Source: an uncultured Bacteroidota bacterium (lineage in GTDB: Bacteria; Bacteroidota; Bacteroidia; NS11-12g; UBA9320). Taken from it: DNA of 64,000 nt. The position numbers and the translations under genes are program-made. Positions 1-64,000 of this stretch are shown piece by piece. Numbering within the stretch: position 1 is the first letter of the stretch; every line of letters begins with the position of its first letter. The stretch spans positions 1 through 64,000 of the forward strand of contig CAKZLB010000045.1 in the NCBI GenBank assembly GCA_937124965.1. Reading direction: 5' to 3'. The notes below the pieces were generated by a model, which did no database searches, was not told where the DNA came from, and saw only the letters and a list, made by a program, of their open reading frames with translations.

Positions 1-70
1 AAGCTACTCAAAAATCGACTTCGATCAAGATGTTAAGTTAACAATCACCTATACAATCTCAAACAACTAA
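1..70 (+). CDS. C-terminal end of an unknown protein (partial)
   Basis: An open frame runs in from the window edge (first full codon at 2) and stops at TAA 68-70, giving 22 residues that end in VKLTITYTISNN. A hairpin terminator 45 bases downstream supports this being a real gene end. The alternating beta-type pattern of the tail resembles the last strand of a TonB C-terminal domain, but 22 residues are too few to assign a family. Confidence 0.5.
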   Translation, partial: SYSKIDFDQDVKLTITYTISNN

Positions 71-114
71 GAGACAAAAACACAAAACGATAATAACACA
101 TTTCACGTATAAAG

Positions 115-144
115 AAACGGAGTAGGTCACTGCTCCGTTTTTTT
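115..144 (+). terminator. Rho-independent terminator
   Basis: Perfect arms AAACGGAG (115-122) and CTCCGTTT (133-140) enclose a 10-base loop and run into a T tract to 144. It closes the gene that ends at 70. The A-rich 5' flank would give a shorter T tract on the other strand, but the facing gene on that strand is over 800 bases away. Confidence 0.8.
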
Positions 145-212
145 GTGGTTCATATTTTTGCTCAGACAATAAAATGACAATCAAGGCGTTTTTACATTTT
201 AACCTTGATTTT

Positions 213-947
213 ATGAAACTATTTAAACCTTTTTTAAGCGTAGTACTCCTCATAACTACGTTTTATTTACCATCTGCATGCCCAATTTATTATGTTTATT
301 TGTCAGCATACGTCCAGTATGATGGTGATTACGTTACAAAATCAGAGCTGAAAAAACTCAATTTCAATGACATAAAGGATACTTCTCATGTTGCAATTAT
401 TGATAAATCAATTTATGATTTTTCTATAACTACAAAAGGTGTTGGACGTTTAACGTCAAATTATTACCGACCCAATTATGAACTAAAGCTTGCGGCAGTT
501 GACCAGTTTAAGGGCATGATGGATACGATATTGCCAAACCTCAATCTTTCAGACACAGTGTGGGTTGTATTTAGCTTAAATAACACCAAGAAACAAATGC
601 TTGAAGAGGAGTTTTTTTACAATGCCTTTGGTCTTTACAAAATTAATCAACGCTTCATCATAAGCAGTCAAGCTGTGGTTGACTTAAAGCGCAGTGGACC
701 AGAATCTGGAATGGTGGTGTATCCTTCGCCAGCGACCGACAATGTATCTGTTCGTTTTGATGTGAAAGAACCAATTGAAGGACATATAACTATAACGAAT
801 GCTTTAGGGCAAATCGTTATAGAACAGAATCAACCAAACCTTATGAATGTATCTCACTTTGATCTTAAAGGCCAAAAGTCCGGAAGCTATTTTGTTCGAG
901 CTAGGATAGATGGCGAATATTTTACACGGAAGATTATTAAAGAGTAG
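213..947 (+). CDS. Secreted protein with T9SS type A sorting domain
   Basis: A 244-residue protein. I start it at ATG 213 rather than 174 because MKLFKPFLSVVLLITTFYL then opens directly as a Sec signal peptide; the earlier start would add 13 residues before it. The middle (about residues 25-165) has no recognised domain. From about 170 to the end there is a typical type A T9SS C-terminal domain: VVYPSPATDNVSV, then ITNALGQIV, then GSYFVRARIDG and a basic tail TRKIIKE. It should therefore be exported by Sec, cross the outer membrane through the type IX system and be anchored or released by the sortase. Its role is unknown. It is convergent with tex, with 22 bases between the stops. Confidence 0.8.
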   Translation: MKLFKPFLSVVLLITTFYLPSACPIYYVYLSAYVQYDGDYVTKSELKKLNFNDIKDTSHVAIIDKSIYDFSITTKGVGRLTSNYYRPNYELKLAAVDQFKGMMDTILPNLNLSDTVWVVFSLNNTKKQMLEEEFFYNAFGLYKINQRFIISSQAVVDLKRSGPESGMVVYPSPATDNVSVRFDVKEPIEGHITITNALGQIVIEQNQPNLMNVSHFDLKGQKSGSYFVRARIDGEYFTRKIIKE

Positions 948-969
948 ACCAGAAACGTTTAACGGGCAT

Positions 970-3087
970 TTAAACCAAATCTAATCCTAAGCTTATTCTT
1001 TTTCTCGCTAAATCAACATCTAAAACACGTACTGAAACAACTTGGTCTAAACGTAATACTTCACTTGGATCGGAAATTCGTCGCGAGGACATGTGAGAAA
1101 TGTGTATTAATCCATTTTCCTTTACACCAATGTCTACAAAAGCGCCAAACTTCGTGAGGTTAGTGACTTTTCCTTGAAGCTGCATTCCAATTCTAATATC
1201 ATTAATGGAGCGAATTGAATCGTCGAACGCCATAGCTTTTGCAGCTCCCCTTGGGTCGATACCAGGTTTTTTTAATTCATTAATAATGTCGGTTAACGTT
1301 GGTAGCCCAATCTTTTCTGAGACAAATTGATTTAACTGGATTTGTTCTACTTTTTCGTCTGCACCAATAATTTCTTCAATTTGGCAATTGATTGACTTCG
1401 CCATTTCCTTTACCACAGAGTGACTTTCTGGATGCACACCACTTGCGTCTAGTGGATTGGAACCGTTTTTTATCCGGATAAACCCTGCGGCTTGCTCGAA
1501 TGCTTTTTTGCCAAAACCTTTTACCTTGTTTAGTTCTTTTTTATTCGTAAAATGCCCAATAGTTTTTCTGTGTTCAACGATGTTCTGAGCCAACTTAGGT
1601 CCACAACCAGCTACATATTGTAGTAAGTGTTTACTGGCAGTATTAAGGTTGACACCAACTTTATTTACAGCAAAACTGACGGTGTTATCCAAGCTTAGCT
1701 TTAACTTGTCTTGAGCTACATCATGTTGATATTGTCCAACGCCAATGTTTTTTGGATCTAGTTTTACTAATTCAGCTAAGGGATCCATTAAACGCCTCCC
1801 GATGGATATTGCTCCACGGTACGTTAAGTCTAGATTTGGAAATTCTTCTCTTGCTGTTTCAGACGCTGAGTAAATTGAAGCCCCAGCCTCACTTATGAGG
1901 TATACTTCAATTGAACTATTTTTAGGTAGAATACTTTTTATAAAATCTTCGGTCTCTCTACCTGCTGTTCCGTTGCCAATGGCTATGGCTTTAATTTGAT
2001 GTTTTGCAATGGCTTGTAATACACTTGTTTTCGCTTGCTCCGATTTTTTTATTGGAGGGTGCGGAAATATCGTTGTGTGACTCACTAAACCGCCTTGCTT
2101 ATTCAGACAAACCATTTTGCATCCAGATTTAAACCCTGGATCAATCGCTAAGATTTCTTTAGATCCTAACGGTGGAGCAAGTAATAATTGATTAACGTTT
2201 GACGCGAAAATACCAATTGCTTCTTCGTCTGCTTTTGCTTTCAGCGATGCTCGTGTTTCATTTTCTAAACTAGGACCAAGAAGCCTACTTAAAGAATCTT
2301 TAACTGCCAATTTAACCTGCTCGGATGCAATTGAATTAGTTTTTATAAAAACTCGATTAAGTCGGTTGATAACATCCTCCTTGTCTATAACAATCTGTAC
2401 TTTTAATAAACCTTCTTTTTCGCCCCGAAAAGCGGCTAAAGCTCTGTGACTCGGAATCCTTTTTAGCGACTGAGAGAAGTCAAAATAATCTCGATATTTT
2501 GCAGCTTCGTCTTTTTTTCCCTTAACAACCTTCGAAGTAAATGAGCTGTAATTTTGATAGTTTCTTCGAACGATTCCACGAGCTGCCTCATTTTCATTAA
2601 TCCACTCTGCAATAATGTGTCGCGCCCCTTCAAGCGCCTCATCTGCGGTTAAGCCGTTTTTAGCAAACCGATACGCCTGGCTCATGATATCATTCTGCCG
2701 TTGGCTCATTATGATTTTTGCCAACGGCTCAAGTCCATTTTGCCTAGCCTTAGTGGCTTTTGTTACACGTTTTACTTTATACGGTAAATACAAATCTTCT
2801 AGTTCAGCTGAGTCTTGACAGTTTCGAATTTTACTTAATAAAGCTTCATTCGTTACGTTAAGTTCCTGAAGCTTTTCAAGAATACTTTTTTTTCGTTTTT
2901 CAAGCTCTTTTAACCTTATTGATTCATATGATATTTTTTCTAACTCAGTTTCGTCTAAACTCCCAGTAACTTCCTTTCGGTAACGAGCAATAAAGGGAAT
3001 CGTGGCGCCTTCGTCAAGTAACTTAAGTACTGCTAAGACCTGTTTTTGGCTAATACTGGTGTTGCGTGAAATGAGTTCTTCGTACAT
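970..3087 (-). CDS. tex: Tex family RNA-binding transcription accessory protein
   Basis: A 705-residue homologue of Tex/YhgF, a cytoplasmic nucleic-acid-binding protein conserved in most bacteria. Visible in order: the helical N-terminal Tex region (ISQKQVLAVLKLLDEG, then TIPFIARYRKEVTGSLDE); a YqgF/RNase H-like domain around 315-440 beginning ILAIDPGFKSGCK; helix-hairpin-helix segments around 475-540 (LLQYVAGCGPKLAQNIVEHR, then KVKGFGKKAFEQAAGF); and a C-terminal S1 domain around 635-705 (LQGKVTNLTKFGAFVDIG and NGLIHISHMS). The family binds RNA through S1 and is tied to transcription and RNA turnover. It is slightly shorter than the E. coli protein but has every domain. A TATTTTTG element lies 17 bases upstream of the ATG. 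Confidence 0.95.
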   Translation of the reverse strand: MYEELISRNTSISQKQVLAVLKLLDEGATIPFIARYRKEVTGSLDETELEKISYESIRLKELEKRKKSILEKLQELNVTNEALLSKIRNCQDSAELEDLYLPYKVKRVTKATKARQNGLEPLAKIIMSQRQNDIMSQAYRFAKNGLTADEALEGARHIIAEWINENEAARGIVRRNYQNYSSFTSKVVKGKKDEAAKYRDYFDFSQSLKRIPSHRALAAFRGEKEGLLKVQIVIDKEDVINRLNRVFIKTNSIASEQVKLAVKDSLSRLLGPSLENETRASLKAKADEEAIGIFASNVNQLLLAPPLGSKEILAIDPGFKSGCKMVCLNKQGGLVSHTTIFPHPPIKKSEQAKTSVLQAIAKHQIKAIAIGNGTAGRETEDFIKSILPKNSSIEVYLISEAGASIYSASETAREEFPNLDLTYRGAISIGRRLMDPLAELVKLDPKNIGVGQYQHDVAQDKLKLSLDNTVSFAVNKVGVNLNTASKHLLQYVAGCGPKLAQNIVEHRKTIGHFTNKKELNKVKGFGKKAFEQAAGFIRIKNGSNPLDASGVHPESHSVVKEMAKSINCQIEEIIGADEKVEQIQLNQFVSEKIGLPTLTDIINELKKPGIDPRGAAKAMAFDDSIRSINDIRIGMQLQGKVTNLTKFGAFVDIGVKENGLIHISHMSSRRISDPSEVLRLDQVVSVRVLDVDLARKRISLGLDLV

Positions 3088-3103
3088 GAATTTTACAAAG
3101 CCT

Positions 3104-3111
3104 CAAAAATA
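3104..3111 (-). promoter_or_regulatory. Bacteroidota -7 element for tex
   Basis: The plus strand reads CAAAAATA, so the minus strand reads TATTTTTG, which matches the Bacteroidota sigma-factor element TAnnTTTG. It lies 17 bases before the tex start. No clear TTG -33 element is visible at the expected distance. Confidence 0.4.
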
Positions 3112-3148
3112 GTTAGACTGACGTAATTGAAGAATATTAATTGCAATC

Positions 3149-4477
3149 TTACAAAAGTTCGTTTGCCAAATTAGCTAGCTCACTTCGTTCACCTTTTTCA
3201 AGGTTAACATGACAAAACAAACGATGGTTTTTAACCTTGTCTATAAGAAATGACAAGCCGTTGCTTTCAGCGTCTAGATATGGCGTGTCAATCTGATTAA
3301 TGTCACCTGTAAAAACAATTTTAGTGTTTTCACCTGCACGTGTAATAATCGTTTTAATTTCATGGGGAGTCAGATTTTGTGATTCATCAACAATAAAAAA
3401 CACATTGCTCAGCGTTCGACCTCGAATATACGCAAGAGGTGCAATTGCAATTTTTTCCGTTTGCACCATTTCGTTTATTCTTTTGAATTCCTTATCTGTT
3501 TCTTTGTATTGCGACTTTATGAATTTTAAGTTGTCCCAAATCGGTTGCATGTAAGGATCCACTTTTGCGTTTGCATCTCCAGGTAAAAAACCAATGTCTT
3601 TATTACTCAGCGGTACAATAGGTCTGGTTATATAGATTTGATGAAACATGCTGCGTTGTTCTAGTGCAGCAGCAAGAGCCATCAATGTCTTTCCAGTTCC
3701 AGCAACTCCTCTCAGTGTAATCAGTTTAATTGAAGAGTCCATTAACGCATGAATAGCAAATGCTTGTTCAGCATTTCGAGGTTTAATTCGATGTACTGTT
3801 TGTTTTTCAACTCTTTCAATAACTCTAGCTGCTGAATTATAGAAACCTAATGCCGACTTTTTGCCATTATTCAAAATCAAAAAATGGTTATAAGGAAATT
3901 TCGTTTTACTAATCATCTTTTCCGTAATTGTAGATTCCTTAAACAACCTATCTATGACTTCCGATTCAACATCATTAATTACAGATTTTCCAGTATATAA
4001 CTTATCAACGTTTTCAATTTTTCCAGTTTTATAATCTTCTGATAGTAAGTTGAATGCTCTTGCTTTTACACGCAAACAAACATCTTTAGAAACCAAAATA
4101 ACTGTACGATTCGGAAACTCCTGTTGAAGTGAAAGAGCTGCATTAATAATTTTATTATCGTTTTTATAATCGTCAAATGTGTCCGCTGCGTTGTTTTTTA
4201 ATCCGTCAATTTCTTTGACTATTTTTAGTTTACCGAGACCTTTTCCTAGTTTAACCCAATTGTTTAGTAATGAATCATTTGAAACTGAATTTAAGAATCG
4301 AATACAACTTCGTGCCTCATAATTTTTTGAATCACCACCTTTTTTAAAGGTATCTAGTTCTTCCAATACTTGTATTGGCAACGCAACGTCGTTGTTCTCA
4401 AAACTAAGTACCGAATTATGATCGTAAAGGATTACTGAAGTGTCTAAAACAAAGATTTTCTTTTTACTAACTGGCAT
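3149..4477 (-). CDS. PIN domain-PhoH ATPase fusion (PhoH2 type)
   Basis: A 442-residue protein joining two domains. The N-terminal PIN nuclease domain (about 8-150) shows the acidic active-site pattern: FVLDTSVILYD near residue 8, a conserved Glu in LEELDTFK, and a late acidic cluster. The C-terminal PhoH ATPase domain (about 225-442) carries Walker A GVAGTGKT near 255 and Walker B FFIVDESQN near 361, followed by TPHEIKTIITRAG and FTGDINQID. PhoH2 proteins are ATP-dependent RNA helicase-ribonucleases; this is the chromosomal PIN-PhoH form common in Bacteroidota. It lies between tex and purN with its own gaps on both sides, and no antitoxin-like small gene sits beside it. Confidence 0.92.
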   Translation of the reverse strand: MPVSKKKIFVLDTSVILYDHNSVLSFENNDVALPIQVLEELDTFKKGGDSKNYEARSCIRFLNSVSNDSLLNNWVKLGKGLGKLKIVKEIDGLKNNAADTFDDYKNDNKIINAALSLQQEFPNRTVILVSKDVCLRVKARAFNLLSEDYKTGKIENVDKLYTGKSVINDVESEVIDRLFKESTITEKMISKTKFPYNHFLILNNGKKSALGFYNSAARVIERVEKQTVHRIKPRNAEQAFAIHALMDSSIKLITLRGVAGTGKTLMALAAALEQRSMFHQIYITRPIVPLSNKDIGFLPGDANAKVDPYMQPIWDNLKFIKSQYKETDKEFKRINEMVQTEKIAIAPLAYIRGRTLSNVFFIVDESQNLTPHEIKTIITRAGENTKIVFTGDINQIDTPYLDAESNGLSFLIDKVKNHRLFCHVNLEKGERSELANLANELL

Positions 4478-4580
4478 AAAACAAATGTTTCTGCAAAATA
4501 GTAGTTAGTTGATTCCGATAGGTCTATGTTGTTTAGATGTCAACAACTCGCAGGAAGGTTTACCAAATGATAATGATAGG

Positions 4581-5156
4581 TTAATCCAATAATTTCTTAA
4601 TATGGTCGGCAACGACTCGTGGAAAATGTTCGTGTTCCAAGGTATGAATTTTTGCTGCCAATGTTTCAGGAGTGTCCGAACTGTCGACGAGTGTTTTAGC
4701 CTGAAACAAGTGTCCACCATGGTCGTAAAATTTGTCAACCAAATGGATGGTAATACCTGATTCAGTTTCCTTGTTTTCGATTACGGCCTTATGAACGTTG
4801 CTTCCAAACATGCCTTTACCACCATATTTGGGCAATAGGGCAGGGTGGATGTTTATTATTTTAGAAGGAAAAGCATCAATCAAATTTTCGGGTATTAGCC
4901 AAAGAAACCCAGCTAAAACGATTATATCAATTTTATCAGCAACTAATTGTTCGAGAACAGCTCCAGTAGTCAGCTGACTTTTTGTGAAAAGATGTGCTGG
5001 TATATCGTACGAAAAAGCTTTTGTTAATATTCCTGCAGCAGGGTTGTTGCAGTATATTTTTGCTACTTCAATTGAGTCATGATTAGAAAAATATGCATTA
5101 AAATTGAGGGCGTTCGAGCCATTGCCACTTGCAAAAATGCCTAATCTTGTTTTCAT
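4581..5156 (-). CDS. purN: Phosphoribosylglycinamide formyltransferase
   Basis: A 191-residue GART enzyme: it transfers a formyl group from 10-formyltetrahydrofolate to GAR in step three of purine synthesis. Seen directly: the phosphate loop ASGNGSN at 9-15; the catalytic Asn-His pair in IINIHPALLPKYGG; and the catalytic Asp in LVDKFYDHGG. Length is normal for the family. Its ATG overlaps the stop of the upstream DUF4837 gene by four bases (ATGA), so it is the last gene of the mltD-like/DUF4837/purN operon and is probably translationally coupled. No other purine gene is nearby. Confidence 0.95.
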   Translation of the reverse strand: MKTRLGIFASGNGSNALNFNAYFSNHDSIEVAKIYCNNPAAGILTKAFSYDIPAHLFTKSQLTTGAVLEQLVADKIDIIVLAGFLWLIPENLIDAFPSKIINIHPALLPKYGGKGMFGSNVHKAVIENKETESGITIHLVDKFYDHGGHLFQAKTLVDSSDTPETLAAKIHTLEHEHFPRVVADHIKKLLD

Positions 5157-6226
5157 TTTTTAACTTCAAAAGTAGATGCTGTAAGAGCAATCGTTCGTAT
5201 AAGCTGTTGTTTATCTTTACTTGGAGCAAATATATTTCCTTCGATCGTTACGACCTTGTTTAAGCTTGGGCAATGTATCGTATAGCTTAGAAATGGTCCA
5301 CCAAAAAATTCATTTTCCATTTCCCACCACCCACGCGTTTCTATTGCACGAAAGCCATTTAAGTCAATTTCTTTTGAAAACAGCTTCACGTTTACACTGT
5401 CCGTTGTTACGTAGGTCGGAATACTGTCTTTTCGATCAGGACCATGAAGGTGTCTTTTTAGAATTTCGTTTCGTCGTTTGATGATATAATCTCTTGAAAA
5501 CTGTTCATCACCAGTATACGGTTCTTCGTATACGTATATTCCAGTACGTTTTTCTCCAATAATTCGGTTTACTCCGTTAAACTCATCACTCCGCACAGAA
5601 CGTTTAAAGTTGCTTGGTGTTCGGAACGAGTAGCCATATTTATTCATCATGGATTTATAAAATTGATCTTCATCAACTGGGTCTCGAAATACGATTGTAC
5701 TTGTTGTCTTTCGTTCTGTAGCTAGTGCTAAACTTAACAACTTGTCTTTGTTCTCAATGAATTTGCGTTCTAAATCTTCATCATTTTTACCCAAAACAAC
5801 ACAAACTTCTTGAGGTTGCGCAAATAGATCTTTAACAATAAAGAAAGACTCTCCATTCGCAATTTTTTTATCTAATAAATCAAGAAAATCAACCCCAACT
5901 AGATTTATTAAAGCGGCTCTTTTTTCTTGTTGGTAAGCAATACACAGATTAAAATTATGTTTAAAATAATTAGAGAAACTTGCTTCATTGCATTGGTTAA
6001 CCTTAAAGTAAGGCTCATTTGAGGCAATTCCTTCTAGGGGCTTACTATAAGCTTGTTTAATAGCACTCTTACAAAAGGCATACGTGTCATCATTTATAAG
6101 AATAACTACTTTCCCAACCTCACCAAATGCGTCTGGTTTAGAAGCAGAGCTAGTAGATTGAGATGATTTTTCGCAAGAAGTAAATAAGGTAAAAGAGACT
6201 ACAATTAATGCGGCAAGTTTTTTCAT
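5153..6226 (-). CDS. DUF4837 family lipoprotein
   Basis: A 357-residue protein with a lipoprotein signal peptide: hydrophobic ALIVVSFTLF followed by the lipobox TSC (Cys at about 18) and a Ser-rich linker. The mature part fits DUF4837, an uncharacterised Bacteroidota lipoprotein family, including FFIVKDLFAQPQEV and the Trp-rich ETRGWWEMENEFFGGPF segment near residue 295. Function is unknown. It sits one base after the lytic transglycosylase gene and overlaps purN by four bases. A role near the cell wall is only inferred from the lipoprotein signal and this neighbour. Confidence 0.75.
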   Translation of the reverse strand: MKKLAALIVVSFTLFTSCEKSSQSTSSASKPDAFGEVGKVVILINDDTYAFCKSAIKQAYSKPLEGIASNEPYFKVNQCNEASFSNYFKHNFNLCIAYQQEKRAALINLVGVDFLDLLDKKIANGESFFIVKDLFAQPQEVCVVLGKNDEDLERKFIENKDKLLSLALATERKTTSTIVFRDPVDEDQFYKSMMNKYGYSFRTPSNFKRSVRSDEFNGVNRIIGEKRTGIYVYEEPYTGDEQFSRDYIIKRRNEILKRHLHGPDRKDSIPTYVTTDSVNVKLFSKEIDLNGFRAIETRGWWEMENEFFGGPFLSYTIHCPSLNKVVTIEGNIFAPSKDKQQLIRTIALTASTFEVKK

Positions 6227-6227
6227 G

Positions 6228-7442
6228 TTATAAATACAATTTCAGTCGATTTCCAGGGTGTATCATATTGGATCTCAAATTATTCCAATCTTTAATTTCA
6301 GATACTGAACATCCATTTCTATTGGCAATTGCTTGCAGAGAATCACCCCTTTTTACGGTGTAAATGACTTCCGTTGTTAACGGTTTGTATGCTTCACTAA
6401 GCTCTAGAATTGCACCTTCTTTTTCTAGAAAAATCATTGCCTTGTCGTTTGGAAGATTGATTTCCATGGTAACAACATTTCCAGGTATTTGATCGGTTTT
6501 TAACGGTGGATTTAAGGTTCTAATTTCTTCAACCGTCATTCCAGTAATCTCAGCAATAGCTTTTAGGTTATGGTTTGGGCTACATGTAATTTTCGTTATC
6601 TCAGCATTCGGTTTTTCAATGTATGCTGGAAATATTCCGTAGTGCTCATAAAAATTCATTAAGTAAGCAACTGCAATATATGAAGGTATGTAGTTTTGAG
6701 TTTGTCTAGGTAAATAAGGATAAATCTCCCAGAAGCCAGTTTTTCCTCCAGCTTTGCGAATCGCCTTTCGAATATTGCCTGGACCACAATTGTAACTTGC
6801 AATTACAACCAACCAATCGTCAAAAACCATTGACATATCTTTAAAGTAACCAGCAGCTGCTTCGGTACTTTTTTGAATGTCACGTCTTTCGTCCTGATAT
6901 CTATCAATTTTTAAATTATATATTTTACCTGTATACGGCATGAATTGCCATAAACCAACGGCTCCAGAACGAGAAGTTGCATAAGGATTTAATGCCGACT
7001 CGATTACACTAACATATTTTAACTCTAAGGGTAATCCTTTTTTATCAAAAACGCTTTCGTATACCGGAAAATAATGATCACTTAGGGTAATCATTTGCTT
7101 AAGTTTTGCCTGCCAGTTTGTTCCGAAATAGTCAATCAAGCGTTTTACTTCAGAATTATAATCCATTGAAATTTCAAATTCCAACGTATTTACATGAGAA
7201 AAGAATGTAGCACTGTCTACTGGAATTTCGTTATCTACAAATTCGGTGATGACATCACTTAAAATTGAAGGAGTAACGTCTTCCTTTGGTGTGTTGGTTG
7301 TAGATGCAGAATTATCCAACATTTCCTTTTTGCTCAACTCCTCAGTTGAATCGGTTTTGACAACATCTTTTTCGTTTTCCGCAAACGATAGTGTAAAAAA
7401 TAACGCTAGAAATGCAGTGGATATATATTTATTGATAGTCAT
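6228..7442 (-). CDS. MltD-like lytic transglycosylase with two LysM repeats
   Basis: A 404-residue secreted muramidase. Order: signal peptide (STAFLALFFTLSFA), low-complexity linker, SLT/MltD catalytic domain (about 110-265), then two LysM peptidoglycan-binding modules (about 285-335 and 355-404). The catalytic Glu lies in VSVIESALNPYA, followed by the family motifs SGAVGLWQFMP and ASYNCGPGNI. It cleaves the MurNAc-GlcNAc bond to form 1,6-anhydro products. The second LysM is classical (VIYTVKRGDSLQAIANR). It is first in an operon with DUF4837 and purN. MltD is the nearest named family, but unlike E. coli MltD it is not a clear lipoprotein. Confidence 0.92.
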   Translation of the reverse strand: MTINKYISTAFLALFFTLSFAENEKDVVKTDSTEELSKKEMLDNSASTTNTPKEDVTPSILSDVITEFVDNEIPVDSATFFSHVNTLEFEISMDYNSEVKRLIDYFGTNWQAKLKQMITLSDHYFPVYESVFDKKGLPLELKYVSVIESALNPYATSRSGAVGLWQFMPYTGKIYNLKIDRYQDERRDIQKSTEAAAGYFKDMSMVFDDWLVVIASYNCGPGNIRKAIRKAGGKTGFWEIYPYLPRQTQNYIPSYIAVAYLMNFYEHYGIFPAYIEKPNAEITKITCSPNHNLKAIAEITGMTVEEIRTLNPPLKTDQIPGNVVTMEINLPNDKAMIFLEKEGAILELSEAYKPLTTEVIYTVKRGDSLQAIANRNGCSVSEIKDWNNLRSNMIHPGNRLKLYL

Positions 7443-7492
7443 AATCTTCTATAGATTCAAACGCACAAGTACCTTATAAATTGTCGATTTTA

Positions 7493-7500
7493 CAAAAATA
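7493..7500 (-). promoter_or_regulatory. Bacteroidota -7 element for the mltD-like operon
   Basis: Plus-strand CAAAAATA is TATTTTTG on the minus strand, matching TAnnTTTG. It gives a leader of about 45 bases before the ATG at 7442 and is the only such match in the divergent gap on this strand. I see no good -33 element. Confidence 0.4.
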
Positions 7501-7570
7501 ATTATCTATGGATGCATATATTAATAGACAACTTTCTAAATCTCAAAAATAGGATTTAGTTTCTTTAAAT

Positions 7571-7578
7571 TATCTTTG
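7571..7578 (+). promoter_or_regulatory. Bacteroidota -7 element for the ald-like gene
   Basis: TATCTTTG, an exact TAnnTTTG match, 48 bases before the ATG at 7627 in the divergent gap. The preferred TTG -33 element is not obvious. Confidence 0.5.
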
Positions 7579-7626
7579 ATACTTCACATGCAAGTTCACT
7601 TAAACTTTAATTAAACCGGTTTTCAT

Positions 7627-8853
7627 ATGGCAGATTTTTCTAAAAAGGTATGGACGGATTTAGCGAAGCAAGCAAGTCTGCAACCACAAGAAAAACTACA
7701 ATTACAAAAACAAAAGCGACACACCTTGAGTATTACAGTTCCTGCTGAAATCACGTATCAAGAGAAACGAGTTTCTCTCTCTCCACTGTCTGTTGAAATG
7801 CTGGTGAACAATGGTCATGACGTGCGAATAGAAACGAATGCTGGGAAGAAATCCAACTTTGAGGATTTAGAGTATAGTAATGCGGGAGCTCAAATTTTGT
7901 ACGACCATTCTTCTGCTTTTGAAGGTGATATTGTTTTAAAAGTAGCCCCACCAACACCTGAGGAAATAGAATTGTTGAAGCCAGGACAAACTATTTTTAG
8001 TGCGTTGCAAGTTGCCGACATGAAAAGAGATTGTTTGCTTTCAATGTGTCGAAAAAAAATAACTGCAATTGGGTATGAATATTTGTGTGATGATGCAGGA
8101 ACATTGCCGGTAATTCGAGCTATGAGCGAGATAGCTGGACGAGCATCTGTGTTAATTGCAGCTGAGTTTTTAAATAATGCTAAAAATGGGAAAGGGGAAC
8201 TAATAGGAGGTATTCCAGGCATACCACCAACTGATATCGTTATTATTGGTGCAGGGTCTGTTGGAGAATACGCGGTCAGGGCAGCCTTGGGTTTAGGTGC
8301 CCACGTTACCGTTTTCGATAACTCATTACATCGATTGCGACGATTAGAATCAAGTTTAGGTCGACGACTTTCCTCCTCAACTATTTTGCCTCATATTTTA
8401 CAGAAAGCGTTAGCCAATTGTGATGTAGCGATTGGCGCCTTGCGAAGTCCTGAAGGAAGAAGTCCGGTGGTAGTTTCAGAAGCTATGGTGCAGCAAATGA
8501 AATCAAAATCACTAATTGTAGATGTGGCGATTGATCATGGTGGCTGTTTTGAAACAAGTGAGATAACAAATCATGAGAATCCAACATTTATAAAACATGA
8601 TGTACTGCACTACTGTGTGCCTAATATAGCTTCTCGAGTTAGCCGAACTGCAAGTTATGCCTTAAGTAATATCCTTTCTCCATTAATGTTAGAAATTGGA
8701 AATGAGGGAGGATTGTATAATTATTTATGGTCTAATGAAGGGCTGCGAAAAGGCGTTTATGTATACAAAGGCAGTCTCACAAATCAAACATTGGGCGATC
8801 GATTTAACGTACCATCAAAAGAAATTGATTTTTTATTTTCTGGTAATGGGTAA
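7627..8853 (+). CDS. Alanine dehydrogenase-like protein with altered active site
   Basis: A 408-residue member of the alanine dehydrogenase/transhydrogenase-alpha family, which makes pyruvate from L-alanine with NAD+ in the true enzymes. It has about 33 extra N-terminal residues. Alignment by eye to Mycobacterium alanine dehydrogenase gives the substrate Arg (R48 in EKRVSLSP), catalytic Lys (K105 in DIVLKVAPP), NAD loop GAGSVG (208-213), catalytic Asp (D303 in AIDHGGC) and Asn (N333 in VPNIAS). The other catalytic residue, His96 of the Mycobacterium enzyme, aligns with Gln128 (FSALQVAD). The family call is secure; the exact reaction is less so. It is monocistronic, with TATCTTTG upstream and another promoter element before nusB. 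Confidence 0.85.
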   Translation: MADFSKKVWTDLAKQASLQPQEKLQLQKQKRHTLSITVPAEITYQEKRVSLSPLSVEMLVNNGHDVRIETNAGKKSNFEDLEYSNAGAQILYDHSSAFEGDIVLKVAPPTPEEIELLKPGQTIFSALQVADMKRDCLLSMCRKKITAIGYEYLCDDAGTLPVIRAMSEIAGRASVLIAAEFLNNAKNGKGELIGGIPGIPPTDIVIIGAGSVGEYAVRAALGLGAHVTVFDNSLHRLRRLESSLGRRLSSSTILPHILQKALANCDVAIGALRSPEGRSPVVVSEAMVQQMKSKSLIVDVAIDHGGCFETSEITNHENPTFIKHDVLHYCVPNIASRVSRTASYALSNILSPLMLEIGNEGGLYNYLWSNEGLRKGVYVYKGSLTNQTLGDRFNVPSKEIDFLFSGNG

Positions 8854-8870
8854 GCTCTGAACGTTTCACA

Positions 8871-8878
8871 TATCTTTG
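8871..8878 (+). promoter_or_regulatory. Bacteroidota -7 element for nusB
   Basis: TATCTTTG, an exact TAnnTTTG match in the 39-base gap between the ald-like stop and nusB. It predicts a leader of only about ten bases before the ATG at 8893. Confidence 0.5.
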
Positions 8879-8892
8879 CGCCCTTTATTTTC

Positions 8893-9831
8893 ATGCTCAA
8901 CAGAAGACTCATTCGAATCAAAGTTTTTCAAGCACTTTACGCGTATTTGCAAGACGAAACGCCAAGCTTGAACAAAGCAAAATCGTATTTGCAAAATTCG
9001 GTTGCTGGAATAGAAAGAAACTTTTTTACCGTGCTTCTTTTTCCAATTGAATTGACACATTTCATCAGAACTCAATTAAATCCTTCGGAAAACAAATATC
9101 TTCCATCGGATGTGGATTTGAGGGTTTATAAAAACCTCAGTTTTGAAGGTATTTATGATCAAATGGTTCAGCATGATGAGGTTCGAAGATATCTTGAGAA
9201 GCCCGCTCATAGATGGCAGGATCACCCAGAAACATTGAGATCCATTTACAAGGACTTGACCAAAGCCGAAATGTTACAAGATTATTTGTCAAAAGACAAC
9301 CCGTCTGTTGCAGAACAGCAAAAGGCTTTTATTCAGTTGTACAAGTACATTGTCGACGAGTCTGAAGAGTTTTCTCAAGAAATGGAGGAAATTAATATGC
9401 TGTGGGAGGATGAGCAAATTCCGGTGAGAAATGCTTCTCAGCAATTCATGAAGAGTATTTACTCTGGTAAGCCTATAAAAGGTTCAAAGAATCAATCTGA
9501 AGAGACGGACTGGGAGTTTGCTGAAGAGTTACTCGAAAAAACCGTACGTCACTATAAAGACAATGTCGAGTTAGTGGCTAAAAGTGCACCCAAATGGGAT
9601 AAAGAGCGAATAGCGAAAACGGATATGGTGCTTATGACAATGGCACTTACTGAGTTAACAGAGTTTCCATATATTCCAATAAAGGTAAGTTTAAACGAGT
9701 ACCTAGAATTGGCAAAAGATTATAGTACGCCTCAAAGTAGCAAGTTTATTAATGGTGTTTTAGATAAATTGGTAAAGCAGCTACAAGCCCAAAACAAATT
9801 GGTAAAAAAAGGAAGAGGAATGGTGGGTTAA
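8893..9831 (+). CDS. nusB: Transcription antitermination factor NusB, long form
   Basis: A 312-residue NusB. The conserved all-helical NusB domain sits at the C-terminus (about 195-305), with WDKERIAKTDMVLMTMALTE and the closing STPQSSKFINGVLDKLVKQL. Bacteroidota NusB proteins carry a long N-terminal region like this one, opening LNRRLIRIKVFQALYAYLQD, whereas the E. coli protein is about 140 residues. It pairs with S10/NusE in antitermination on rRNA operons. It heads nusB/DUF1573/yajC/coaE, an order common in this phylum; the YbbR-like gene often seen before coaE is missing here. Confidence 0.93.
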   Translation: MLNRRLIRIKVFQALYAYLQDETPSLNKAKSYLQNSVAGIERNFFTVLLFPIELTHFIRTQLNPSENKYLPSDVDLRVYKNLSFEGIYDQMVQHDEVRRYLEKPAHRWQDHPETLRSIYKDLTKAEMLQDYLSKDNPSVAEQQKAFIQLYKYIVDESEEFSQEMEEINMLWEDEQIPVRNASQQFMKSIYSGKPIKGSKNQSEETDWEFAEELLEKTVRHYKDNVELVAKSAPKWDKERIAKTDMVLMTMALTELTEFPYIPIKVSLNEYLELAKDYSTPQSSKFINGVLDKLVKQLQAQNKLVKKGRGMVG

Positions 9832-9844
9832 GGCCTAAAAATTC

Positions 9845-9852
9845 TAATTTTG
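9845..9852 (+). promoter_or_regulatory. Bacteroidota -7 element for the DUF1573 gene
   Basis: TAATTTTG, an exact TAnnTTTG match, 36 bases before the chosen DUF1573 start (ATG 9889). It lies in the longest gap of the nusB block, so it may drive DUF1573/yajC/coaE separately from nusB. Confidence 0.4.
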
Positions 9853-9888
9853 CCTGATTTATTTAATGGTTTAATAAAGTACAAAAAC

Positions 9889-10356
9889 ATGAAAAACGTA
9901 TCTATTTTAACTTTAATTGGAATCGTACTATTTTCCTTAGCTAGTTGCGCTGATTCTGCTAATTCTAGTGGGAGTGATGTAGACGGTAGTGTTGCAGATA
10001 ACAACAAAACTGCAAGCAATCCTGGTGCACAAAATCCAGAACCAAAGTTTGAGTTTGACGCGATGGAATGGGATTTTGGTAAAATCAATGAAGGTGAAGA
10101 AGTTAAACATACCTACAAATTTACCAATGTTGGAAATGAAGATTTAGTCATTAGAAACTGTCGTGCAACGTGTGGTTGCACCATACCTTTTTGGGAAAAA
10201 AGACCGATTGCTCCTGGTGAGTCAAGTGAGATTGAGGTTAAGTTTAATAGTACCAACAAACCTGGTAATCAGGTTAAGAATGTTACGATTACCGCAAATA
10301 CCAACCCACCTGAAACAATATTAACATTTAAAGCACAAGTGCTTAAAAACGAATAG
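9889..10356 (+). CDS. DUF1573 lipoprotein
   Basis: A 155-residue protein. I start at ATG 9889 (MKNVSILTLIGIVLF), not at the upstream TTG 9850, because it places the signal peptide at the N-terminus, followed by lipobox LASC. After a Ser/Asn-rich linker the DUF1573 domain (about 55-155) is an Ig-like beta-sandwich: WDFGKINEGEEVKHTYKFTN, then VIRNCRATCGCTIPFWEKRP and ITANTNPPETILTFKA. The family resembles ASPM/SPD-2/Hydin-type domains; its function is unknown. The two cysteines in CRATCGC are conserved in many members. It lies between nusB and yajC, its usual place in Bacteroidota. Confidence 0.9.
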   Translation: MKNVSILTLIGIVLFSLASCADSANSSGSDVDGSVADNNKTASNPGAQNPEPKFEFDAMEWDFGKINEGEEVKHTYKFTNVGNEDLVIRNCRATCGCTIPFWEKRPIAPGESSEIEVKFNSTNKPGNQVKNVTITANTNPPETILTFKAQVLKNE

Positions 10357-10371
10357 TAGTAACGAAAAAAT

Positions 10372-10695
10372 ATGGATTTAGTAATTCTTCAAGACGCGGC
10401 AGCAGGCGGCGGAAATGGCATGTTAATTATGTTGGGGGCAATGTTTATTGTCATGTATTTCTTCATGATTCGCCCTCAAATGAAAAAAAATAAAGCTCAA
10501 ATGGCTTACAAGGAATCCATCAAAAAAGGTGACAAAATTGTTACTACAGGTGGTATTCATGGTAAAATATCTGAAGTAAGAGACACCACTTTTATTATCG
10601 ACACAGAAGGCGGAGGGAAACTTCGTATTGAAAAATCTTCAGTCTCAATGGAAGCTACTCAAGCTCTTAACGGCGAAACACCTGCAAAGAAGTAA
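10372..10695 (+). CDS. yajC: Preprotein translocase accessory subunit YajC
   Basis: A 107-residue inner-membrane protein with one N-terminal transmembrane helix (LIMLGAMFIVMYFFMI) followed by the diagnostic RPQMKKNK and a small soluble domain (KKGDKIVTTGGIHGKISEV). YajC associates with SecDF and the SecYEG translocon. SecDF is not in this window. The start is an ATG 15 bases after DUF1573, and two bases separate its stop from coaE. Confidence 0.95.
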   Translation: MDLVILQDAAAGGGNGMLIMLGAMFIVMYFFMIRPQMKKNKAQMAYKESIKKGDKIVTTGGIHGKISEVRDTTFIIDTEGGGKLRIEKSSVSMEATQALNGETPAKK

Positions 10696-10697
10696 GT

Positions 10698-11324
10698 TTG
10701 GGAAAGCATCTAAAAATAGGGGTCACTGGCGGAATAGGTTCTGGTAAATCTACGGTTTGTAGAATTTTCGAACATCTTGGAGCTCCTATTTATAATGCTG
10801 ATAACCGGGCAAAACAATTAATGTCCGAAAACGAAGATCTTAAAAAGAAACTTCGATTAGCATTTGGTTGGGATGTCTACGATAAAAACGATGAACTTGA
10901 TAGAGAGTACTTATCGAAAATCGTTTTTAACAACCCACCGCAATTACGTATATTAAATCAAATTGTGCATCCAGCCGTTTTTGAAGATTATGCTTCATGG
11001 GTTCAAAAACAATGCAAGGACAACCATCCTTACTCCGTAAAAGAAGCAGCATTGTTGGTTGAGGCTGAAAGCTATAAAGAGCTTGATAAATTAATTGTTG
11101 TTACTTCACCAATCGATATTCGTTTGGAAAGAATAACCAAACGCGATGGCATTCGACGGGAAGAGGTTTTAAAACGTATTGAGAATCAGTTAAGTGATAA
11201 AGATCGCTTAGTTCACGCTGATTATGTTATAAAAAATGCTACCAATTTTTCCCTCATCGAGCAGGTACTTGAGCTACATAAAACCTTCATTTCTGAATTA
11301 GGGTTTACCGCTGAAACGTGTTGA
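10698..11324 (+). CDS. coaE: Dephospho-CoA kinase
   Basis: A 208-residue kinase that phosphorylates the 3'-hydroxyl of dephospho-CoA, the last step of CoA synthesis. The P-loop GVTGGIGSGKST is at about 8-19; DNRAKQLM and the lid segment RITKRDGIRREEVLKRI are typical. The start is TTG at 10698, two bases after the yajC stop, and no ATG precedes the P-loop, so a non-AUG start coupled to yajC is likely. The stop TGA (11322-11324) is one base before the next ATG. Confidence 0.93.
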   Translation: MGKHLKIGVTGGIGSGKSTVCRIFEHLGAPIYNADNRAKQLMSENEDLKKKLRLAFGWDVYDKNDELDREYLSKIVFNNPPQLRILNQIVHPAVFEDYASWVQKQCKDNHPYSVKEAALLVEAESYKELDKLIVVTSPIDIRLERITKRDGIRREEVLKRIENQLSDKDRLVHADYVIKNATNFSLIEQVLELHKTFISELGFTAETC

Positions 11325-11325
11325 T

Positions 11326-11838
11326 ATGAAAGACTTGAAAGAAACTCTTATACTAACGCATTCTGAGATTCATCAGAAAATTACGCGAATGGCTTGGCAG
11401 ATTCTCGAAAACAACTACGATGCTAATCGTATTGTTTTGATTGGTGTTGAGAAAAAAGGAAGTTTGGTTGCCGAGCTAATTTATAATGTATTGACTACGA
11501 TCACAGAGGTGTCAATCTCTATTGGTAGTGTATTTGTCGATAAGGAAAATCCAACACTAGAAAGTATAAAGCTGTCGTCAATTGATGAACTCATTGATGT
11601 AAATGTGGTGTTGATAGATGACGTATTAAATAGCGGTAAAACCTTGATGTATGCGACTTTACCAATACTTGCACAAGGCCCCAGAAAGCTACAAACTGCT
11701 ATATTAGCAAATAGAGACCATACTCGATTTCCAATCAAGGCTGATTTTGTAGGCATATCTTTGGCAACTACTCTTCAAGAGCATATTCAATTTACAAAAG
11801 ACAAATCATCTGGAGAGATGAGCGTTCATCTAATCTAG
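11326..11838 (+). CDS. Phosphoribosyltransferase family protein (PyrR-like)
   Basis: A 170-residue type I phosphoribosyltransferase. The PRPP loop is VVLIDDVLNSGKTL near residue 100, and VLIGVEKKGSLVAELI is the usual first strand-loop. Size and layout are closest to PyrR, the bifunctional uracil phosphoribosyltransferase and attenuator, but no pyrimidine gene or attenuator is nearby, so I leave the specificity open. Last gene of the nusB block. Its TAG overlaps the PorE-like stop on the other strand in the palindrome CTAG (11835-11838). Confidence 0.82.
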   Translation: MKDLKETLILTHSEIHQKITRMAWQILENNYDANRIVLIGVEKKGSLVAELIYNVLTTITEVSISIGSVFVDKENPTLESIKLSSIDELIDVNVVLIDDVLNSGKTLMYATLPILAQGPRKLQTAILANRDHTRFPIKADFVGISLATTLQEHIQFTKDKSSGEMSVHLI

Positions 11839-13760
11839 TTTCCTGTAATTTTTATTTCTGTTCTTCTATTTTGACTTCTACCCTCAGGGGTGTCGTTGGT
11901 CGCAACAGGCTGACTGCTTCCATATCCTTTATACGTCAATCGTGAAGCGTTAATTCCCTTACTGATTAGGTACGTTTGAACCGCCTTTGCTCTATCATTA
12001 GATAGCTGTGAGTTTCGTGATTCAGAACCTGTATTGTCTGTATGCCCACCAATTTCAATATGTAGTGAGGCATTTCTGGTGAGGTACTCTACCAATTGAT
12101 CTAGTTCTACATAAGATTCTGGCTTTAGATCGGATTTGTCGACCTCAAATAGTACATTCTTCATGACCATTTTAACATTTTTTTGAATTGGTTCAAGTTC
12201 AATTACCAACTCATAAGGCTTGTCTAAACTACTTTCAGACAATGAAAAATTCTCTGAATGGTAGGCATATCCCTTTGCACCAGCCTTAAACGCATAATCA
12301 CTATTCGCAGGCAAGTTTAAAATGAATTTGCCTGTTTGGGCATCGGAGTAAGTTGTTGTCACTTTATCACCCGTAGCTAAACTAAATAAGTCAATGTCTG
12401 CTTTCAGTTTCTTACCTGTAAGCTTATCTTTAACGATACCAATTACATAACTTGTTTTTTGAGGACGAGCGCCTTCGTATAAATCGATAGAGTATATATC
12501 CATTCCTCCGTAATTAGGTTCTAAACCTGTACTAGAAAAGTAAGCTTTATCACCTTTTCGATTTACTATAAAGTTCCATTCATCTCCACTGGTGTTGATT
12601 GGGTATCCTAAATTCATTGGCTTGCCCCATTTTCCGTTAAACAAACGTGTTAAATAGATATCAGACTTCCCCATTCCTGTAAGTCCTTCGGAAGTGAAGT
12701 ATAGTGTTGTACCATCATTATGAATAAACGGAAACTGCTCGTCTCCTGCAGTATTAATTTCGGGTCCTAAGTTTATCGGATTACTCCATTCATTATTTCG
12801 TTTTTTGCAATACCAGATATCTGTTCCCCCAAAACCACCTGGTCTGTTGCTGGCAAAAAACAGCGTGAAGCCGTCTGCAGAAATACTAGGCTGACTTTCC
12901 CATTCTCGTGAGTTCACAGGCTGACCAAGATTCGTCGGTTTAGTCCATTCGTTACCTTCTCTGGTTGTTAACCAAATGTCGCATCGTCCAACTCCGCCTT
13001 CTCGACCGCAGGCTGTAAAGAAAAGATATTTTCCATCTGGAGAAGCGCTAAAAGCACCTTCGTTTTCTCGCGTGTTTACCGGACTTCCAAGGTTTTTTGA
13101 AGATGACCATTTCCATTCTCCGTCTTGTTCAGCCAAATCACTATAAAACAAATCTTCATTTTGCTCATATATGTTTAGACTAGCATCACGTCTGGTGAAA
13201 TACAACGTATTTTCTTCGATATTCAATCCAGGGAAATATTCTTCCTGTTCTGTATTGACATCTTTTCCAAGATTTTTTGGATCAAACGGCACTGGGTTGT
13301 TGAATGCCTCACGGGCAAATTCTGCACTTCTAATATTTTTTTGAACTTCCGCTCGTTTATCCCCAACGCCAACTATTGGAAGGAGTCGGTTAAGGATTCG
13401 AAGGCAGTCGTCGTATTCATTTAAATCAAAATGAATCTGGCTTAAGTCTGTTAATGCATAAACATGGTCAGGATTGATTGCTAAAATTTGTTGAAAGCTT
13501 GTTTTTGCTTCTTCCAACCTTCCAAGACCACGCAGAATATTACCTTTTAGATCATATGCTTCAATGTATTGTGGGTCTTTAGCAAGTGCTTTGTCAAGCA
13601 ATTCAAGAGCTTTTTCATCTTCAAGCAAGTTGTGCATTTTTAATGCTTCGCCAAAGAGCATGTAGGCTTTTTTATTTTCAGTACCTCGAGGGATAACATT
13701 TTTGCTCCCGCCACAGGCAGACAATACAACCATGCAAATCAGAATAATTTTGGTTCTCAT
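11835..13760 (-). CDS. PorE-like lipoprotein: TPR, PD40 propeller, CRD, OmpA
   Basis: A 641-residue outer-membrane lipoprotein. Order: lipobox LSAC with Cys16; TPR repeats (about 30-160, EKALELLDKALAKDPQYIEAYD and similar); a PD40 beta-propeller (about 195-425) with repeats such as YLFFTACGREGGVGRCDIW, LFFASNRPGGFGGTDIWY and LYFTSEGLTGMGKSDIYL; a carboxypeptidase-regulatory fold (about 430-510); and an OmpA peptidoglycan-binding domain (about 520-641, IEIGGHTDNTGSESRNSQLS and DRAKAVQTYLISKGI). This is the domain set of PorE, which links the T9SS to the wall in Porphyromonas. Whether it is the true orthologue or one of several paralogues cannot be settled here. It is third in a run with DUF3127 and a phosphoesterase. 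Confidence 0.82.
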   Translation of the reverse strand: MRTKIILICMVVLSACGGSKNVIPRGTENKKAYMLFGEALKMHNLLEDEKALELLDKALAKDPQYIEAYDLKGNILRGLGRLEEAKTSFQQILAINPDHVYALTDLSQIHFDLNEYDDCLRILNRLLPIVGVGDKRAEVQKNIRSAEFAREAFNNPVPFDPKNLGKDVNTEQEEYFPGLNIEENTLYFTRRDASLNIYEQNEDLFYSDLAEQDGEWKWSSSKNLGSPVNTRENEGAFSASPDGKYLFFTACGREGGVGRCDIWLTTREGNEWTKPTNLGQPVNSREWESQPSISADGFTLFFASNRPGGFGGTDIWYCKKRNNEWSNPINLGPEINTAGDEQFPFIHNDGTTLYFTSEGLTGMGKSDIYLTRLFNGKWGKPMNLGYPINTSGDEWNFIVNRKGDKAYFSSTGLEPNYGGMDIYSIDLYEGARPQKTSYVIGIVKDKLTGKKLKADIDLFSLATGDKVTTTYSDAQTGKFILNLPANSDYAFKAGAKGYAYHSENFSLSESSLDKPYELVIELEPIQKNVKMVMKNVLFEVDKSDLKPESYVELDQLVEYLTRNASLHIEIGGHTDNTGSESRNSQLSNDRAKAVQTYLISKGINASRLTYKGYGSSQPVATNDTPEGRSQNRRTEIKITGN

Positions 13761-13781
13761 AATATCTATACTAAAGTAACC

Positions 13782-14276
13782 CTATTTTTTAAGTTCTATT
13801 ATTTTGGCGTTCTCAATTTTTCCATTATTCAGTTCAATAGAGACCATTGTACGAACTTTATGAAACCCATAGATACCGGCAGCACCTGGGTTAACATGAA
13901 GATGTTTGAGTTGTTGGTCGTAAACTACTTTGAGAATATGAGAATGCCCTGTTATGACAAGGTTTGGTTTCTCCTTGATGATTCGTTCTTTGAAGTCTGG
14001 TTTATACCTTTTAGGGTAGCCACCAATATGGGTCACTAGAACTTTTACATTTTCGACTGTGAAACACCGGCCTTTGGGGTTTTCTGATCGGATATCCTGT
14101 CCGTCAATATTTCCATAAACACCACGTAGATTCTCGTTAATCGAAAATAGTTCGTCATATATTTTTACATCACCCCAATCGCCTCCATGCCATACTTCAT
14201 CGTGCGATTTAGCATACTTCCGAATGGCATCATCAATAAATGAATGTGTATCAGATAGAATGAGAATCTTCTTCAT
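13782..14276 (-). CDS. YfcE/MJ0936-type metallophosphoesterase
   Basis: A 164-residue calcineurin-like phosphoesterase. Metal-binding motifs appear in order: ILSDTHSF (Asp, His), VWHGGDWGD (Asp), GVYGNIDG (Asn), VTHIGGYP (His), and ITGHSHILK (His pair), followed by LHVNPGAAG, typical of the YfcE/MJ0936 group. These enzymes hydrolyse phosphodiesters with a two-metal centre; the substrate is not known. It is 13 bases after DUF3127 and 21 before the PorE-like gene. Confidence 0.92.
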   Translation of the reverse strand: MKKILILSDTHSFIDDAIRKYAKSHDEVWHGGDWGDVKIYDELFSINENLRGVYGNIDGQDIRSENPKGRCFTVENVKVLVTHIGGYPKRYKPDFKERIIKEKPNLVITGHSHILKVVYDQQLKHLHVNPGAAGIYGFHKVRTMVSIELNNGKIENAKIIELKK

Positions 14277-14289
14277 TCTAAAAGATTAC

Positions 14290-14673
14290 TTAGAAAGGAA
14301 GGTCTCCTTCAGTTTCGTCCGAGGTAAATACTTGATCTGTTGGAGCATCGTCATTGATACTGTTAAAAGAACCAGTGTTTGTATTGTCAGCAGGTGGATT
14401 AGAAAGAGTTTCAATTTTCCATGCTTTTATATCAGTGTACCATCGTTCATTGTATTCTCGAGATTCGATATTGATCGCAACTTTCACCGCTGTACCTGGA
14501 TTTAATTGTTGTATTTCATCTACTTTTTCACCCCAACAAGTGATTGCAATTTTCTTTGGATATTGCTCGTTTGTTTCAATGATCATGTCTTGTTTTTTCC
14601 AAGGTCCACGCTGACTTTGACCGCTTTGCTCTGGTAATAATTTTATGACTTGACCGCTAACTTCTATGCTCAT
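14290..14673 (-). CDS. DUF3127 family protein
   Basis: A 127-residue cytoplasmic protein with the DUF3127 fold, a small beta-barrel that looks OB-like: IEVSGQVIKLLPEQSGQS, then KKQDMIIETNEQYPKKIAI and WYTDIKAWKIE. The C-terminal tail is disordered and acidic (VFTSDETEGDLPF), much like the tails of single-stranded DNA-binding proteins that recruit partners. Function is unknown; nucleic-acid binding is an inference from fold and tail. First gene of the phosphoesterase/PorE-like run. Confidence 0.87.
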   Translation of the reverse strand: MSIEVSGQVIKLLPEQSGQSQRGPWKKQDMIIETNEQYPKKIAITCWGEKVDEIQQLNPGTAVKVAINIESREYNERWYTDIKAWKIETLSNPPADNTNTGSFNSINDDAPTDQVFTSDETEGDLPF

Positions 14674-14750
14674 TTCTTTTTTGCTTCGAAATTAAGAACA
14701 TTATATGGGAATTGCCTGAACGAAGGGAGGAAGTTCTTAACGTTTGGTGG

Positions 14751-14799
14751 ATAGATAATAGTGAATAGATGAGAGTGAATAGTGAATAGATAATAGCGG
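14751..14799. repeat. 7-bp tandem repeat array, consensus ATAGTGA/ATAGATA
   Basis: Seven consecutive heptamers in register: ATAGATA, ATAGTGA, ATAGATG, AGAGTGA, ATAGTGA, ATAGATA, ATAGCGG. They lie in the 242-base divergent gap between the DUF3127 and SRPBCC genes. Degenerate traces of the same period continue downstream. Two related arrays occur at 54365-54406 and 55273-55349. Confidence 0.75.
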
Positions 14800-14819
14800 A
14801 AGTGAAAATTAATAGTTGA

Positions 14820-14852
14820 TTGCGAATAACTATAGATCCTTGACTAGATTTG
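14820..14852 (+). promoter_or_regulatory. Promoter for the SRPBCC gene
   Basis: TTG at 14820-14822, a 22-base spacer, then TAGATTTG at 14845-14852, matching the Bacteroidota pattern TTG-N(17-23)-TAnnTTTG. The leader to the ATG at 14916 would be about 60 bases. It follows directly after the heptamer array. Confidence 0.45.
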
Positions 14853-14915
14853 AAATGTGTGATAGTGTTTTTAAAAACTTAAATCAAAAGAAGACTTGAA
14901 GAATAGATCCGTTAT

Positions 14916-15875
14916 ATGAAAATAAAGTTTGTGAACGTCTTTAAAGTAATAGCAATACCGACGATTTACGCATTGCTTTTGCGTTTTGTTTTTGGCGAGT
15001 CAACATGGAGTGGTGTTTTTAATATGATGTCAAAGACGTTTCTTTTTCTTTTACCATCAATTGTGGGAGCGCTTACTGTGTATTTTTCTAGCGATGAAAA
15101 AGCTAAAAGAGGGAATTATCAAATTTTTGCACCCTGGGTACCAATATTTATATTTTTTATAATAACCCTTGTATTTGCAATTGAAGGTTGGCCATGTTTG
15201 GTAATGATCTTACCTATTTTCCTTATTGCAGCTTCAATTGGTGGTTTGTTTGGAGGTTACTTTAAAAAGAAAAAGCGAGACAATAAGGTCTATGTCTCAG
15301 TCATAGTTCTATTGCCATTGTTGGTCTCACCCATTGAAAACTATATCGGTGCAAACACTAAACCCTATGAGGCTTATACGTTTATCGATATTAATGCACC
15401 TGCAGAAAAAATATGGTCCAATGTTACACGAGTTACGGAGATCAGTATGGAGGAAGACAAAGGTTTGTTGACTAATTTATTGCACTTTCCTCGACCAGTA
15501 AAAGCAGAATTGAACTATGAAGGGGTTGGGGCCTATCGAGAAGCAATATTTACAAATGGTCTCGTTTTTCACGAAACAGTTACTGAGTATATTGACCAAG
15601 AAAAAATGTCTTTCACTATCAAAGCTCTTCCTCATGAAATTCCCTTAACAACTATGGACGAACACTTAGTGGTAGGAGGAAAATATTTTGATGTTTTAAA
15701 CGGTACGTATAAATTGGAAAGAATAGATAGTAATACGCATCGACTGCACTTATGGAGTAATTTTAAGCTTACAACAACCTTTAATTTTTATGCAAGTTGG
15801 TGGGCAAAAAACTTAATGAAGGACATTCAGAATAATATCTTACAAATACAAAAGGTACGTGCTGAAAATGAGTAA
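14916..15875 (+). CDS. Membrane protein with C-terminal SRPBCC domain
   Basis: A 319-residue protein. The first half has about five hydrophobic helices (for example FKVIAIPTIYALLLRFVF, TFLFLLPSIVGALTVYF, WVPIFIFFIITLVFAI, LVMILPIFLIAASIGGLF and VYVSVIVLLPLLV). From about residue 150 a soluble SRPBCC (START/polyketide-cyclase-like) domain follows, opening FIDINAPAEKIWSNVTRV and ending with a long helix. SRPBCC folds bind hydrophobic ligands in a deep pocket. The combination suggests a membrane-tethered lipid or small-molecule binder, but no ligand can be named. Its stop overlaps the start of the next gene, so the two are probably coupled. Confidence 0.75.
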   Translation: MKIKFVNVFKVIAIPTIYALLLRFVFGESTWSGVFNMMSKTFLFLLPSIVGALTVYFSSDEKAKRGNYQIFAPWVPIFIFFIITLVFAIEGWPCLVMILPIFLIAASIGGLFGGYFKKKKRDNKVYVSVIVLLPLLVSPIENYIGANTKPYEAYTFIDINAPAEKIWSNVTRVTEISMEEDKGLLTNLLHFPRPVKAELNYEGVGAYREAIFTNGLVFHETVTEYIDQEKMSFTIKALPHEIPLTTMDEHLVVGGKYFDVLNGTYKLERIDSNTHRLHLWSNFKLTTTFNFYASWWAKNLMKDIQNNILQIQKVRAENE

Positions 15876-16314
15876 AAGTAAAACTATTGAGGAAGGTAAG
15901 TTAGTTGTTTCACTTTTGTCATTAGTACAATTCTGCCAACGAAAAGCTGAAATTGATTCAGGAAGTGCTTTTATTGACTTTTATGAGAAGGTTTGTGAAG
16001 CGATAAACAACTACGCAAGGCAAAAACCGAGTCGTTATTTTGCTGAGAAGTTTCTTGAAATGCCAAAGCTTACCATCGATGAGATTGATACTATGTTAGC
16101 ACTTGAAAATAGATCAAATCAAAATTACGGTTCTGATGTTGGGGGGCTAGCTATGTTAATCGTCTCTTTATTAACTTTAGTTGGATTGATTAAGGATAAA
16201 GCCAAATACAGCACAGAAGACAAGTTGAATGACATAGTAGCGATAACAAACAACCTTTTATACGTACTTCAACATCCTGGGTTTGAGGAGTTGTACTACC
16301 ATCGGAAGCAATGA
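15868..16314 (+). CDS. Small unknown protein coupled to the SRPBCC gene
   Basis: A 148-residue protein I do not recognise. I start at ATG 15868, which overlaps the SRPBCC stop in ATGAGTAA; GTG 15859 is a possible alternative. It is mostly helical, with one hydrophobic stretch near residues 90-107 (GLAMLIVSLLTLVGLI) that could be a membrane or packing helix, a Lys-rich section, and a C-terminus FEELYYHRKQ. The close overlap suggests it works with the SRPBCC membrane protein. Confidence 0.6.
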   Translation: MSKSKTIEEGKLVVSLLSLVQFCQRKAEIDSGSAFIDFYEKVCEAINNYARQKPSRYFAEKFLEMPKLTIDEIDTMLALENRSNQNYGSDVGGLAMLIVSLLTLVGLIKDKAKYSTEDKLNDIVAITNNLLYVLQHPGFEELYYHRKQ

Positions 16315-16406
16315 AGTAACAGCTTCAATGGGTTGTTTTGCTCTTAGTTAAAACGTCCATATTAATCACCTATCGATTTCGTAAAAAACCATTCCTACTG
16401 TTATCG

Positions 16407-16414
16407 TATCTTTG
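16407..16414 (+). promoter_or_regulatory. Bacteroidota -7 element at the BNR gene start
   Basis: TATCTTTG, an exact TAnnTTTG match, ending three bases before the GTG I chose as start (16418). If used, the transcript would start at or very near the initiation codon. Confidence 0.4.
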
Positions 16415-16417
16415 AAT

Positions 16418-18517
16418 GTGACGTTTCGAAAATCATTTATTTTAATTCTGCTTAGCGTATTCTTCGCGGCATTGTCTTTTTCTCAATCCGTGGCTCCAGA
16501 ACATCAATGGCGTTCTATAGGGCCACATGCATTACCTATTGGTACAGCCGATTCTGGACAGTGGACTGCCAATGGTGTTGGCTGGATAGAGAGTTTAGCG
16601 TTGGCTAAGAATAAGGAAAAACGATTGTATGCCGGAAGTAATGTTGGTGGTTTATGGATGTCAAATAATGGTGGAGAATCTTGGGAGTTCAGATTTGATG
16701 TTGAACGTATATGCGGAGTTTGGGATATTCTAATGGATGGAAAAAGCAAACGTAAACTTTGGGTTGCTACAGGGACTAATACATGGGATAATAAATGGGG
16801 TCATGGTATTTTGTATTCTAAAAATTCTGGTAAGTCATGGCGTAAAACCAGTTTAAGCTTTACACCAAATGATGCAGTTTGTATGTATGGTATTGAACGA
16901 AGTATTGTAAACAAAAAACTGTTCTTTGCTTGCTCGACGACCGACGTTTATAGAAGTACAGATAAAACCAAAACATGGGAGAACGTTTTGGACCATGATA
17001 ATAAAGCCAGAATGAATTTTCGACATTTATTAACGCACAATTCCAACCAAGACCGAGCAGTAGTGTCTGGATCAGAATTGTTTCTGACAACAGATCAAGG
17101 AGCAACCTGGCACCCACAAAGTTCAAAATTTAGCTTTCAAAAAGACAACAACTTACGTGATTCGTTACCTACACGATTTGCAGTAAGTTTAAATCCACAG
17201 AATAACGATCAGCTTATGGTCGTATACAATTACAATCGAATGAGTTACATTGACCGTTCGGATGATTTTGGAATGACATGGTATAATGTTTTAAAAAATC
17301 GTGATTTTGATCGAGTAGATATTAACCATGCTGAGATAGCATGGCATCCGTCAGATAGCAATGTAATTTTTGTCGGAAGTGTGCGATTGTATAAGTCAAT
17401 TAATCAAGGAAAATCATTTGACCTTGTGTCTAATCCGGCATGGGCAACGTCTCAGTTTATGCACGACGATATTCGTAGCATTACGTTTTCGAAAAATGAA
17501 AATATGTGGGTTGGAAACGATGGCGGAATCTCGTATAGTACGGATACTGCAAAATCATGGATGACTCTTTATAGCCATGGTTTAACGGCTTCTCAATTCT
17601 ATGATATTGCCGTTGATAATGGCAGGGTAGTAGGCGGTTGTCAAGATATGTCGACCATGATATATCAAAACAATACTTGGTACAATACTTCAGTGGTTTA
17701 CGGTGATGGAGGTGTTAATTTGATTATGGGTGACACATTATTCATTATGCAAAATGGTATGCGCATCCGACGCGGAACGTTTGCGAATGAGAACTGGGAT
17801 GTTATATATACACCTTTCAGGCCTAATCGATTTAAATACCCATTTGTAAAAAGTCCTCTTGATGCAACAAAGATTTGGGCAGCAGATCATGATATTTGGG
17901 AATTAGGCCAAAACAAACGATGGGCAAATCGAACCAAAGATGTGCCACATGGCTTTACAAAAATTGTAGCACTTGACGTTTCTGACAAAACAGGTAAAAC
18001 GGTTTATTTTGCTAAAGATCAACCAACTTGGAATCCTGCAAAAGAAGGAATGGTAGGCAAGTTATACAAGGGAACTTATGATACGGAAAACTACAAATGG
18101 AACGATATTACGGCAAATTTGTCCATCTTAGCTTGGCGAGAAATTACCAGCATCGTGTCTAATCCGAATAATCCAGATGAAGTATATGTTAGCTTTTATG
18201 GTTTTGATGATGGAGAATCTAGACATCGAGTTTATCGTAGTATTGATGGAGGGTCTACGTGGAGTAATTTTTCAGAGGGTCTGCCCAATTTGAATGCGCT
18301 AAAGTTACTTCCGGTTGGTAAAGAATTTGTTTTATTTCTAGCAACCGACGAAGGCGTTTTTTATCGACCAAAGCAAGCCACTAGCTGGATTAAATTGACA
18401 AATGGATTCATCAATGCTCACATTATGGATATTGAGTATGATGTTACGAATCATACATTATATGCTGCAACTTTTGGCAATGGTGTTTGGTTGTTGCCTT
18501 TAGACTTTATTAAGTAA
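16418..18517 (+). CDS. Secreted BNR/sortilin-like beta-propeller protein
   Basis: A 699-residue exported protein. GTG 16418 gives the clean signal peptide RKSFILILLSVFFAALSFSQS; TTG 16412 would add two residues and lies inside a promoter-like element. The mature part is a chain of Asp-box/BNR blades: MSNNGGESW, YSKNSGKSW, LTTDQGATW, RSDDFGMTW, KSINQGKSF and YRSIDGGSTW. It resembles the VPS10/sortilin-type propellers of many Bacteroidota surface proteins. Unlike the BNR protein at 25527, it ends at the propeller (GNGVWLLPLDFIK) with no T9SS sorting domain, so it may be periplasmic or leave by another route. Function is unknown. Confidence 0.8.
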   Translation: MTFRKSFILILLSVFFAALSFSQSVAPEHQWRSIGPHALPIGTADSGQWTANGVGWIESLALAKNKEKRLYAGSNVGGLWMSNNGGESWEFRFDVERICGVWDILMDGKSKRKLWVATGTNTWDNKWGHGILYSKNSGKSWRKTSLSFTPNDAVCMYGIERSIVNKKLFFACSTTDVYRSTDKTKTWENVLDHDNKARMNFRHLLTHNSNQDRAVVSGSELFLTTDQGATWHPQSSKFSFQKDNNLRDSLPTRFAVSLNPQNNDQLMVVYNYNRMSYIDRSDDFGMTWYNVLKNRDFDRVDINHAEIAWHPSDSNVIFVGSVRLYKSINQGKSFDLVSNPAWATSQFMHDDIRSITFSKNENMWVGNDGGISYSTDTAKSWMTLYSHGLTASQFYDIAVDNGRVVGGCQDMSTMIYQNNTWYNTSVVYGDGGVNLIMGDTLFIMQNGMRIRRGTFANENWDVIYTPFRPNRFKYPFVKSPLDATKIWAADHDIWELGQNKRWANRTKDVPHGFTKIVALDVSDKTGKTVYFAKDQPTWNPAKEGMVGKLYKGTYDTENYKWNDITANLSILAWREITSIVSNPNNPDEVYVSFYGFDDGESRHRVYRSIDGGSTWSNFSEGLPNLNALKLLPVGKEFVLFLATDEGVFYRPKQATSWIKLTNGFINAHIMDIEYDVTNHTLYAATFGNGVWLLPLDFIK

Positions 18518-18523
18518 CCATAC

Positions 18524-20362
18524 TTACTGAATTTCTGGTCTCAGTATCCAAACGTTCGCATATATTTTTTTTGCGGCATAATACGCTTTCATCGCTTCAC
18601 CATGAGTGGTCCCAGCATAAGTTCCAACTCTGTAGGCACCTTTTTTCTCGCTTTTTATTATTTCTATGTTTGGAAGTTGAGGTAACCATTTTTCATAATA
18701 CCCTTCAGCAACACTTTTTGTTGGAGAGGACCCATAGATGATATAATAATTTGATGAACTACTAGAAATAACTGGATCGTTGGTTGTTTCAATAGGTTTG
18801 GTAGGATGCGCAGCTGTGGTCGGTTCGAAAGGTTTTGGTTCTTCTTTAATTTCTCGTGGTTGTGGATCAATATGCTTAGTAACGGTTATTTGTGGCTCTT
18901 TTTTCTGCCCTGCATTAACCATAGTTTTTACTTCATTAAGCATAATTATTAATGGCTTGTTATCTAATGTCTTAAGGTCAAGCTCAAATTTATTCATTTC
19001 ATATCCTGGTTTGAACGCTTCTACCATCCATGTTTGTGTTTCTTCTGGTAGGTTAATACCGAATGAACCATCGCTTTGTGTAGATTTAAAATGACCTTGA
19101 GCTACATATGACTTAGAAAAAAGAACTCGAACATCTTTTATTGGTTTTGCGTCTGCTGACAATACTTTGCATTTAAGGTAATAGCTTCCACTCGACTCTG
19201 TGAGCAATGTATCAGTGGTCTGTATTTCTTCAGAAGTTTTAGCTATTGAATTAACTGTAGTTGAAGAATAAATCCCAATATCAAATCCATTATCACGAAT
19301 TACTACCGTATTGTTAGAAGGGGAGGGGAGAACAGCAAGATCATTAAACTTTGAGTTAATGGCTAAAGGCAATGTGGTAACTGTTTGAAATGTCCAATCT
19401 GTGGTGTAAACATCATATCCACCTTTGCCTGGATACCCATTACTACTAAATGCAAAACTACCGTTGACAATAGATGGGCAAATTTCATTTTTATCCGTGT
19501 TGATGTCTTTTCCTAAGTTGAGCACACTAACAACCTTATGTTTAGAGACCTTAGCTTCATAAATGTCATAGTATCCATTCCCGCCACTTTTGTCGCTAGA
19601 AAAGTATAACATGCCATTTACATAAAGTGGAAATGCATAGTTGGCGCTTGGTTCGCCTAATACGAGCTCCTTAGCCTTTGACCACTTGTTTTTCTTTCGT
19701 TCAACATAAAAAATTCCGAATGTATTGTCTTCTTTTCTCATTGAATAGTAGAAGGAGTTCGGTGTGTTCGCTTCAGTATAATTTCCTATATGATTCAATG
19801 TTTCTTTTGGGAAGTTTAGTTGTTCGGAATTCTCTAAAGATTCAACGTTACTTAGTGGGATTATGCACGTTCCTTTTTGGCATAACTGAATAGAACCATT
19901 GGCTTTGGCATTTCCATAAATAATGGTTTGAGGGTGGATTCGTTTAAGTTCTGTACCTACTTCTGAGTTGTTTGACTCCCATAAACTCGAAAAAGTGCTT
20001 ACACCTGTGCGTTCGGTATAAATCTTAGAGAACTCTTCAGCCAATTGGGTTTTACCATTGTTCCTCAGACTAATGGCAAGTGCTTTAAAATCAAGTGAAC
20101 TACAAATAGGTTGCTGAATAACCTTTCGATAATAGTTTTCTGCCTCTTTATAATTGTCTAGTTGATAATAATTTCGGGCTAAGTTTAATAAATAAAACGA
20201 CTGATCTGGTTTGTTTTTTAATTGAGCTTTTACTGCGTTAATTTCATTTTCGATGCTTCTTTTGCCAAAAGCAAGTTCGGGCAATTGAGCAGATGAAATA
20301 TGAGTTAATAAGAAGAGGAAGCCTATGAAGTTTAGCTTCATAAACGATGTTGTTAGTTTCAT
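18524..20362 (-). CDS. TPR-PD40-CRD protein with C-terminal SPOR domain
   Basis: A 612-residue exported protein. ATG 20341 (MKLNFIGFLFLLTHISSA) is an equally good start with a cleaner signal peptide. Order: TPR region (about 25-110, SFYLLNLARNYYQLDNYKEA); PD40 propeller blades (about 215-330, MLYFSSDKSGGNGYYDIY, FAFSSNGYPGKGGYDVY); a regulatory beta-sandwich (about 395-475); a Pro/Glu-rich linker; and a SPOR-like domain (about 535-612, NYYIIYGSSPTKSVAEGYY, then GAYRVGTYAG). SPOR domains bind peptidoglycan strands stripped of stem peptides. This is the PorE layout with SPOR in place of OmpA. Last gene of the operon with a phosphohexomutase and DUF2279. Confidence 0.75.
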   Translation of the reverse strand: MKLTTSFMKLNFIGFLFLLTHISSAQLPELAFGKRSIENEINAVKAQLKNKPDQSFYLLNLARNYYQLDNYKEAENYYRKVIQQPICSSLDFKALAISLRNNGKTQLAEEFSKIYTERTGVSTFSSLWESNNSEVGTELKRIHPQTIIYGNAKANGSIQLCQKGTCIIPLSNVESLENSEQLNFPKETLNHIGNYTEANTPNSFYYSMRKEDNTFGIFYVERKKNKWSKAKELVLGEPSANYAFPLYVNGMLYFSSDKSGGNGYYDIYEAKVSKHKVVSVLNLGKDINTDKNEICPSIVNGSFAFSSNGYPGKGGYDVYTTDWTFQTVTTLPLAINSKFNDLAVLPSPSNNTVVIRDNGFDIGIYSSTTVNSIAKTSEEIQTTDTLLTESSGSYYLKCKVLSADAKPIKDVRVLFSKSYVAQGHFKSTQSDGSFGINLPEETQTWMVEAFKPGYEMNKFELDLKTLDNKPLIIMLNEVKTMVNAGQKKEPQITVTKHIDPQPREIKEEPKPFEPTTAAHPTKPIETTNDPVISSSSSNYYIIYGSSPTKSVAEGYYEKWLPQLPNIEIIKSEKKGAYRVGTYAGTTHGEAMKAYYAAKKIYANVWILRPEIQ

Positions 20363-20387
20363 AATTCCAGTAAACCGCCGAAGTTAC

Positions 20388-21329
20388 TCAGAATTGAATA
20401 AAATTAAAATCAAGTTTATTTGAGTTTCCATCAAATGAGACACCTGGAAGTGGAAACTTTAAACAATTCAACAGTTTGAAACTAATTCTTAGTGCCTTAC
20501 TATTGGTTTTTATGCGGGTTAAATCAATGTCAGGAGCCAAATAAAACTGTCTTCCTTGTGGAATATGTGTATAATCGAATTGAACGCCATCACGCATAAA
20601 TAGGTTGTCATCAGCGCTAACAAACCCATCGATGCCATAACCCACAGCAATATTTAACCAAGATGGAAACTTGCTTTCTTCTTTCAAAAATGATTTTATA
20701 TTGCCCGATAACCAGTAGGTCTGACCGTTGTAATCTTTGAACAGATTTTCCATAAAGGATGTTCCTAGTAGTTCTGGACGAATATCCGCATATTGACTAG
20801 GTTGAAACGATAATTTCATCCAGACGCGTTGTTCATCCCACAATAAACTTTGTCCAATAACGAGCCCAGCTCCCAGTGTATTTGCCACAATATCTCCGGT
20901 TGAAGCTCCCCACTCTTTAGAGAATCCATCAAAAATTTCAATCCCAGTTTGAATAAAAAAACCATATGAACCACCAATGATAGATGCAGTTCTATGTGAA
21001 TATCCTGCCCATTTTAGCATGTCAATTCCCACAACTCCTTCGTAGTAACAGCTATACGCATGCCCTACTTTATCCATTTGGTTCCAATCGCGATTGTCGT
21101 TATGAAAGTGGAATTTGGTTAATGGGTAATCTTTGTACCACAGGTTATATAAACCAAACATAGACGCACCGTACGCCGCAGAGTTTCCAATCAACGTAAT
21201 TTTTTTTCGCTTCGACATTTTGGTTTTCGAAACGATAGAATCTGATTGTGCGATAGCATTATAGGAAATGCTAAAACAAAGAGTTATCAGAAAAAGAAGG
21301 CTACGCAAGTATCGTGGCTTTTGTTGCAT
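20388..21329 (-). CDS. DUF2279 family envelope protein
   Basis: A 313-residue protein with a signal peptide (LRSLLFLITLCFSISYNAIAQ) and the DUF2279 signature: MDKVGHAYSCYYEG, then GFFIQTGIEIFDGFSKEWGAS and DIVANTLGAGLVIGQ. The family is an uncharacterised Bacteroidota envelope group with glycine-zipper-like membrane segments and a beta-rich C-terminus. The ATG at 21329 lies 29 bases inside the upstream phosphohexomutase; later starts would cut the signal peptide, so I keep the overlap, which implies coupled translation. Confidence 0.8.
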   Translation of the reverse strand: MQQKPRYLRSLLFLITLCFSISYNAIAQSDSIVSKTKMSKRKKITLIGNSAAYGASMFGLYNLWYKDYPLTKFHFHNDNRDWNQMDKVGHAYSCYYEGVVGIDMLKWAGYSHRTASIIGGSYGFFIQTGIEIFDGFSKEWGASTGDIVANTLGAGLVIGQSLLWDEQRVWMKLSFQPSQYADIRPELLGTSFMENLFKDYNGQTYWLSGNIKSFLKEESKFPSWLNIAVGYGIDGFVSADDNLFMRDGVQFDYTHIPQGRQFYLAPDIDLTRIKTNSKALRISFKLLNCLKFPLPGVSFDGNSNKLDFNFIQF

Positions 21330-22704
21330 CTAATATCTCGAAAGCAGATGTAGAATCTGATGATTCTGCATAAACACGTAAAACGGGCTCCGTGCCACTT
21401 GGACGAATCATCACCCACTGATCATTGCCTAAATGAAACTTAAATCCATCAATATCTTCTGTAGACTCTACTTGGTAGTTGCCAAACGCTTTATACGTAC
21501 CGTTTTTACAATTTTCAACGATTTCTAATTTTTTAGATTCTTCTAATTTCAAGTCATATCGCTCAACAGCAAACGAACCAACTATTTCGTATACTTCATC
21601 GATTAACTCGTCTAAGGATTTACCAGTTTTAGCCATAAACTCCCAAATAACTAGTCCAATCCAAACACCGTCTCGTTCTGGAATATGTCCCTTAATTGCA
21701 ATTCCTCCAGACTCTTCACCACCAATCAGCACATCGTCTTCAACCATTATGTCACAGATGTATTTGAACCCAATTTTGGTTGTTTGTTGTTCAAGACCAA
21801 AATGATTACACAGTTTCTTGATACGGTCAGTGCAGCTAAAGCTAGTTACAACTTTTCCGCTTAGTCCCTTATGGTTATGTAAATAGTTAATCAGCAATAA
21901 AATAATATGGTGAGAGTCGATAAATTTACCTGTGCTATTGTAAAGCCCAACTCTATCTGCATCTCCATCTGTAGCAAGACCACTGTCGATATCTCCTGCC
22001 ATCTCAATCATTGTGCTGAACTCTTGTAAGTTTTTATGAATTGGTTCAGGTGCTTGGCCGTCAAAACCGGGGTTATACTCGCAATGTAAAAAAGTAGCAT
22101 CTGGAAGTAGTCTTCGCACTATGTCTTGTCCAGCGCCATACATCGCGTCGTATGCAAGTTCAAGTGCTCCACTGCGCATAGTTTTCATATCAAAACTACG
22201 CTCAACGTGATCGTAATACATGGTTTCCATATCAACGATTTCGACCATACCGTTGGCTTTATACGTCTCGTATGAATCGAAACCAATTACATTATTGTCT
22301 TGTATATGATTTTCAATTTTTTGAACGTCTTTTGGGCTTGCAGGCCCTCCGTAATTAGCTTTTATTTTAAATCCATTGTACGATGGTGGGTTATGACTTG
22401 CAGTAATGACGATACCCGCACCTGCTTTATTTGTGCTCGTAGTTAACGAAACCATTGGTGTGCTTACAAAATGTTCAGACACTTGGCATTTAATACCTTG
22501 TGAAGCAAACACTTCTGCTGTCGCTTCCATAAACATTTGTCCACCGAACCGACAATCGTATCCAATCACTACAGTTTTTTCTAATCCACTTTCAATTAAC
22601 CATTTTGCTGTAGCTAGGGTCACACGTCTCACATTTTCAACGGTATAATCTCGTGCGATTATTTCTCTCCAACCGTCTGTTCCAAATTTGATTTGATATG
22701 CCAT
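21301..22704 (-). CDS. Phosphoglucomutase/phosphomannomutase family enzyme
   Basis: A 467-residue alpha-D-phosphohexomutase. Motifs in order: KFGTDGWREI near the N-terminus; the phosphoserine loop TASHNPPSYNG; the metal loop DGDADRVG; the sugar loop GEESGG; and the phosphate-binding loop IRPSGTEPVLRVY. It interconverts hexose 1- and 6-phosphates and so feeds nucleotide sugars to envelope polymers. Whether it prefers glucose, mannose or glucosamine phosphate cannot be read from motifs alone. One base follows the upstream secreted-protein gene, and 29 bases overlap DUF2279, so all are one operon. Confidence 0.93.
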   Translation of the reverse strand: MAYQIKFGTDGWREIIARDYTVENVRRVTLATAKWLIESGLEKTVVIGYDCRFGGQMFMEATAEVFASQGIKCQVSEHFVSTPMVSLTTSTNKAGAGIVITASHNPPSYNGFKIKANYGGPASPKDVQKIENHIQDNNVIGFDSYETYKANGMVEIVDMETMYYDHVERSFDMKTMRSGALELAYDAMYGAGQDIVRRLLPDATFLHCEYNPGFDGQAPEPIHKNLQEFSTMIEMAGDIDSGLATDGDADRVGLYNSTGKFIDSHHIILLLINYLHNHKGLSGKVVTSFSCTDRIKKLCNHFGLEQQTTKIGFKYICDIMVEDDVLIGGEESGGIAIKGHIPERDGVWIGLVIWEFMAKTGKSLDELIDEVYEIVGSFAVERYDLKLEESKKLEIVENCKNGTYKAFGNYQVESTEDIDGFKFHLGNDQWVMIRPSGTEPVLRVYAESSDSTSAFEILDATKATILA

Positions 22705-22705
22705 T

Positions 22706-23836
22706 TTATTCTATTGTCTTTAGTAAATTAGGTTCCTTATATTTAATTTTATTCCATGGCTTTTCAGGCAACGCAATTGCAATGTCTTCAGCTTCATGAG
22801 CATAAATAGGCTCTGAATTTATTCGTTTTATTGTGTACTTGAAATTCTTATCTCTTATAAATTCATGAAGTGGTTTAAACTGAACTAGAATCTGTTTATG
22901 TTCCATGTACGAGATTGGGATTCTTTTTAACGGCTTCCCATTAATAAATACTTGAATTAGATTCGGAACATACGTTATAACTCCACACTCGTCTTTTAAC
23001 CATGTTTCGGTAACATCTACACGTGTCACAATAAGTTCCGAGCTGTCTGTTTGTGAAATTTCGCTTTCGCTTTCAGCTGCGTAAACTGACCTATTGTTTT
23101 GATAAAATGTTTGGATTGACTGGCATAACCAATAACTGCCAGTTGTGTTATCGACACTAGGATAAACGAAATACTCAATGTCCTTAGCTGGTTGTATGAT
23201 ATATTGATTCGTTTTAATTTTCGGTGAATTGAAAATTTGCTCCTTTATTTCAAAAGCTTTAGATGGATTCTTTACTAAATCAAGCGTTCCGAATTTTGCA
23301 ATGTTGAACTGATAAACCTTACTATTTAGTGCTTGCCAAAAGGTAATATTGCTACTTCCATTTATTGTTGCTGGAATTATTTTTGACGATAGCAATGTTT
23401 TTACTTCAAGAGCATCAATATATCCAAAATTGAATTTTTCATTAGATTGATTTCTCGAGAAAAATGAGAAACCGATTATCTCTGACTCAAATTTCTTTTT
23501 ATACAAGCGCCAGTATTCATAAATAAACAAGTCTTCACTTTCGACAAATCGAATTCCGTTCTGAGCTTCCATTTTTAAAAATGCACCACTACTTATTTTA
23601 ACTTTTTTGGCCGGAGAATCCCAAAGTGTAATTTTTTCAGAGACAATCTTTTCGTAAAAAAGAGCGTATGAAGATTCAACAAGATTAAACCCAACCGTGT
23701 CGTTTTGATTGTGTTTGTTTACTTGAATAATGGTAGGTGTATAATCGAAACCTTTCCCGAAAACCATGTCGCTAAATAGCAAGCTAACTATAATTAGCAA
23801 TGCTTTGGGTATAATGGATTTCGTTATTTGAATCAA
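22706..23836 (-). CDS. Unknown secreted protein heading the phosphohexomutase operon
   Basis: A 376-residue protein with a signal peptide (SIIPKALLIIVSLLFSDMVFG). I do not recognise a family. The N-terminal half has a Tyr/Lys-rich alpha-beta stretch (YALFYEKIVSEKITLWDSP, then YIDALEVKTLL); a middle part is Ser/Asn-rich; the C-terminal part repeats strands such as VITYVPNLIQVFINGKPLKR. It ends with a short basic-proline tail. The T9SS gliding protein GldN was considered, because of the segment around SEKITLW, and not supported. It is one base upstream of the phosphohexomutase gene, so an envelope role is likely but unproven. Confidence 0.65.
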   Translation of the reverse strand: MIQITKSIIPKALLIIVSLLFSDMVFGKGFDYTPTIIQVNKHNQNDTVGFNLVESSYALFYEKIVSEKITLWDSPAKKVKISSGAFLKMEAQNGIRFVESEDLFIYEYWRLYKKKFESEIIGFSFFSRNQSNEKFNFGYIDALEVKTLLSSKIIPATINGSSNITFWQALNSKVYQFNIAKFGTLDLVKNPSKAFEIKEQIFNSPKIKTNQYIIQPAKDIEYFVYPSVDNTTGSYWLCQSIQTFYQNNRSVYAAESESEISQTDSSELIVTRVDVTETWLKDECGVITYVPNLIQVFINGKPLKRIPISYMEHKQILVQFKPLHEFIRDKNFKYTIKRINSEPIYAHEAEDIAIALPEKPWNKIKYKEPNLLKTIE

Positions 23837-23892
23837 GGGTATTTTAGATATTTTTATTCGATGATACGTAAATTGAACGATTGTACCTACTT

Positions 23893-25107
23893 CTATACAA
23901 ATGCGTTTTCTCCTGTTATTTCCATTCCTAAAATTAGTAAATGGATGTCATGAGTCCCTTCATAGGTAATTACGGATTCTAAATTCGCCATATGTCTCAT
24001 AATTGGGTAGTCACCAGAAATGCCCATTCCTCCGAGGATTTGTCGCGACTCACGAGCAATGTTAAGTGCAATTTCAACGTTGTTACGTTTAGCCATACTA
24101 ATTTGAGAAGGTGTTGCCTTCCCTTCGTCCATCAAGGTTCCCAAGCGCCAGGCTAGTAATTGCGCCTTTGTGATTTCTGTCAACATTTCAGATAACTTCT
24201 TTTGTTGAAGTTGGAAAGCGCCAATCGGCTTGCCAAACTGTATGCGTTCTTTTGCATATTTAACTGCAGTATGGTAACAATCCATTGCAGCTCCAATTGC
24301 GCCCCAGCTGATGCCATATCGTGCAGAATTAAGACAGGTTAAGGGGCCTTTTAATCCTTTAACATTTGGCAGGATATTTTTCTTTGGAACTCGAACATTA
24401 TCGAAAACCAATTCTCCTGTTGCTGATGCACGTAAACTCCATTTTTTATGTGTCGTTGGAGTTGTAAATCCGTCCATTCCACGTTCAACAATAAGCCCTT
24501 TAACAATTCCGTCTGGGTCCTTTGCCCAAACTACAGCAATATCACAAAAAGGAGAATTGCTAATCCACATTTTGGCGCCATTTAAAATAACGAAATCGCC
24601 ATCATCCTTAAAAGACGTTTCCATACTTCCAGGATCAGAACCGTGATTTGGTTCGGTTAATCCGAAACTGCCTAAATATTCGCCACTTGCTAATTTCGGC
24701 AAGTACTTCATTTTTTGTTCTTCACTACCAAATTTATGAATTGGGTGCATCACTAACGAACCTTGCACACTCGCAGTAGATCGAATACCTGAATCTCCGC
24801 GTTCCAACTCTTGCATCGCTATGCCGTAAGAGATATAATCGAGCCCACCGCCTCCATATTGTGTTGGAATTTGTGGTCCAAAGCAACCAATCTTCCCAAG
24901 TTGAGGAACAATGTGTTGCGGGAAAACCGCTGCCTGACAACAGGCATCGATAATTGGAGAAATCTCTTTTTTTACCCAATTGCGAACTGAATCTCTAACC
25001 AGTTTATGTTCGTCTGATAGTAAACTGTCAATGGCATAAAAATCTGGATGGTTAAAACCATCGGATTGATTATTATGTTCTTTAAGTGATTCAAAATCCA
25101 AGTCCAT
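23893..25107 (-). CDS. Acyl-CoA dehydrogenase, glutaryl-CoA dehydrogenase type
   Basis: A 404-residue FAD flavoenzyme. It resembles glutaryl-CoA dehydrogenase, which oxidises and decarboxylates glutaryl-CoA to crotonyl-CoA in lysine and tryptophan breakdown. Supporting motifs: RSTASVQGSLVMHPI, close to the human enzyme around its substrate Arg94; the flavin segment FGLTEPNHGSDPGSM; KMWISNSPFCDIAVVWAK; and the catalytic Glu in TYEGTHDIHLLILGMEITG near the C-terminus. Other acyl-CoA dehydrogenases lack this THDIH-ILG ending. It has its own promoter and is divergent from folB; no other lysine-degradation gene is present. Confidence 0.87.
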   Translation of the reverse strand: MDLDFESLKEHNNQSDGFNHPDFYAIDSLLSDEHKLVRDSVRNWVKKEISPIIDACCQAAVFPQHIVPQLGKIGCFGPQIPTQYGGGGLDYISYGIAMQELERGDSGIRSTASVQGSLVMHPIHKFGSEEQKMKYLPKLASGEYLGSFGLTEPNHGSDPGSMETSFKDDGDFVILNGAKMWISNSPFCDIAVVWAKDPDGIVKGLIVERGMDGFTTPTTHKKWSLRASATGELVFDNVRVPKKNILPNVKGLKGPLTCLNSARYGISWGAIGAAMDCYHTAVKYAKERIQFGKPIGAFQLQQKKLSEMLTEITKAQLLAWRLGTLMDEGKATPSQISMAKRNNVEIALNIARESRQILGGMGISGDYPIMRHMANLESVITYEGTHDIHLLILGMEITGENAFV

Positions 25108-25129
25108 GATATGTTTTTAAGTAGATTTG

Positions 25130-25158
25130 CAAAGATAGACTTTCAATAGAAGTCACAA
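25130..25158 (-). promoter_or_regulatory. Promoter for the glutaryl-CoA dehydrogenase-like gene
   Basis: On the minus strand TTG (plus CAA 25156-25158), an 18-base spacer and TATCTTTG (plus CAAAGATA 25130-25137). Both elements and the spacing fit the Bacteroidota consensus, and the leader to the ATG at 25107 would be about 18 bases. Confidence 0.6.
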
Positions 25159-25170
25159 TGTAATCCTTGT

Positions 25171-25524
25171 ATGAATTCTGTAACGAAAACACTAAATATT
25201 AATGATTTTAGGATTTGGGCCTATCATGGGTGGTTCGAAGAGGAACGCATCATTGGAGGTGAATACAGAATCGATGTTTCTCTTGATTTAAATCTACCAG
25301 AAAGTAATATCCAACTTACCGATACGGTGGATTATCAAGACGTGATTAACATCATCAAAAAAGTGATGAGTAAAGAGTTTAAATTAATTGAAGATAGTTG
25401 CCAAGTTATTCACCAAACTATCATTGATAGCTTCAAAAATCTTAACGGATTACGCGTAACAATTACCAAAATAAATATTCCAATTAACCAATTGTTTTCA
25501 ACCTCATTTACTGTTAGTTCATAA
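25171..25524 (+). CDS. folB: Dihydroneopterin aldolase
   Basis: A 117-residue enzyme of folate synthesis that splits 7,8-dihydroneopterin to 6-hydroxymethyl-dihydropterin and glycolaldehyde. Conserved residues are visible: the Glu in AYHGWFEEER, the Tyr in DTVDYQDVI, the pterin-binding Glu in IEDSCQVI, and the catalytic Lys in VTITKINIPI. Length is normal. Divergent from the acyl-CoA dehydrogenase gene, and only two bases before the BNR gene, though the two products look unrelated. Confidence 0.9.
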   Translation: MNSVTKTLNINDFRIWAYHGWFEEERIIGGEYRIDVSLDLNLPESNIQLTDTVDYQDVINIIKKVMSKEFKLIEDSCQVIHQTIIDSFKNLNGLRVTITKINIPINQLFSTSFTVSS

Positions 25525-25526
25525 CT

Positions 25527-28085
25527 ATGCACGTACGATACATATTTATTGGTCTTTGTATTCTTTCTGTTCTTAGTAGTTGTTCAAATCAAGAACATTC
25601 CGAAAACTCTGATGCAGCACCAGAATACATTCAACATGAAGAACTCATGACTCGAAACCCGAAAACGGGAAAAGTTGAACGAGAGAAATTGTACAAGTAC
25701 CTATTGTCAAAGCGAAAGACATTAGGTCAGAACAATCGCTTAGACAAGCGTAAAGTGTACCCAGCATCATGGTCAAACGTTGATGACTTTTTCGCAAGTT
25801 TAGCCATACAACGTATGGTATATGATCCAAACAATTCCCAAGTGATGTATTTCTGCACCGGAGAAGGTTGGAATAATGCGGATGCAGCACGAGGTGCTGG
25901 TATTTGGAAAACTATTGATGGAGGAAGTACTTGGAATCAGCTAGCATCAACCCAAAGTGATACGTTTTGGTATTGTGCGGATTTGTTAATTCACCCTGTA
26001 ACATCTGATGTTTATGTAGCAACAAGGTCTCAGGGAGTTTTGAGAAGTAAGGACGGAGGAAATTCTTGGGAAGTAGTCTTGAATTCTTTGAATGGATCTA
26101 TTGAGAATCAAGCAACCGACCTTGACATTACAGCAGATAATGAACTGTTTGTTTGTATCGGAAATTTTAGTACCGACGGTATATATTTCTCAACTACTGG
26201 TAATGTTAATGATTGGGAAAAACGAATGACTGGCATACCAAATTCTACTCGAAGAATAGTCATCAGCACGGCTCAGAGCAACGCTGATGTTGTATACGCA
26301 ATCCCGACGAGTAGCATACGAAATGATTCAAATAAAATTCATGGCGTTTATCGGAGTGAAGACAAAGGATTGACCTGGACAATGACGGCATTGCCAGGCG
26401 GAGACAGAAACTTAGCCAAAACTCAAGGTTGGTATGATTTAATTATCAAAGTATCTCCAGAAGATGAGAATGTCGTTTTAGTTGGTGGATTAAACATATT
26501 TAGAACCACAGATGGTGGGGCATCTTGGCAACAATTGTGTGAAGGCGATCGACGAAAAAAGAGCTCATTACAATATGTTCATGTTGATCAGCACGAAATT
26601 ATTTTTAAGACAAAAGATACGGTGCTATTTGGTAATGATGGAGGTATTTATAGATGCGATGAAATTTTAGCAGATACTCCATTCATTTATTCGATAAATG
26701 AGAACTACAACGTGACACAGTTCTACAGTTGCGCTATTGACGCATCTGAAGGTAGTACGTTTGTTATTGGTGGAACACAAGACAATGGTTCCTTGGGGTC
26801 TGAGAATGATGGAATTACAGAATTTCGACAACTGTCATGGGCCGATGGAAGTTATTGTAATATTGATCACGGGGATCCAGATATTTTTTACACAACGACT
26901 CAGTATAGACGGTTGTACCGCAACAATCATGGTAAAATTGACACAATTACCAATGGAAACATCGTCAACAGTAATACGCTGTTCATTAATCCCATTGAAA
27001 TGGATCCGAACGATCCAAATATTTTATATCAATTGACGAATCGAGGGTTATGGCGACTTAACAATGCACGAACAGCAACAAAAGACGATTGGCAAAAAGC
27101 TTCTAGAAATTTTGGAACTTTTAGCGCAATAGGAATTTCAAAGAGCAATAAAAATGTCGTGTATTTAGGTAGAAGTTCTGGTGGAGTTTTATACAGAATT
27201 GATAATGCAAATACCACAGATGAAAACTATCTACCGGTAAATTGTGATCCTAACGGGATGTTACCAGATGGATATTGTAGAAGCATTTTTGTAGACCCTT
27301 TAGACGGTAACCACGTCATTGCAACTTATTCAAATTATGGCTTAGAGAGCGTTTGGGAATCGAAGAACGCTATGTCAGATAATGCGACTTGGGTAAGTCA
27401 TGAGGGAGACCTACCTGATATTCCAATTCGCTGGGCAGTGTTACACCCAGAAAATAGTTCAGTATGTTATCTCGCTACAGAAGCAGGAGTTTTTATGACC
27501 ACGATGTTAGATGGAGCATCAACAAAATGGTCAGAAGTAAACGACGGATTAGCTAACTTAAAAGTAAACATGTTAAGAGTGAGGGCTAATGATCTAACAT
27601 TAGCAGCAGGAACCCATGGAAGAGGAATTTATACAGGGAAAATCCAATCCGATTATAGCGTAAAATGGGAGGAGAGAGGTCCAAGAAATGTTGGCGGTAG
27701 AACAAGAACTATGGTTTTTGATCCGAATGATCCGACTGGAAAAAAGCTTTGGGCCGGCAGTGTTTCTGGAGGTTTATGGGTGGTGCAAAACTATGATAGC
27801 GTCAATACGTACTATGAAATTTTTGATGCGTTTGAAATTAAGCTAGGTCCCAACCCAATTGCTAATGGAAGGGAGTTAACAGTATTTGTGACTAGCGAAA
27901 AAAATCGTGAGATTGCCATTACCGCATATAATGTAGATGGACAAAAAGTGTTGGAATCAAAGAACTTGGTGGATCCTGGAAACACAGAAATTCCTCTAAA
28001 TACCAATGATTTATCCGGGGCGATGTATTTTTTCAAAATAGAATCTGACGGATATAAAGAAGTGTTTAAAGTGATTGTTCTGTAA
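25527..28085 (+). CDS. T9SS type A BNR propeller protein with lipobox-like signal
   Basis: An 852-residue cell-surface protein. The signal peptide ends in a lipobox-like LSSCSN (MHVRYIFIGLCILSVLSSC). A sortilin-like propeller follows with Asp boxes such as KTIDGGSTW, RSKDGGNSW, YRSEDKGLTW and RTTDGGASW. After the propeller, near residue 715, comes a copy of the motif that usually starts such proteins: WEERGPRNVGGRTRTMVFD, then LWAGSVSGGLW. The C-terminal 80 residues are a type A T9SS sorting domain (LGPNPIANGRELTVFV, NVDGQKVLE, GAMYFFKIESDGY, KVIVL). Function is unknown; an adhesin or binding role is the usual guess. It lies two bases after folB. Confidence 0.85.
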   Translation: MHVRYIFIGLCILSVLSSCSNQEHSENSDAAPEYIQHEELMTRNPKTGKVEREKLYKYLLSKRKTLGQNNRLDKRKVYPASWSNVDDFFASLAIQRMVYDPNNSQVMYFCTGEGWNNADAARGAGIWKTIDGGSTWNQLASTQSDTFWYCADLLIHPVTSDVYVATRSQGVLRSKDGGNSWEVVLNSLNGSIENQATDLDITADNELFVCIGNFSTDGIYFSTTGNVNDWEKRMTGIPNSTRRIVISTAQSNADVVYAIPTSSIRNDSNKIHGVYRSEDKGLTWTMTALPGGDRNLAKTQGWYDLIIKVSPEDENVVLVGGLNIFRTTDGGASWQQLCEGDRRKKSSLQYVHVDQHEIIFKTKDTVLFGNDGGIYRCDEILADTPFIYSINENYNVTQFYSCAIDASEGSTFVIGGTQDNGSLGSENDGITEFRQLSWADGSYCNIDHGDPDIFYTTTQYRRLYRNNHGKIDTITNGNIVNSNTLFINPIEMDPNDPNILYQLTNRGLWRLNNARTATKDDWQKASRNFGTFSAIGISKSNKNVVYLGRSSGGVLYRIDNANTTDENYLPVNCDPNGMLPDGYCRSIFVDPLDGNHVIATYSNYGLESVWESKNAMSDNATWVSHEGDLPDIPIRWAVLHPENSSVCYLATEAGVFMTTMLDGASTKWSEVNDGLANLKVNMLRVRANDLTLAAGTHGRGIYTGKIQSDYSVKWEERGPRNVGGRTRTMVFDPNDPTGKKLWAGSVSGGLWVVQNYDSVNTYYEIFDAFEIKLGPNPIANGRELTVFVTSEKNREIAITAYNVDGQKVLESKNLVDPGNTEIPLNTNDLSGAMYFFKIESDGYKEVFKVIVL

Positions 28086-28087
28086 AC

Positions 28088-28918
28088 TCACAAAATTTGT
28101 TGACTTCGTATGCGTTGAACGATTTTTATACCATACGTTTTAAGAAAAACTACAAATGCATTAAGGTAACTCGGAAGGAATTTTAGTCCAACGTGTTTTA
28201 TCAAAAATGAATTTGTAACCAGTGCCCGTGAAACGGTATTTTGATACTCCGAGTAATTTGAAGTTAGATTGCCTTTATGGTAACGATACGCTATCATCTT
28301 TTCAGGGTTGTAGTAAATTGGCTTTGATATCGAACACAAAACAAACAAAATCTTATCATTACAGTTTGTGTTAATTGACGAATCGGGAAGCTTCAATTGT
28401 GAAATATTTCGGAACATTACTCCTGAGGTTTGAAACGGAGGGTACCCCCATAAATCTTTATTGTGAAACGTCTTCTCACGCAATTCCTTATAATAAAGTT
28501 GCGGTAGCTGTATTCCATTTTCGTCTATAAAATTACAACCACATGCAAAGGCGTCATACGAGTCATTTTTTGTAAGAAACTGATACTGAGTAGTTAGTTT
28601 GTTTTTGTCGACCCAGATATCATCTCCTTCTAAGTAAGCAATAAACTTCCCTTGTGCTATCTTTAAACCTTTTTTTAGATTTAAATAACTACCTAGATTT
28701 ACTGAGTTTGTTTCGAAATGAACAGCCCAGTGTGCTTTGATTTTTTTTTCTAAAACAGATCTTGCAATAGTTTCAGTATCATCCGTTGAGTTGTCATCCA
28801 AAAAAATTAATTGAACCGATCCCGTAAAATTTTGTAAAAAGACTGAGTTGAGACATTCTGCAACATACTTACTAGAGTTATAGGCAAGAACTAAGATGCT
28901 TATGTCGAATGGTTGCAC
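28088..28918 (-). CDS. Glycosyltransferase family 2
   Basis: A 276-residue GT-A enzyme: DISILVLAYNSSKYVAECL opens the nucleotide-sugar fold, FLDDNSTDDT is the second conserved Asp motif, and YLEGDDIWVDK carries the metal-binding DD. The C-terminal third holds acceptor-side helices and a basic tail. It transfers a sugar to an unknown acceptor, probably in surface polysaccharide synthesis. It is alone on the minus strand at the edge of the glycan cluster, convergent with the BNR gene two bases away. Confidence 0.88.
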   Translation of the reverse strand: MQPFDISILVLAYNSSKYVAECLNSVFLQNFTGSVQLIFLDDNSTDDTETIARSVLEKKIKAHWAVHFETNSVNLGSYLNLKKGLKIAQGKFIAYLEGDDIWVDKNKLTTQYQFLTKNDSYDAFACGCNFIDENGIQLPQLYYKELREKTFHNKDLWGYPPFQTSGVMFRNISQLKLPDSSINTNCNDKILFVLCSISKPIYYNPEKMIAYRYHKGNLTSNYSEYQNTVSRALVTNSFLIKHVGLKFLPSYLNAFVVFLKTYGIKIVQRIRSQQIL

Positions 28919-29085
28919 AGGGCGTTATCAATTGTAAAGGTGCAATTTTAGGTTTTTATTTTTTGTAGTTAGGATTCAAAAAAAGTGATGTCATGTAATT
29001 CGCTCTATTTGAAGATTGAATTATAACGATTTGAAACTATATGAACTTAATTCATAAACATTACGAGCTAAGCGGTTTAAAACGA
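28919..29085. other. Divergent intergenic region, nothing recognised
   Basis: AT-rich spacer between the minus-strand glycosyltransferase and the first epimerase gene. I see no RNA gene, hairpin terminator or repeat here. It holds the upstream part of the epimerase promoter region. Confidence 0.5.
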
Positions 29086-29093
29086 TAAATTTG
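29086..29093 (+). promoter_or_regulatory. Bacteroidota -7 element for the glycan cluster
   Basis: TAAATTTG matches TAnnTTTG. It lies 51 bases before the ATG at 29145 and would drive the run epimerase, membrane protein, epimerase, glycosyltransferase. Confidence 0.45.
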
Positions 29094-29144
29094 TTTTCAA
29101 ATCACAATAAAACAGGGTCAGCTTTTAGAGAAGTTAAATATTCT

Positions 29145-30206
29145 ATGAAATTATTAGTTACAGGAGGTGCAGGTTTTGTGGGTTCTTCTCTATGTATATG
29201 GCTAAAAAAGGCTTATCCGAAATACAACATTGTAGCGTTTGATAATTTAAAACGACGCGGATCAGAAGTTAACCTTCTTGATCTAAAAAATCACGGGGTA
29301 GAATTTGTTCACGGTGATATTCGTAATCCAGAAGATTTTGACTCAATCGGTGCATTTGATGTATTAATTGATGCATCTGCAGAACCGTCAATACTTGGAG
29401 GAATCAAGACGAACCCTTCTTACATCATTAATAATAACTTCAATGGAACAATTAATTGTATCAATGCATGTTTGGAATTTAACGCTAAGATTATTTACCT
29501 TTCAACAAGCAGAGTTTATCCAATAGATGTAATTAATAACACTCAATTTGACGAAGACGATACACGGTTCACGTATTCTGAAAATCAAGTGGAAAATGGC
29601 ATTTCGGAGTTAGGTGTTTCAGAAGAAACTAGTTTGATTGGTTGCCGCTCGTTTTATGGAACCACTAAGTATGCTTCAGAAATGTTTATCCAAGAATACG
29701 AGAAGTTTTATGGTATAGGTTCAATTATTACTCGTTTTGGAGTGATTGCTGGTCCGCGTCAAATGGGTAAAACAGATCAAGGTGTTGCAACTTTATGGAT
29801 GGCGAAGCATTTCTGGAAACAACAACTTCAGTATATTGGATTTGGTGGTTTTGGGAAACAGGTACGCGACATAATTCATATTGATGATGTTTGTGAACTT
29901 ATTGATTTACAGATTCATAAACCAGACTTGTTTCGCGGAAAGGTGTTTAATGTAGGAGGTGGTATGAAAAATAGTGCATCATTACTGGAGATGACTTCCA
30001 TTTGCGAAGAAATTACTGGTAACAAAATTTCAATAAAACCTCACGTTGATAATAGACCAGCTGATGTTCGCATGTACGTTTCAGATAATTCTAAAATTAA
30101 CAATGAAATCAACTGGCAACCTAAACGTAAAACGGAATCAACGTTTGAAGATATTTTTACTTGGATTAAAGATAATGAAACCAAACTTAGCCAAATTCTG
30201 AGGTAG
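29145..30206 (+). CDS. NAD-dependent nucleotide-sugar epimerase (extended SDR)
   Basis: A 353-residue SDR. I start at ATG 29145, where the NAD motif VTGGAGFVGSSL begins at residue 5; the upstream TTG 29091 would overlap the promoter element. The catalytic residues are present: Ser/Thr in YLSTSRVYP and the YxxxK pair in FYGTTKYASE (Tyr171, Lys175). The C-terminal half has RDIIHIDDV and VFNVGGG, as in CDP-paratose/tyvelose 2-epimerases. It acts on a nucleotide sugar of unknown identity. A second SDR of the same group lies two genes downstream. Confidence 0.85.
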   Translation: MKLLVTGGAGFVGSSLCIWLKKAYPKYNIVAFDNLKRRGSEVNLLDLKNHGVEFVHGDIRNPEDFDSIGAFDVLIDASAEPSILGGIKTNPSYIINNNFNGTINCINACLEFNAKIIYLSTSRVYPIDVINNTQFDEDDTRFTYSENQVENGISELGVSEETSLIGCRSFYGTTKYASEMFIQEYEKFYGIGSIITRFGVIAGPRQMGKTDQGVATLWMAKHFWKQQLQYIGFGGFGKQVRDIIHIDDVCELIDLQIHKPDLFRGKVFNVGGGMKNSASLLEMTSICEEITGNKISIKPHVDNRPADVRMYVSDNSKINNEINWQPKRKTESTFEDIFTWIKDNETKLSQILR

Positions 30207-30214
30207 ACGTTAAA

Positions 30215-32086
30215 ATGCCAATAAACGAATTTTTAGAAAAATGGAGACACAGGTTCAGTCTAAAGGGTATTTTGCTCGTTATTGTCTTTATTTATTTGAT
30301 ACCAAAGAGCATTTTTAGACCACCAGGATTGGGATTAGACTCGTCATGGATGCTTTCATTAAACATGGCATTAGCTCAAGGTCTAGTTTGGGGGAAAGAC
30401 ATAATTTTCACTTACGGGCCACTCGGTTATTTGTCTACAGGAATGCCTTTCGAAGCAAGTAAAGTGTTAATTGTGTTTTTTTATATTTTCATTGTAGCCA
30501 ATGGGTTCTATTTTATTTACTACACTATTAAAAGCAAACCAGAAAAGAAAGACTACATCTTCCTCTTTGTAATCTTCTTTTGTTTAGGGTACTTTCTGTT
30601 TTTGAGAGATGCAATTACACTATATTTTTACTTTTTATTTCATGTTTTTCATTATGTAACTCATAGAAATAGAGTGTCATTTTTTGTATTGTCCATAATT
30701 GCAATACTTGCTTTTTTTATTAAGGTCAATGTTGGAATAGTATTAAACGGAGTTTTACTTTATTTTATAGCGTACAATTCCTTTTTTGGGGATAGGAAAA
30801 AACTTCAAAATGTATTATTTGCGATAATCCATTTCATCGCAATTGTAGGTTTTTCGTGGTTACTCAATGTCGATATTTTGTTGTACGTTAAAAATAGTAT
30901 TTCAATAATAAATTCCTATAACGATGCGATGGTCATAGTACCAAGTAAAATGAGTCTGTATGGCGCCCTAATTATCATCGGAGTTATCACAGTAGCATTA
31001 ATTTCCTGCTCTAAAATCATCCTCAGAAATACTTACGAACTATTCATATTTTCCAACATTCTACTTATTGGTTTTATTCTGTTTAAACAATCTTTTGTTA
31101 GAGCAGATGGACATATAATAGGATTTTATTCAGGCATATCATTTATTCTAATTACAGCACACTTGTTTGTAAGAGAGCCAAAACTTAAAAAAGCATATTA
31201 TTACCTAGCTTTAGTGGTGCCAATAGTCTCGATATCGTTCTTGGATAAGTCAATAGCATGGGTATTAAAAGATCAAATTGGATATGCGCTATTTGAATCG
31301 AAAAACACTACAAGTGCGTATTCATTAAATTCGAAAAAAAGAAAGCTTCCTACAAGAATTATCGATGAGATCGGTGAAAGTTCTGTAGATGTCCTTGGTT
31401 ATGAGACTTCATTCTTATTCTATAACGACTTAACATACCAACCAAGACCAGTTTTTCAATCGTATCAAGCGTACAATTCCACGTTAATCGAAAGCAATTA
31501 TAGAAAGTATACATCTAGCGACGCTCCAGATTTTGTACTTTATCATATAGGAAGTATTGACAACAGGCATCCGTTTTGGGATGAACCGAAAACGTACCTC
31601 TCAATATTTCAGAATTATGAGATTTGTGATACAGTTCCAGTAAACACTGCCTTTTCGCATCAATTAATAGTATTTAAAAAGACTAATAAATTAAAAGGTG
31701 TAAATCGAACTGTAGTACTAGATACCATTGCGAAATTTGATACAAAAATCAATATTCCAACGTCTGAGAATATGTTGTATTTAGAAATCGATTTTGATTA
31801 CACCTTGGCAGGGAAGGCTAGAAGAATAATGTATCAACCAGCGCTTATTGAAATGAGCTTGATGTATGAAGATTTTGACTCCTCAACATATAGACTGGTA
31901 GTTCCAGTAATGAGTTCTGGGGTACCGATAAATAGTAAAGTACTTAATGATAAGGATGCTTTGACTTTTTTTGAATCGAATGGTGACAGAAATGTTAAAA
32001 CTAAATCCTTTCAATTGAAAGGAAACCACATGTGGTTTAATGATTCTTTTAATGTTAGATTTATAGAGTACAAATTAGATAAATGA
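30215..32086 (+). CDS. Multispanning membrane protein, GT-C glycosyltransferase-like
   Basis: A 623-residue protein with about nine or ten hydrophobic helices in the first 360 residues (for example ILLVIVFIYLIP, VLIVFFYIFIVANGFYFIYY, FLFVIFFCLGYFLFL, ALIIIGVITVALI), then a soluble beta-rich domain. The first outside loop carries GLDSSWMLSLNMALAQG and FTYGPLGYL; an acidic residue in this loop is typical of GT-C enzymes that use lipid-linked sugars. I infer a GT-C-type glycosyltransferase, without certainty about family. It sits between two epimerases and close to a dolichyl-phosphate-type glycosyltransferase, which could supply such a lipid-linked sugar. Confidence 0.65.
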   Translation: MPINEFLEKWRHRFSLKGILLVIVFIYLIPKSIFRPPGLGLDSSWMLSLNMALAQGLVWGKDIIFTYGPLGYLSTGMPFEASKVLIVFFYIFIVANGFYFIYYTIKSKPEKKDYIFLFVIFFCLGYFLFLRDAITLYFYFLFHVFHYVTHRNRVSFFVLSIIAILAFFIKVNVGIVLNGVLLYFIAYNSFFGDRKKLQNVLFAIIHFIAIVGFSWLLNVDILLYVKNSISIINSYNDAMVIVPSKMSLYGALIIIGVITVALISCSKIILRNTYELFIFSNILLIGFILFKQSFVRADGHIIGFYSGISFILITAHLFVREPKLKKAYYYLALVVPIVSISFLDKSIAWVLKDQIGYALFESKNTTSAYSLNSKKRKLPTRIIDEIGESSVDVLGYETSFLFYNDLTYQPRPVFQSYQAYNSTLIESNYRKYTSSDAPDFVLYHIGSIDNRHPFWDEPKTYLSIFQNYEICDTVPVNTAFSHQLIVFKKTNKLKGVNRTVVLDTIAKFDTKINIPTSENMLYLEIDFDYTLAGKARRIMYQPALIEMSLMYEDFDSSTYRLVVPVMSSGVPINSKVLNDKDALTFFESNGDRNVKTKSFQLKGNHMWFNDSFNVRFIEYKLDK

Positions 32087-32107
32087 ATATTTCTGTTGAG
32101 GTGATAA

Positions 32108-33166
32108 ATGAGTAGTATTTGCATTATAACTGGGTCCTCTGGTCTTGTAGGAAGTGAGTCTGTGGCGTTTTTTTCAAAGATGTTTGATAAGGTCATTGGT
32201 ATAGATAATGACATGCGTCAGGTATTTTTTGGAATGAATGCTTCAATTGCGTGGAATACCGATAAACTAACTCGAAACTATCCTAACTTTGAACACCATG
32301 CAGTCGATATTAGAAATGTAGATGAGTTAGATAAAATCTTTTCTAAGTACAAAAGCGATATAGGTTTGGTTATTCACGCCGCTGCTCAACCAAGTCATGA
32401 TTGGGCTGCAAAAGAACCCTCGACTGATTTTACGGTTAACGCAAATGGGACATTAAATTTGCTGGAACTGACACGTATTCATTGTCCTCAGGCTACTTTC
32501 ATTTTTACTTCAACCAACAAAGTTTATGGAGACACCTCAAACCAATTACCTTTTGTAGAACTTGATAAACGATGGGAAGTTGAAAGTTCTCATACCTATT
32601 TTGAAAATGGTATCGATGAACAGATGAGTATTGATCAATCAAAGCATTCTTTGTTTGGTGCATCTAAATTATCAGCCGATATTTTAGTCCAGGAGTATGG
32701 TAGGTACTTTGGAATGAATACCGGTGTGTTTCGAGGAGGATGCTTGACGGGACCAAATCACTCTGGAGCACAATTACACGGGTTTCTTTCGTATTTAATG
32801 AAATGTGCAATAAGCGGTGAAAAATATACCATATTTGGATATAAAGGTAAGCAGGTTAGAGATAACCTTCATAGTTGGGATTTAGTCAGTATGTTTTGGC
32901 ATTTTTATCAAAAACCACGAAATGGTGAAGTGTATAATGTAGGAGGAGGACGACAGTCTAATTGTTCCATGCTGGAGGCCATTGAAATGTGTGAGGAAAT
33001 TACAGGTAAAGTATTCGATTTTAGTTATTCAAAAACACATCGAATCGGTGATCATATTTGGTGGGTGACGGACCTATCTAAGTTTAGAAATCATTACCCT
33101 AACTGGGAATTAAAGTTTACAATTAAAGATATTTTAGAACAGATTTACGAGACTCATAAACAATGA
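32108..33166 (+). CDS. SDR nucleotide-sugar epimerase homologue lacking catalytic Tyr
   Basis: A 352-residue extended SDR related to CDP-paratose/tyvelose 2-epimerases. The NAD motif is [58 protein letters not shown] and [11 protein letters not shown] follow as in that group. At the YxxxK site the sequence reads [10 protein letters not shown], so the catalytic Tyr is Phe183 while Lys187 is kept. It may be a different subfamily that uses another residue, or an enzyme with altered activity. Its stop overlaps the next start by four bases (ATGA). Confidence 0.8.
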
Positions 33167-33900
33167 AATTAAGCATCGTAATACCTGTTTTTAATGAAGA
33201 AGAATCAATTGCAGAAACAATCGATCGAATAGATCAAGTACTGTCTAGAGAAAAAATTGAACACGAAATATTTGTGGTCAACGACAACTCAACAGACGGA
33301 TCACTTGAGGTTTTAAAGGGTTTGGCAAAAAAGTATCCCAGTTTAATTTTTGAAACTAATCACGGACCCAACGGATTTGGATATGCGGTGAGATATGGGC
33401 TTGAGCGTTTTTCTGGTGATTGCGTTGCAGTAATGATGGGAGATTTGTCCGATTCACCTGAGGACTTGCTCCATTTTTATGTAACAATGAAAGAGAAAAA
33501 TGTTGATTGTGTTTTCGGTGATAGGTGGACGAAAGAAAGCAGTGTAATTAACTATCCTTTTAAAAAGAGAGTGTTAAATAGAGTTGCAAATAGGCTTGTT
33601 CGTTTCGTAATGAACATTAAGTACAACGATACTACAAATGCTTTTAAATTATATAAACGGCATGTGATTGCTGGTGTAAAACCTATTTTGTCTCCCCACT
33701 TTAACTTAACAATTGAGTTGCCACTTAAGGCAATAATTCGCGGTTTTTCATATACCATCGTTCCAAATTCATGGGTTAATAGAAAACATGGAGAGTCTAA
33801 GCTCAATATAAACGAAATGGGCAGTCGATATTTTTTTATTTTGATGTATTGCCTTATCGAAAAATTTTTTTCCAAAGGTGATTTCAAAAAGAAGTGGTGA
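33163..33900 (+). CDS. Glycosyltransferase family 2, polyprenyl-phosphate sugar type
   Basis: A 245-residue GT2 protein of the dolichyl-phosphate mannose synthase group: [33 protein letters not shown], the metal motif in [13 protein letters not shown], and [16 protein letters not shown]. No transmembrane tail is visible. Such enzymes move a sugar from a nucleotide donor to polyprenyl phosphate. The preceding multispanning protein could be the GT-C enzyme that uses the product (inference). Start overlaps the upstream epimerase stop by four bases. Confidence 0.87.
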
Positions 33901-34052
33901 TGGATTTTATCTTTAAGGTGCTAAATTATAGACATTTATGAGTTTATTTTTTGTTGCCTAAGTGTCGTCACGATTTGGTACATCAGGGTAAAAGCGATTA
34001 TAATTCCTTTTCGTTTTATTCATTAATGTTTAAATAGCTTTTTGAAACAATG
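33901..34052. other. Intergenic region, nothing recognised
   Basis: AT-rich spacer after the polyprenyl-type glycosyltransferase. There is no clear terminator hairpin, no small gene and no repeat. A promoter element begins at its right end. Confidence 0.5.
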
Positions 34053-34060
34053 TAATTTTG
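34053..34060 (+). promoter_or_regulatory. Bacteroidota -7 element for the second glycosyltransferase pair
   Basis: TAATTTTG matches TAnnTTTG and lies 41 bases before the ATG at 34102. The 200-base gap before this gene suggests a separate transcript for the last two glycosyltransferases. Confidence 0.45.
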
Positions 34061-34101
34061 ACAAGATTTGAGTTTCAGAAGAATCATTCAGCTATCGATT
34101 A

Positions 34102-35130
34102 ATGCATAATACCATCTACATACTGTGCCCCAATGAACTTGTCACCGGAGGCACAGAGGCATTACATCAGATGGTTGATGCTATTAATAAGCAAGGAGGA
34201 GATGGTCGCATCGTTTATGTTTCAAGACTTTCTGTTGGTGTAAAAAGAAGGCCGCCATTTAGGTTTCGACATTACGAAATTAACGTTGCAACTAGTGTCG
34301 ATGATACAATTGGCAACGCCATAGTTGCACCTGAAGTGTATCCAGAAATTATGTGTAAATACAAAAATGCTACAACATATTTTTGGTGGTTAAGTTTCGA
34401 TTATTTCTCCAATTCTAAAGTGCCTTTTCCTAAAAATGTAAAGCATATTTGCCAGAGCTACTACGCTGCTGATATGATTAAGAATGAGGGACTTATTGTA
34501 CATCAAATGGTTACTGATTACATTACCGTATTTCCTCTCAAAGCAAGAGAGTCTAAGCGAAATGTAATTATGATGCCGACGCGAAAAATTGATGCTGCCT
34601 ATCAATCGCTTCATGATCATATTCTGGCAAAATATTCAACCATTGAAATTCGAAATTTATCAAAACTGGCGCTTTCTCGTAGTTTTCAAAAGTCTAAACT
34701 GTATGTTGATTTTGGTATTCATCCAGGAAAAGACAGATTGCCAAGGGAGGCGGTATACTTTGATGCGATGGTTTTAACGTCTAAATCTGGATCGTGTACT
34801 AATAATGTAGATGTTCCTTTAGATGATCAGTATAAAATTACTTCAGACATTAGTGTTGTAGAGCTTGATAAGAGAATAGATAACATGTTTAATCAGGAAA
34901 CTCAAAATTCGGTTTTTAAAAACTATAAAAAGATAATTCAAAATGATCGGCAGACTTTTTTTGATGAAATATCAACTGTTTTTGGTTTAACCAAGATCGT
35001 TATTGGTCCTTTAGAAAGTAATTTTAGATATAAATATTATATGTACCTTGACCATGTGCGATCAGTCTTACGCTTTGATGAACGACTGTTAAAAATAAAG
35101 AAAAAACTAAGTACGTATTTACGAAAATGA
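34102..35130 (+). CDS. GT4-like glycosyltransferase
   Basis: A 342-residue protein whose N-terminus, YILCPNELVTGGTEALHQMV, is the acceptor-side start of GT-B family 4 enzymes (the GGTE motif). The rest is less typical: IVAPEVYPEIM, then MMPTRKIDAAYQSL, and VDFGIHPGKDRLPREAVYFD near residue 200, which resembles the donor-binding Glu region. I cannot see the full ExxxxxxxE pattern. It probably acts on the same surface glycan. One base separates its stop from the next gene. Confidence 0.65.
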   Translation: MHNTIYILCPNELVTGGTEALHQMVDAINKQGGDGRIVYVSRLSVGVKRRPPFRFRHYEINVATSVDDTIGNAIVAPEVYPEIMCKYKNATTYFWWLSFDYFSNSKVPFPKNVKHICQSYYAADMIKNEGLIVHQMVTDYITVFPLKARESKRNVIMMPTRKIDAAYQSLHDHILAKYSTIEIRNLSKLALSRSFQKSKLYVDFGIHPGKDRLPREAVYFDAMVLTSKSGSCTNNVDVPLDDQYKITSDISVVELDKRIDNMFNQETQNSVFKNYKKIIQNDRQTFFDEISTVFGLTKIVIGPLESNFRYKYYMYLDHVRSVLRFDERLLKIKKKLSTYLRK

Positions 35131-35131
35131 C

Positions 35132-35998
35132 ATGGTTTATATAGTCTTAGTTTCATATTCTAAGTTTTCTGACATTAGCAACTTTTTACAGTCTGTTATG
35201 AATTCTGAGAATATTGCTTTATCGCTTATTATAATGGATAATCTGGGCGATAAGGAGTTGAAACATTGGGCATCCACATTCGAAAGAGCCTCATATTATT
35301 CAGAAGGAAATTTGGGTTATGGTAGTGCAATAAATTTCGCAGTAAAAAAAATTAACCTTGAAACAAATGACCAGGTAATTATATGTAACGACGATTTGCA
35401 AATTAAGGTCAACACGTTTAGGTTACTATTAGACGGTTACAAAGCACTAAAAGCTAGGTGTTTGAATTTGGGGCCAGTCTCTCCATGGTTCATGCGTGAT
35501 ACTGGTGAAGATCAATCAACCCGATATGAAAACATAAAAAACTTAGGCAATGATGTGTTAAAAGTGGATTTCTCACCTGCAGCCATGTGGTTGCTGGATT
35601 ATGATTTGATAAAATTGGTTGGTGGGTTTTTACCAGAGTTTTTTATGTACGCAGAGGATAAAGAATATGTTTTTCGTGCTAAGGCATTAGGTTTTGATTT
35701 GTATACTTTTAGAAATATTGAAGTAGTCCATAATTTTGACTACCCACCAAAAAGTAAACCTCTAAGAATTGAAAAGATACGAAACACTTTCTTGGCAGAT
35801 TTTCTTAACAATAGCGGTAATTCAAGAAACCCGCATATTCATGTTGTTAAGGCATTACTAGTAAGTTTGCGGGATAGAGACTTATCACGTTTTCACAACT
35901 ACGTTGTCGGATATTTTAGGTTTGTTAAAAATATCCAATCGTTTAGAAAGATTAAACAAAGTCACAAAGGGAGCGTTCCGTTTCGATACGTTTCATAA
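35132..35998 (+). CDS. Glycosyltransferase family 2, rhamnosyltransferase-like
   Basis: A 288-residue GT2 enzyme: VYIVLVSYSKFSDISNFL opens the fold, LSLIIMDNLGD is the donor Asp region, VIICNDDLQI holds the DDL metal motif, and FFMYAEDKEYVFRAKALG is the acceptor-side acidic motif of WbbL/rhamnosyltransferase-type members. Probable role: adding a sugar to the polysaccharide of this cluster. Its TAA is immediately followed by the stop of the PorU2-like gene on the other strand. Confidence 0.83.
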   Translation: MVYIVLVSYSKFSDISNFLQSVMNSENIALSLIIMDNLGDKELKHWASTFERASYYSEGNLGYGSAINFAVKKINLETNDQVIICNDDLQIKVNTFRLLLDGYKALKARCLNLGPVSPWFMRDTGEDQSTRYENIKNLGNDVLKVDFSPAAMWLLDYDLIKLVGGFLPEFFMYAEDKEYVFRAKALGFDLYTFRNIEVVHNFDYPPKSKPLRIEKIRNTFLADFLNNSGNSRNPHIHVVKALLVSLRDRDLSRFHNYVVGYFRFVKNIQSFRKIKQSHKGSVPFRYVS

Positions 35999-38900
35999 TT
36001 AGCGAGCTATATACAGCTTACCGAATCCGTTATTGAACAATTGGTCATTACTAGTTTCATATAGTTCTACTCTTTTACCACCAGAATAAATATCTGCTTT
36101 GTACAAGTATACACCGTTAGCTAGTTTGTCTCCAAACTCATCCGTACCATCCCAACAATAATCTGTTAGATTATTACCAATTCGCAATGGACCTAGTTCA
36201 GTTTCATCAATTTGGCGAACAAGTTTACCAGAAATCGTGTAAATACTAATTAACATTCTATCCGGAACCTCGCTTCCTGTGCACGTGAAAACAAATTTAG
36301 CACACGAAGTAAAAGGATTTGGGTAAGGATATAGATTCGAGATACTTTGTTTTGAAATTACTTGAAAATCAATAGCATATGGACTATTCTCTTTACCATT
36401 CTCTGATCGATCGATAAGACTTACTTCCAATGTGTAAATGCCATCTTTAAGATCTTGAGTGTTGTATGTTATCACGGCACTTTCACTTTGTGAAGTAGCA
36501 GGCCTAAACTCAAACATAGGATCAGTTTGGTCCAAAATAAATACTGAGTCATTTGGATACTTTAACCGTACTGAAAATAACGAGGGATCATTTAAAAGGA
36601 GGAATTCGTTCTCATCTTTACCTGTTATTGTAATTACAGTATTTGCACTTACGATGTCCCGATTAAATATATGAACACCATCAAATGTCACATCAAGAAG
36701 AGGATTTCGGTCATCTGTTTTAATGTATACATCTTTGAAATAAAGATTGTTTATATACTGATTTTCTAATACTTCTTGGTTATAGTTAACATCTGAAAAG
36801 ATTTTATAATTACCACCTGGTAAATCTTCAGTATTAATTGTATCTCTGACATAAACGTATTCGCCGGATGCAATTGGGTTTAATTGTTTGATTGGTAAGA
36901 AGGTCGTTTTACCATTTTGATCTACAATTTTTGACTGAACTTTACAACTATCAAAAATCAACGATGAGACGTTTCTAAACGCTGTACCAAAAGTTAACAT
37001 TTGGCCTTGCTGAATAGTGTCGGCAGTCATTGTGTCAAGAACCTGACGATCTACAATTCCTTCATTAACACCATCGTGATATATTGTCCAACGACCAATA
37101 CTGTATGGAGTATAATTCGTTGAGTCAGAAAAATCGATTCTCATTTTAAGGAACGGAAAGTTTTTAGCATCGACGGATGAAATATCAATGTTGTTTGAAG
37201 TTTGGTTTGAGAATAATGTGGTTTCGTTGAGTTGTTTATCCAAACCTATTACCGAAACTTTATAATCGTCTTTAGGTGAGTCTTCATTAATCAACGTTAA
37301 TTCCGCTTCATACCATTTCGATGACGGTCCAACTAGTTCCGTTTGAATAAATCCAGTACTAGATTTCGGAAAAATATTCGTTGACATTTCAATTCGTTGA
37401 TCTTTCGGGTCCACACCATTCCCATAATCCGCATATTTTTCCTTACTGAAATCAGGGTCACCTTTTGTTCCAAAAACTATAAAAGGTTCATCATTTTTAA
37501 TTTTTGACAAATCTTTTATTCCAAAAGTTAATAATTCATCGAAGATTTCTTGTTCCCAACTTTCAATGTCAGCTTGTATTTCATTATGCATTAATATGTG
37601 ATAATCGTCTGGAATAGATTTTAAAAATTGGAGAAACGAGTCACGATCGACTTTATTGTTGGTTCTGAAGGTGTATACCCCAGTTTTTTCACCTTTTTGA
37701 TAATATTCCAACTGATTTTCTTGAGCGTTGTTAGGAGCCCAATATGGGTTATAAGGAAACGCTGGGTAAGGCGGATATAATCTATTGAATTTACTGTTAG
37801 TTGATATTCTTTTTTCTGAATTTGGATTTATTGCAACAATCTGTATTCCAGAGGAATTTTCCCGCCGTATAATATTCACCTCACCAGCAATTATCATTAA
37901 GTTCCATGCGGTTCTTTGATTACTCCCATGTGTTATTGCTCCATAGTTATTACTAATTCGTTTGGTGAAATCGAATAGCATAGTTGATGAGTCGTATTCT
38001 ATGGAATTTTTGGAGGCGTTGTCAAAGTTTGCGGTGTGCCCTTCACTCCATCCGTTTCGTTTTTTAAATAAGTACGCAAATGAACTTGTACTCCATTCAC
38101 TCTCAATATCATTTTGTATTGTTTTTACTCGATAAAAGTAATCTACGTTGTTAAAGGGTGGCATGGAGACCTCTTTTTTTACAATTTGATCTTGAGTAGT
38201 AAACTCTTTTTCGATTTTAACTGGACTGGAAAAATCTGGAGCAGTATCAAGCTCTATTACGACCTTCGTTGTAATAAAATCGGGATTCACTATTTGAAAA
38301 AGAAACTCAGTTGATGATGAATGAATTATTTCATTCAAATGTGGGTATAAGAGTAAAGGTTTTTTTAACTCAAATAACTGTTGGAAGGAAAAATGATTAT
38401 TACCTTCTCCATCTGGTTGAATTTCAGTGAGAGTGTTAAAGGAATCTAAAACAATAGTAAATGTAACCAATCCACTATAGAAAGACGATTTCTGTAAAGA
38501 AATGGTATCAGTTCTCACATAGTTTGGTACGTTGATTTGTCCATTATAGACTAGCTGATTAGTGTTTCCATTGTTTGCATAAATATGAATAGAAGTTGGT
38601 TGGCTTGTTGTAATACCTAAGTTATATACGTCAAGCGAAAGCGAAATATCATCAATAACACTAAAATCTGTGTTTATTCTACCTTGTTTAATTGTAATAT
38701 CAGGGTTAGCAGGAATGTGAATTTTTAACGCCGGATCTCCATGATAAACGAGCTGACGACTATTCATCACATTGATGTTGTCGTTTGGCAATTGATATTC
38801 TTTGATTGTATTTTTAATTGCAGTTCCTATGCTTTCTCCAAAGCTTTTTTGGAGTAAGTGCTGATGAAAAATAGTTGTGTATGGAACAAGTTCTCTTGCA

Positions 38901-40966
38901 AAACCAAAACCAGTAGATGCTACCCAATTAATTGCACCATTTGATTTTGTGAAAAAATAATCCTCAACAAGACTGTTGTCGACATACGAATTTCCGAGAG
39001 CGCAACCATTGAAAATAAATAACGGGTACTTTCCATAATTATTTAAGTCACCCGGATCTCCAATTTCAACTTCTAATACTTGAGCAGAACCATGACCGAA
39101 ATAGTTGAAAATGTTGGTTCCAGAGTTTATTTCTGTCTGTATTTCTTCAATTAAATTTGAGCTTACTGCTTTTGCTTCATTTTTACTAAAAAATACGCGT
39201 TTTGCTCCCAACATTGAATCACTTGCAACATCGTAGTACTTATTCAAAAAATTTGTAAATGTGGTGTTTTGTGCTAAATCTGAACCTCCAGCGATTTGAA
39301 TCATCTTTTTCCACCATTCGCCATATGGCTCCGATTCATGTGCCTTTACCTTATCGAGGTAATCCAGAACTTGCTGGTCATTAGTTGCTGAAATCCGTCC
39401 AATTGGTACCGTAATTTCTAGATTTTTTGCACTTAAATCACTAACAAGTAGATAATCTGAAGGAGGGTTTCCAATAGTAGGAACCAGGTCTAGCTGATTT
39501 TTTTTTGTTATATTGAAACGTATAGCATCATACATTTGACCCTTACCAATAATCAGGACGTGTTTTATTTTTTCGTTTAAAGCGTTTTGCTGATACGCAA
39601 TACAGTGTTTTACTGCTAATGGATGATGATAGCCATAAAAATATAAATCGTAAATATCACTTGCATAAAGAACCTTCGGACGATGTCCACCACCTTGAAT
39701 ACCCTCTCGATATGAACTATATTGTAAAACGCTATTCTCAAGTTTTCTGTTTGATATTATTAAGTAATCAGACGAAGTAAAGATAGGTTCCAAGTATTTT
39801 TTTGTCTGTAGTGACGTAATTTCAGTGATGTCAGAACCATCAAATATCACAATGTTTTTAGCTCCAGTGGATGCTACATTAAATTGTAATGTCCCAGCTT
39901 TTAAGTCACCTAAAATTCTATTTTGACTTGTTAAATCATAAATAATTGGATTTCCTTTTGAGGAATTATAATTCGTGAATTTCACATAACTAGAGGTACC
40001 GATACTGGTAAAATGAATAAAGGCTTCTTGGTTCAAGTCAAAACCACGATCATATTTGAGTTGCATGTATGAGATGCTATGGAGTGAGTTATTTCTTTCA
40101 ACCTCACCAACAAAAACAGAAGTGGAGTTGGTCATCAAATTAGATGAAAAGGTTAAATCAGAAAAGTCTAGTTTAACTGCGGAGTAACCGCTATGCTCTA
40201 TAGTTTTAATAAGGTTTGAAGAACTTCCTATTGCAACACCAAAGCCGTGATTATGGCCATTTCTGTAATCGCTTGCATTGTTTCGACCGTAAGCAACAAC
40301 TTTTAACTGGGCCTGTTTTCCTGCGATTGCTGCTGGGGTATTAAAAACAAACTCGGTCAAATTTGAAGTTTTGGTAGACAAATATCCTTCACCATCTGTG
40401 TATTCGCTGAAATTTTGTCCTGGGTCATTAGAATTAGGAATACCTGCAAAAAACTCTCCTTGGAAACTTTTGGTAACCATATAATTGATGTGAGAATCGC
40501 CTGATTTACCTATGAAATTTTTATCAGAAAATGAAGTTAAGTGCTTGGTTGATGCATTGTTAGAGAAAGTAAGGAAGTAAATCGCAGTATCAGAGTACAG
40601 ACTATAAAACGGGTTCGTGTGTTCTGCTGCACTTCTATACAATTCTTCATCTAAACTCCCATCATTTTTATATCCGATAAACTCGATATAATCTAACGCA
40701 TCAAAGCTACCATCGCTCTCTCCATGAACATAAATCTGTTGTTCTTCGCCGTTTTTAAACAGCTTGATATTTTGAGGCTTGATATTCGACACATCAATTC
40801 CGTGGTTTGATAGGGTAGTATGCGAAATTTTATATATGCCATCTGCTCCAATGGAAAACTTATAATACGTTTGGTCGTAGTCTATCCATTCGTTCCCATA
40901 AGTCTGTCCCACTGCTAAAATAGTGGTACCGACTAGACAAAGAAAAAGTAATGCGAAATGTCTCAT
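35999..40966 (-). CDS. PorU2-like type IX secretion C25 sortase
   Basis: A 1655-residue exported protein: signal peptide RHFALLFLCLVGTTILAVGQ; a beta-rich N-terminal region; a C25 (gingipain-fold) peptidase domain at about 420-745; CARDB/Ig-like domains; and a C-terminal FlgD-like Ig/T9SS segment (YPYPNPFTSCAKFVF, YTISGKLVRQI, WDGTDEFGDKLANGVYLYK). The catalytic pair is visible: His near 624 in NYFGHGSAQ and Cys near 655 in IFNGCALGNS. PorU cleaves the cargo C-terminal signal and transfers cargo to A-LPS in Porphyromonas; PorU2 is the longer homologue seen across Bacteroidota and is less studied. Length and domain layout fit PorU2 better than PorU (about 1100-1300). Confidence 0.82.
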   Translation of the reverse strand: MRHFALLFLCLVGTTILAVGQTYGNEWIDYDQTYYKFSIGADGIYKISHTTLSNHGIDVSNIKPQNIKLFKNGEEQQIYVHGESDGSFDALDYIEFIGYKNDGSLDEELYRSAAEHTNPFYSLYSDTAIYFLTFSNNASTKHLTSFSDKNFIGKSGDSHINYMVTKSFQGEFFAGIPNSNDPGQNFSEYTDGEGYLSTKTSNLTEFVFNTPAAIAGKQAQLKVVAYGRNNASDYRNGHNHGFGVAIGSSSNLIKTIEHSGYSAVKLDFSDLTFSSNLMTNSTSVFVGEVERNNSLHSISYMQLKYDRGFDLNQEAFIHFTSIGTSSYVKFTNYNSSKGNPIIYDLTSQNRILGDLKAGTLQFNVASTGAKNIVIFDGSDITEITSLQTKKYLEPIFTSSDYLIISNRKLENSVLQYSSYREGIQGGGHRPKVLYASDIYDLYFYGYHHPLAVKHCIAYQQNALNEKIKHVLIIGKGQMYDAIRFNITKKNQLDLVPTIGNPPSDYLLVSDLSAKNLEITVPIGRISATNDQQVLDYLDKVKAHESEPYGEWWKKMIQIAGGSDLAQNTTFTNFLNKYYDVASDSMLGAKRVFFSKNEAKAVSSNLIEEIQTEINSGTNIFNYFGHGSAQVLEVEIGDPGDLNNYGKYPLFIFNGCALGNSYVDNSLVEDYFFTKSNGAINWVASTGFGFARELVPYTTIFHQHLLQKSFGESIGTAIKNTIKEYQLPNDNINVMNSRQLVYHGDPALKIHIPANPDITIKQGRINTDFSVIDDISLSLDVYNLGITTSQPTSIHIYANNGNTNQLVYNGQINVPNYVRTDTISLQKSSFYSGLVTFTIVLDSFNTLTEIQPDGEGNNHFSFQQLFELKKPLLLYPHLNEIIHSSSTEFLFQIVNPDFITTKVVIELDTAPDFSSPVKIEKEFTTQDQIVKKEVSMPPFNNVDYFYRVKTIQNDIESEWSTSSFAYLFKKRNGWSEGHTANFDNASKNSIEYDSSTMLFDFTKRISNNYGAITHGSNQRTAWNLMIIAGEVNIIRRENSSGIQIVAINPNSEKRISTNSKFNRLYPPYPAFPYNPYWAPNNAQENQLEYYQKGEKTGVYTFRTNNKVDRDSFLQFLKSIPDDYHILMHNEIQADIESWEQEIFDELLTFGIKDLSKIKNDEPFIVFGTKGDPDFSKEKYADYGNGVDPKDQRIEMSTNIFPKSSTGFIQTELVGPSSKWYEAELTLINEDSPKDDYKVSVIGLDKQLNETTLFSNQTSNNIDISSVDAKNFPFLKMRIDFSDSTNYTPYSIGRWTIYHDGVNEGIVDRQVLDTMTADTIQQGQMLTFGTAFRNVSSLIFDSCKVQSKIVDQNGKTTFLPIKQLNPIASGEYVYVRDTINTEDLPGGNYKIFSDVNYNQEVLENQYINNLYFKDVYIKTDDRNPLLDVTFDGVHIFNRDIVSANTVITITGKDENEFLLLNDPSLFSVRLKYPNDSVFILDQTDPMFEFRPATSQSESAVITYNTQDLKDGIYTLEVSLIDRSENGKENSPYAIDFQVISKQSISNLYPYPNPFTSCAKFVFTCTGSEVPDRMLISIYTISGKLVRQIDETELGPLRIGNNLTDYCWDGTDEFGDKLANGVYLYKADIYSGGKRVELYETSNDQLFNNGFGKLYIAR

Positions 40967-40990
40967 CTTTCAAAAATGTAGTTTAATGTC

Positions 40991-40998
40991 CAAATATA
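40991..40998 (-). promoter_or_regulatory. Bacteroidota -7 element for the PorU2-like gene
   Basis: Plus CAAATATA is TATATTTG on the minus strand, matching TAnnTTTG, 24 bases before the ATG at 40966. No -33 element is obvious. Confidence 0.4.
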
Positions 40999-41113
40999 GT
41001 CAAAGCCCTGTCTCTAACCTATTGACCGTTGTTGTGAATCGTCTATTATTATAGAAAAATGATGGACTTTTACGTTTGAGAAAAATCGTCTAAATCTTGG
41101 ACAATATCTTTAG

Positions 41114-41121
41114 TATTTTTG
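41114..41121 (+). promoter_or_regulatory. Bacteroidota -7 element for scoA
   Basis: TATTTTTG matches TAnnTTTG, 18 bases before the scoA ATG at 41140. A TTG at 41097-41099 is closer than the usual -33 spacing. Confidence 0.4.
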
Positions 41122-41139
41122 TTGGGTAACATTTGACTC

Positions 41140-41832
41140 ATGAATAAGGTTGTTGAAAATGCGGACATTGCTGTCCAAAATGTGAAAGATGGAAGTGTTT
41201 TAATGCTTGGTGGTTTCGGTTTATGTGGAATTCCTGAAAACTCAATTGCTGCGTTAGTGCGCAAGGGTGTGAAGAATTTAACGTGTATCTCAAACAATGC
41301 TGGGGTTGATGATTTTGGCATTGGTTTAATGCTGCAAAAAAAGCAGGTAAAAAAAATGATTAGTTCATATGTCGGCGAAAATGCTGAATTCGAACGTCAG
41401 TTGCTTTCTGGAGAATTGGAAGTTGAATTGATACCTCAAGGAACACTAGCTGAAAGGTGTCGTGCTACAGGTGCAGGAATACCAGCATTTTACACACCAG
41501 CAGGAGCAGGGACTGAAGTTGCTGAAGGCAAAGAAACAAGAGTATTTAATGGAAAAACGTATTTGTTAGAACATGCTTTTGATTCGGATTTTGCGATTGT
41601 TAAAGCGTGGAAAGGTGATACAGATGGTAACCTTATTTTCAAAGCAACAGCTCGAAATTTTAACCCTTTAATGGCCATGGCAGGCAAAATTACAATTGCA
41701 GAGGTTGAAGAACTTGTGGAACCCGGTGAATTGGATGCTAACGAAATTCATGTTCCTGGAATTTTTGTAAATGTAATTTTTAAAGGAGTCGATTACGAAA
41801 AACGCATCGAACAATTAACCGTCTCTCAGTAA
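41140..41832 (+). CDS. scoA: 3-oxoacid CoA-transferase subunit A
   Basis: A 230-residue subunit of succinyl-CoA:3-ketoacid CoA-transferase. It shows [34 protein letters not shown], and [20 protein letters not shown], all standard for the alpha chain. The enzyme activates acetoacetate with succinyl-CoA, linking ketone and amino-acid breakdown to the TCA cycle. The partner subunit gene is at 42758, on the same strand but separated by a 289-residue gene on the other strand, which is unusual. The stop is immediately next to that gene's stop. Confidence 0.93.
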
Positions 41833-42702
41833 CTAGCTCGGTGCTTTAAAGTCAAAAAGCGTTAGCCACATTCGTTCCATGAGAAATCCATGTTCTGAGT
41901 CTTCTAAAACAAAACGCATTGATTTCTTATATGTATCAAGTGGAACTTTTGAAGCCTTAGTGTTAGAAACTGAAAATATTGCGGCGTAATTAAAGTAACA
42001 ATCTTCAGGCTTGGTGATGTTTATTCGTTCACAAATATGCGAAAAACTTCCACTTTTATATTTAGTAATAAGTTTGAAATTTGAAATTACTGGGTCAACA
42101 AACTTCTTGGGCCATATAGCCTCAAAACTCCCATTGATTTTGTGAACGAAAAATGAAATATCTCTAAAGAAATACGGACACTTATTAAGCTCGTTGTTAG
42201 AGGGTATGCCGGTTTCAAAATTTGACATATGTTTCAAAATCGGGTCAAATGGAGGCAAATAGCGAATACTAAGTGGCTGAACAGGGAGATGAGCGTCGTA
42301 TTTTGCGACATCATTTAAAAAAGTGGGAGAATGAACAAATGGGTCTCCTTGAGTGAATATTATTCTTGTGGGTAGATTGTGGTAGTTTGTTGTCAAATAA
42401 TGCAGGTATGTGTGTCCTTCACGACCAATATTAGGAAGATTTACTACTGGGAAACCATTTGGTAAGTCATTCTTTCCCTTGTTATAAATAATAAAAGGTA
42501 TTTCCAAATGCTGACACCAGTCTACATTTTCGTTATAGCGCGCTACAACCATTAAAACACGTCCATTATGGTTTATTTCAACTGCAAATTTGGAACTGTC
42601 TATACGATAATAAATTCGATCAAACCAAGATTTTAGTTGAAATGCCCCCTTTTTTAACTTTCTATAGAGGATTGAGCTAATTCTCAGGAATGTTGTAATC
42701 AA
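41833..42702 (-). CDS. DUF3431 family protein
   Basis: A 289-residue cytoplasmic protein of the DUF3431 family. It shows [45 protein letters not shown] and [16 protein letters not shown], the last being the family's most conserved part. The family is uncharacterised; its N-terminal strand pattern (VVARYNE) recalls GT-A glycosyltransferases, and members often lie with sugar genes, but that is inference. It lies between scoA and scoB on the opposite strand: no gap to scoA, 55 bases to scoB. Confidence 0.82.
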
Positions 42703-42757
42703 TTTACCGACAGATAATTTTAACTTCGTGCAAGTTAACGTTTTATTAAATCAAGGT

Positions 42758-43414
42758 ATGCTTACAAAACAACAAATCGCTCAAAGAATCGCAAAAGAAC
42801 TTAAAGACGGTTACTATGTGAATTTAGGAATTGGTGTGCCCACCTTAGTCGCCAATTATATTCCTGACGGGATGAATGTAACACTTCAATCGGAAAACGG
42901 ATTATTAGGTATGGGGCCTTTCCCTCACAAGGAAAATGTAGATGCAGATTTAATAAACGCTGGCAAACAAACTGTTACAACCTTACCAGGTTCATCGTTC
43001 TTTGACTCATCAACTAGTTTTGGTATGATCAGAAGTGGTCGTGTGGATTTAACAGTGCTTGGAGCAATGGAGGTAAATGATCGAGGAGATATTGCCAATT
43101 GGAAAATTCCTGGTAAAATGGTTAAAGGCATGGGTGGCGCAATGGATTTAGTTGCTTCTGCAAAGAATATAATTGTGGCAATGATGCATACCAACAAGGC
43201 CGGTGAATCTAAATTGTTAAAAGAATGCTCATTACCTATTACAGGATTGAATTGTGTCAAGAAAGTTGTTACAAACTTGTGTGTACTTGACGTTACTGAC
43301 CGTGGATTTGAGTTAAAAGAATTGGCTCCAGGTGTTACCGTTGAAATGGTAAGAGAAGCTACCGAGGGCCGATTAGTTGTGGAAGGGGATATTCCAGTAA
43401 TGACTTTTGTTTAA
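42758..43414 (+). CDS. scoB: 3-oxoacid CoA-transferase subunit B
   Basis: A 218-residue beta chain. I start at ATG 42758, giving [20 protein letters not shown], the family N-terminus; GTG 42728 would add ten residues. The catalytic Glu is in [13 protein letters not shown], and [17 protein letters not shown] and [18 protein letters not shown] are typical. Its promoter region falls in the 55 bases after the DUF3431 gene start, so it must be transcribed independently of scoA or through that gene. The stop overlaps the methyltransferase stop in TTAA (43411-43414). Confidence 0.93.
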
Positions 43415-44271
43415 TTAGATTTTTTCTGAGCAATCAGAATACGCCCGTCGTAAACTACTTGGTCGTACGTTTTTTGGTAATTTTCGGTAAAATTTTTTAC
43501 AGTGGTTTTAATTGGACTCCAAAAATCATTCACATCGTCAAAGACAATTAAACCTCCTTTATTGAGCATTTTGTCTACTTGAGATATTTCATTCTTTAAG
43601 TAGGTCGAATTGTGATTTCCATCTAAGATTGCAATATCAAACGTTCCAAATTGTCGTTTGGTTAGTGACAATAACACGTTTTCTGGAGCAACCTCTCGAT
43701 CGAAATTTTGAATTGGGTTGTACGAATTAAACTCAACACCATCGTTACTTAAGGACTTGTTTAAGGAATAACCAGGAATCAAGAGAATGTCTTTGAGCAA
43801 TCCAAATCGCTGTGAGGCATCAAAGAATTTGGTTTGTAAATCAGTAACTCCTCGATGAGGAATATTTGGATCAATTATCGTGACCAAGCAACTTATTTCT
43901 TTATTTTTAAGTTCATTAATGATGTATAGTAATGCTACTCCTAAGTAGTTTCCAATGTTAAGTAAGTGAAGGGTTGGTTTTTTTAATCTAATACATTGAG
44001 CAATAATGGTATCACAATTTTCCTTGGGAATACTGCCATCAATAACTTCTTGCGCGGGTATATTATATGTATCAATAAAATAGTTAGCAATTTCATCATA
44101 GGATTTAGGTGGAGTAGAACTTATTTTGTTGTCTCGCTCAATCAATGCATTCTCCCTATCTCGCACAACTACTCCGGCCAAATCTGCTGCAATTGATTTC
44201 TTTAGTCTATATTTTTGGAGTAAATAAAAACAACCATACGGTAGACAAAATTTGATGATAGTTTTTACCAT
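43411..44271 (-). CDS. SAM-dependent methyltransferase (Methyltransf_24 type)
   Basis: A 286-residue class I methyltransferase. I start at ATG 44271 ([20 protein letters not shown]); the longer reading to 44361 would run into mdh. The SAM fold shows [27 protein letters not shown] (acidic end of strand 2), [18 protein letters not shown] and [16 protein letters not shown], as in the family that methylates sugars or small metabolites in glycan clusters. Substrate unknown. It faces scoB tail to tail and is divergent from mdh, 50 bases away. Confidence 0.83.
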
Positions 44272-44290
44272 TTTTTTTATACAATAATAA

Positions 44291-44298
44291 TAACTTTG
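44291..44298 (+). promoter_or_regulatory. Bacteroidota -7 element for mdh
   Basis: TAACTTTG matches TAnnTTTG, 23 bases before the mdh ATG at 44322, in the divergent gap with the methyltransferase gene. Confidence 0.5.
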
Positions 44299-44321
44299 AC
44301 CCTTAATAAAACGGTATAAAA

Positions 44322-45245
44322 ATGAAAGTAACAGTTGTAGGTGCAGGAGCAGTAGGCGCAAGTTGTGCGGAGTATATTGCGATTAAAGATTTTGCTGCAG
44401 AAGTAGTATTGGTGGATATCAAAGAAGGATATGCAGAGGGTAAAGCAATGGACCTTATGCAAACGTCTTCATTAAACGGTTTTGATACCAAAATTACGGG
44501 AACTACAGGTGATTATTCAAAAACAGCTGATAGTGACGTAGCAGTAATTACAAGTGGTATTGCGCGTAAACCAGGTATGACTCGTGAAGAGCTTTTAGGT
44601 ATCAATGCTGGAATCGTTAAGGCAGTTACAGCTAGTTTGTTAGAACATTCTCCAAACGCAATTATCATCGTAGTTTCTAACCCAATGGATACAATGACGT
44701 ACTTAGTTCATCAATCAACCAACATTCCTAAAAATAGGATTATTGGAATGGGAGGTGCCCTTGATAGTGCTCGTTTCAAATATCGATTGGCAGAAGCGTT
44801 AGAATGTCCAACGTCTGATGTTGACGGAATGGTGATTGGAGGTCATAGCGATACAGGTATGGTTCCACTCATCGAAAAAGCAACTCGAAACAGTGTTAAT
44901 GTATCTGAGTTTTTATCAGCAGAAAGAATGGAAGAAATCGTGCAAGCAACTAAGGTTGGTGGAGCGACGTTAACAGGTTTGTTAGGAACAAGCGCTTGGT
45001 ATGCACCAGGAGCGGCAGTTTCTGAATTGGTAAAAGCTATCGCACTTGACTCACAGAAAATGTTCCCATGTTCAGCGTTGTTGGATGGAGAATACGGATT
45101 GTCAGATTTAGCCATTGGAGTACCTTGTATTCTAGGCAAAAATGGAATAGAAAGAATTGTTGAAGTTTCTTTGTCAGACGCAGAGAAGGCTAAAATGGCT
45201 GATAGCGCTGAAGGTGTAAAGAAAACAAACGCATTGTTGAACTAA
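44322..45245 (+). CDS. mdh: Malate dehydrogenase, LDH-like type
   Basis: A 307-residue NAD-dependent malate dehydrogenase of the lactate-dehydrogenase-like group. The NAD loop is VVGAGAVGASCAEY; the substrate-loop arginines are in ARKPGMTREELL; the third Arg and its Asp are in GALDSARFKYRLAE; and the catalytic His is in IGGHSDTGMVPL. It interconverts malate and oxaloacetate in the TCA cycle. It is transcribed alone: a promoter element lies upstream and a strong terminator follows at 45268. Confidence 0.95.
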   Translation: MKVTVVGAGAVGASCAEYIAIKDFAAEVVLVDIKEGYAEGKAMDLMQTSSLNGFDTKITGTTGDYSKTADSDVAVITSGIARKPGMTREELLGINAGIVKAVTASLLEHSPNAIIIVVSNPMDTMTYLVHQSTNIPKNRIIGMGGALDSARFKYRLAEALECPTSDVDGMVIGGHSDTGMVPLIEKATRNSVNVSEFLSAERMEEIVQATKVGGATLTGLLGTSAWYAPGAAVSELVKAIALDSQKMFPCSALLDGEYGLSDLAIGVPCILGKNGIERIVEVSLSDAEKAKMADSAEGVKKTNALLN

Positions 45246-45267
45246 TCTGGTTCATTGATAATTTTTA

Positions 45268-45297
45268 AAAGCGGCGATTATCGCCGCTTTTTTTATT
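45268..45297 (+). terminator. Rho-independent terminator after mdh
   Basis: Perfect stem GCGGCGA/TCGCCGC (45271-45277 and 45281-45287), extended by AAA/TTT, with a 3-base loop and a T run to about 45295. It is the clearest hairpin terminator in the plus-strand half and separates mdh from glf. Confidence 0.92.
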
Positions 45298-45315
45298 TCT
45301 ATAGGATTCTGATAG

Positions 45316-45323
45316 TACTTTTG
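45316..45323 (+). promoter_or_regulatory. Bacteroidota -7 element for glf
   Basis: TACTTTTG matches TAnnTTTG and ends seven bases before the GTG start at 45331. The predicted transcript leader is only a few bases, so glf may be leaderless. Confidence 0.45.
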
Positions 45324-45330
45324 AAATAAC

Positions 45331-46446
45331 GTGACCGTTCAACCAACATATGATTTTCTAATTGTAGGTGCAGGCTTATATGGGGCTGTGTTCGCTAGAG
45401 AAATGACCAACGCGGGTAAGCGATGTTTAGTTGTAGATAAACGGAGTCATATTGCAGGAAATGCATATTCGAAAAATCAAGATGGGATAGAGGTTCATGT
45501 TTATGGACCACATATTTTCCATACGAATGACAAAGCAATTTGGGACTACGTCAACCAATTCGCAGAGTTTATTCCCTATCACCATCGAGTAAATGTTACG
45601 TATAAAGGTGAGTCTTATTCGTTTCCAATTAACCTAAAAACACTCCAACAGGTATTTGGCGTTAATACCGAAGAAGAAGCTAAAGTTTTACTAGAAAAAC
45701 TAAGAACACCAACAAATGAGAAAGATTTAGAGTCTTGGGTGATTGGCCAAGTAGGCCAAGAATTGTATGAAATCTTCGTGAAAGGGTATACGCAAAAGCA
45801 GTGGGGAAGAGACCCGAAGAATTTGCCTAATTCTATCATTAAAAGGATACCTATTCGAACGAACCATAATGAAAACTATTTTGATGATAGGTACCAAGGA
45901 ATACCACGAGGTGGTTACACTAAATTGGTAGCCAATATGTTGCATGGAATTGATGTTCAGCTGGAGACAGATTATCTAGAAAAGAAAAACGATCTTTCGA
46001 AACTAGCTTCACAAATTCTTTTTACTGGACCGATAGACGCTTATTTCGATTATCAATTAGGGGCATTGGAATATCGTGGTTTGAGGTTTGAGACTTCCAA
46101 GATTGAGAAGCCTAAGTTTCAGGCAACTGCAGCCGTAAACTACACTGAATTAGAAGTGCCATATACACGCATTGTAGAACACCAGCAATTCGAGCCTAAA
46201 GGGCTAAACCACACAATTATTACCAAAGAGTATCCACTGGAGTGGACTAAAGGGAAGGAGCCTTATTATCCAATAAATGATGATAAGAACAAGATACTTT
46301 ACAACGCCTACAGGAAACTAGCAGAAAAAGAAACTAATGTAATTTTTGGTGGGAGACTAGGAGAATACAAGTACTATGACATGCACCAAGTTATTGCTGC
46401 ATCTTTAAAAACTAGTCGGGAAATTATCAAGGAAAGTAGCAAATGA
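45331..46446 (+). CDS. glf: UDP-galactopyranose mutase
   Basis: A 371-residue FAD enzyme that converts UDP-galactopyranose to UDP-galactofuranose for surface glycans. Seen: the FAD loop IVGAGLYGAVFAREM; KRSHIAGNAYS; YGPHIFHTND; the substrate Arg/Tyr region YTQKQWGRDPKNLP; and C-terminal GRLGEYKYYDMHQVI. The start is GTG 45331, directly after a promoter element; the next ATG would remove the FAD loop. Its stop overlaps the transporter start by four bases. Galactofuranose in a surface glycan would fit the nearby glycosyltransferases. Confidence 0.95.
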   Translation: MTVQPTYDFLIVGAGLYGAVFAREMTNAGKRCLVVDKRSHIAGNAYSKNQDGIEVHVYGPHIFHTNDKAIWDYVNQFAEFIPYHHRVNVTYKGESYSFPINLKTLQQVFGVNTEEEAKVLLEKLRTPTNEKDLESWVIGQVGQELYEIFVKGYTQKQWGRDPKNLPNSIIKRIPIRTNHNENYFDDRYQGIPRGGYTKLVANMLHGIDVQLETDYLEKKNDLSKLASQILFTGPIDAYFDYQLGALEYRGLRFETSKIEKPKFQATAAVNYTELEVPYTRIVEHQQFEPKGLNHTIITKEYPLEWTKGKEPYYPINDDKNKILYNAYRKLAEKETNVIFGGRLGEYKYYDMHQVIAASLKTSREIIKESSK

Positions 46447-47300
46447 CCTACGGCGTAAGAATGATGATTTGGGCGGGGTTGACATTCGCCATGATGAACA
46501 TTGCGGTGAAGCTCCTACCAGGAATTCCGTCTGCTGAAATAGTATTTTTTAGGGCAATGGTTTCCCTGATTCTTTCTGCATTTTTTGTGTACCGCAAGCG
46601 CATTCCTTTTTTTGGAACAAATAGAAAAGTATTACTGCTGAGGGGCTTATTTGGCACATTGGCTTTAATGTTGTTTTTTTATACACTTCAGGTTTTGCCG
46701 TTGGCGTCAGCCATGGTTATCCATTATCTATCACCAATTTTTACGGCGTTAATAGCACATTTTGTTTTAAAGGAAAGACTCCGAGGCTTACAAGTTTTTT
46801 TCTTTATTGTAAGTTTTGCTGGCATTGTAATGATGAAAGGTTTTGACGATCGGCTACTAATGTCCGATTTAATCGCCGGAGTTTTTGCAGCGTTGCTGAG
46901 CGGTGGAGCATATAACTGTATTCGTAAACTAAAGTTTACAGAAGATAGTCAAGTAATCATTCTATACTTTCCTATGGTTGCATTTCCCATAACCTTAGGA
47001 TACACCTTACTTGGACCTGGATGGGTGACTCCTAATTTTGAAGAACTAGGTTTGCTCCTATTAATTGGTGTTTTAACCCAAATTGCACAATATTTTCTTA
47101 CACGTGCTTATCAATCTGAGGTCGCAAATAAGGTGGCAGCTGTTTCTAATTTAGGAGTGATTTATGCACTTGCTGTGGGTTACTTTTATTTTGAGGAAAC
47201 GTATTCGGTTTACACCATAATTGGAATGTTACTCGTTGTTTTTGGAGTAGTTTTGAATGTACTATTCAAACCCAAAATCAAACCATCCTTAATTTCGTAG
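46443..47300 (+). CDS. EamA/DMT family transporter
   Basis: A 285-residue inner-membrane protein with about ten hydrophobic helices in two five-helix EamA repeats: VRMMIWAGLTFAMMNIAVKL opens the first, and LIAGVFAALLSGGAYNCIRKL the second. Typical motifs PSAEIVFFRAMVSL and FTALIAHFVLKERLRG are present. Drug/metabolite transporters carry varied small molecules; the substrate here cannot be guessed. It overlaps glf by four bases and is convergent, by one base, with a hydrolase gene. Confidence 0.88.
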   Translation: MTYGVRMMIWAGLTFAMMNIAVKLLPGIPSAEIVFFRAMVSLILSAFFVYRKRIPFFGTNRKVLLLRGLFGTLALMLFFYTLQVLPLASAMVIHYLSPIFTALIAHFVLKERLRGLQVFFFIVSFAGIVMMKGFDDRLLMSDLIAGVFAALLSGGAYNCIRKLKFTEDSQVIILYFPMVAFPITLGYTLLGPGWVTPNFEELGLLLLIGVLTQIAQYFLTRAYQSEVANKVAAVSNLGVIYALAVGYFYFEETYSVYTIIGMLLVVFGVVLNVLFKPKIKPSLIS

Positions 47301-47301
47301 T

Positions 47302-48330
47302 TTACTTTTTATTCTTACGAATAAAGGTCAAAATGTCTTCGGCGTATTCCACTCCTTCATTTACCATCGGACTATGCCCTGAATAACTATACTGTTTATA
47401 GGTTTTTTCTTTTGAGCTGATTCTATTGTACGCGTAAAACCCTAATGCCGGGGGGACTACAAAATCGTAACGGCCTGTTTGAATAAATGTTGGCAACTCA
47501 ATTTTATAAAGACTATCAGATAACGCAATTTCTTCTATACCATTTTCATCCAATTTTTGACTTGTATAATTACCAGTAACTACACTGCTAACAACGTCTA
47601 TTGGGTTTCTTAAAGGCATCTGAAATTCGTCCTCGTCTGGTTGCTTAATTTCATCAAACAACTCTTCAGCTTCATGGCCAAATTGGTTTAATTTTAAAGC
47701 CTCTTCGTCAGTAATGTTTAGCGTATCTATGCTGTTCACAAATTTTTGAATCTCCTGCCATTTGGTTACATTGATTCCTGCTCCTATATATTCTCTAGCG
47801 TAAAACTGAAAGAACTCAATGGCTAATTTATTAAGCTTTGGAATATCATGCGCACCATTTGATTCTATCCAACCATTAAATTGTTGTTGGCGTTTTTTTG
47901 ACATTAAGTATTTGGTTCCATACGTTCCGCCCCAACTATGACCATACAGGAATAAGTTGATATCTTCACCGTACTGATGTTTTAATAAAAAAACAAGTTG
48001 GTCTAAATCGTCTAACAACAAGTCCATCGTTAGTTCTTCGGCATGATTATTACCTTTTGAATTTCCTTGACCACGCTGATCCCAATAAACAACTGCAATT
48101 TCTTTTTCTAGGTTTTCGGCATATACACCACCTCGATATTCTAGTCCGTTACCACCGGGTCCGCCATGCAGCAAAATCATGAAGGTGTTGGATGCTGTGT
48201 TGCCATAGACATAAGCTGGCATGTCACAGCCTTTGTGCCTTAGAAATAAGGTTTCACCTTGTTTGATGTCAGTGTCTCCACAGGAGAATAGCCAAAAACA
48301 GCTAACATATAATAAAAGGTATTTATTCAT
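47302..48330 (-). CDS. Alpha/beta hydrolase lipoprotein, proline iminopeptidase-like
   Basis: A 342-residue lipoprotein (lipobox LFSC, Cys near 17). The hydrolase fold shows the oxyanion motif ILLHGGPGGNGLEYRG, typical of proline iminopeptidase relatives; AVVYWDQRGQGNSKG; the nucleophile elbow YGHSWGGTYG; the acid in GRYDFVVPP; and the base His in YSGHSPMVNEG. It probably cleaves N-terminal proline peptides or an ester in the periplasm, but the substrate is open. It follows the beta-barrel gene with an eight-base overlap. Confidence 0.85.
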   Translation of the reverse strand: MNKYLLLYVSCFWLFSCGDTDIKQGETLFLRHKGCDMPAYVYGNTASNTFMILLHGGPGGNGLEYRGGVYAENLEKEIAVVYWDQRGQGNSKGNNHAEELTMDLLLDDLDQLVFLLKHQYGEDINLFLYGHSWGGTYGTKYLMSKKRQQQFNGWIESNGAHDIPKLNKLAIEFFQFYAREYIGAGINVTKWQEIQKFVNSIDTLNITDEEALKLNQFGHEAEELFDEIKQPDEDEFQMPLRNPIDVVSSVVTGNYTSQKLDENGIEEIALSDSLYKIELPTFIQTGRYDFVVPPALGFYAYNRISSKEKTYKQYSYSGHSPMVNEGVEYAEDILTFIRKNKK

Positions 48331-48916
48331 GTTTCTTGAAGTTTAGTACTTTTTTGGTTCCAATTTGAAAGTTTACCGAAGGAACAAATGAACCGTTATA
48401 CGGTAAAACGGCAAAAACTTGTGGCTTTAGATAAAAAAACCACGGCATGGATTCATTTTTATAAAAGGTACGTCCAATAGAATACGATAGAGAGGGTGCA
48501 ATAAAATTGTTACCTGCAAAACGTACTCTCCGAACTTCACCGTTTTCAATCGTAAAAGTTTTTCCAGCATTAAAGCTTCGAACGTAGTGAACTCCAAACC
48601 CGGTTTCGAAGGTCCAATTAGCTGGTTTCATTCGATGACGTTGCCGAATAATTTCAGCGCCTATCGAAAACGAATTCTCTGTTTTTAATACGTTATGGTA
48701 ATTAATTTGGGGAAGGAAAAGGTTTGATTTTCCAATCTCTTTTTCGCCTTTTTTCTTTTCCTTGACTTTTATCTTTTCGGATAATGTGAATGATCTTGCA
48801 ACTGACACACCTGGATGAATAATACTGTGACTTAGAAAAGCCAGTCTATATTCTTGAGCACTGAGAGTAATTGCTGACACGAAAACAAGTATCAAGACGC
48901 AAAACACATTTTTCAT
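48323..48916 (-). CDS. Predicted outer-membrane beta-barrel protein
   Basis: A 197-residue exported protein of no recognised family. I start at ATG 48916 (MKNVFCVLILVFVSAITLSA), a good signal peptide ending near AQ; TTG 48922 lies within the preceding terminator T tract. The mature part alternates hydrophobic and polar residues in strands such as WTFETGFGVHYVRSF and NNFIAPSLSYSIGRTFY and ends in FQIGTKKVLNFKKHE, consistent with a small barrel. It overlaps the hydrolase gene by eight bases; the two look cotranscribed. Confidence 0.65.
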   Translation of the reverse strand: MKNVFCVLILVFVSAITLSAQEYRLAFLSHSIIHPGVSVARSFTLSEKIKVKEKKKGEKEIGKSNLFLPQINYHNVLKTENSFSIGAEIIRQRHRMKPANWTFETGFGVHYVRSFNAGKTFTIENGEVRRVRFAGNNFIAPSLSYSIGRTFYKNESMPWFFYLKPQVFAVLPYNGSFVPSVNFQIGTKKVLNFKKHE

Positions 48917-48920
48917 AGGC

Positions 48921-48953
48921 AAAAAAAATCCCGTTCAACATTGTTGAACGGGA
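48921..48953 (-). terminator. Rho-independent terminator of the thrS/infC/rpmI/rplT run
   Basis: Perfect 11-base stem TCCCGTTCAAC/GTTGAACGGGA (48929-48939 and 48943-48953) with a 3-base loop; the A tract 48921-48928 becomes an eight-T run on the minus strand. It lies 23 bases after the rplT stop and directly before the beta-barrel start at 48916. Confidence 0.92.
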
Positions 48954-48976
48954 CTAATTTAATGATTTTATTTTCC

Positions 48977-49321
48977 TTATTTAACGGCTTTCACCACTTG
49001 AGTAAAAGTCTCTGGATGGTTCATTGCTAAGTCGGCTAACACCTTTCTGTTTAACTCAAGGTTTTTAGCGCTCGCAGCACCCATAAATTTAGAATAGCTC
49101 ATTCCGTTTAATCGTGCACCAGCATTGATACGCATGATCCATAATCCTCGAAATGTTCTTTTTTTAGCTTTACGGTCACGGTATGCATAACCCCAACCTT
49201 TTTCAACAGCGTTTTTAGCTACTGTCCAAACATTTTTTCTTCTGCCAAAGTATCCTTTAGCATGTTTCATCATCTTTTTACGTCGGCGTCTTGCCGCAAC
49301 GACGTTTACTGAACGTGGCAT
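48977..49321 (-). CDS. rplT: 50S ribosomal protein L20
   Basis: A 114-residue L20: [20 protein letters not shown] opens the extended basic N-terminus, and [19 protein letters not shown] is the globular core. L20 is an early 50S assembly protein that binds 23S rRNA. In E. coli and Bacillus it also represses its own operon through an mRNA structure; I see no clear equivalent here. Last gene of infC-rpmI-rplT, followed by a terminator. Confidence 0.98.
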
Positions 49322-49390
49322 ATTTTGTTACAATTTGTGACCGAGGCGATCGTACTTCCGATACTTAAGCCAGGCCAGGTTAAAAATTAA

Positions 49391-49591
49391 TTACTTTCCA
49401 ATTCTTAAAAGAAACTTAACATTGCTTTCGTCTGTCTTGTCAACTAAGCCGCTATACGTAAGATTACGTTTTTGCTTTGTTGTTTTTTTAGTCAAGATGT
49501 GACGCTTGTAAGCTTTGTTTCTCTTGATTTTTCCTGTACCAGTAAGCTTAAATCGCTTTTTAGCACTGGAATTTGTTTTCATCTTAGGCAT
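49391..49591 (-). CDS. rpmI: 50S ribosomal protein L35
   Basis: A 66-residue L35, very basic: [20 protein letters not shown] opens the family signature, and [20 protein letters not shown] is the second. It binds 23S rRNA close to L15 and L33. It lies nine bases after infC and 69 before rplT, the usual order. Confidence 0.97.
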
Positions 49592-49600
49592 CTCTTATAT

Positions 49601-50140
49601 TTATTTTTTAGGTGCTAACATTATAATCATTTTCTTGCCTTCCATTTTTGGCATCTGCTCTAGCTTCGCGCAGTCTTGAAGCTTTTCTGCAAATTGTAAT
49701 AATAGAAGTTCTCCCCGCTCTTTGTGTACGATAGACCTTCCTCGGAAGAATACATACGCACGCACTTTATTCCCTTCTTGCAGAAATTTTTCTGCATGTT
49801 TTCTTTTAAACTCAACATCATGATCGTCCGTATTTGGACCAAATCTGATTTCCTTCACAACAACTTTTTGCTGCTTAGACTTGAGCTCTTTTTGTTTCTT
49901 CTTTTGTTCGTAAAGAAATTTATTATAGTCGAGAATTTTACAGACTGGTGGTTTTGCATTTGGTGATATTTCAACCAAGTCCAATTCCTGTTCTTCTGCC
50001 ATTTTTAGAGCAACAGACAATGCAACAATTTGCGGCTCGCCATCTCCAACCAAACGAATTGGGTCTACGCGTATATGTCTGTTAATCCGGTGTAGGGCTT
50101 CTTTACGTTTTCTAGGCCCTTTTGCTTTTACTCTTTTCAA
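49601..50140 (-). CDS. infC: Translation initiation factor IF-3
   Basis: A 179-residue IF-3. N-domain: [20 protein letters not shown], then [21 protein letters not shown]-domain: [20 protein letters not shown] and [19 protein letters not shown]. The first possible start is TTG 50140, six bases after the thrS stop; no AUG precedes the N-domain in frame. In E. coli infC begins with AUU and IF-3 regulates itself by rejecting it; TTG is weaker than AUG but is not an AUU-type start. The gene is coupled to thrS. Confidence 0.96.
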
Positions 50141-50146
50141 AAATTT

Positions 50147-52078
50147 CTAATCGACTAATAATGTATTAAAATAACTTACAAACTCATCAAAACTCATCGT
50201 TCCTTTGTCTCCTTCTTTGTGTTTTCGAACTGAAACTGTTTGATTATCAGCTTCTTGTTCTCCAATTATCAGCATTAAAGGAATCTTCTGAACTTCTGAA
50301 TCTCGAATCTTTTTACCAATTTTTTCGTTCCTGTCGTCAACGAAGCCGCGAATATCGTGATTATTAAGGTATTTCAAAACTTTTTCACAGTAATCATTAT
50401 ATTTCTCGCTTATTGGTAATATCGATATTTGATCTGGACTCAACCAAAGTGGAAAATCTCCAGCACAATGTTCTATCAATATTCCAATAAAACGCTCCAA
50501 CGATCCAAATGGAGCACGGTGAATCATTACTGGTCGATGCTTTTGATTGTCGCTTCCAACATATTCAAGTTCAAACCGCTCAGGCAAGTTGTAGTCTACT
50601 TGTATGGTTCCCAATTGCCATTTTCTACCAATAGCATCTTTCACCATAAAGTCTAATTTCGGGCCATAAAAAGCAGCTTCTCCGTATTCGGTAACTGTTT
50701 CTAGATCTCGCTCGGCGGCAGCTTCGATAATTGCAGCTTCTGCTTTTTCCCAATTTTCGTCAGAACCAATATACTTTTCACGATTCTCTTTATCTCGCAA
50801 TGAAATCTGAGCAGTAAAATTCTCAAAACCAAGTTTCTTGAACACGAACATTACCAAATCAATCACATCAACAAACTCCGATTTAATTTGATCTTGAGTA
50901 CAGAAAATGTGTGCGTCGTCTTGCGTAAACCCACGAACTCGTGCAAGTCCATTCAATTCACCTGATTGTTCGTAACGATATACTGTTCCAAATTCCGCAA
51001 TTCGCATTGGAAGGTCTTTGTACGAATGAGGTTTAAAATTAAATACTTCACAATGGTGTGGACAGTTCATCGGTTTTAATAAAAACTCTTCATCCTCATT
51101 TGGAGTTTTTATTGGTTGAAAAGAGTCTGCACCATATTTGTCATAGTGACCACTTGTTACATACAACTCCTTTTTACCGATGTGAGGAGTTACTACTGGT
51201 AAGTAACCTCGTTCAACTTGTGCCTGACGCATAAACTTCTCCAACCGCTCGCGAATTGCAGTACCTTTTGGTAACCAAATTGGTAAACCAGCACCCACTT
51301 TTTCACTAAACGTAAAGAGTTCCATTTCCTTACCAAGCTTTTTATGATCACGTTTTTGAGCTTCTTCCAAAATGTGAAGATGCTCCGTAAGTTCTTTTTG
51401 TTTTGGGAACGAAACGGCGTAAATCCGAGTTAATTGTTTACTCGTAACATCACCAAGCCAATACGCTCCTGCAACATGCATCAGCTTTACGGCCTTAATT
51501 TTACTTGTGCTCGGGATATGAGGTCCTTTACACAAATCTGTGAAATTACCTTGCTCATAAAATGTTATGGTTCCATCGTCTAATCGCTCAAGAAGATCTA
51601 GTTTATATGGATCTTCTTTTTCTTTAAAATATGCGATAGCGTCCGCTTTTGAAATGTCGATACGTTTAAACGTAAGGTCCATTCGAGCCAACTCAATCAT
51701 TTTCTTTTCAACCTTTGGAAACTCAGTTGCGGAGAATTGGTGATCACCAAAATCAATGTCGTAATAAAACCCGTTTTCGATAGGAGGTCCAATACCAAGC
51801 TTAATTCCAGGGTAAAGTGCTTCTAAAGCTTCTGCTAAAAGGTGCGCAGAACTGTGCCAGAATGTTGATTTACCGTCGTCGTCATTCCAAGTAAGTAATT
51901 GTACGTTGGATGATTCAGTGATTGAACGGTTTGCGTCCCAAACTTCTCCATTCACTTTTGCTGCTAATACGTTTCGGGCTAATCCTTCGCTGATACTTTT
52001 GGCAACTTCCATTGAAGTAACGCCACTTTCAAACTCCCGAATACTGCCGTCGGGAAGCGTAATGTTTATGTTGTTCAA
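50147..52078 (-). CDS. thrS: Threonyl-tRNA synthetase
   Basis: A 643-residue class II synthetase with all domains: TGS (1-60, [16 protein letters not shown]); the SAD editing domain (about 60-225) with its HxxxH zinc site in [10 protein letters not shown]; the catalytic core (about 240-535), zinc Cys in [12 protein letters not shown] and RARVRG-like [17 protein letters not shown]; and the anticodon-binding domain (about 540-643, [20 protein letters not shown]). It charges tRNA-Thr and edits mischarged Ser. It precedes infC, the usual bacterial order. Confidence 0.97.
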
Positions 52079-52126
52079 AATAATATGTTTTTAGTACTCG
52101 ATCCCTACAATTGGTCAAGTACGTGT

Positions 52127-53146
52127 TTACTTAATACGTTCTAATCCTTTTTTAGCCAAGTCGAAATTCGGATCAACTTGCAAGCACCGTTCATAGTGAA
52201 CTTTTGCTTGGTCGTTTAAACCCTTGCTTTCATTGGTCAATCCTAACATGTAATGACCCTTTGCAAATTCAGGTGCAAATTTAACCGCAATACGAAAATG
52301 TTCGATTGCTCGATCATAATTATTTTGACCCAGCATAATATATCCAGTATTGTAATACGCAAAATAGTGCTGTGCGTTTAGGTCAATGGTGCGCTGATAA
52401 CTTACAATAGCACTATCCAACATTCCTAAATTTTGGTACAAGAGACCTAAACCATAATACGCTTCGTCCGAGAATTCATCGGCCAACGTTGCATTGCGGA
52501 AGTACGATAAGCCAATTGTGTCATTGTTTAAAGAGTATAACTGACCAAGCTGCAACAATGAATTATAATGATACAAATCGATTTGAACAGCCTTACGAAA
52601 CGACTCAATGGCTGCTGTAGTATCACCTGATTCTTTATACGTCATTCCTTGAAAAAAATAGCCTTCTGGATTTGAAGGATTGACTTTTTCTAATTTCTTG
52701 AAGACGCTTAAACTATTGTCGAATTGACGAACGATTAAATAGAATTGTCCAAGTGTAAGAAGTGCTTTTTCGTTGGAAGGTTCTACCTCCACAGCTTTTT
52801 TGTAATCATCCAATGCCGCTTTTGTGTTGTCGATAGCCATTTGCAATTCACCACGACCGACATAGTAGTCCGCGGAGGTTGGGTTGAGCTCTATTGCTTT
52901 ATTTAAATCGGGGAGGGCCAACTTAAATCTCCGATCTTTAGCTAGTTCCATTCCTCGCTTAAAACGATACTCATCGTTTTCAGGGTATTTATCAATTCGT
53001 TTTGACCATTCCTGAACCGCTAAACTAAGGCTTGTGTCTCCCAACAACGGATCGTCAGATGACCCGCCAAACCAGTCTTGACACGAGACCATTGAAAACA
53101 AGGAAATAACTACTAAAATTAAAAAAGACGTCTTCTGTATTCTCAT
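52127..53146 (-). CDS. TPR repeat lipoprotein
   Basis: A 339-residue lipoprotein (lipobox MVSC, Cys near 23) with about eight TPR repeats from residue 45 to the end: ADYYVGRGELQMAIDNTKAA, EKALLTLGQFYLIVRQFDNS, SDEAYYGLGLLYQNLGMLD, KGHYMLGLTNESKGLNDQA. TPRs form a superhelix for protein contacts; the partner is unknown. It is 48 bases upstream of thrS on the same strand and could share its transcript. Divergent from hmgA. Confidence 0.88.
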   Translation of the reverse strand: MRIQKTSFLILVVISLFSMVSCQDWFGGSSDDPLLGDTSLSLAVQEWSKRIDKYPENDEYRFKRGMELAKDRRFKLALPDLNKAIELNPTSADYYVGRGELQMAIDNTKAALDDYKKAVEVEPSNEKALLTLGQFYLIVRQFDNSLSVFKKLEKVNPSNPEGYFFQGMTYKESGDTTAAIESFRKAVQIDLYHYNSLLQLGQLYSLNNDTIGLSYFRNATLADEFSDEAYYGLGLLYQNLGMLDSAIVSYQRTIDLNAQHYFAYYNTGYIMLGQNNYDRAIEHFRIAVKFAPEFAKGHYMLGLTNESKGLNDQAKVHYERCLQVDPNFDLAKKGLERIK

Positions 53147-53169
53147 TTTTATAATGCTTCGAATTTCGA

Positions 53170-53177
53170 TAATTTTG
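53170..53177 (+). promoter_or_regulatory. Bacteroidota -7 element for hmgA
   Basis: TAATTTTG matches TAnnTTTG, 22 bases before the hmgA ATG at 53200, in the 53-base divergent gap. Confidence 0.45.
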
Positions 53178-53199
53178 ATGACTTAAAAATAGAAACATC

Positions 53200-54357
53200 A
53201 TGCCTTTTTACCACCGTTTAGGAGATATCCCTCAAAAGAGACATACACAATATCGAAAACCAAATGGTGAACTATATGCCGAAGAACTCATCAGTACGGA
53301 AGGTTTTTCGAATATTTTATCACTGGTTTATCACTGCCACCCGCCAACATTGGTAAAAGACATTGGAGATCCAATTGACAAACGGCCTAAGTATGTGATT
53401 GAAAACAACCTTCGACACCGTAGTTTTTTAACGTTTAATACAAAACCAACAGAAGATTATATCGAAAGTAGGGTAGTGCTAATGGGTAACAAGGATTTAT
53501 TGATTACTTCCGCTGCTCCTTCAAAGAGCATGACGGACTATTACTTTAAAAATACCGACTCGGATGAAGTGATTTTTGTGCATGAAGGTTCTGGTACACT
53601 GAAAACGATTTACGGACAAATTACGTTTAGTTATGGTGATTACTTAGTAATTCCACGAGGAACCATTTATCAGTTGCATTTTGACGGAACCGACAACCGT
53701 TTGTTTATCACGGAGAGCTTTACACCGATTTATCCCCCAAAACGATACCTTAACAAGTTTGGGCAGTTTTTAGAGCACAGTCCATATTGTGAGCGAGATA
53801 TTCGATTACCAGAAAACCTTGAAACGCATGATGAAACGGGAGATTTTGTTGTCATGACGAAAAAGTCTGGTTACATCTATCCATATACATTTGCCACCCA
53901 TCCATTTGACGCAGTAGGTTGGGATGGTTATGTGTATCCGTATGCCTTTAATATTGAAAACTTCGAACCGATTACTGGTCGAGTTCATCAGCCACCACCA
54001 GTGCATCAAACGTTTGAAGGCCATAATTTTGTGATTTGCTCGTTTGTTCCTCGTTTATATGATTATCATCCAAACTCGGTCCCTGCGCCGTACAATCATA
54101 GCAATGTCGACAGTGATGAGATTTTGTATTACGTGGATGGTGACTTTATGAGCCGTAAACATGTTGAGCGAGGAATGATTACGTTGCATCCAAAAGGAAT
54201 TCCACATGGACCACACCCAGGAACCGTCGAAAAAAGCTTGGGACAAAAAGAAACAAAGGAATTAGCGGTTATGATTGATCCATTCTATCCATTAAACATT
54301 ACCGAAGAAGCCGTGGCTATGGAAGACCCAAGCTACTGGAAAAGTTGGGTGGAGTAG
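53200..54357 (+). CDS. hmgA: Homogentisate 1,2-dioxygenase
   Basis: A 385-residue non-haem iron dioxygenase that opens the homogentisate ring to maleylacetoacetate in tyrosine breakdown. It is a bicupin: DEVIFVHEGSGTLKTIYG with YLVIPRGTIYQLHF is the first cupin, and DEILYYVDGDFMSRKHVERG with the metal-region PKGIPHGPHPG is the second. It is shorter than mammalian HGD (about 445) but typical for Bacteroidota. No hppD gene adjoins it. The 341-base gap after it is the only long 3' spacer of the window. Confidence 0.92.
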   Translation: MPFYHRLGDIPQKRHTQYRKPNGELYAEELISTEGFSNILSLVYHCHPPTLVKDIGDPIDKRPKYVIENNLRHRSFLTFNTKPTEDYIESRVVLMGNKDLLITSAAPSKSMTDYYFKNTDSDEVIFVHEGSGTLKTIYGQITFSYGDYLVIPRGTIYQLHFDGTDNRLFITESFTPIYPPKRYLNKFGQFLEHSPYCERDIRLPENLETHDETGDFVVMTKKSGYIYPYTFATHPFDAVGWDGYVYPYAFNIENFEPITGRVHQPPPVHQTFEGHNFVICSFVPRLYDYHPNSVPAPYNHSNVDSDEILYYVDGDFMSRKHVERGMITLHPKGIPHGPHPGTVEKSLGQKETKELAVMIDPFYPLNITEEAVAMEDPSYWKSWVE

Positions 54358-54364
54358 GAGCAAA

Positions 54365-54406
54365 GTGAAGTATGAAGTGAGAAGTGAGAAGGCTGAAGTG
54401 AGAAGG
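54365..54406. repeat. 7-bp tandem repeat array, consensus GTGAAGT/GAGAAGT
   Basis: Six heptamers in register: GTGAAGT, ATGAAGT, GAGAAGT, GAGAAGG, CTGAAGT, GAGAAGG. It starts eight bases after the hmgA stop. It has the same 7-bp period as the arrays at 14751 and 55273, with a related but different unit. Confidence 0.7.
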
Positions 54407-54570
54407 CAGATTTTTGATTGGTGATTTAATGATTGAAGATTGGTTTCCACGACGTCATTCAAAGCGTATTGGCAAAACGTGAAAGAAAGTCGGATTAACC
54501 AGAGCGTAGAATCTTATGAAATTGGGTAGGATTTACAACAATCTTCGTGTCAACGCACCTTATTATTAAA

Positions 54571-54608
54571 AATGCATCTGTCGATGGACACAATTATGTC
54601 GATGCATT
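54571..54608. repeat. Imperfect hairpin with nested inverted repeat
   Basis: Outer arms AATGCATC (54571-54578) and GATGCATT (54601-54608) match perfectly. An inner stem GACA/TGTC (54587-54590 and 54597-54600) stacks directly on the 3' outer arm, leaving an 8-base bulge TGTCGATG on the 5' side. That octamer is repeated at 54598-54605. No T tract follows, so it is not a standard terminator. Confidence 0.45.
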
Positions 54609-54698
54609 ACAAGGGGATTTGTTTATGTATATCGATCGAGCATTCAGATCCAACCGAAGGAGGAAATGAAGAGTCTTCTGAGGTTTTTAAGAATAAAC

Positions 54699-55142
54699 TT
54701 ACTCCAACTCCTCTTCCAACGCTTCCATTGCCATATACGCGTTGAATTTCTGTTCTGGAAAAGCTTCGAATTGAAAGAAGTCAATGAGTTCAGTTAATTC
54801 TTCTTCCTTTTTCTTTTTAAAGGCTTTTTTAACTCCCGAACCCAAAACAAAAGCCATTTCCGACAGACCTGTTTTTTGATTTCGACCATATAAAAAGTAA
54901 ACTTCGTTTTCGCCTGGTTTAATGTCTTTTTTACTTAGACTGCTGCTGGTCGCATTATACCAAATGTGAATGGTTAAGTCACTGTCTCCTTTGTATTTCT
55001 TTAAAAATTTTGTGTACGCATAGCTTCCTTTTTTGTGAACTGATCCATTGACAATCTCAAGAGTTTTTAATCCCGAATCTTGAGCGAACCCAGTAAAGGA
55101 AAAACCAATCAATAATGTAAGTACAAAGGTAAGTCGTGTCAT
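54699..55142 (-). CDS. Small secreted protein of unknown function
   Basis: A 147-residue protein with a signal peptide (TFVLTLLIGFSFTGFAQ). The mature part starts with strands (LKTLEIVNGSVHKKGSYAY, LTIHIWYNATSSSL, ENEVYFLYGRN) and ends with a charged, probably helical tail (KAFKKKKEEELTELIDFF, then AYMAMEALEEELE). No family is recognised. Heptamer arrays lie on both sides of the gene (54365-54406 and 55273-55349). Confidence 0.65.
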   Translation of the reverse strand: MTRLTFVLTLLIGFSFTGFAQDSGLKTLEIVNGSVHKKGSYAYTKFLKKYKGDSDLTIHIWYNATSSSLSKKDIKPGENEVYFLYGRNQKTGLSEMAFVLGSGVKKAFKKKKEEELTELIDFFQFEAFPEQKFNAYMAMEALEEELE

Positions 55143-55159
55143 GTTTTATAGTGTTTCAT

Positions 55160-55167
55160 CAAAAATA
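55160..55167 (-). promoter_or_regulatory. Bacteroidota -7 element for the small secreted protein
   Basis: Plus CAAAAATA is TATTTTTG on the minus strand, matching TAnnTTTG, 17 bases before the ATG at 55142. Confidence 0.4.
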
Positions 55168-55272
55168 GTGTTGAAATGGAAGAAGATTGCAAAACTTGAA
55201 AATTTAATTAGTATCAAACATCATCCTTACTCAACAGATATCAACTATTCACCTGACCATCAGGCATGCCCT

Positions 55273-55349
55273 CACTATATTCTATAAACTATTCACTATA
55301 AACTCTAAACTATTCATTACAATCTGTTCACTAAAAACTATTCCTACTA
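55273..55349. repeat. 7-bp tandem repeat array, unit AACTATT/CACTATA
   Basis: Eleven heptamers in register: CACTATA, TTCTATA, AACTATT, CACTATA, AACTCTA, AACTATT, CATTACA, ATCTGTT, CACTAAA, AACTATT, CCTACTA. The reverse complement gives TATAGTG and AATAGTT, the same unit as the array at 14751 read on the other strand. It fills the gap between the hydrolase stop and the small secreted protein gene. Confidence 0.75.
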
Positions 55350-56144
55350 AACTCCCAAGAAACTCTTAACTGCATTCCAATATTCTTGATGATCTGCTTC
55401 TGATGTCCACAGTGCACTTGAACCATGGCGCCCTGCACCATTTGGAACGAACTGAGTTTTTTCTGAAGATTTGATATTGTCGAAAATAGCCTTAGTCTGT
55501 GCTTCTTCAGATTTTGAAGAGGTCAAAAAGGCAGGCTTGTCTAAGTTCTTAGCTCCATCAGCAACTGAAATCCCTTGCAAATATTCTCCTGGACTAAACG
55601 ATAAAACTTTTTCTACTAAATCATTTTCGCCTGCGATAATTATCGCCAAAGACGATGAATACGAACTTCCCCAAAGAATTACGTTTTTATCATATTCCGC
55701 AGCAAACTTAGTAATAGCGGCATTTATATCTTGTTTAGCGTCACTATACGTTTGTCCTTTTCCTTCAGCTTTTGCATTCGCCGCTGTTTGATTGGTCACT
55801 CCATTTATGGCATTACCGGAGCGTTGGTCCAAAGCCACACAATTAAAGCCCAAGGCATTTAATTCTTTAGCGATTTCTTGATATTCTCCACGACTCCATC
55901 CTGCTTGGTGACACAGAATTATAACCGGTTTAGTTTTGTTAATGTGGTATTGATCTACCGTCATTTCTAATCCGTCTTCCGAAGGAAACGTTGTTGTTTT
56001 GATAAATGCGGTGTCTGTTGGAGTATTGTCTTTTTGAATTGAATCTCCTGTCTGGTTATCGGAGCCGCAAGAGATTACAAAAAGACCTAAAGTTACTATC
56101 AATGCTAATGAATGGGGGAAACGAGCCATAATTATATTTTTCAC
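55347..56144 (-). CDS. Alpha/beta hydrolase lipoprotein
   Basis: A 265-residue lipoprotein (signal peptide SLALIVTLGLF, lipobox VISC). It belongs to the dienelactone-hydrolase-like alpha/beta fold: VIILCHQAGWSRGEYQEIA; VALDQRSGN; a nucleophile elbow GSSYSS where the second small residue of GxSxG is Ser; and His in GAGRHGSSALW. The acid is probably in the TSSKSEEAQ strand region. Substrate unknown. ATG 56129 is an alternative start five residues later. The end lies just inside the heptamer array. Confidence 0.78.
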   Translation of the reverse strand: MKNIIMARFPHSLALIVTLGLFVISCGSDNQTGDSIQKDNTPTDTAFIKTTTFPSEDGLEMTVDQYHINKTKPVIILCHQAGWSRGEYQEIAKELNALGFNCVALDQRSGNAINGVTNQTAANAKAEGKGQTYSDAKQDINAAITKFAAEYDKNVILWGSSYSSSLAIIIAGENDLVEKVLSFSPGEYLQGISVADGAKNLDKPAFLTSSKSEEAQTKAIFDNIKSSEKTQFVPNGAGRHGSSALWTSEADHQEYWNAVKSFLGV

Positions 56145-56199
56145 GAATGTAGTCGTTACTGGCTAGTCTTACATTTCAGGAAGTCATTTTTGAGTGATT

Positions 56200-59100
56200 T
56201 TACCGCATCACTTTTATCGTACCAGAATGTGTTTTGATGTCGCCTTCGTACTTTAGATATAACACGTACACATACAAGCCATTTGATACTACTTCATCCA
56301 AATACATTCCATCCCAAGACGCTGTGTAATCCTCTGTATAAAATAATTGTTCGCCCCAACGGTTGTAAATGGTCAGCGAATACTCTAATGGAATTTCGCG
56401 AATCGGAATACGATAGGTGTCGTTGATTTTATCACCATTTGGTGAAAATGAAGTTGGAATATTTAGGAATCTTGGAATCTTAATGGTCGTATCCATATAG
56501 GCTGTATCAACACATCCTTGGTTGTTTGATGCTACCAGAATAGTTTGGTAATCACCGCTTTGATTGAATGTTTTTCGAACAGTAATACCGTTATCGGTTG
56601 AGTTGTCATAAAAGAACCAAACCAAGTTATCAGCTCCATTGGAGGTGCTGGTAAACTCAACGATTTGACCTTCCTCGATAACATCAATAAAGCCAGCCAG
56701 AAATGACGCGTTAGGTACAGGATAGATCTTTACCGCATTAGCAGTATCTGATGTTTTACAACCATTGTTTGACGTTGCTTCAAGTATTACTGAGTAATCT
56801 CCTATTGCAGAGTATTTGTGAATTGGTGCACGCAGTGTTGATGTAGAGTTGTCACCAAAAAACCAGCGATATGAACTTATGCTTCCAGATGCTATGGTTG
56901 AATTGTTTGTAAAGTTCACAAGTTCACCTAAACAGACCGAGTCTCCTTCAAAATTGACGTTGATATCTTCAAATACATTTACGGTTAACTCTGTAGAATC
57001 ACTACAGTTAGCGGTTGACGTAACAACTTTTACCAAATACGATCCTGTACTTGGGTAAGTAATATCATTATTTGCAGAGTCGGTTGATGTTCTTCCATCA
57101 CCAAAGCTCCATAATATATCATTCGCGCCATTGAGTGGACCGTTTAGACTAAAGTCAAATGAATGTGTATTAAAACATTGATCCAATGCATTTACTGTGA
57201 AATTACTGTATGGAATCGGGCGTAAATTCACTAGTTTTTCTATTGAATCGGAGCAACTTCCATGCAAGCTTATAACTTGTTTAACGTTTTTGTAGCCATG
57301 AATTGTAAAGGTTTTTGTTGGATTTTCAGATACACTGAATGTCCCATCGCCGAAGCTATACCGATACTGTCCGCCAGTCGTTCCTCGATTGGTGAACTCG
57401 AAGTAGTTACCACTTAAACATTGCTCGGTTTCATTGATGGTAAAGTCAGCATTAGGTTCTGATAAAACACGAACCTGTTTAACCAACGTGTCTTTGCAGT
57501 TTTCTTGGTTGTTTGATGTTGCAATCAAGCCAACGTTGTAATTTCCAATGGCGGCAAAATGATAATCTGTGATAGATTCATCGGTTGTTTTATACCCATC
57601 TGATATAGTCCATTCATATGTCAATGAGCTTGTTGGAATGGTTGTCGTGTTTATGAAATCGAATTCATTGTCGGTAAAACAAACTTCTGTGCTGTCTATG
57701 TCAAAATCAATAGCAGGAGAGTCGAGAACTATCAGTTGAATGTTCTGTGAATCAGCACAATTATCATCTGTTGTTATCGAATATAGAACATCATACGTTC
57801 CAGCCGTTGTAAATGATTTGAGAGGCAGTGAGTCTGAACTTGTTGTTCCATCTTGATAGTCAAAAAGGTGACTTTTATTTCCAGAAGGAACGGTTGATAA
57901 GTTCGTGAATCGGTATAAATTTCCATTGGCGCATTGCATGGCATCATTGACGCCAATTGAAGCTGAAGGCATTGGTTTTGTCTCGACATTTTTTGAAACA
58001 GAGTCAACGCAACCATAACTCGATGTTGTAATCAGCGTCGTTTTGTATTTCGAAACTGTTGGATACGTGTAGTTGGTCACGTTTTGTGATGACAAAGTAC
58101 TACCGTCGCCAAGTTTCCAGTTGCTGGTTAAGGTACCTAACGCAACGGTGGAGGTATTCGTAAAGTTGAACACATTTCCGCGTAAACATTGAATGCTGTC
58201 GTTTGTCGTATAGCTTACTTCCGGTGTTGGATATACCCGAACAGTCTGAGTTGAGGAATCACTACATTGACCAGGAAATTTCATCAAAAGTTTAACTGTA
58301 TATAACCCTGAATCCAAATACGTTTTGGCTAATGTGTCATACGAAGTTGTCGAGGTGCCATCACCCAAAAACCACGTGTAGTTAAAAAGCGAGTCGATTG
58401 AATTTTTTGTATAAAAACTAAATGAATTATTGTTTTGGCAGGAGTCGATGGCCTTAATCGAAAATTCAGCTACAGGAGTTGGGATTACTAAAAATGGCTT
58501 AAATGCGCTGTCACTGCACCATCCGTTTGTTGCAATAATCTTTATTGAGTCTTGTAGCGATTTTTTATAGCTATGGTTTACAACCAAACCGTTCGACGTG
58601 TCACCGTCTAACCAATCCCAAGTTACAATCGACGTGTCTGAACTATTATTTGTAACAGTAGTTGTTAGATTAAAATAGTTCCCTATTTCACATTGAACCG
58701 AGTCGGAAAGATAAACCACGTCGTTTAACGTTAGTTGGTCGGAAGTGAACGTTACCGTATCAGCGTCTGCGCCACATGCGTTTTTGATAGACACCCAAAC
58801 ATCTTGATTACTAAGGGTTTTAATACTGGAATCAGTCGAGCCATTACTCCATTTTATGTCGTAATTGTACGGATCAATCGCAAAAGTAAAACTGTCCAAA
58901 ACACAATGATGTATGTCTGGACCAAATTCAATTTCTGGTTGACGCAACACTTTAAACAAGACACTGTCTTTAGCGATACAACCAGATTTGAGAGTGACAG
59001 TTCTATGAAACCAAAAACCGTCAGTATTTGAAGGGTTTAATCCAGTATATAAAATGTTTGTTTGCTCAAGAGTGTCGTCATATGTAAAAGAGGTCGGCCC

Positions 59101-62100
59101 ACTCCAGGTATATGAGTATGTCGAATTACGGCGGGTACCAATGGTATATTCATTAGTCATTGGAAAACAACTTGAATCGGCAGACAATGCGTTGGCAAAT
59201 TGTGGTGTAGGGAAACTTGATGTAAAATCGGAACAGATACAATTTGTATCAGCATTAATTACTAATAACAAATTACAACTGAACCCTGATGGTACTTTAA
59301 AAGCATCTGTAATATTTAGGGTGTCACCGTTTTTCAATGTTGTTGAACGCATAGTTTGAAGTACAATACTGTCTCCAGCATCGTAACTACCGTCACCGTT
59401 TTTATCATAAACGTACAAAAAGTGAAGAGGGTGTTCTTTCAAAAGAGTGGATTTTGAAAGTATCGAAAATTGAGCTAGGCCAGAATCTGAAGACGAATCT
59501 GCAACCAACTGTAACTGTAAATCCTGAACACTAAATTCCCATTTGTCGTCAAGTAATATTCCCTTTTGATTGGTGAAACCAGTTTCTTTTTCTAATCGAC
59601 ATGTATCATCTAGCACAGCACAATAGCTGGTAAATACAAAATAATTTGCAATGCTCGTGTACAAGCTATCGGTGCATGTCTGACTGTTTTCTGGTATAAA
59701 CTTCACTTCAAAAGCCAATGAGTCACCTTTATCTAATCCACTCGGAAGTTGAATTTCTAGAAACAACGTGCTGTCAAGGACAAAACTGTCAATAAGTTGT
59801 AATGCCTTGGCGTTGCTTGTTGTTGGGACAATCTTAAACGGAGTCTGGCTAATTCCTGCGGGTAAACGAACTTGCATAAAATCGATGTTAGACGTTGTGT
59901 CTGGGTCAGCATGTCCAGCACCTCCTGGCAAGTCATTTCCAGTATTTACCCAAGTGTATGCAATACTAAATGTATCACACATATTGTCTTCCAAAACAGT
60001 AATTGTACTCCGTGAATAGTGCGTTGGAATGGTTTGGTTGATATTGTTAAGCACGATATTATCGCCCGTTGCAATATTGGATGTCAAAGAATCCTGACAT
60101 GGTGCAAAAGCGAGTGATTGAAATCGAACAAAGTCATTCTGCCTAAAATCACAGTTTGGGGCAAGTGAAATTCTAAAAACATAATCGCCTAACGATGAGT
60201 TTACTCCACCTAGTTTATATTCACTACCAAGCTTCCACTGATATGCATCACTGCTGCTATCGTATGTAGGTTCTTTTAAATAGTACTTTTTGCTTAAATC
60301 ATTCTTATAATAGAAATAACACGAATCATTCAGTACAGAAAAACCATTACCCGCTGGTGGTAAAAAGTTAAATTGAACACGGTTCCCATCTGCCACTTGG
60401 GAGTTCGTTAATTCTATTTTGTAATTCATCGTTTCGCATAGATCTAAACTACTCGATACGGGTTCTTCAATAATTTTAATTTGAGGGTTAATGGGTTTAG
60501 GACTGACATATAGTTTTCCTGTAGACAATCGACAAAAGTTATCTAAATAATCTTTTTTTAGCGGGTAACAACCATTGCCGTATCGATATGTGACGGTGTC
60601 TTTTGAGCAATTAGTAAAGGTGAAATAAACCCGAATATTGAACTCATCTCGTTTTGCTAATGTGTCTAAATCAATTCGTTGGGTGATTGAATCAACACGC
60701 TTTGAGAAATAGTCTTTGCCATTAACAACAGCTTTAAACACGTTCATGTCGTTTCCATCATCATCAAAGAAAAAGCTCTGATAGGGTGCTGGTTGATCGT
60801 CATAGTTGATGACTTTACCTTCCCAATATGCAGTGTCGGTGAACGCATCAACATAGTCGGTTGAAAATGTTACTTGAGGGTTCGACATTCGATAGTGAAG
60901 ATATTGGTCATACTTCTCGTTTCTAATACGTTTGATTTTTGAGGTATCACCATGCAGGTTGATATCGTAATCTACAAAAAACGTATTGCGCCGATAATTG
61001 CCCGACCCTTTGTCGCAACGTATGTCTACAGGAATTACAATAGAACCAACATTATGGTGACAAGAACCCAGCCCAAAAGGAATGCCAATCGAATCGGGAA
61101 TTTCATAAATTAGTGTATCCCCTAATCGCTTATGATAAATCGTGTCGGCATGAGGTATCTGAAATGCGCTGGCTGATTGAACCATGTAGTTGTAAATCAA
61201 TGCAAATGAATCCTTTACTGGGTTTAAATCAGTTAGTACAAGTTTAACACGTCGAAACTTTCCAAAAGGTCTATATTCATCCTCAAACGGCAACCCCCAA
61301 AGTGATGCATTCCGCATCGTCAGTGCTGTTACATTCGGCCCACACGCATTCCCAACACTACCATAACTATATGGATCACTGCCATCACATTCCGCAGCAG
61401 GTGCCATAAAAAAGTCTGTATTAAGCGAGTAATAGGTCAAATCTCCAGTGCCTCGATAATTGCAACTATTTACAATGCCAGCAGAATCAGTAGTGAAATA
61501 CGCATGATTTTGAGTGATTTGATATGCATCATTTGTAGAGTTACTTATAGAATCGGTAACCAAAAAGTATGCGCTGAACGAAATACTGTCATTGGGTTTT
61601 AAACTATCAAAAGCACTACAGGTCACGTCACTTAAATTCCACCAATACGTTCTTCCTTGACCTGTTGACGAGTCGTGAGCGGCAATTTGCGTGCAGCTTC
61701 CTTTTGACTTACCTGAATTATCGAACAGTTCGTACTCAGTAGACAGTGGTTGAAATAATTTTCCGGAAGCACCAACGTGTTGGAAATACGAAAAGTATAA
61801 TGAATCCCACCCTGTTCCAAGTATGTTGCCAGACGCATTGAGTTTAACTGTGTCGTAGGTTACAAACGTAGTTCGTATGATATCCGCACTAACTGCAGTT
61901 TTAATGGTGTCTAAATCCTTATCCCAGCCAATATTTAGTCGTTCAACAGAGAATTCCGAAAGTGTAGGACCTCCACATAAACCTAATGCATTACATGGTT
62001 GTAAAAACAAGGATGGCATAAATCCACGTCGTGTCACATACTCACAATCGTTGCAAGAGGTGTCACAAATTACTGTTGTAATGTATTCAATATTCCAAAT

Positions 62101-63798
62101 GGTGGTTAAGGTGTTGCAGTTTACTTCCAAATCAAATTCGAACGGACTGTTGTCAATTCGAACCGTGGGGTTGGTTGTGTCAGCAGTATTACTCGTTAAC
62201 TCGTGAACTAACGTATCTCCTGCAAACCAGTGCTTTGATTTGGCCTTGTAGGCAGTAGACTTAATGTTGGATATGTCAACGTCTGGTGGTAAAATGTAAT
62301 AGGTTCGTACTTTTCCACCATTGGCACAATTAGTTGGTAAATGCTGACTAAAATAATAACGTATTGTCGCTGGACTCGAAGAATCTATGTTTGTCTTATT
62401 AACCCAAGGAAAGTAACCACCCGAATTGCTCGAGTTTCCTGAAACTAAGTAGTATCTCGACCAGTCGAATTGAGCGTTGTCAGAACGATTGCATCCATCA
62501 TACCCATAAAATATTATTGATGGGTAATAGGTATCGTAAATTGTTTGACTTCCTGCAATTCCTTTGCATGATTTAGGTTCTTTTAAAACAAGCCGAACGG
62601 TAATCGAATCGCCAACTGCTATGTCATCATAATATCCATCACCATCTGTATCTGTAAATCCACCTGGACCGTCAAAATCTCGTTTGTATCTGTTATTAAA
62701 CGATAGATAGCTGTTTTCCAAACAGGGTAACCTTAAAATGGTATCACCAATCATCACAATAAATGAATCTACAATCCCATTAGCAACATACTCTTCTTCT
62801 CGATAATTGTCCAGTTGAAAGATGACGTTTCGAACAGCACCAGAGCCTTTTATATATTTTTCCTCTGTGGTATTGATGTAGGTTCTTCTCAGTGTATCTT
62901 CTGTGCAAAAAGGGTGTCGCAAAGCAATGGAACTTCGGTCGGAGGGGAGGAGTTTGAGTTGAACCGAAGGAATCGTTTTGTAAGAGTTAGGATTTATGTT
63001 GGTGGTTTCAGAGTTACATTTTTTTTCTTCACAACCCCATGGCACTGTTAAGAATGCCTTCATATTGTAACAACTTGTTACTTTAAATTTTACGTTGAAC
63101 TCGAAATCACTTTTACTTTCAATAATTGAATCACTTTCAAGATACACCCAATTGTAGTTTTGGTAACCAGTGTCTAACGATGTAGAAACGAGTTCCAAAC
63201 TTGTAACATTATATTCTACCGAGAATGATCGAACATCTGCAAACGACTGGTTGGTCAGTTTGACGTTAATTTCTATAGTGTCTCCAACAAATGTGTATGC
63301 ACTTCCAGGAATAGAAAACGATGCAATTGCCAAATCAGGAACAATAAAGGTTGGTACTGTGTCTGTTAATGAAAAACGTGTTGATGAACCTGATTGAAAA
63401 CGATTCGTGCCGTGTTTAACTATTGGAAATTTATTCTTGTCATCTAGATCACAACCACCACGAACAACGTAATAAACCACCGCTGAATCTCCAGAATTCA
63501 GTCGTTTTGCAACGCTAAACGTTGGTTTGTTTCTGTTGGTAACGTATTTCTCCAACATGTTACGATTAGAACCCAACACATAACTAACGTCGTTTGGTAA
63601 TTCAGGGTTATACTGAATGCTATCGACTGTTGTTGAACCATTATTTGTGAAAACAACTTTGACCGAATCCGATTCAATACATGATTTTATGGAAGGGAAA
63701 GTAGTTTTAATTCCTATTTGAGCAAAAGATATGAAAGACAATCCAAGAACGAATGCAGTAAGTATATATCTACCGAATAAAAAATTCTTGTTGACCAC
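56200..63798 (-). CDS. Giant surface protein with nine PKD repeats and T9SS type B sorting domain
   Basis: About 2532 residues from GTG 63798, my preferred start because it puts NKNFLFGRYILTAFVLGLSF at the N-terminus as a signal peptide; the reading continues to 63954 but adds 52 residues that break it. The first 1700 residues are repeated Cys-rich beta-sandwich domains of the DUF11/adhesin kind, with calcium-loop-like DTDGDGYYDD (near 385) and DKNGDGSYDAGDS (near 1465). Then nine PKD domains (about 1705-2435), most with one Cys near the start and one near the end. The C-terminal 90 residues are the gliding-motility/CHU_C type B T9SS domain (IPTSFSPNGDKINDTYR, IYNRWGEQLF, DGMYLDEVVSNGLYVYVL). 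Probable adhesin or motility-associated surface protein. Confidence 0.85.
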   Translation of the reverse strand: MVNKNFLFGRYILTAFVLGLSFISFAQIGIKTTFPSIKSCIESDSVKVVFTNNGSTTVDSIQYNPELPNDVSYVLGSNRNMLEKYVTNRNKPTFSVAKRLNSGDSAVVYYVVRGGCDLDDKNKFPIVKHGTNRFQSGSSTRFSLTDTVPTFIVPDLAIASFSIPGSAYTFVGDTIEINVKLTNQSFADVRSFSVEYNVTSLELVSTSLDTGYQNYNWVYLESDSIIESKSDFEFNVKFKVTSCYNMKAFLTVPWGCEEKKCNSETTNINPNSYKTIPSVQLKLLPSDRSSIALRHPFCTEDTLRRTYINTTEEKYIKGSGAVRNVIFQLDNYREEEYVANGIVDSFIVMIGDTILRLPCLENSYLSFNNRYKRDFDGPGGFTDTDGDGYYDDIAVGDSITVRLVLKEPKSCKGIAGSQTIYDTYYPSIIFYGYDGCNRSDNAQFDWSRYYLVSGNSSNSGGYFPWVNKTNIDSSSPATIRYYFSQHLPTNCANGGKVRTYYILPPDVDISNIKSTAYKAKSKHWFAGDTLVHELTSNTADTTNPTVRIDNSPFEFDLEVNCNTLTTIWNIEYITTVICDTSCNDCEYVTRRGFMPSLFLQPCNALGLCGGPTLSEFSVERLNIGWDKDLDTIKTAVSADIIRTTFVTYDTVKLNASGNILGTGWDSLYFSYFQHVGASGKLFQPLSTEYELFDNSGKSKGSCTQIAAHDSSTGQGRTYWWNLSDVTCSAFDSLKPNDSISFSAYFLVTDSISNSTNDAYQITQNHAYFTTDSAGIVNSCNYRGTGDLTYYSLNTDFFMAPAAECDGSDPYSYGSVGNACGPNVTALTMRNASLWGLPFEDEYRPFGKFRRVKLVLTDLNPVKDSFALIYNYMVQSASAFQIPHADTIYHKRLGDTLIYEIPDSIGIPFGLGSCHHNVGSIVIPVDIRCDKGSGNYRRNTFFVDYDINLHGDTSKIKRIRNEKYDQYLHYRMSNPQVTFSTDYVDAFTDTAYWEGKVINYDDQPAPYQSFFFDDDGNDMNVFKAVVNGKDYFSKRVDSITQRIDLDTLAKRDEFNIRVYFTFTNCSKDTVTYRYGNGCYPLKKDYLDNFCRLSTGKLYVSPKPINPQIKIIEEPVSSSLDLCETMNYKIELTNSQVADGNRVQFNFLPPAGNGFSVLNDSCYFYYKNDLSKKYYLKEPTYDSSSDAYQWKLGSEYKLGGVNSSLGDYVFRISLAPNCDFRQNDFVRFQSLAFAPCQDSLTSNIATGDNIVLNNINQTIPTHYSRSTITVLEDNMCDTFSIAYTWVNTGNDLPGGAGHADPDTTSNIDFMQVRLPAGISQTPFKIVPTTSNAKALQLIDSFVLDSTLFLEIQLPSGLDKGDSLAFEVKFIPENSQTCTDSLYTSIANYFVFTSYCAVLDDTCRLEKETGFTNQKGILLDDKWEFSVQDLQLQLVADSSSDSGLAQFSILSKSTLLKEHPLHFLYVYDKNGDGSYDAGDSIVLQTMRSTTLKNGDTLNITDAFKVPSGFSCNLLLVINADTNCICSDFTSSFPTPQFANALSADSSCFPMTNEYTIGTRRNSTYSYTWSGPTSFTYDDTLEQTNILYTGLNPSNTDGFWFHRTVTLKSGCIAKDSVLFKVLRQPEIEFGPDIHHCVLDSFTFAIDPYNYDIKWSNGSTDSSIKTLSNQDVWVSIKNACGADADTVTFTSDQLTLNDVVYLSDSVQCEIGNYFNLTTTVTNNSSDTSIVTWDWLDGDTSNGLVVNHSYKKSLQDSIKIIATNGWCSDSAFKPFLVIPTPVAEFSIKAIDSCQNNNSFSFYTKNSIDSLFNYTWFLGDGTSTTSYDTLAKTYLDSGLYTVKLLMKFPGQCSDSSTQTVRVYPTPEVSYTTNDSIQCLRGNVFNFTNTSTVALGTLTSNWKLGDGSTLSSQNVTNYTYPTVSKYKTTLITTSSYGCVDSVSKNVETKPMPSASIGVNDAMQCANGNLYRFTNLSTVPSGNKSHLFDYQDGTTSSDSLPLKSFTTAGTYDVLYSITTDDNCADSQNIQLIVLDSPAIDFDIDSTEVCFTDNEFDFINTTTIPTSSLTYEWTISDGYKTTDESITDYHFAAIGNYNVGLIATSNNQENCKDTLVKQVRVLSEPNADFTINETEQCLSGNYFEFTNRGTTGGQYRYSFGDGTFSVSENPTKTFTIHGYKNVKQVISLHGSCSDSIEKLVNLRPIPYSNFTVNALDQCFNTHSFDFSLNGPLNGANDILWSFGDGRTSTDSANNDITYPSTGSYLVKVVTSTANCSDSTELTVNVFEDINVNFEGDSVCLGELVNFTNNSTIASGSISSYRWFFGDNSTSTLRAPIHKYSAIGDYSVILEATSNNGCKTSDTANAVKIYPVPNASFLAGFIDVIEEGQIVEFTSTSNGADNLVWFFYDNSTDNGITVRKTFNQSGDYQTILVASNNQGCVDTAYMDTTIKIPRFLNIPTSFSPNGDKINDTYRIPIREIPLEYSLTIYNRWGEQLFYTEDYTASWDGMYLDEVVSNGLYVYVLYLKYEGDIKTHSGTIKVMR

Positions 63799-63848
63799 AA
63801 AGACAAAAATCGTTATTTCTTGGCAATAATTCGCTAAAGGGTGGCAAT

Positions 63849-64000
63849 GTGACAAATCAACTATGGTTTGGAAATGACGCGTATTCGTACCTTCGTCTCG
63901 TGAATAAGGTACAATTATGGCTCGGGCGTTTATTATCTTTAGCAGCAACTGCAATTGCAGTTTTGTATTTTGTTCCCATTTTTATTGAACTAAGTAAGCA
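63849..64000 (+). CDS. N-terminal part of an unknown membrane-associated protein (partial)
   Basis: An open frame from GTG 63849 to the window edge gives about 50 residues: MTNQLWFGNDAYSYLRLVNK followed by a hydrophobic helix (LGRLLSLAATAIAVLYFVPIF). It is divergent from the giant adhesin, 50 bases away. The single membrane helix near the N-terminus is the only feature; no family can be assigned. A start at a later codon is possible. Confidence 0.45.
   Translation, partial: MTNQLWFGNDAYSYLRLVNKVQLWLGRLLSLAATAIAVLYFVPIFIELSK

Follow-up and report, generated by a model that had tools for sequence, protein, structure and literature searches.

Scaffold proteins of the PorE type are thought to hold the type IX secretion machine (T9SS) to the cell wall, and OmpA domains bind stem peptides. 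A stretch of 64,000 nucleotides from an uncultured Bacteroidota bacterium (assembly GCA_937124965.1, contig CAKZLB010000045.1), hereafter the window, encodes two scaffolds of this general build, one with an OmpA end and one (PD40-SPOR) with a SPOR-like end. An earlier note on the sequence saw in the second a swap of the wall-binding module that could direct the scaffold to septal or freshly cut peptidoglycan. The questions raised by this locus are whether the C-terminal end is a SPOR domain, whether it would bind glycan in the known manner, and what such a scaffold may do in the envelope. The relevant features are the following.

18524..20362, minus strand: PD40-SPOR protein, whole open reading frame including the stop codon (612 aa; 15 further orthologues; alignment A1)
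20288..20362, minus strand: putative type I signal peptide, residues 1-25, without lipobox (from the sequence, cleavage between HISSA and QLPEL placed by eye)
19973..20281, minus strand: TPR-like helical region, residues 28-130 (weak Pfam TPR matches; helices in the AlphaFold2 model)
19250..19951, minus strand: PD40 beta-propeller, residues 138-371 (PD40 E 0.0012; NCBIfam PorE model, 84.2 bits on 212-344; VIA-align)
18938..19186, minus strand: CarboxypepD_reg-like beta sandwich, residues 393-475 (Pfam E 0.0068; model strands 393-475; E 2.8e-8 in orthologue L011)
18755..18925, minus strand: low-confidence, probably flexible linker, residues 480-536 (pLDDT <50 over 480-529)
18527..18754, minus strand: divergent SPOR domain, residues 537-612 (orthologue Pfam matches, profile-profile comparison, AlphaFold2, VIA-align)
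18737..18739, minus strand: Ile542 codon, at the position of a glycan-contacting Gln, RlpA Q270 (joint alignment, FtsN row, VIA-align register)
18629..18631, minus strand: Arg578 codon, beta-3 arginine and probable remnant of the SPOR basic patch (invariant in 16/16)
20388..21329, minus strand: DUF2279 protein, upstream neighbour after a 25 bp gap (Pfam 1.7e-9; adjacent in 7/14 loci)
21301..22704, minus strand: phosphohexomutase, phosphoglucosamine-mutase-like, upstream neighbour (Pfam PGM_PMM; TIGR03990 297 bits, cut-off 439)
11835..13760, minus strand: PD40-OmpA lipoprotein, PorE/CHU_0125-like (OmpA E 9e-26; CHU_0125 304.6 and PorE 303.8 bits, both under cut-off)
16412..18517, plus strand: VPS10/BNR propeller protein, facing the PD40-SPOR gene in convergent orientation here and in most loci (Sortilin-Vps10 8.6e-21; same segment in 11/14 loci)

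All Pfam matches of the window PD40-SPOR protein were sub-threshold (the best TPR value was E 6.5e-5, the PD40 and CarboxypepD_reg values being those listed), and no OmpA domain was matched by Pfam. Among NCBIfam models, PorE (cut-off 600) was joined by CHU_0125 (77.9 bits, cut-off 620), the matched part being the propeller. The full-length AlphaFold2 model derived from A1 (mean pLDDT 77) displayed helices, a propeller ending at residue 371, a sandwich and then the C-terminal domain, with residues 480-529 disordered. For the propeller, the highest VIA-align scores were to GH43-type propellers (Z up to 16.7), and TolB reached Z 12.7. Foldseek with the full-length model reached only the propeller and the sandwich, and phmmer against PDB sequences returned chance TPR-like designs only. 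Taken together, Pfam, the model and VIA-align revealed the PorE-type order of TPR, propeller and regulatory fold; with the SPOR-like end described below, the architecture first read from the translated frame was thereby borne out.

Identification of the C-terminal domain drew on orthologues and on structure. PF05036 did not match the window protein even at E up to 5, but 7 of the 16 orthologue C-termini matched it (E up to 10, best E 4e-7; the window copy not among them), and full-length L011, from genome G012, exceeded the curated cut-off (26.5 versus 21 bits, residues 516-586). A PF05036 search of the genomes recovered L011 independently as well (G012:C62, 30.8 bits). When a profile was made from 29 SPOR domains of relatives, with the PD40-SPOR family excluded, L011 was found at E 3.5e-8. 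The window copy was borderline by itself: it reached E 0.024, its best stretch being 536-612, and the top one among 320 shuffled proteins reached 0.043. A 13-bit filter had reduced 31 candidate loci to these 29, removing L048 and L059; L054, a member of the PD40-SPOR family, had been left out beforehand. In profile-profile comparison, the PD40-SPOR C-terminus matched the 29 domains with 95.4% probability over 68 columns. The SPOR profile A2 found no SPOR chain among PDB sequences; a search with the broader profile A3 gave CwlC (2.3e-6, in a split and out-of-register match) and FtsN (5.3e-5).

Folded alone by AlphaFold2, the domain gave a pLDDT of 92.5 and the order strand-helix-strand-strand-helix-strand (βαββαβ). 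The best five of 50 VIA-align rows were all SPOR domains, namely RlpA (Z 8.2 and 8.1), CwlC (7.5), DedD (7.0) and DamX (6.2), the next row being at 5.0. For this model VIA-align was clearer than Foldseek, which returned nothing with E up to 0.001 and ranked CwlC second and RlpA 13th. Besides the fold core, the orthologues kept an Ala-Gly pair and an invariant Trp605. The predicted fold is thus the RNP-like one of SPOR domains and not another, starting at residue 537 and not at 530 as initially proposed. According to these models, the PD40-SPOR C-terminus is a SPOR domain in fold that has diverged in sequence: it shares the fold of the RlpA, CwlC, DedD and DamX domains at 8-20% identity, but lacks the Gln and Phe of the glycan site.

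This difference bears directly on ligand binding. According to PMC6895207, denuded glycan is held in RlpA by the side chains of Q270, R302 and R309, by R311 in a basic patch and by stacking on F274, with many further contacts made through the main chain; Q270 is described there as highly conserved among SPOR domains of known structure, and the glycan-site Gln with the full basic patch is common in the family without being universal. Among the 16 PD40-SPOR orthologues, the Q270 position was occupied by Ile (10) or Val (6) and never by Gln, and the F274 position, read by eye from the joint alignment, by Ser, Thr or Ala. The register at Q270 was backed by the FtsN row of the A3 search and by the ranges aligned by VIA-align. 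The first beta-3 arginine, R578, was kept in 16/16, and the second beta-3 arginine position, two residues further on, carried Gly in 13, Ala in two and Val in one. Of the other 29 SPOR domains from relatives, those in proteins shorter than 250 aa had the Gln in 10 of 14 cases, against 0 of 15 for longer proteins, which were mostly barrel-fused; the barrel-fused domains presented Tyr or Asn where R578 stands. As judged from these alignments, PD40-SPOR shares its Gln loss with this lineage's SPOR proteins of the outer-membrane type, among them the barrel protein L001 of the window's own genome.

Since the Gln and Phe contact residues are lost, the role of SPOR domains on denuded glycan at division sites, which the earlier note had carried over, is not transferable to the PD40-SPOR protein, even though the SPOR-type fold itself stood. 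A scaffold sent to the septum or to freshly cut wall by binding of denuded strands would be compatible with this fold and with the one basic-patch arginine found throughout the family, and binding might survive side-chain loss if, as PMC6895207 indicates for RlpA, contacts are mostly made by the main chain. On the other hand, Gln, Phe and the second arginine are replaced in every orthologue, and the small classical SPOR proteins of relatives, in which Gln is largely retained, are separate and better septal candidates in this lineage. Septal targeting is therefore unproven and, at the level of these residues, rather disfavoured; we consider it distinctly unlikely. The same substitutions could also mean that the domain gave up peptidoglycan contact and that its fold now serves as a module for protein-protein docking or dimerisation. 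Loss of ligand residues in all 16 proteins next to a kept fold core, Trp605 and Ala-Gly pair would fit such a module, as would the barrel-fused SPOR domains of relatives, with neither Gln (15 of 15) nor Arg. Its weak points are the invariance of R578, the location of the domain at a free C-terminus behind a flexible linker, which is the place of the OmpA wall module in PorE, and the binding of wall glycan by the SPOR domains treated in the cited literature. Docking is a possible function, albeit a doubtful one.

Export and lipidation were assessed by eye and by regular expression, so that lipid status and location are predictions. True N-termini were missing in two of the 16 orthologues; among the remaining 14, the window copy counted, 13 gave no lipobox match, and the single match (L020) lay too early in the protein and is probably irrelevant. 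The signal peptides mostly ended in AQLPEL-like motifs. A periplasmic location is predicted from these features. For the neighbouring PD40-OmpA proteins, a lipobox was found by the same kind of search in 7 of 10, two more appearing lipoprotein-like by eye and one not.

Conservation of the locus was compared over 14 loci, i.e. the window and the flanks of 13 of the 15 orthologues, G013 and G015 being left out because of short contigs. The PD40-OmpA gene was on the PD40-SPOR segment in 12 of them; the L104 contig stopped before reaching such a gene, and none was seen over 19 kb in L096. The window does have the operon with phosphohexomutase and DUF2279, but this pair was upstream of PD40-SPOR in only 7 of the 14 loci (codes g1, g10 and g7); a flavoprotein of about 400 aa, HI0933-like by Pfam in L099 only, stood there instead in six (g8, g2 and g5), and L105 was cut off. 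The operon thus represents a local arrangement, while PD40-SPOR and PD40-OmpA are an old pair. A 376-aa protein (22706-23836, minus strand), with no significant Pfam match, keeps its place in the operon ahead of the phosphohexomutase and diverges fairly fast (49-54% identity within the genus). In L093 (genome G035), two small proteins with the T9SS sorting domain Por_Secre_tail were inserted near the PD40-SPOR gene (6548-8059, minus strand).

The 15 further orthologues, found by searching the taxonomic order, all came from the window's own family (code f1), so that PD40-SPOR, window included, was present in 16 of 38 f1 genomes and in six of ten genera. In family f2 (70 genomes), the listed matches extended over no more than the propeller or the parts close to it. 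In alignment A1 the whole protein was conserved: the orthologues shared 22-41% identity with the window copy, and invariant positions lay in the propeller and among the C-terminal 75 residues. Within the genus, identity to the window was 36-40% for PD40-SPOR, compared with 76-78% for PD40-OmpA, 70-77% for DUF2279 and 80-82% for the phosphohexomutase. Omega values, which are rough because synonymous changes were near or past saturation, were 0.065 for PD40-SPOR versus 0.018 for PD40-OmpA in the pair L094/L095, and 0.131 versus 0.054 in the pair L099/L101 (0.097 for the SPOR part alone). PD40-SPOR is under purifying selection over its whole length and changes more quickly than the genes beside it.

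How far this protein belongs to the T9SS was evaluated against known components. PorE (PG1058) of Porphyromonas gingivalis is built likewise from TPR, a five-bladed propeller, a carboxypeptidase-regulatory fold and a C-terminal wall-type module (PMC5053529 and PMC9143113); its OmpA module binds peptidoglycan (PMC7192894) and, as a lipoprotein, it bridges the outer-membrane barrel PorP to the wall (PMC9143113). Unlike PorE, the PD40-SPOR protein has SPOR and not OmpA_C, carries a signal of the signal peptidase I and not of the lipoprotein type, falls far below the PorE model cut-off (84 against 600 bits) and is not universal where the T9SS occurs. Its propeller and regulatory domain also resemble the CHU_0125 family of Cytophaga hutchinsonii, as does the window protein at 11835-13760; CHU_0125, a Pal-like lipoprotein needed for outer-membrane integrity according to PMC5891637, differs from PD40-SPOR, which is without OmpA. 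The neighbour at 11835-13760 does end in OmpA, with TPR and PD40 and a weak CarboxypepD_reg match (0.035) in Pfam. The comparison with PorE drawn for it held for this end only in part, given its 302 bits to the PorE model versus 430 for the genome's best PorE candidate, L131 (G000:C32:125162-126997), both under the cut-off of 600. In L131, a frame of 887 aa, OmpA is followed by a long tail.

SprA was present in the window's genome and in 35 of 38 f1 genomes, genera that lack PD40-SPOR among them; all 22 f1 genomes of good quality had it. PorP_SprF was present in 37 of 38, with seven matches in the window's genome. Since SprA is found in 35 of the 38 f1 genomes and PD40-SPOR in 16, the latter does not belong to the T9SS core and is no more than an accessory of the machine. 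One such accessory would be a wall anchor for T9SS cargo, that is, a PorE analogue serving one class of PorP-like barrel and its type B cargo. A complex of PorE, PorP and PG1035 and six F. johnsoniae porP-like genes adjoining porE-like genes, both reported in PMC9143113, offer a model for it; the seven PorP_SprF matches and the Por_Secre_tail genes of L093 are in keeping with it, and fast evolution would fit a changing partner. Nevertheless, no PorP-like gene was adjacent in the inspected loci, where neighbours were of the housekeeping kind (SSB, phosphodiesterase, phosphohexomutase), and SprA occurs in genomes without PD40-SPOR. A role restricted to such cargo is thus considered unlikely.

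Concerning origin, a quick tree of 76 propeller regions placed the 16 PD40-SPOR proteins in a clade of their own (SH-aLRT 98), separate from the f1 OmpA clade and from the other PD40 proteins, and a recent swap from the neighbouring OmpA gene was rejected on this ground. An AU test of a joint clade with the f1 OmpA proteins did not reject it, nor did it confirm it (p 0.168), a value with which an old swap from an OmpA protein is compatible; a joint clade with the SPOR proteins of family f7 was not rejected either (p 0.35). Of the proposed swap, what stands is that SPOR takes the place held by OmpA in PorE-like proteins, while derivation from the neighbour received no support from the tree.

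Similar combinations were present elsewhere in the phylum. In family f7, L085/L141 and L142 have the same TPR-PD40-CarboxypepD_reg scaffold with two SPOR stretches (Pfam E 1.9e-13 and 4.3e-16) and no OmpA match; they keep the glycan-site Gln in the tail, and the f7 SPOR proteins form a clade separate from the PD40-SPOR family in the propeller tree. L144 was similar, with one weaker SPOR match (6e-5) and no Pfam sandwich at E up to 0.001, and L156 of the same family had no Pfam SPOR, PD40 or sandwich match at that threshold. Two f68 proteins, L146 and L148, carry a C-terminal SPOR (E 1.4e-7 and 7.5e-7) as does the window protein, but have retained OmpA after TPR, PD40 and CarboxypepD_reg; they are a possible intermediate for OmpA-to-SPOR exchange. 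In L081 (f6), SPOR (1.3e-5) precedes the propeller and OmpA follows it. L087 (f6) shows the same order with an OmpA end, its SPOR being under the Pfam cut-off. Exchange of OmpA for SPOR on the PD40 scaffold is real and recurrent in Bacteroidota, and no description of the PD40-SPOR combination was found among the entries listed from the open-licence literature. The f68 proteins scanned all had OmpA, whether or not Pfam detected SPOR. In L149, L153 and L155, OmpA was present and Pfam gave no SPOR match with E up to 0.001. As for rejected candidates, L022 (G024) is unproven as a second PD40-SPOR type (C-terminal score 6.5-8.4 bits, no Pfam SPOR), and L069, in which a SPOR-like tail was suspected by eye, had OmpA, whereas Pfam gave no SPOR match with E up to 0.1.

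The A2 profile matched 23 of 395 Bacteroidota-phylum genomes at E up to 0.01, the window's genome counted; by eye, none of the matched frames outside f1 was PD40-like, in a narrow scan by which the f7 proteins were not recovered. The window's genome also encodes two PorP_SprF barrels with a C-terminal SPOR domain lacking the glycan Gln, L001 (G000:C32:104738-106030, Pfam E 1.1e-7) and L004 (G000:C13:174365-176275, E 3e-4), each joining a barrel and a wall-type module in a single chain, which means that SPOR does occur here in T9SS-type outer-membrane proteins. L002 (G000:C39:63768-63959) and L129 (G000:C76:3620-3805) are outer-membrane barrels (DUF5723 and OMP_b-brl, respectively) that carry thrombospondin type 3 repeats and terminate in a SPOR-type domain, that of L129 being the closest to the window's in the same genome (37 bits to A2). 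In code f25, L107 and L119 appeared secretin-like by eye, with a C-terminal SPOR-type domain.

Our preferred reading, held tentatively and at somewhat less than even confidence, is that PD40-SPOR is a soluble periplasmic scaffold on the PorE plan that tethers an outer-membrane or T9SS-associated partner to the wall. The protein would be exported by Sec, cleaved by signal peptidase I and not lipidated; its TPR and propeller would hold a fast-changing partner, presumably of the outer-membrane or T9SS-associated class, and the SPOR domain, on its flexible linker, would hold the cell wall. Peptidoglycan is the likely ligand in view of the fold, the position of the domain and the kept arginine. Because the conserved Gln and Phe are lost and one basic-patch Arg is kept, an altered glycan specificity is probable, not strictly for denuded septal strands; the partner would be tethered along the wall and the septum would not be marked. 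Such a tether is favoured by the SPOR fold, the four-module order of PorE, purifying selection, R578 in 16/16, the presence of SprA and PorP_SprF in the genome and its PorP-SPOR fusions L001 and L004, as well as by the PD40 proteins of related families with SPOR alone or OmpA plus SPOR. Against it, loss of Gln and Phe could mean zero glycan binding, and no PorP gene was found beside PD40-SPOR among the inspected neighbours.

A broader proposal, speculative and rather unlikely in this general form, is that among the envelope proteins of Bacteroidota, on PD40 scaffolds and on PorP/SprF-type and other barrels, one class of SPOR domains has given up the Gln for denuded glycan and become a general tether between the outer membrane or T9SS and the wall, a job done elsewhere by OmpA; PD40 scaffolds with OmpA, with OmpA plus SPOR and with SPOR alone would then record the exchange. 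Should OmpA and the glycan-directed SPOR be exchangeable as wall modules, anchoring could be retuned with the machine left unchanged, and SPOR domains would then also serve a purpose other than cell division.
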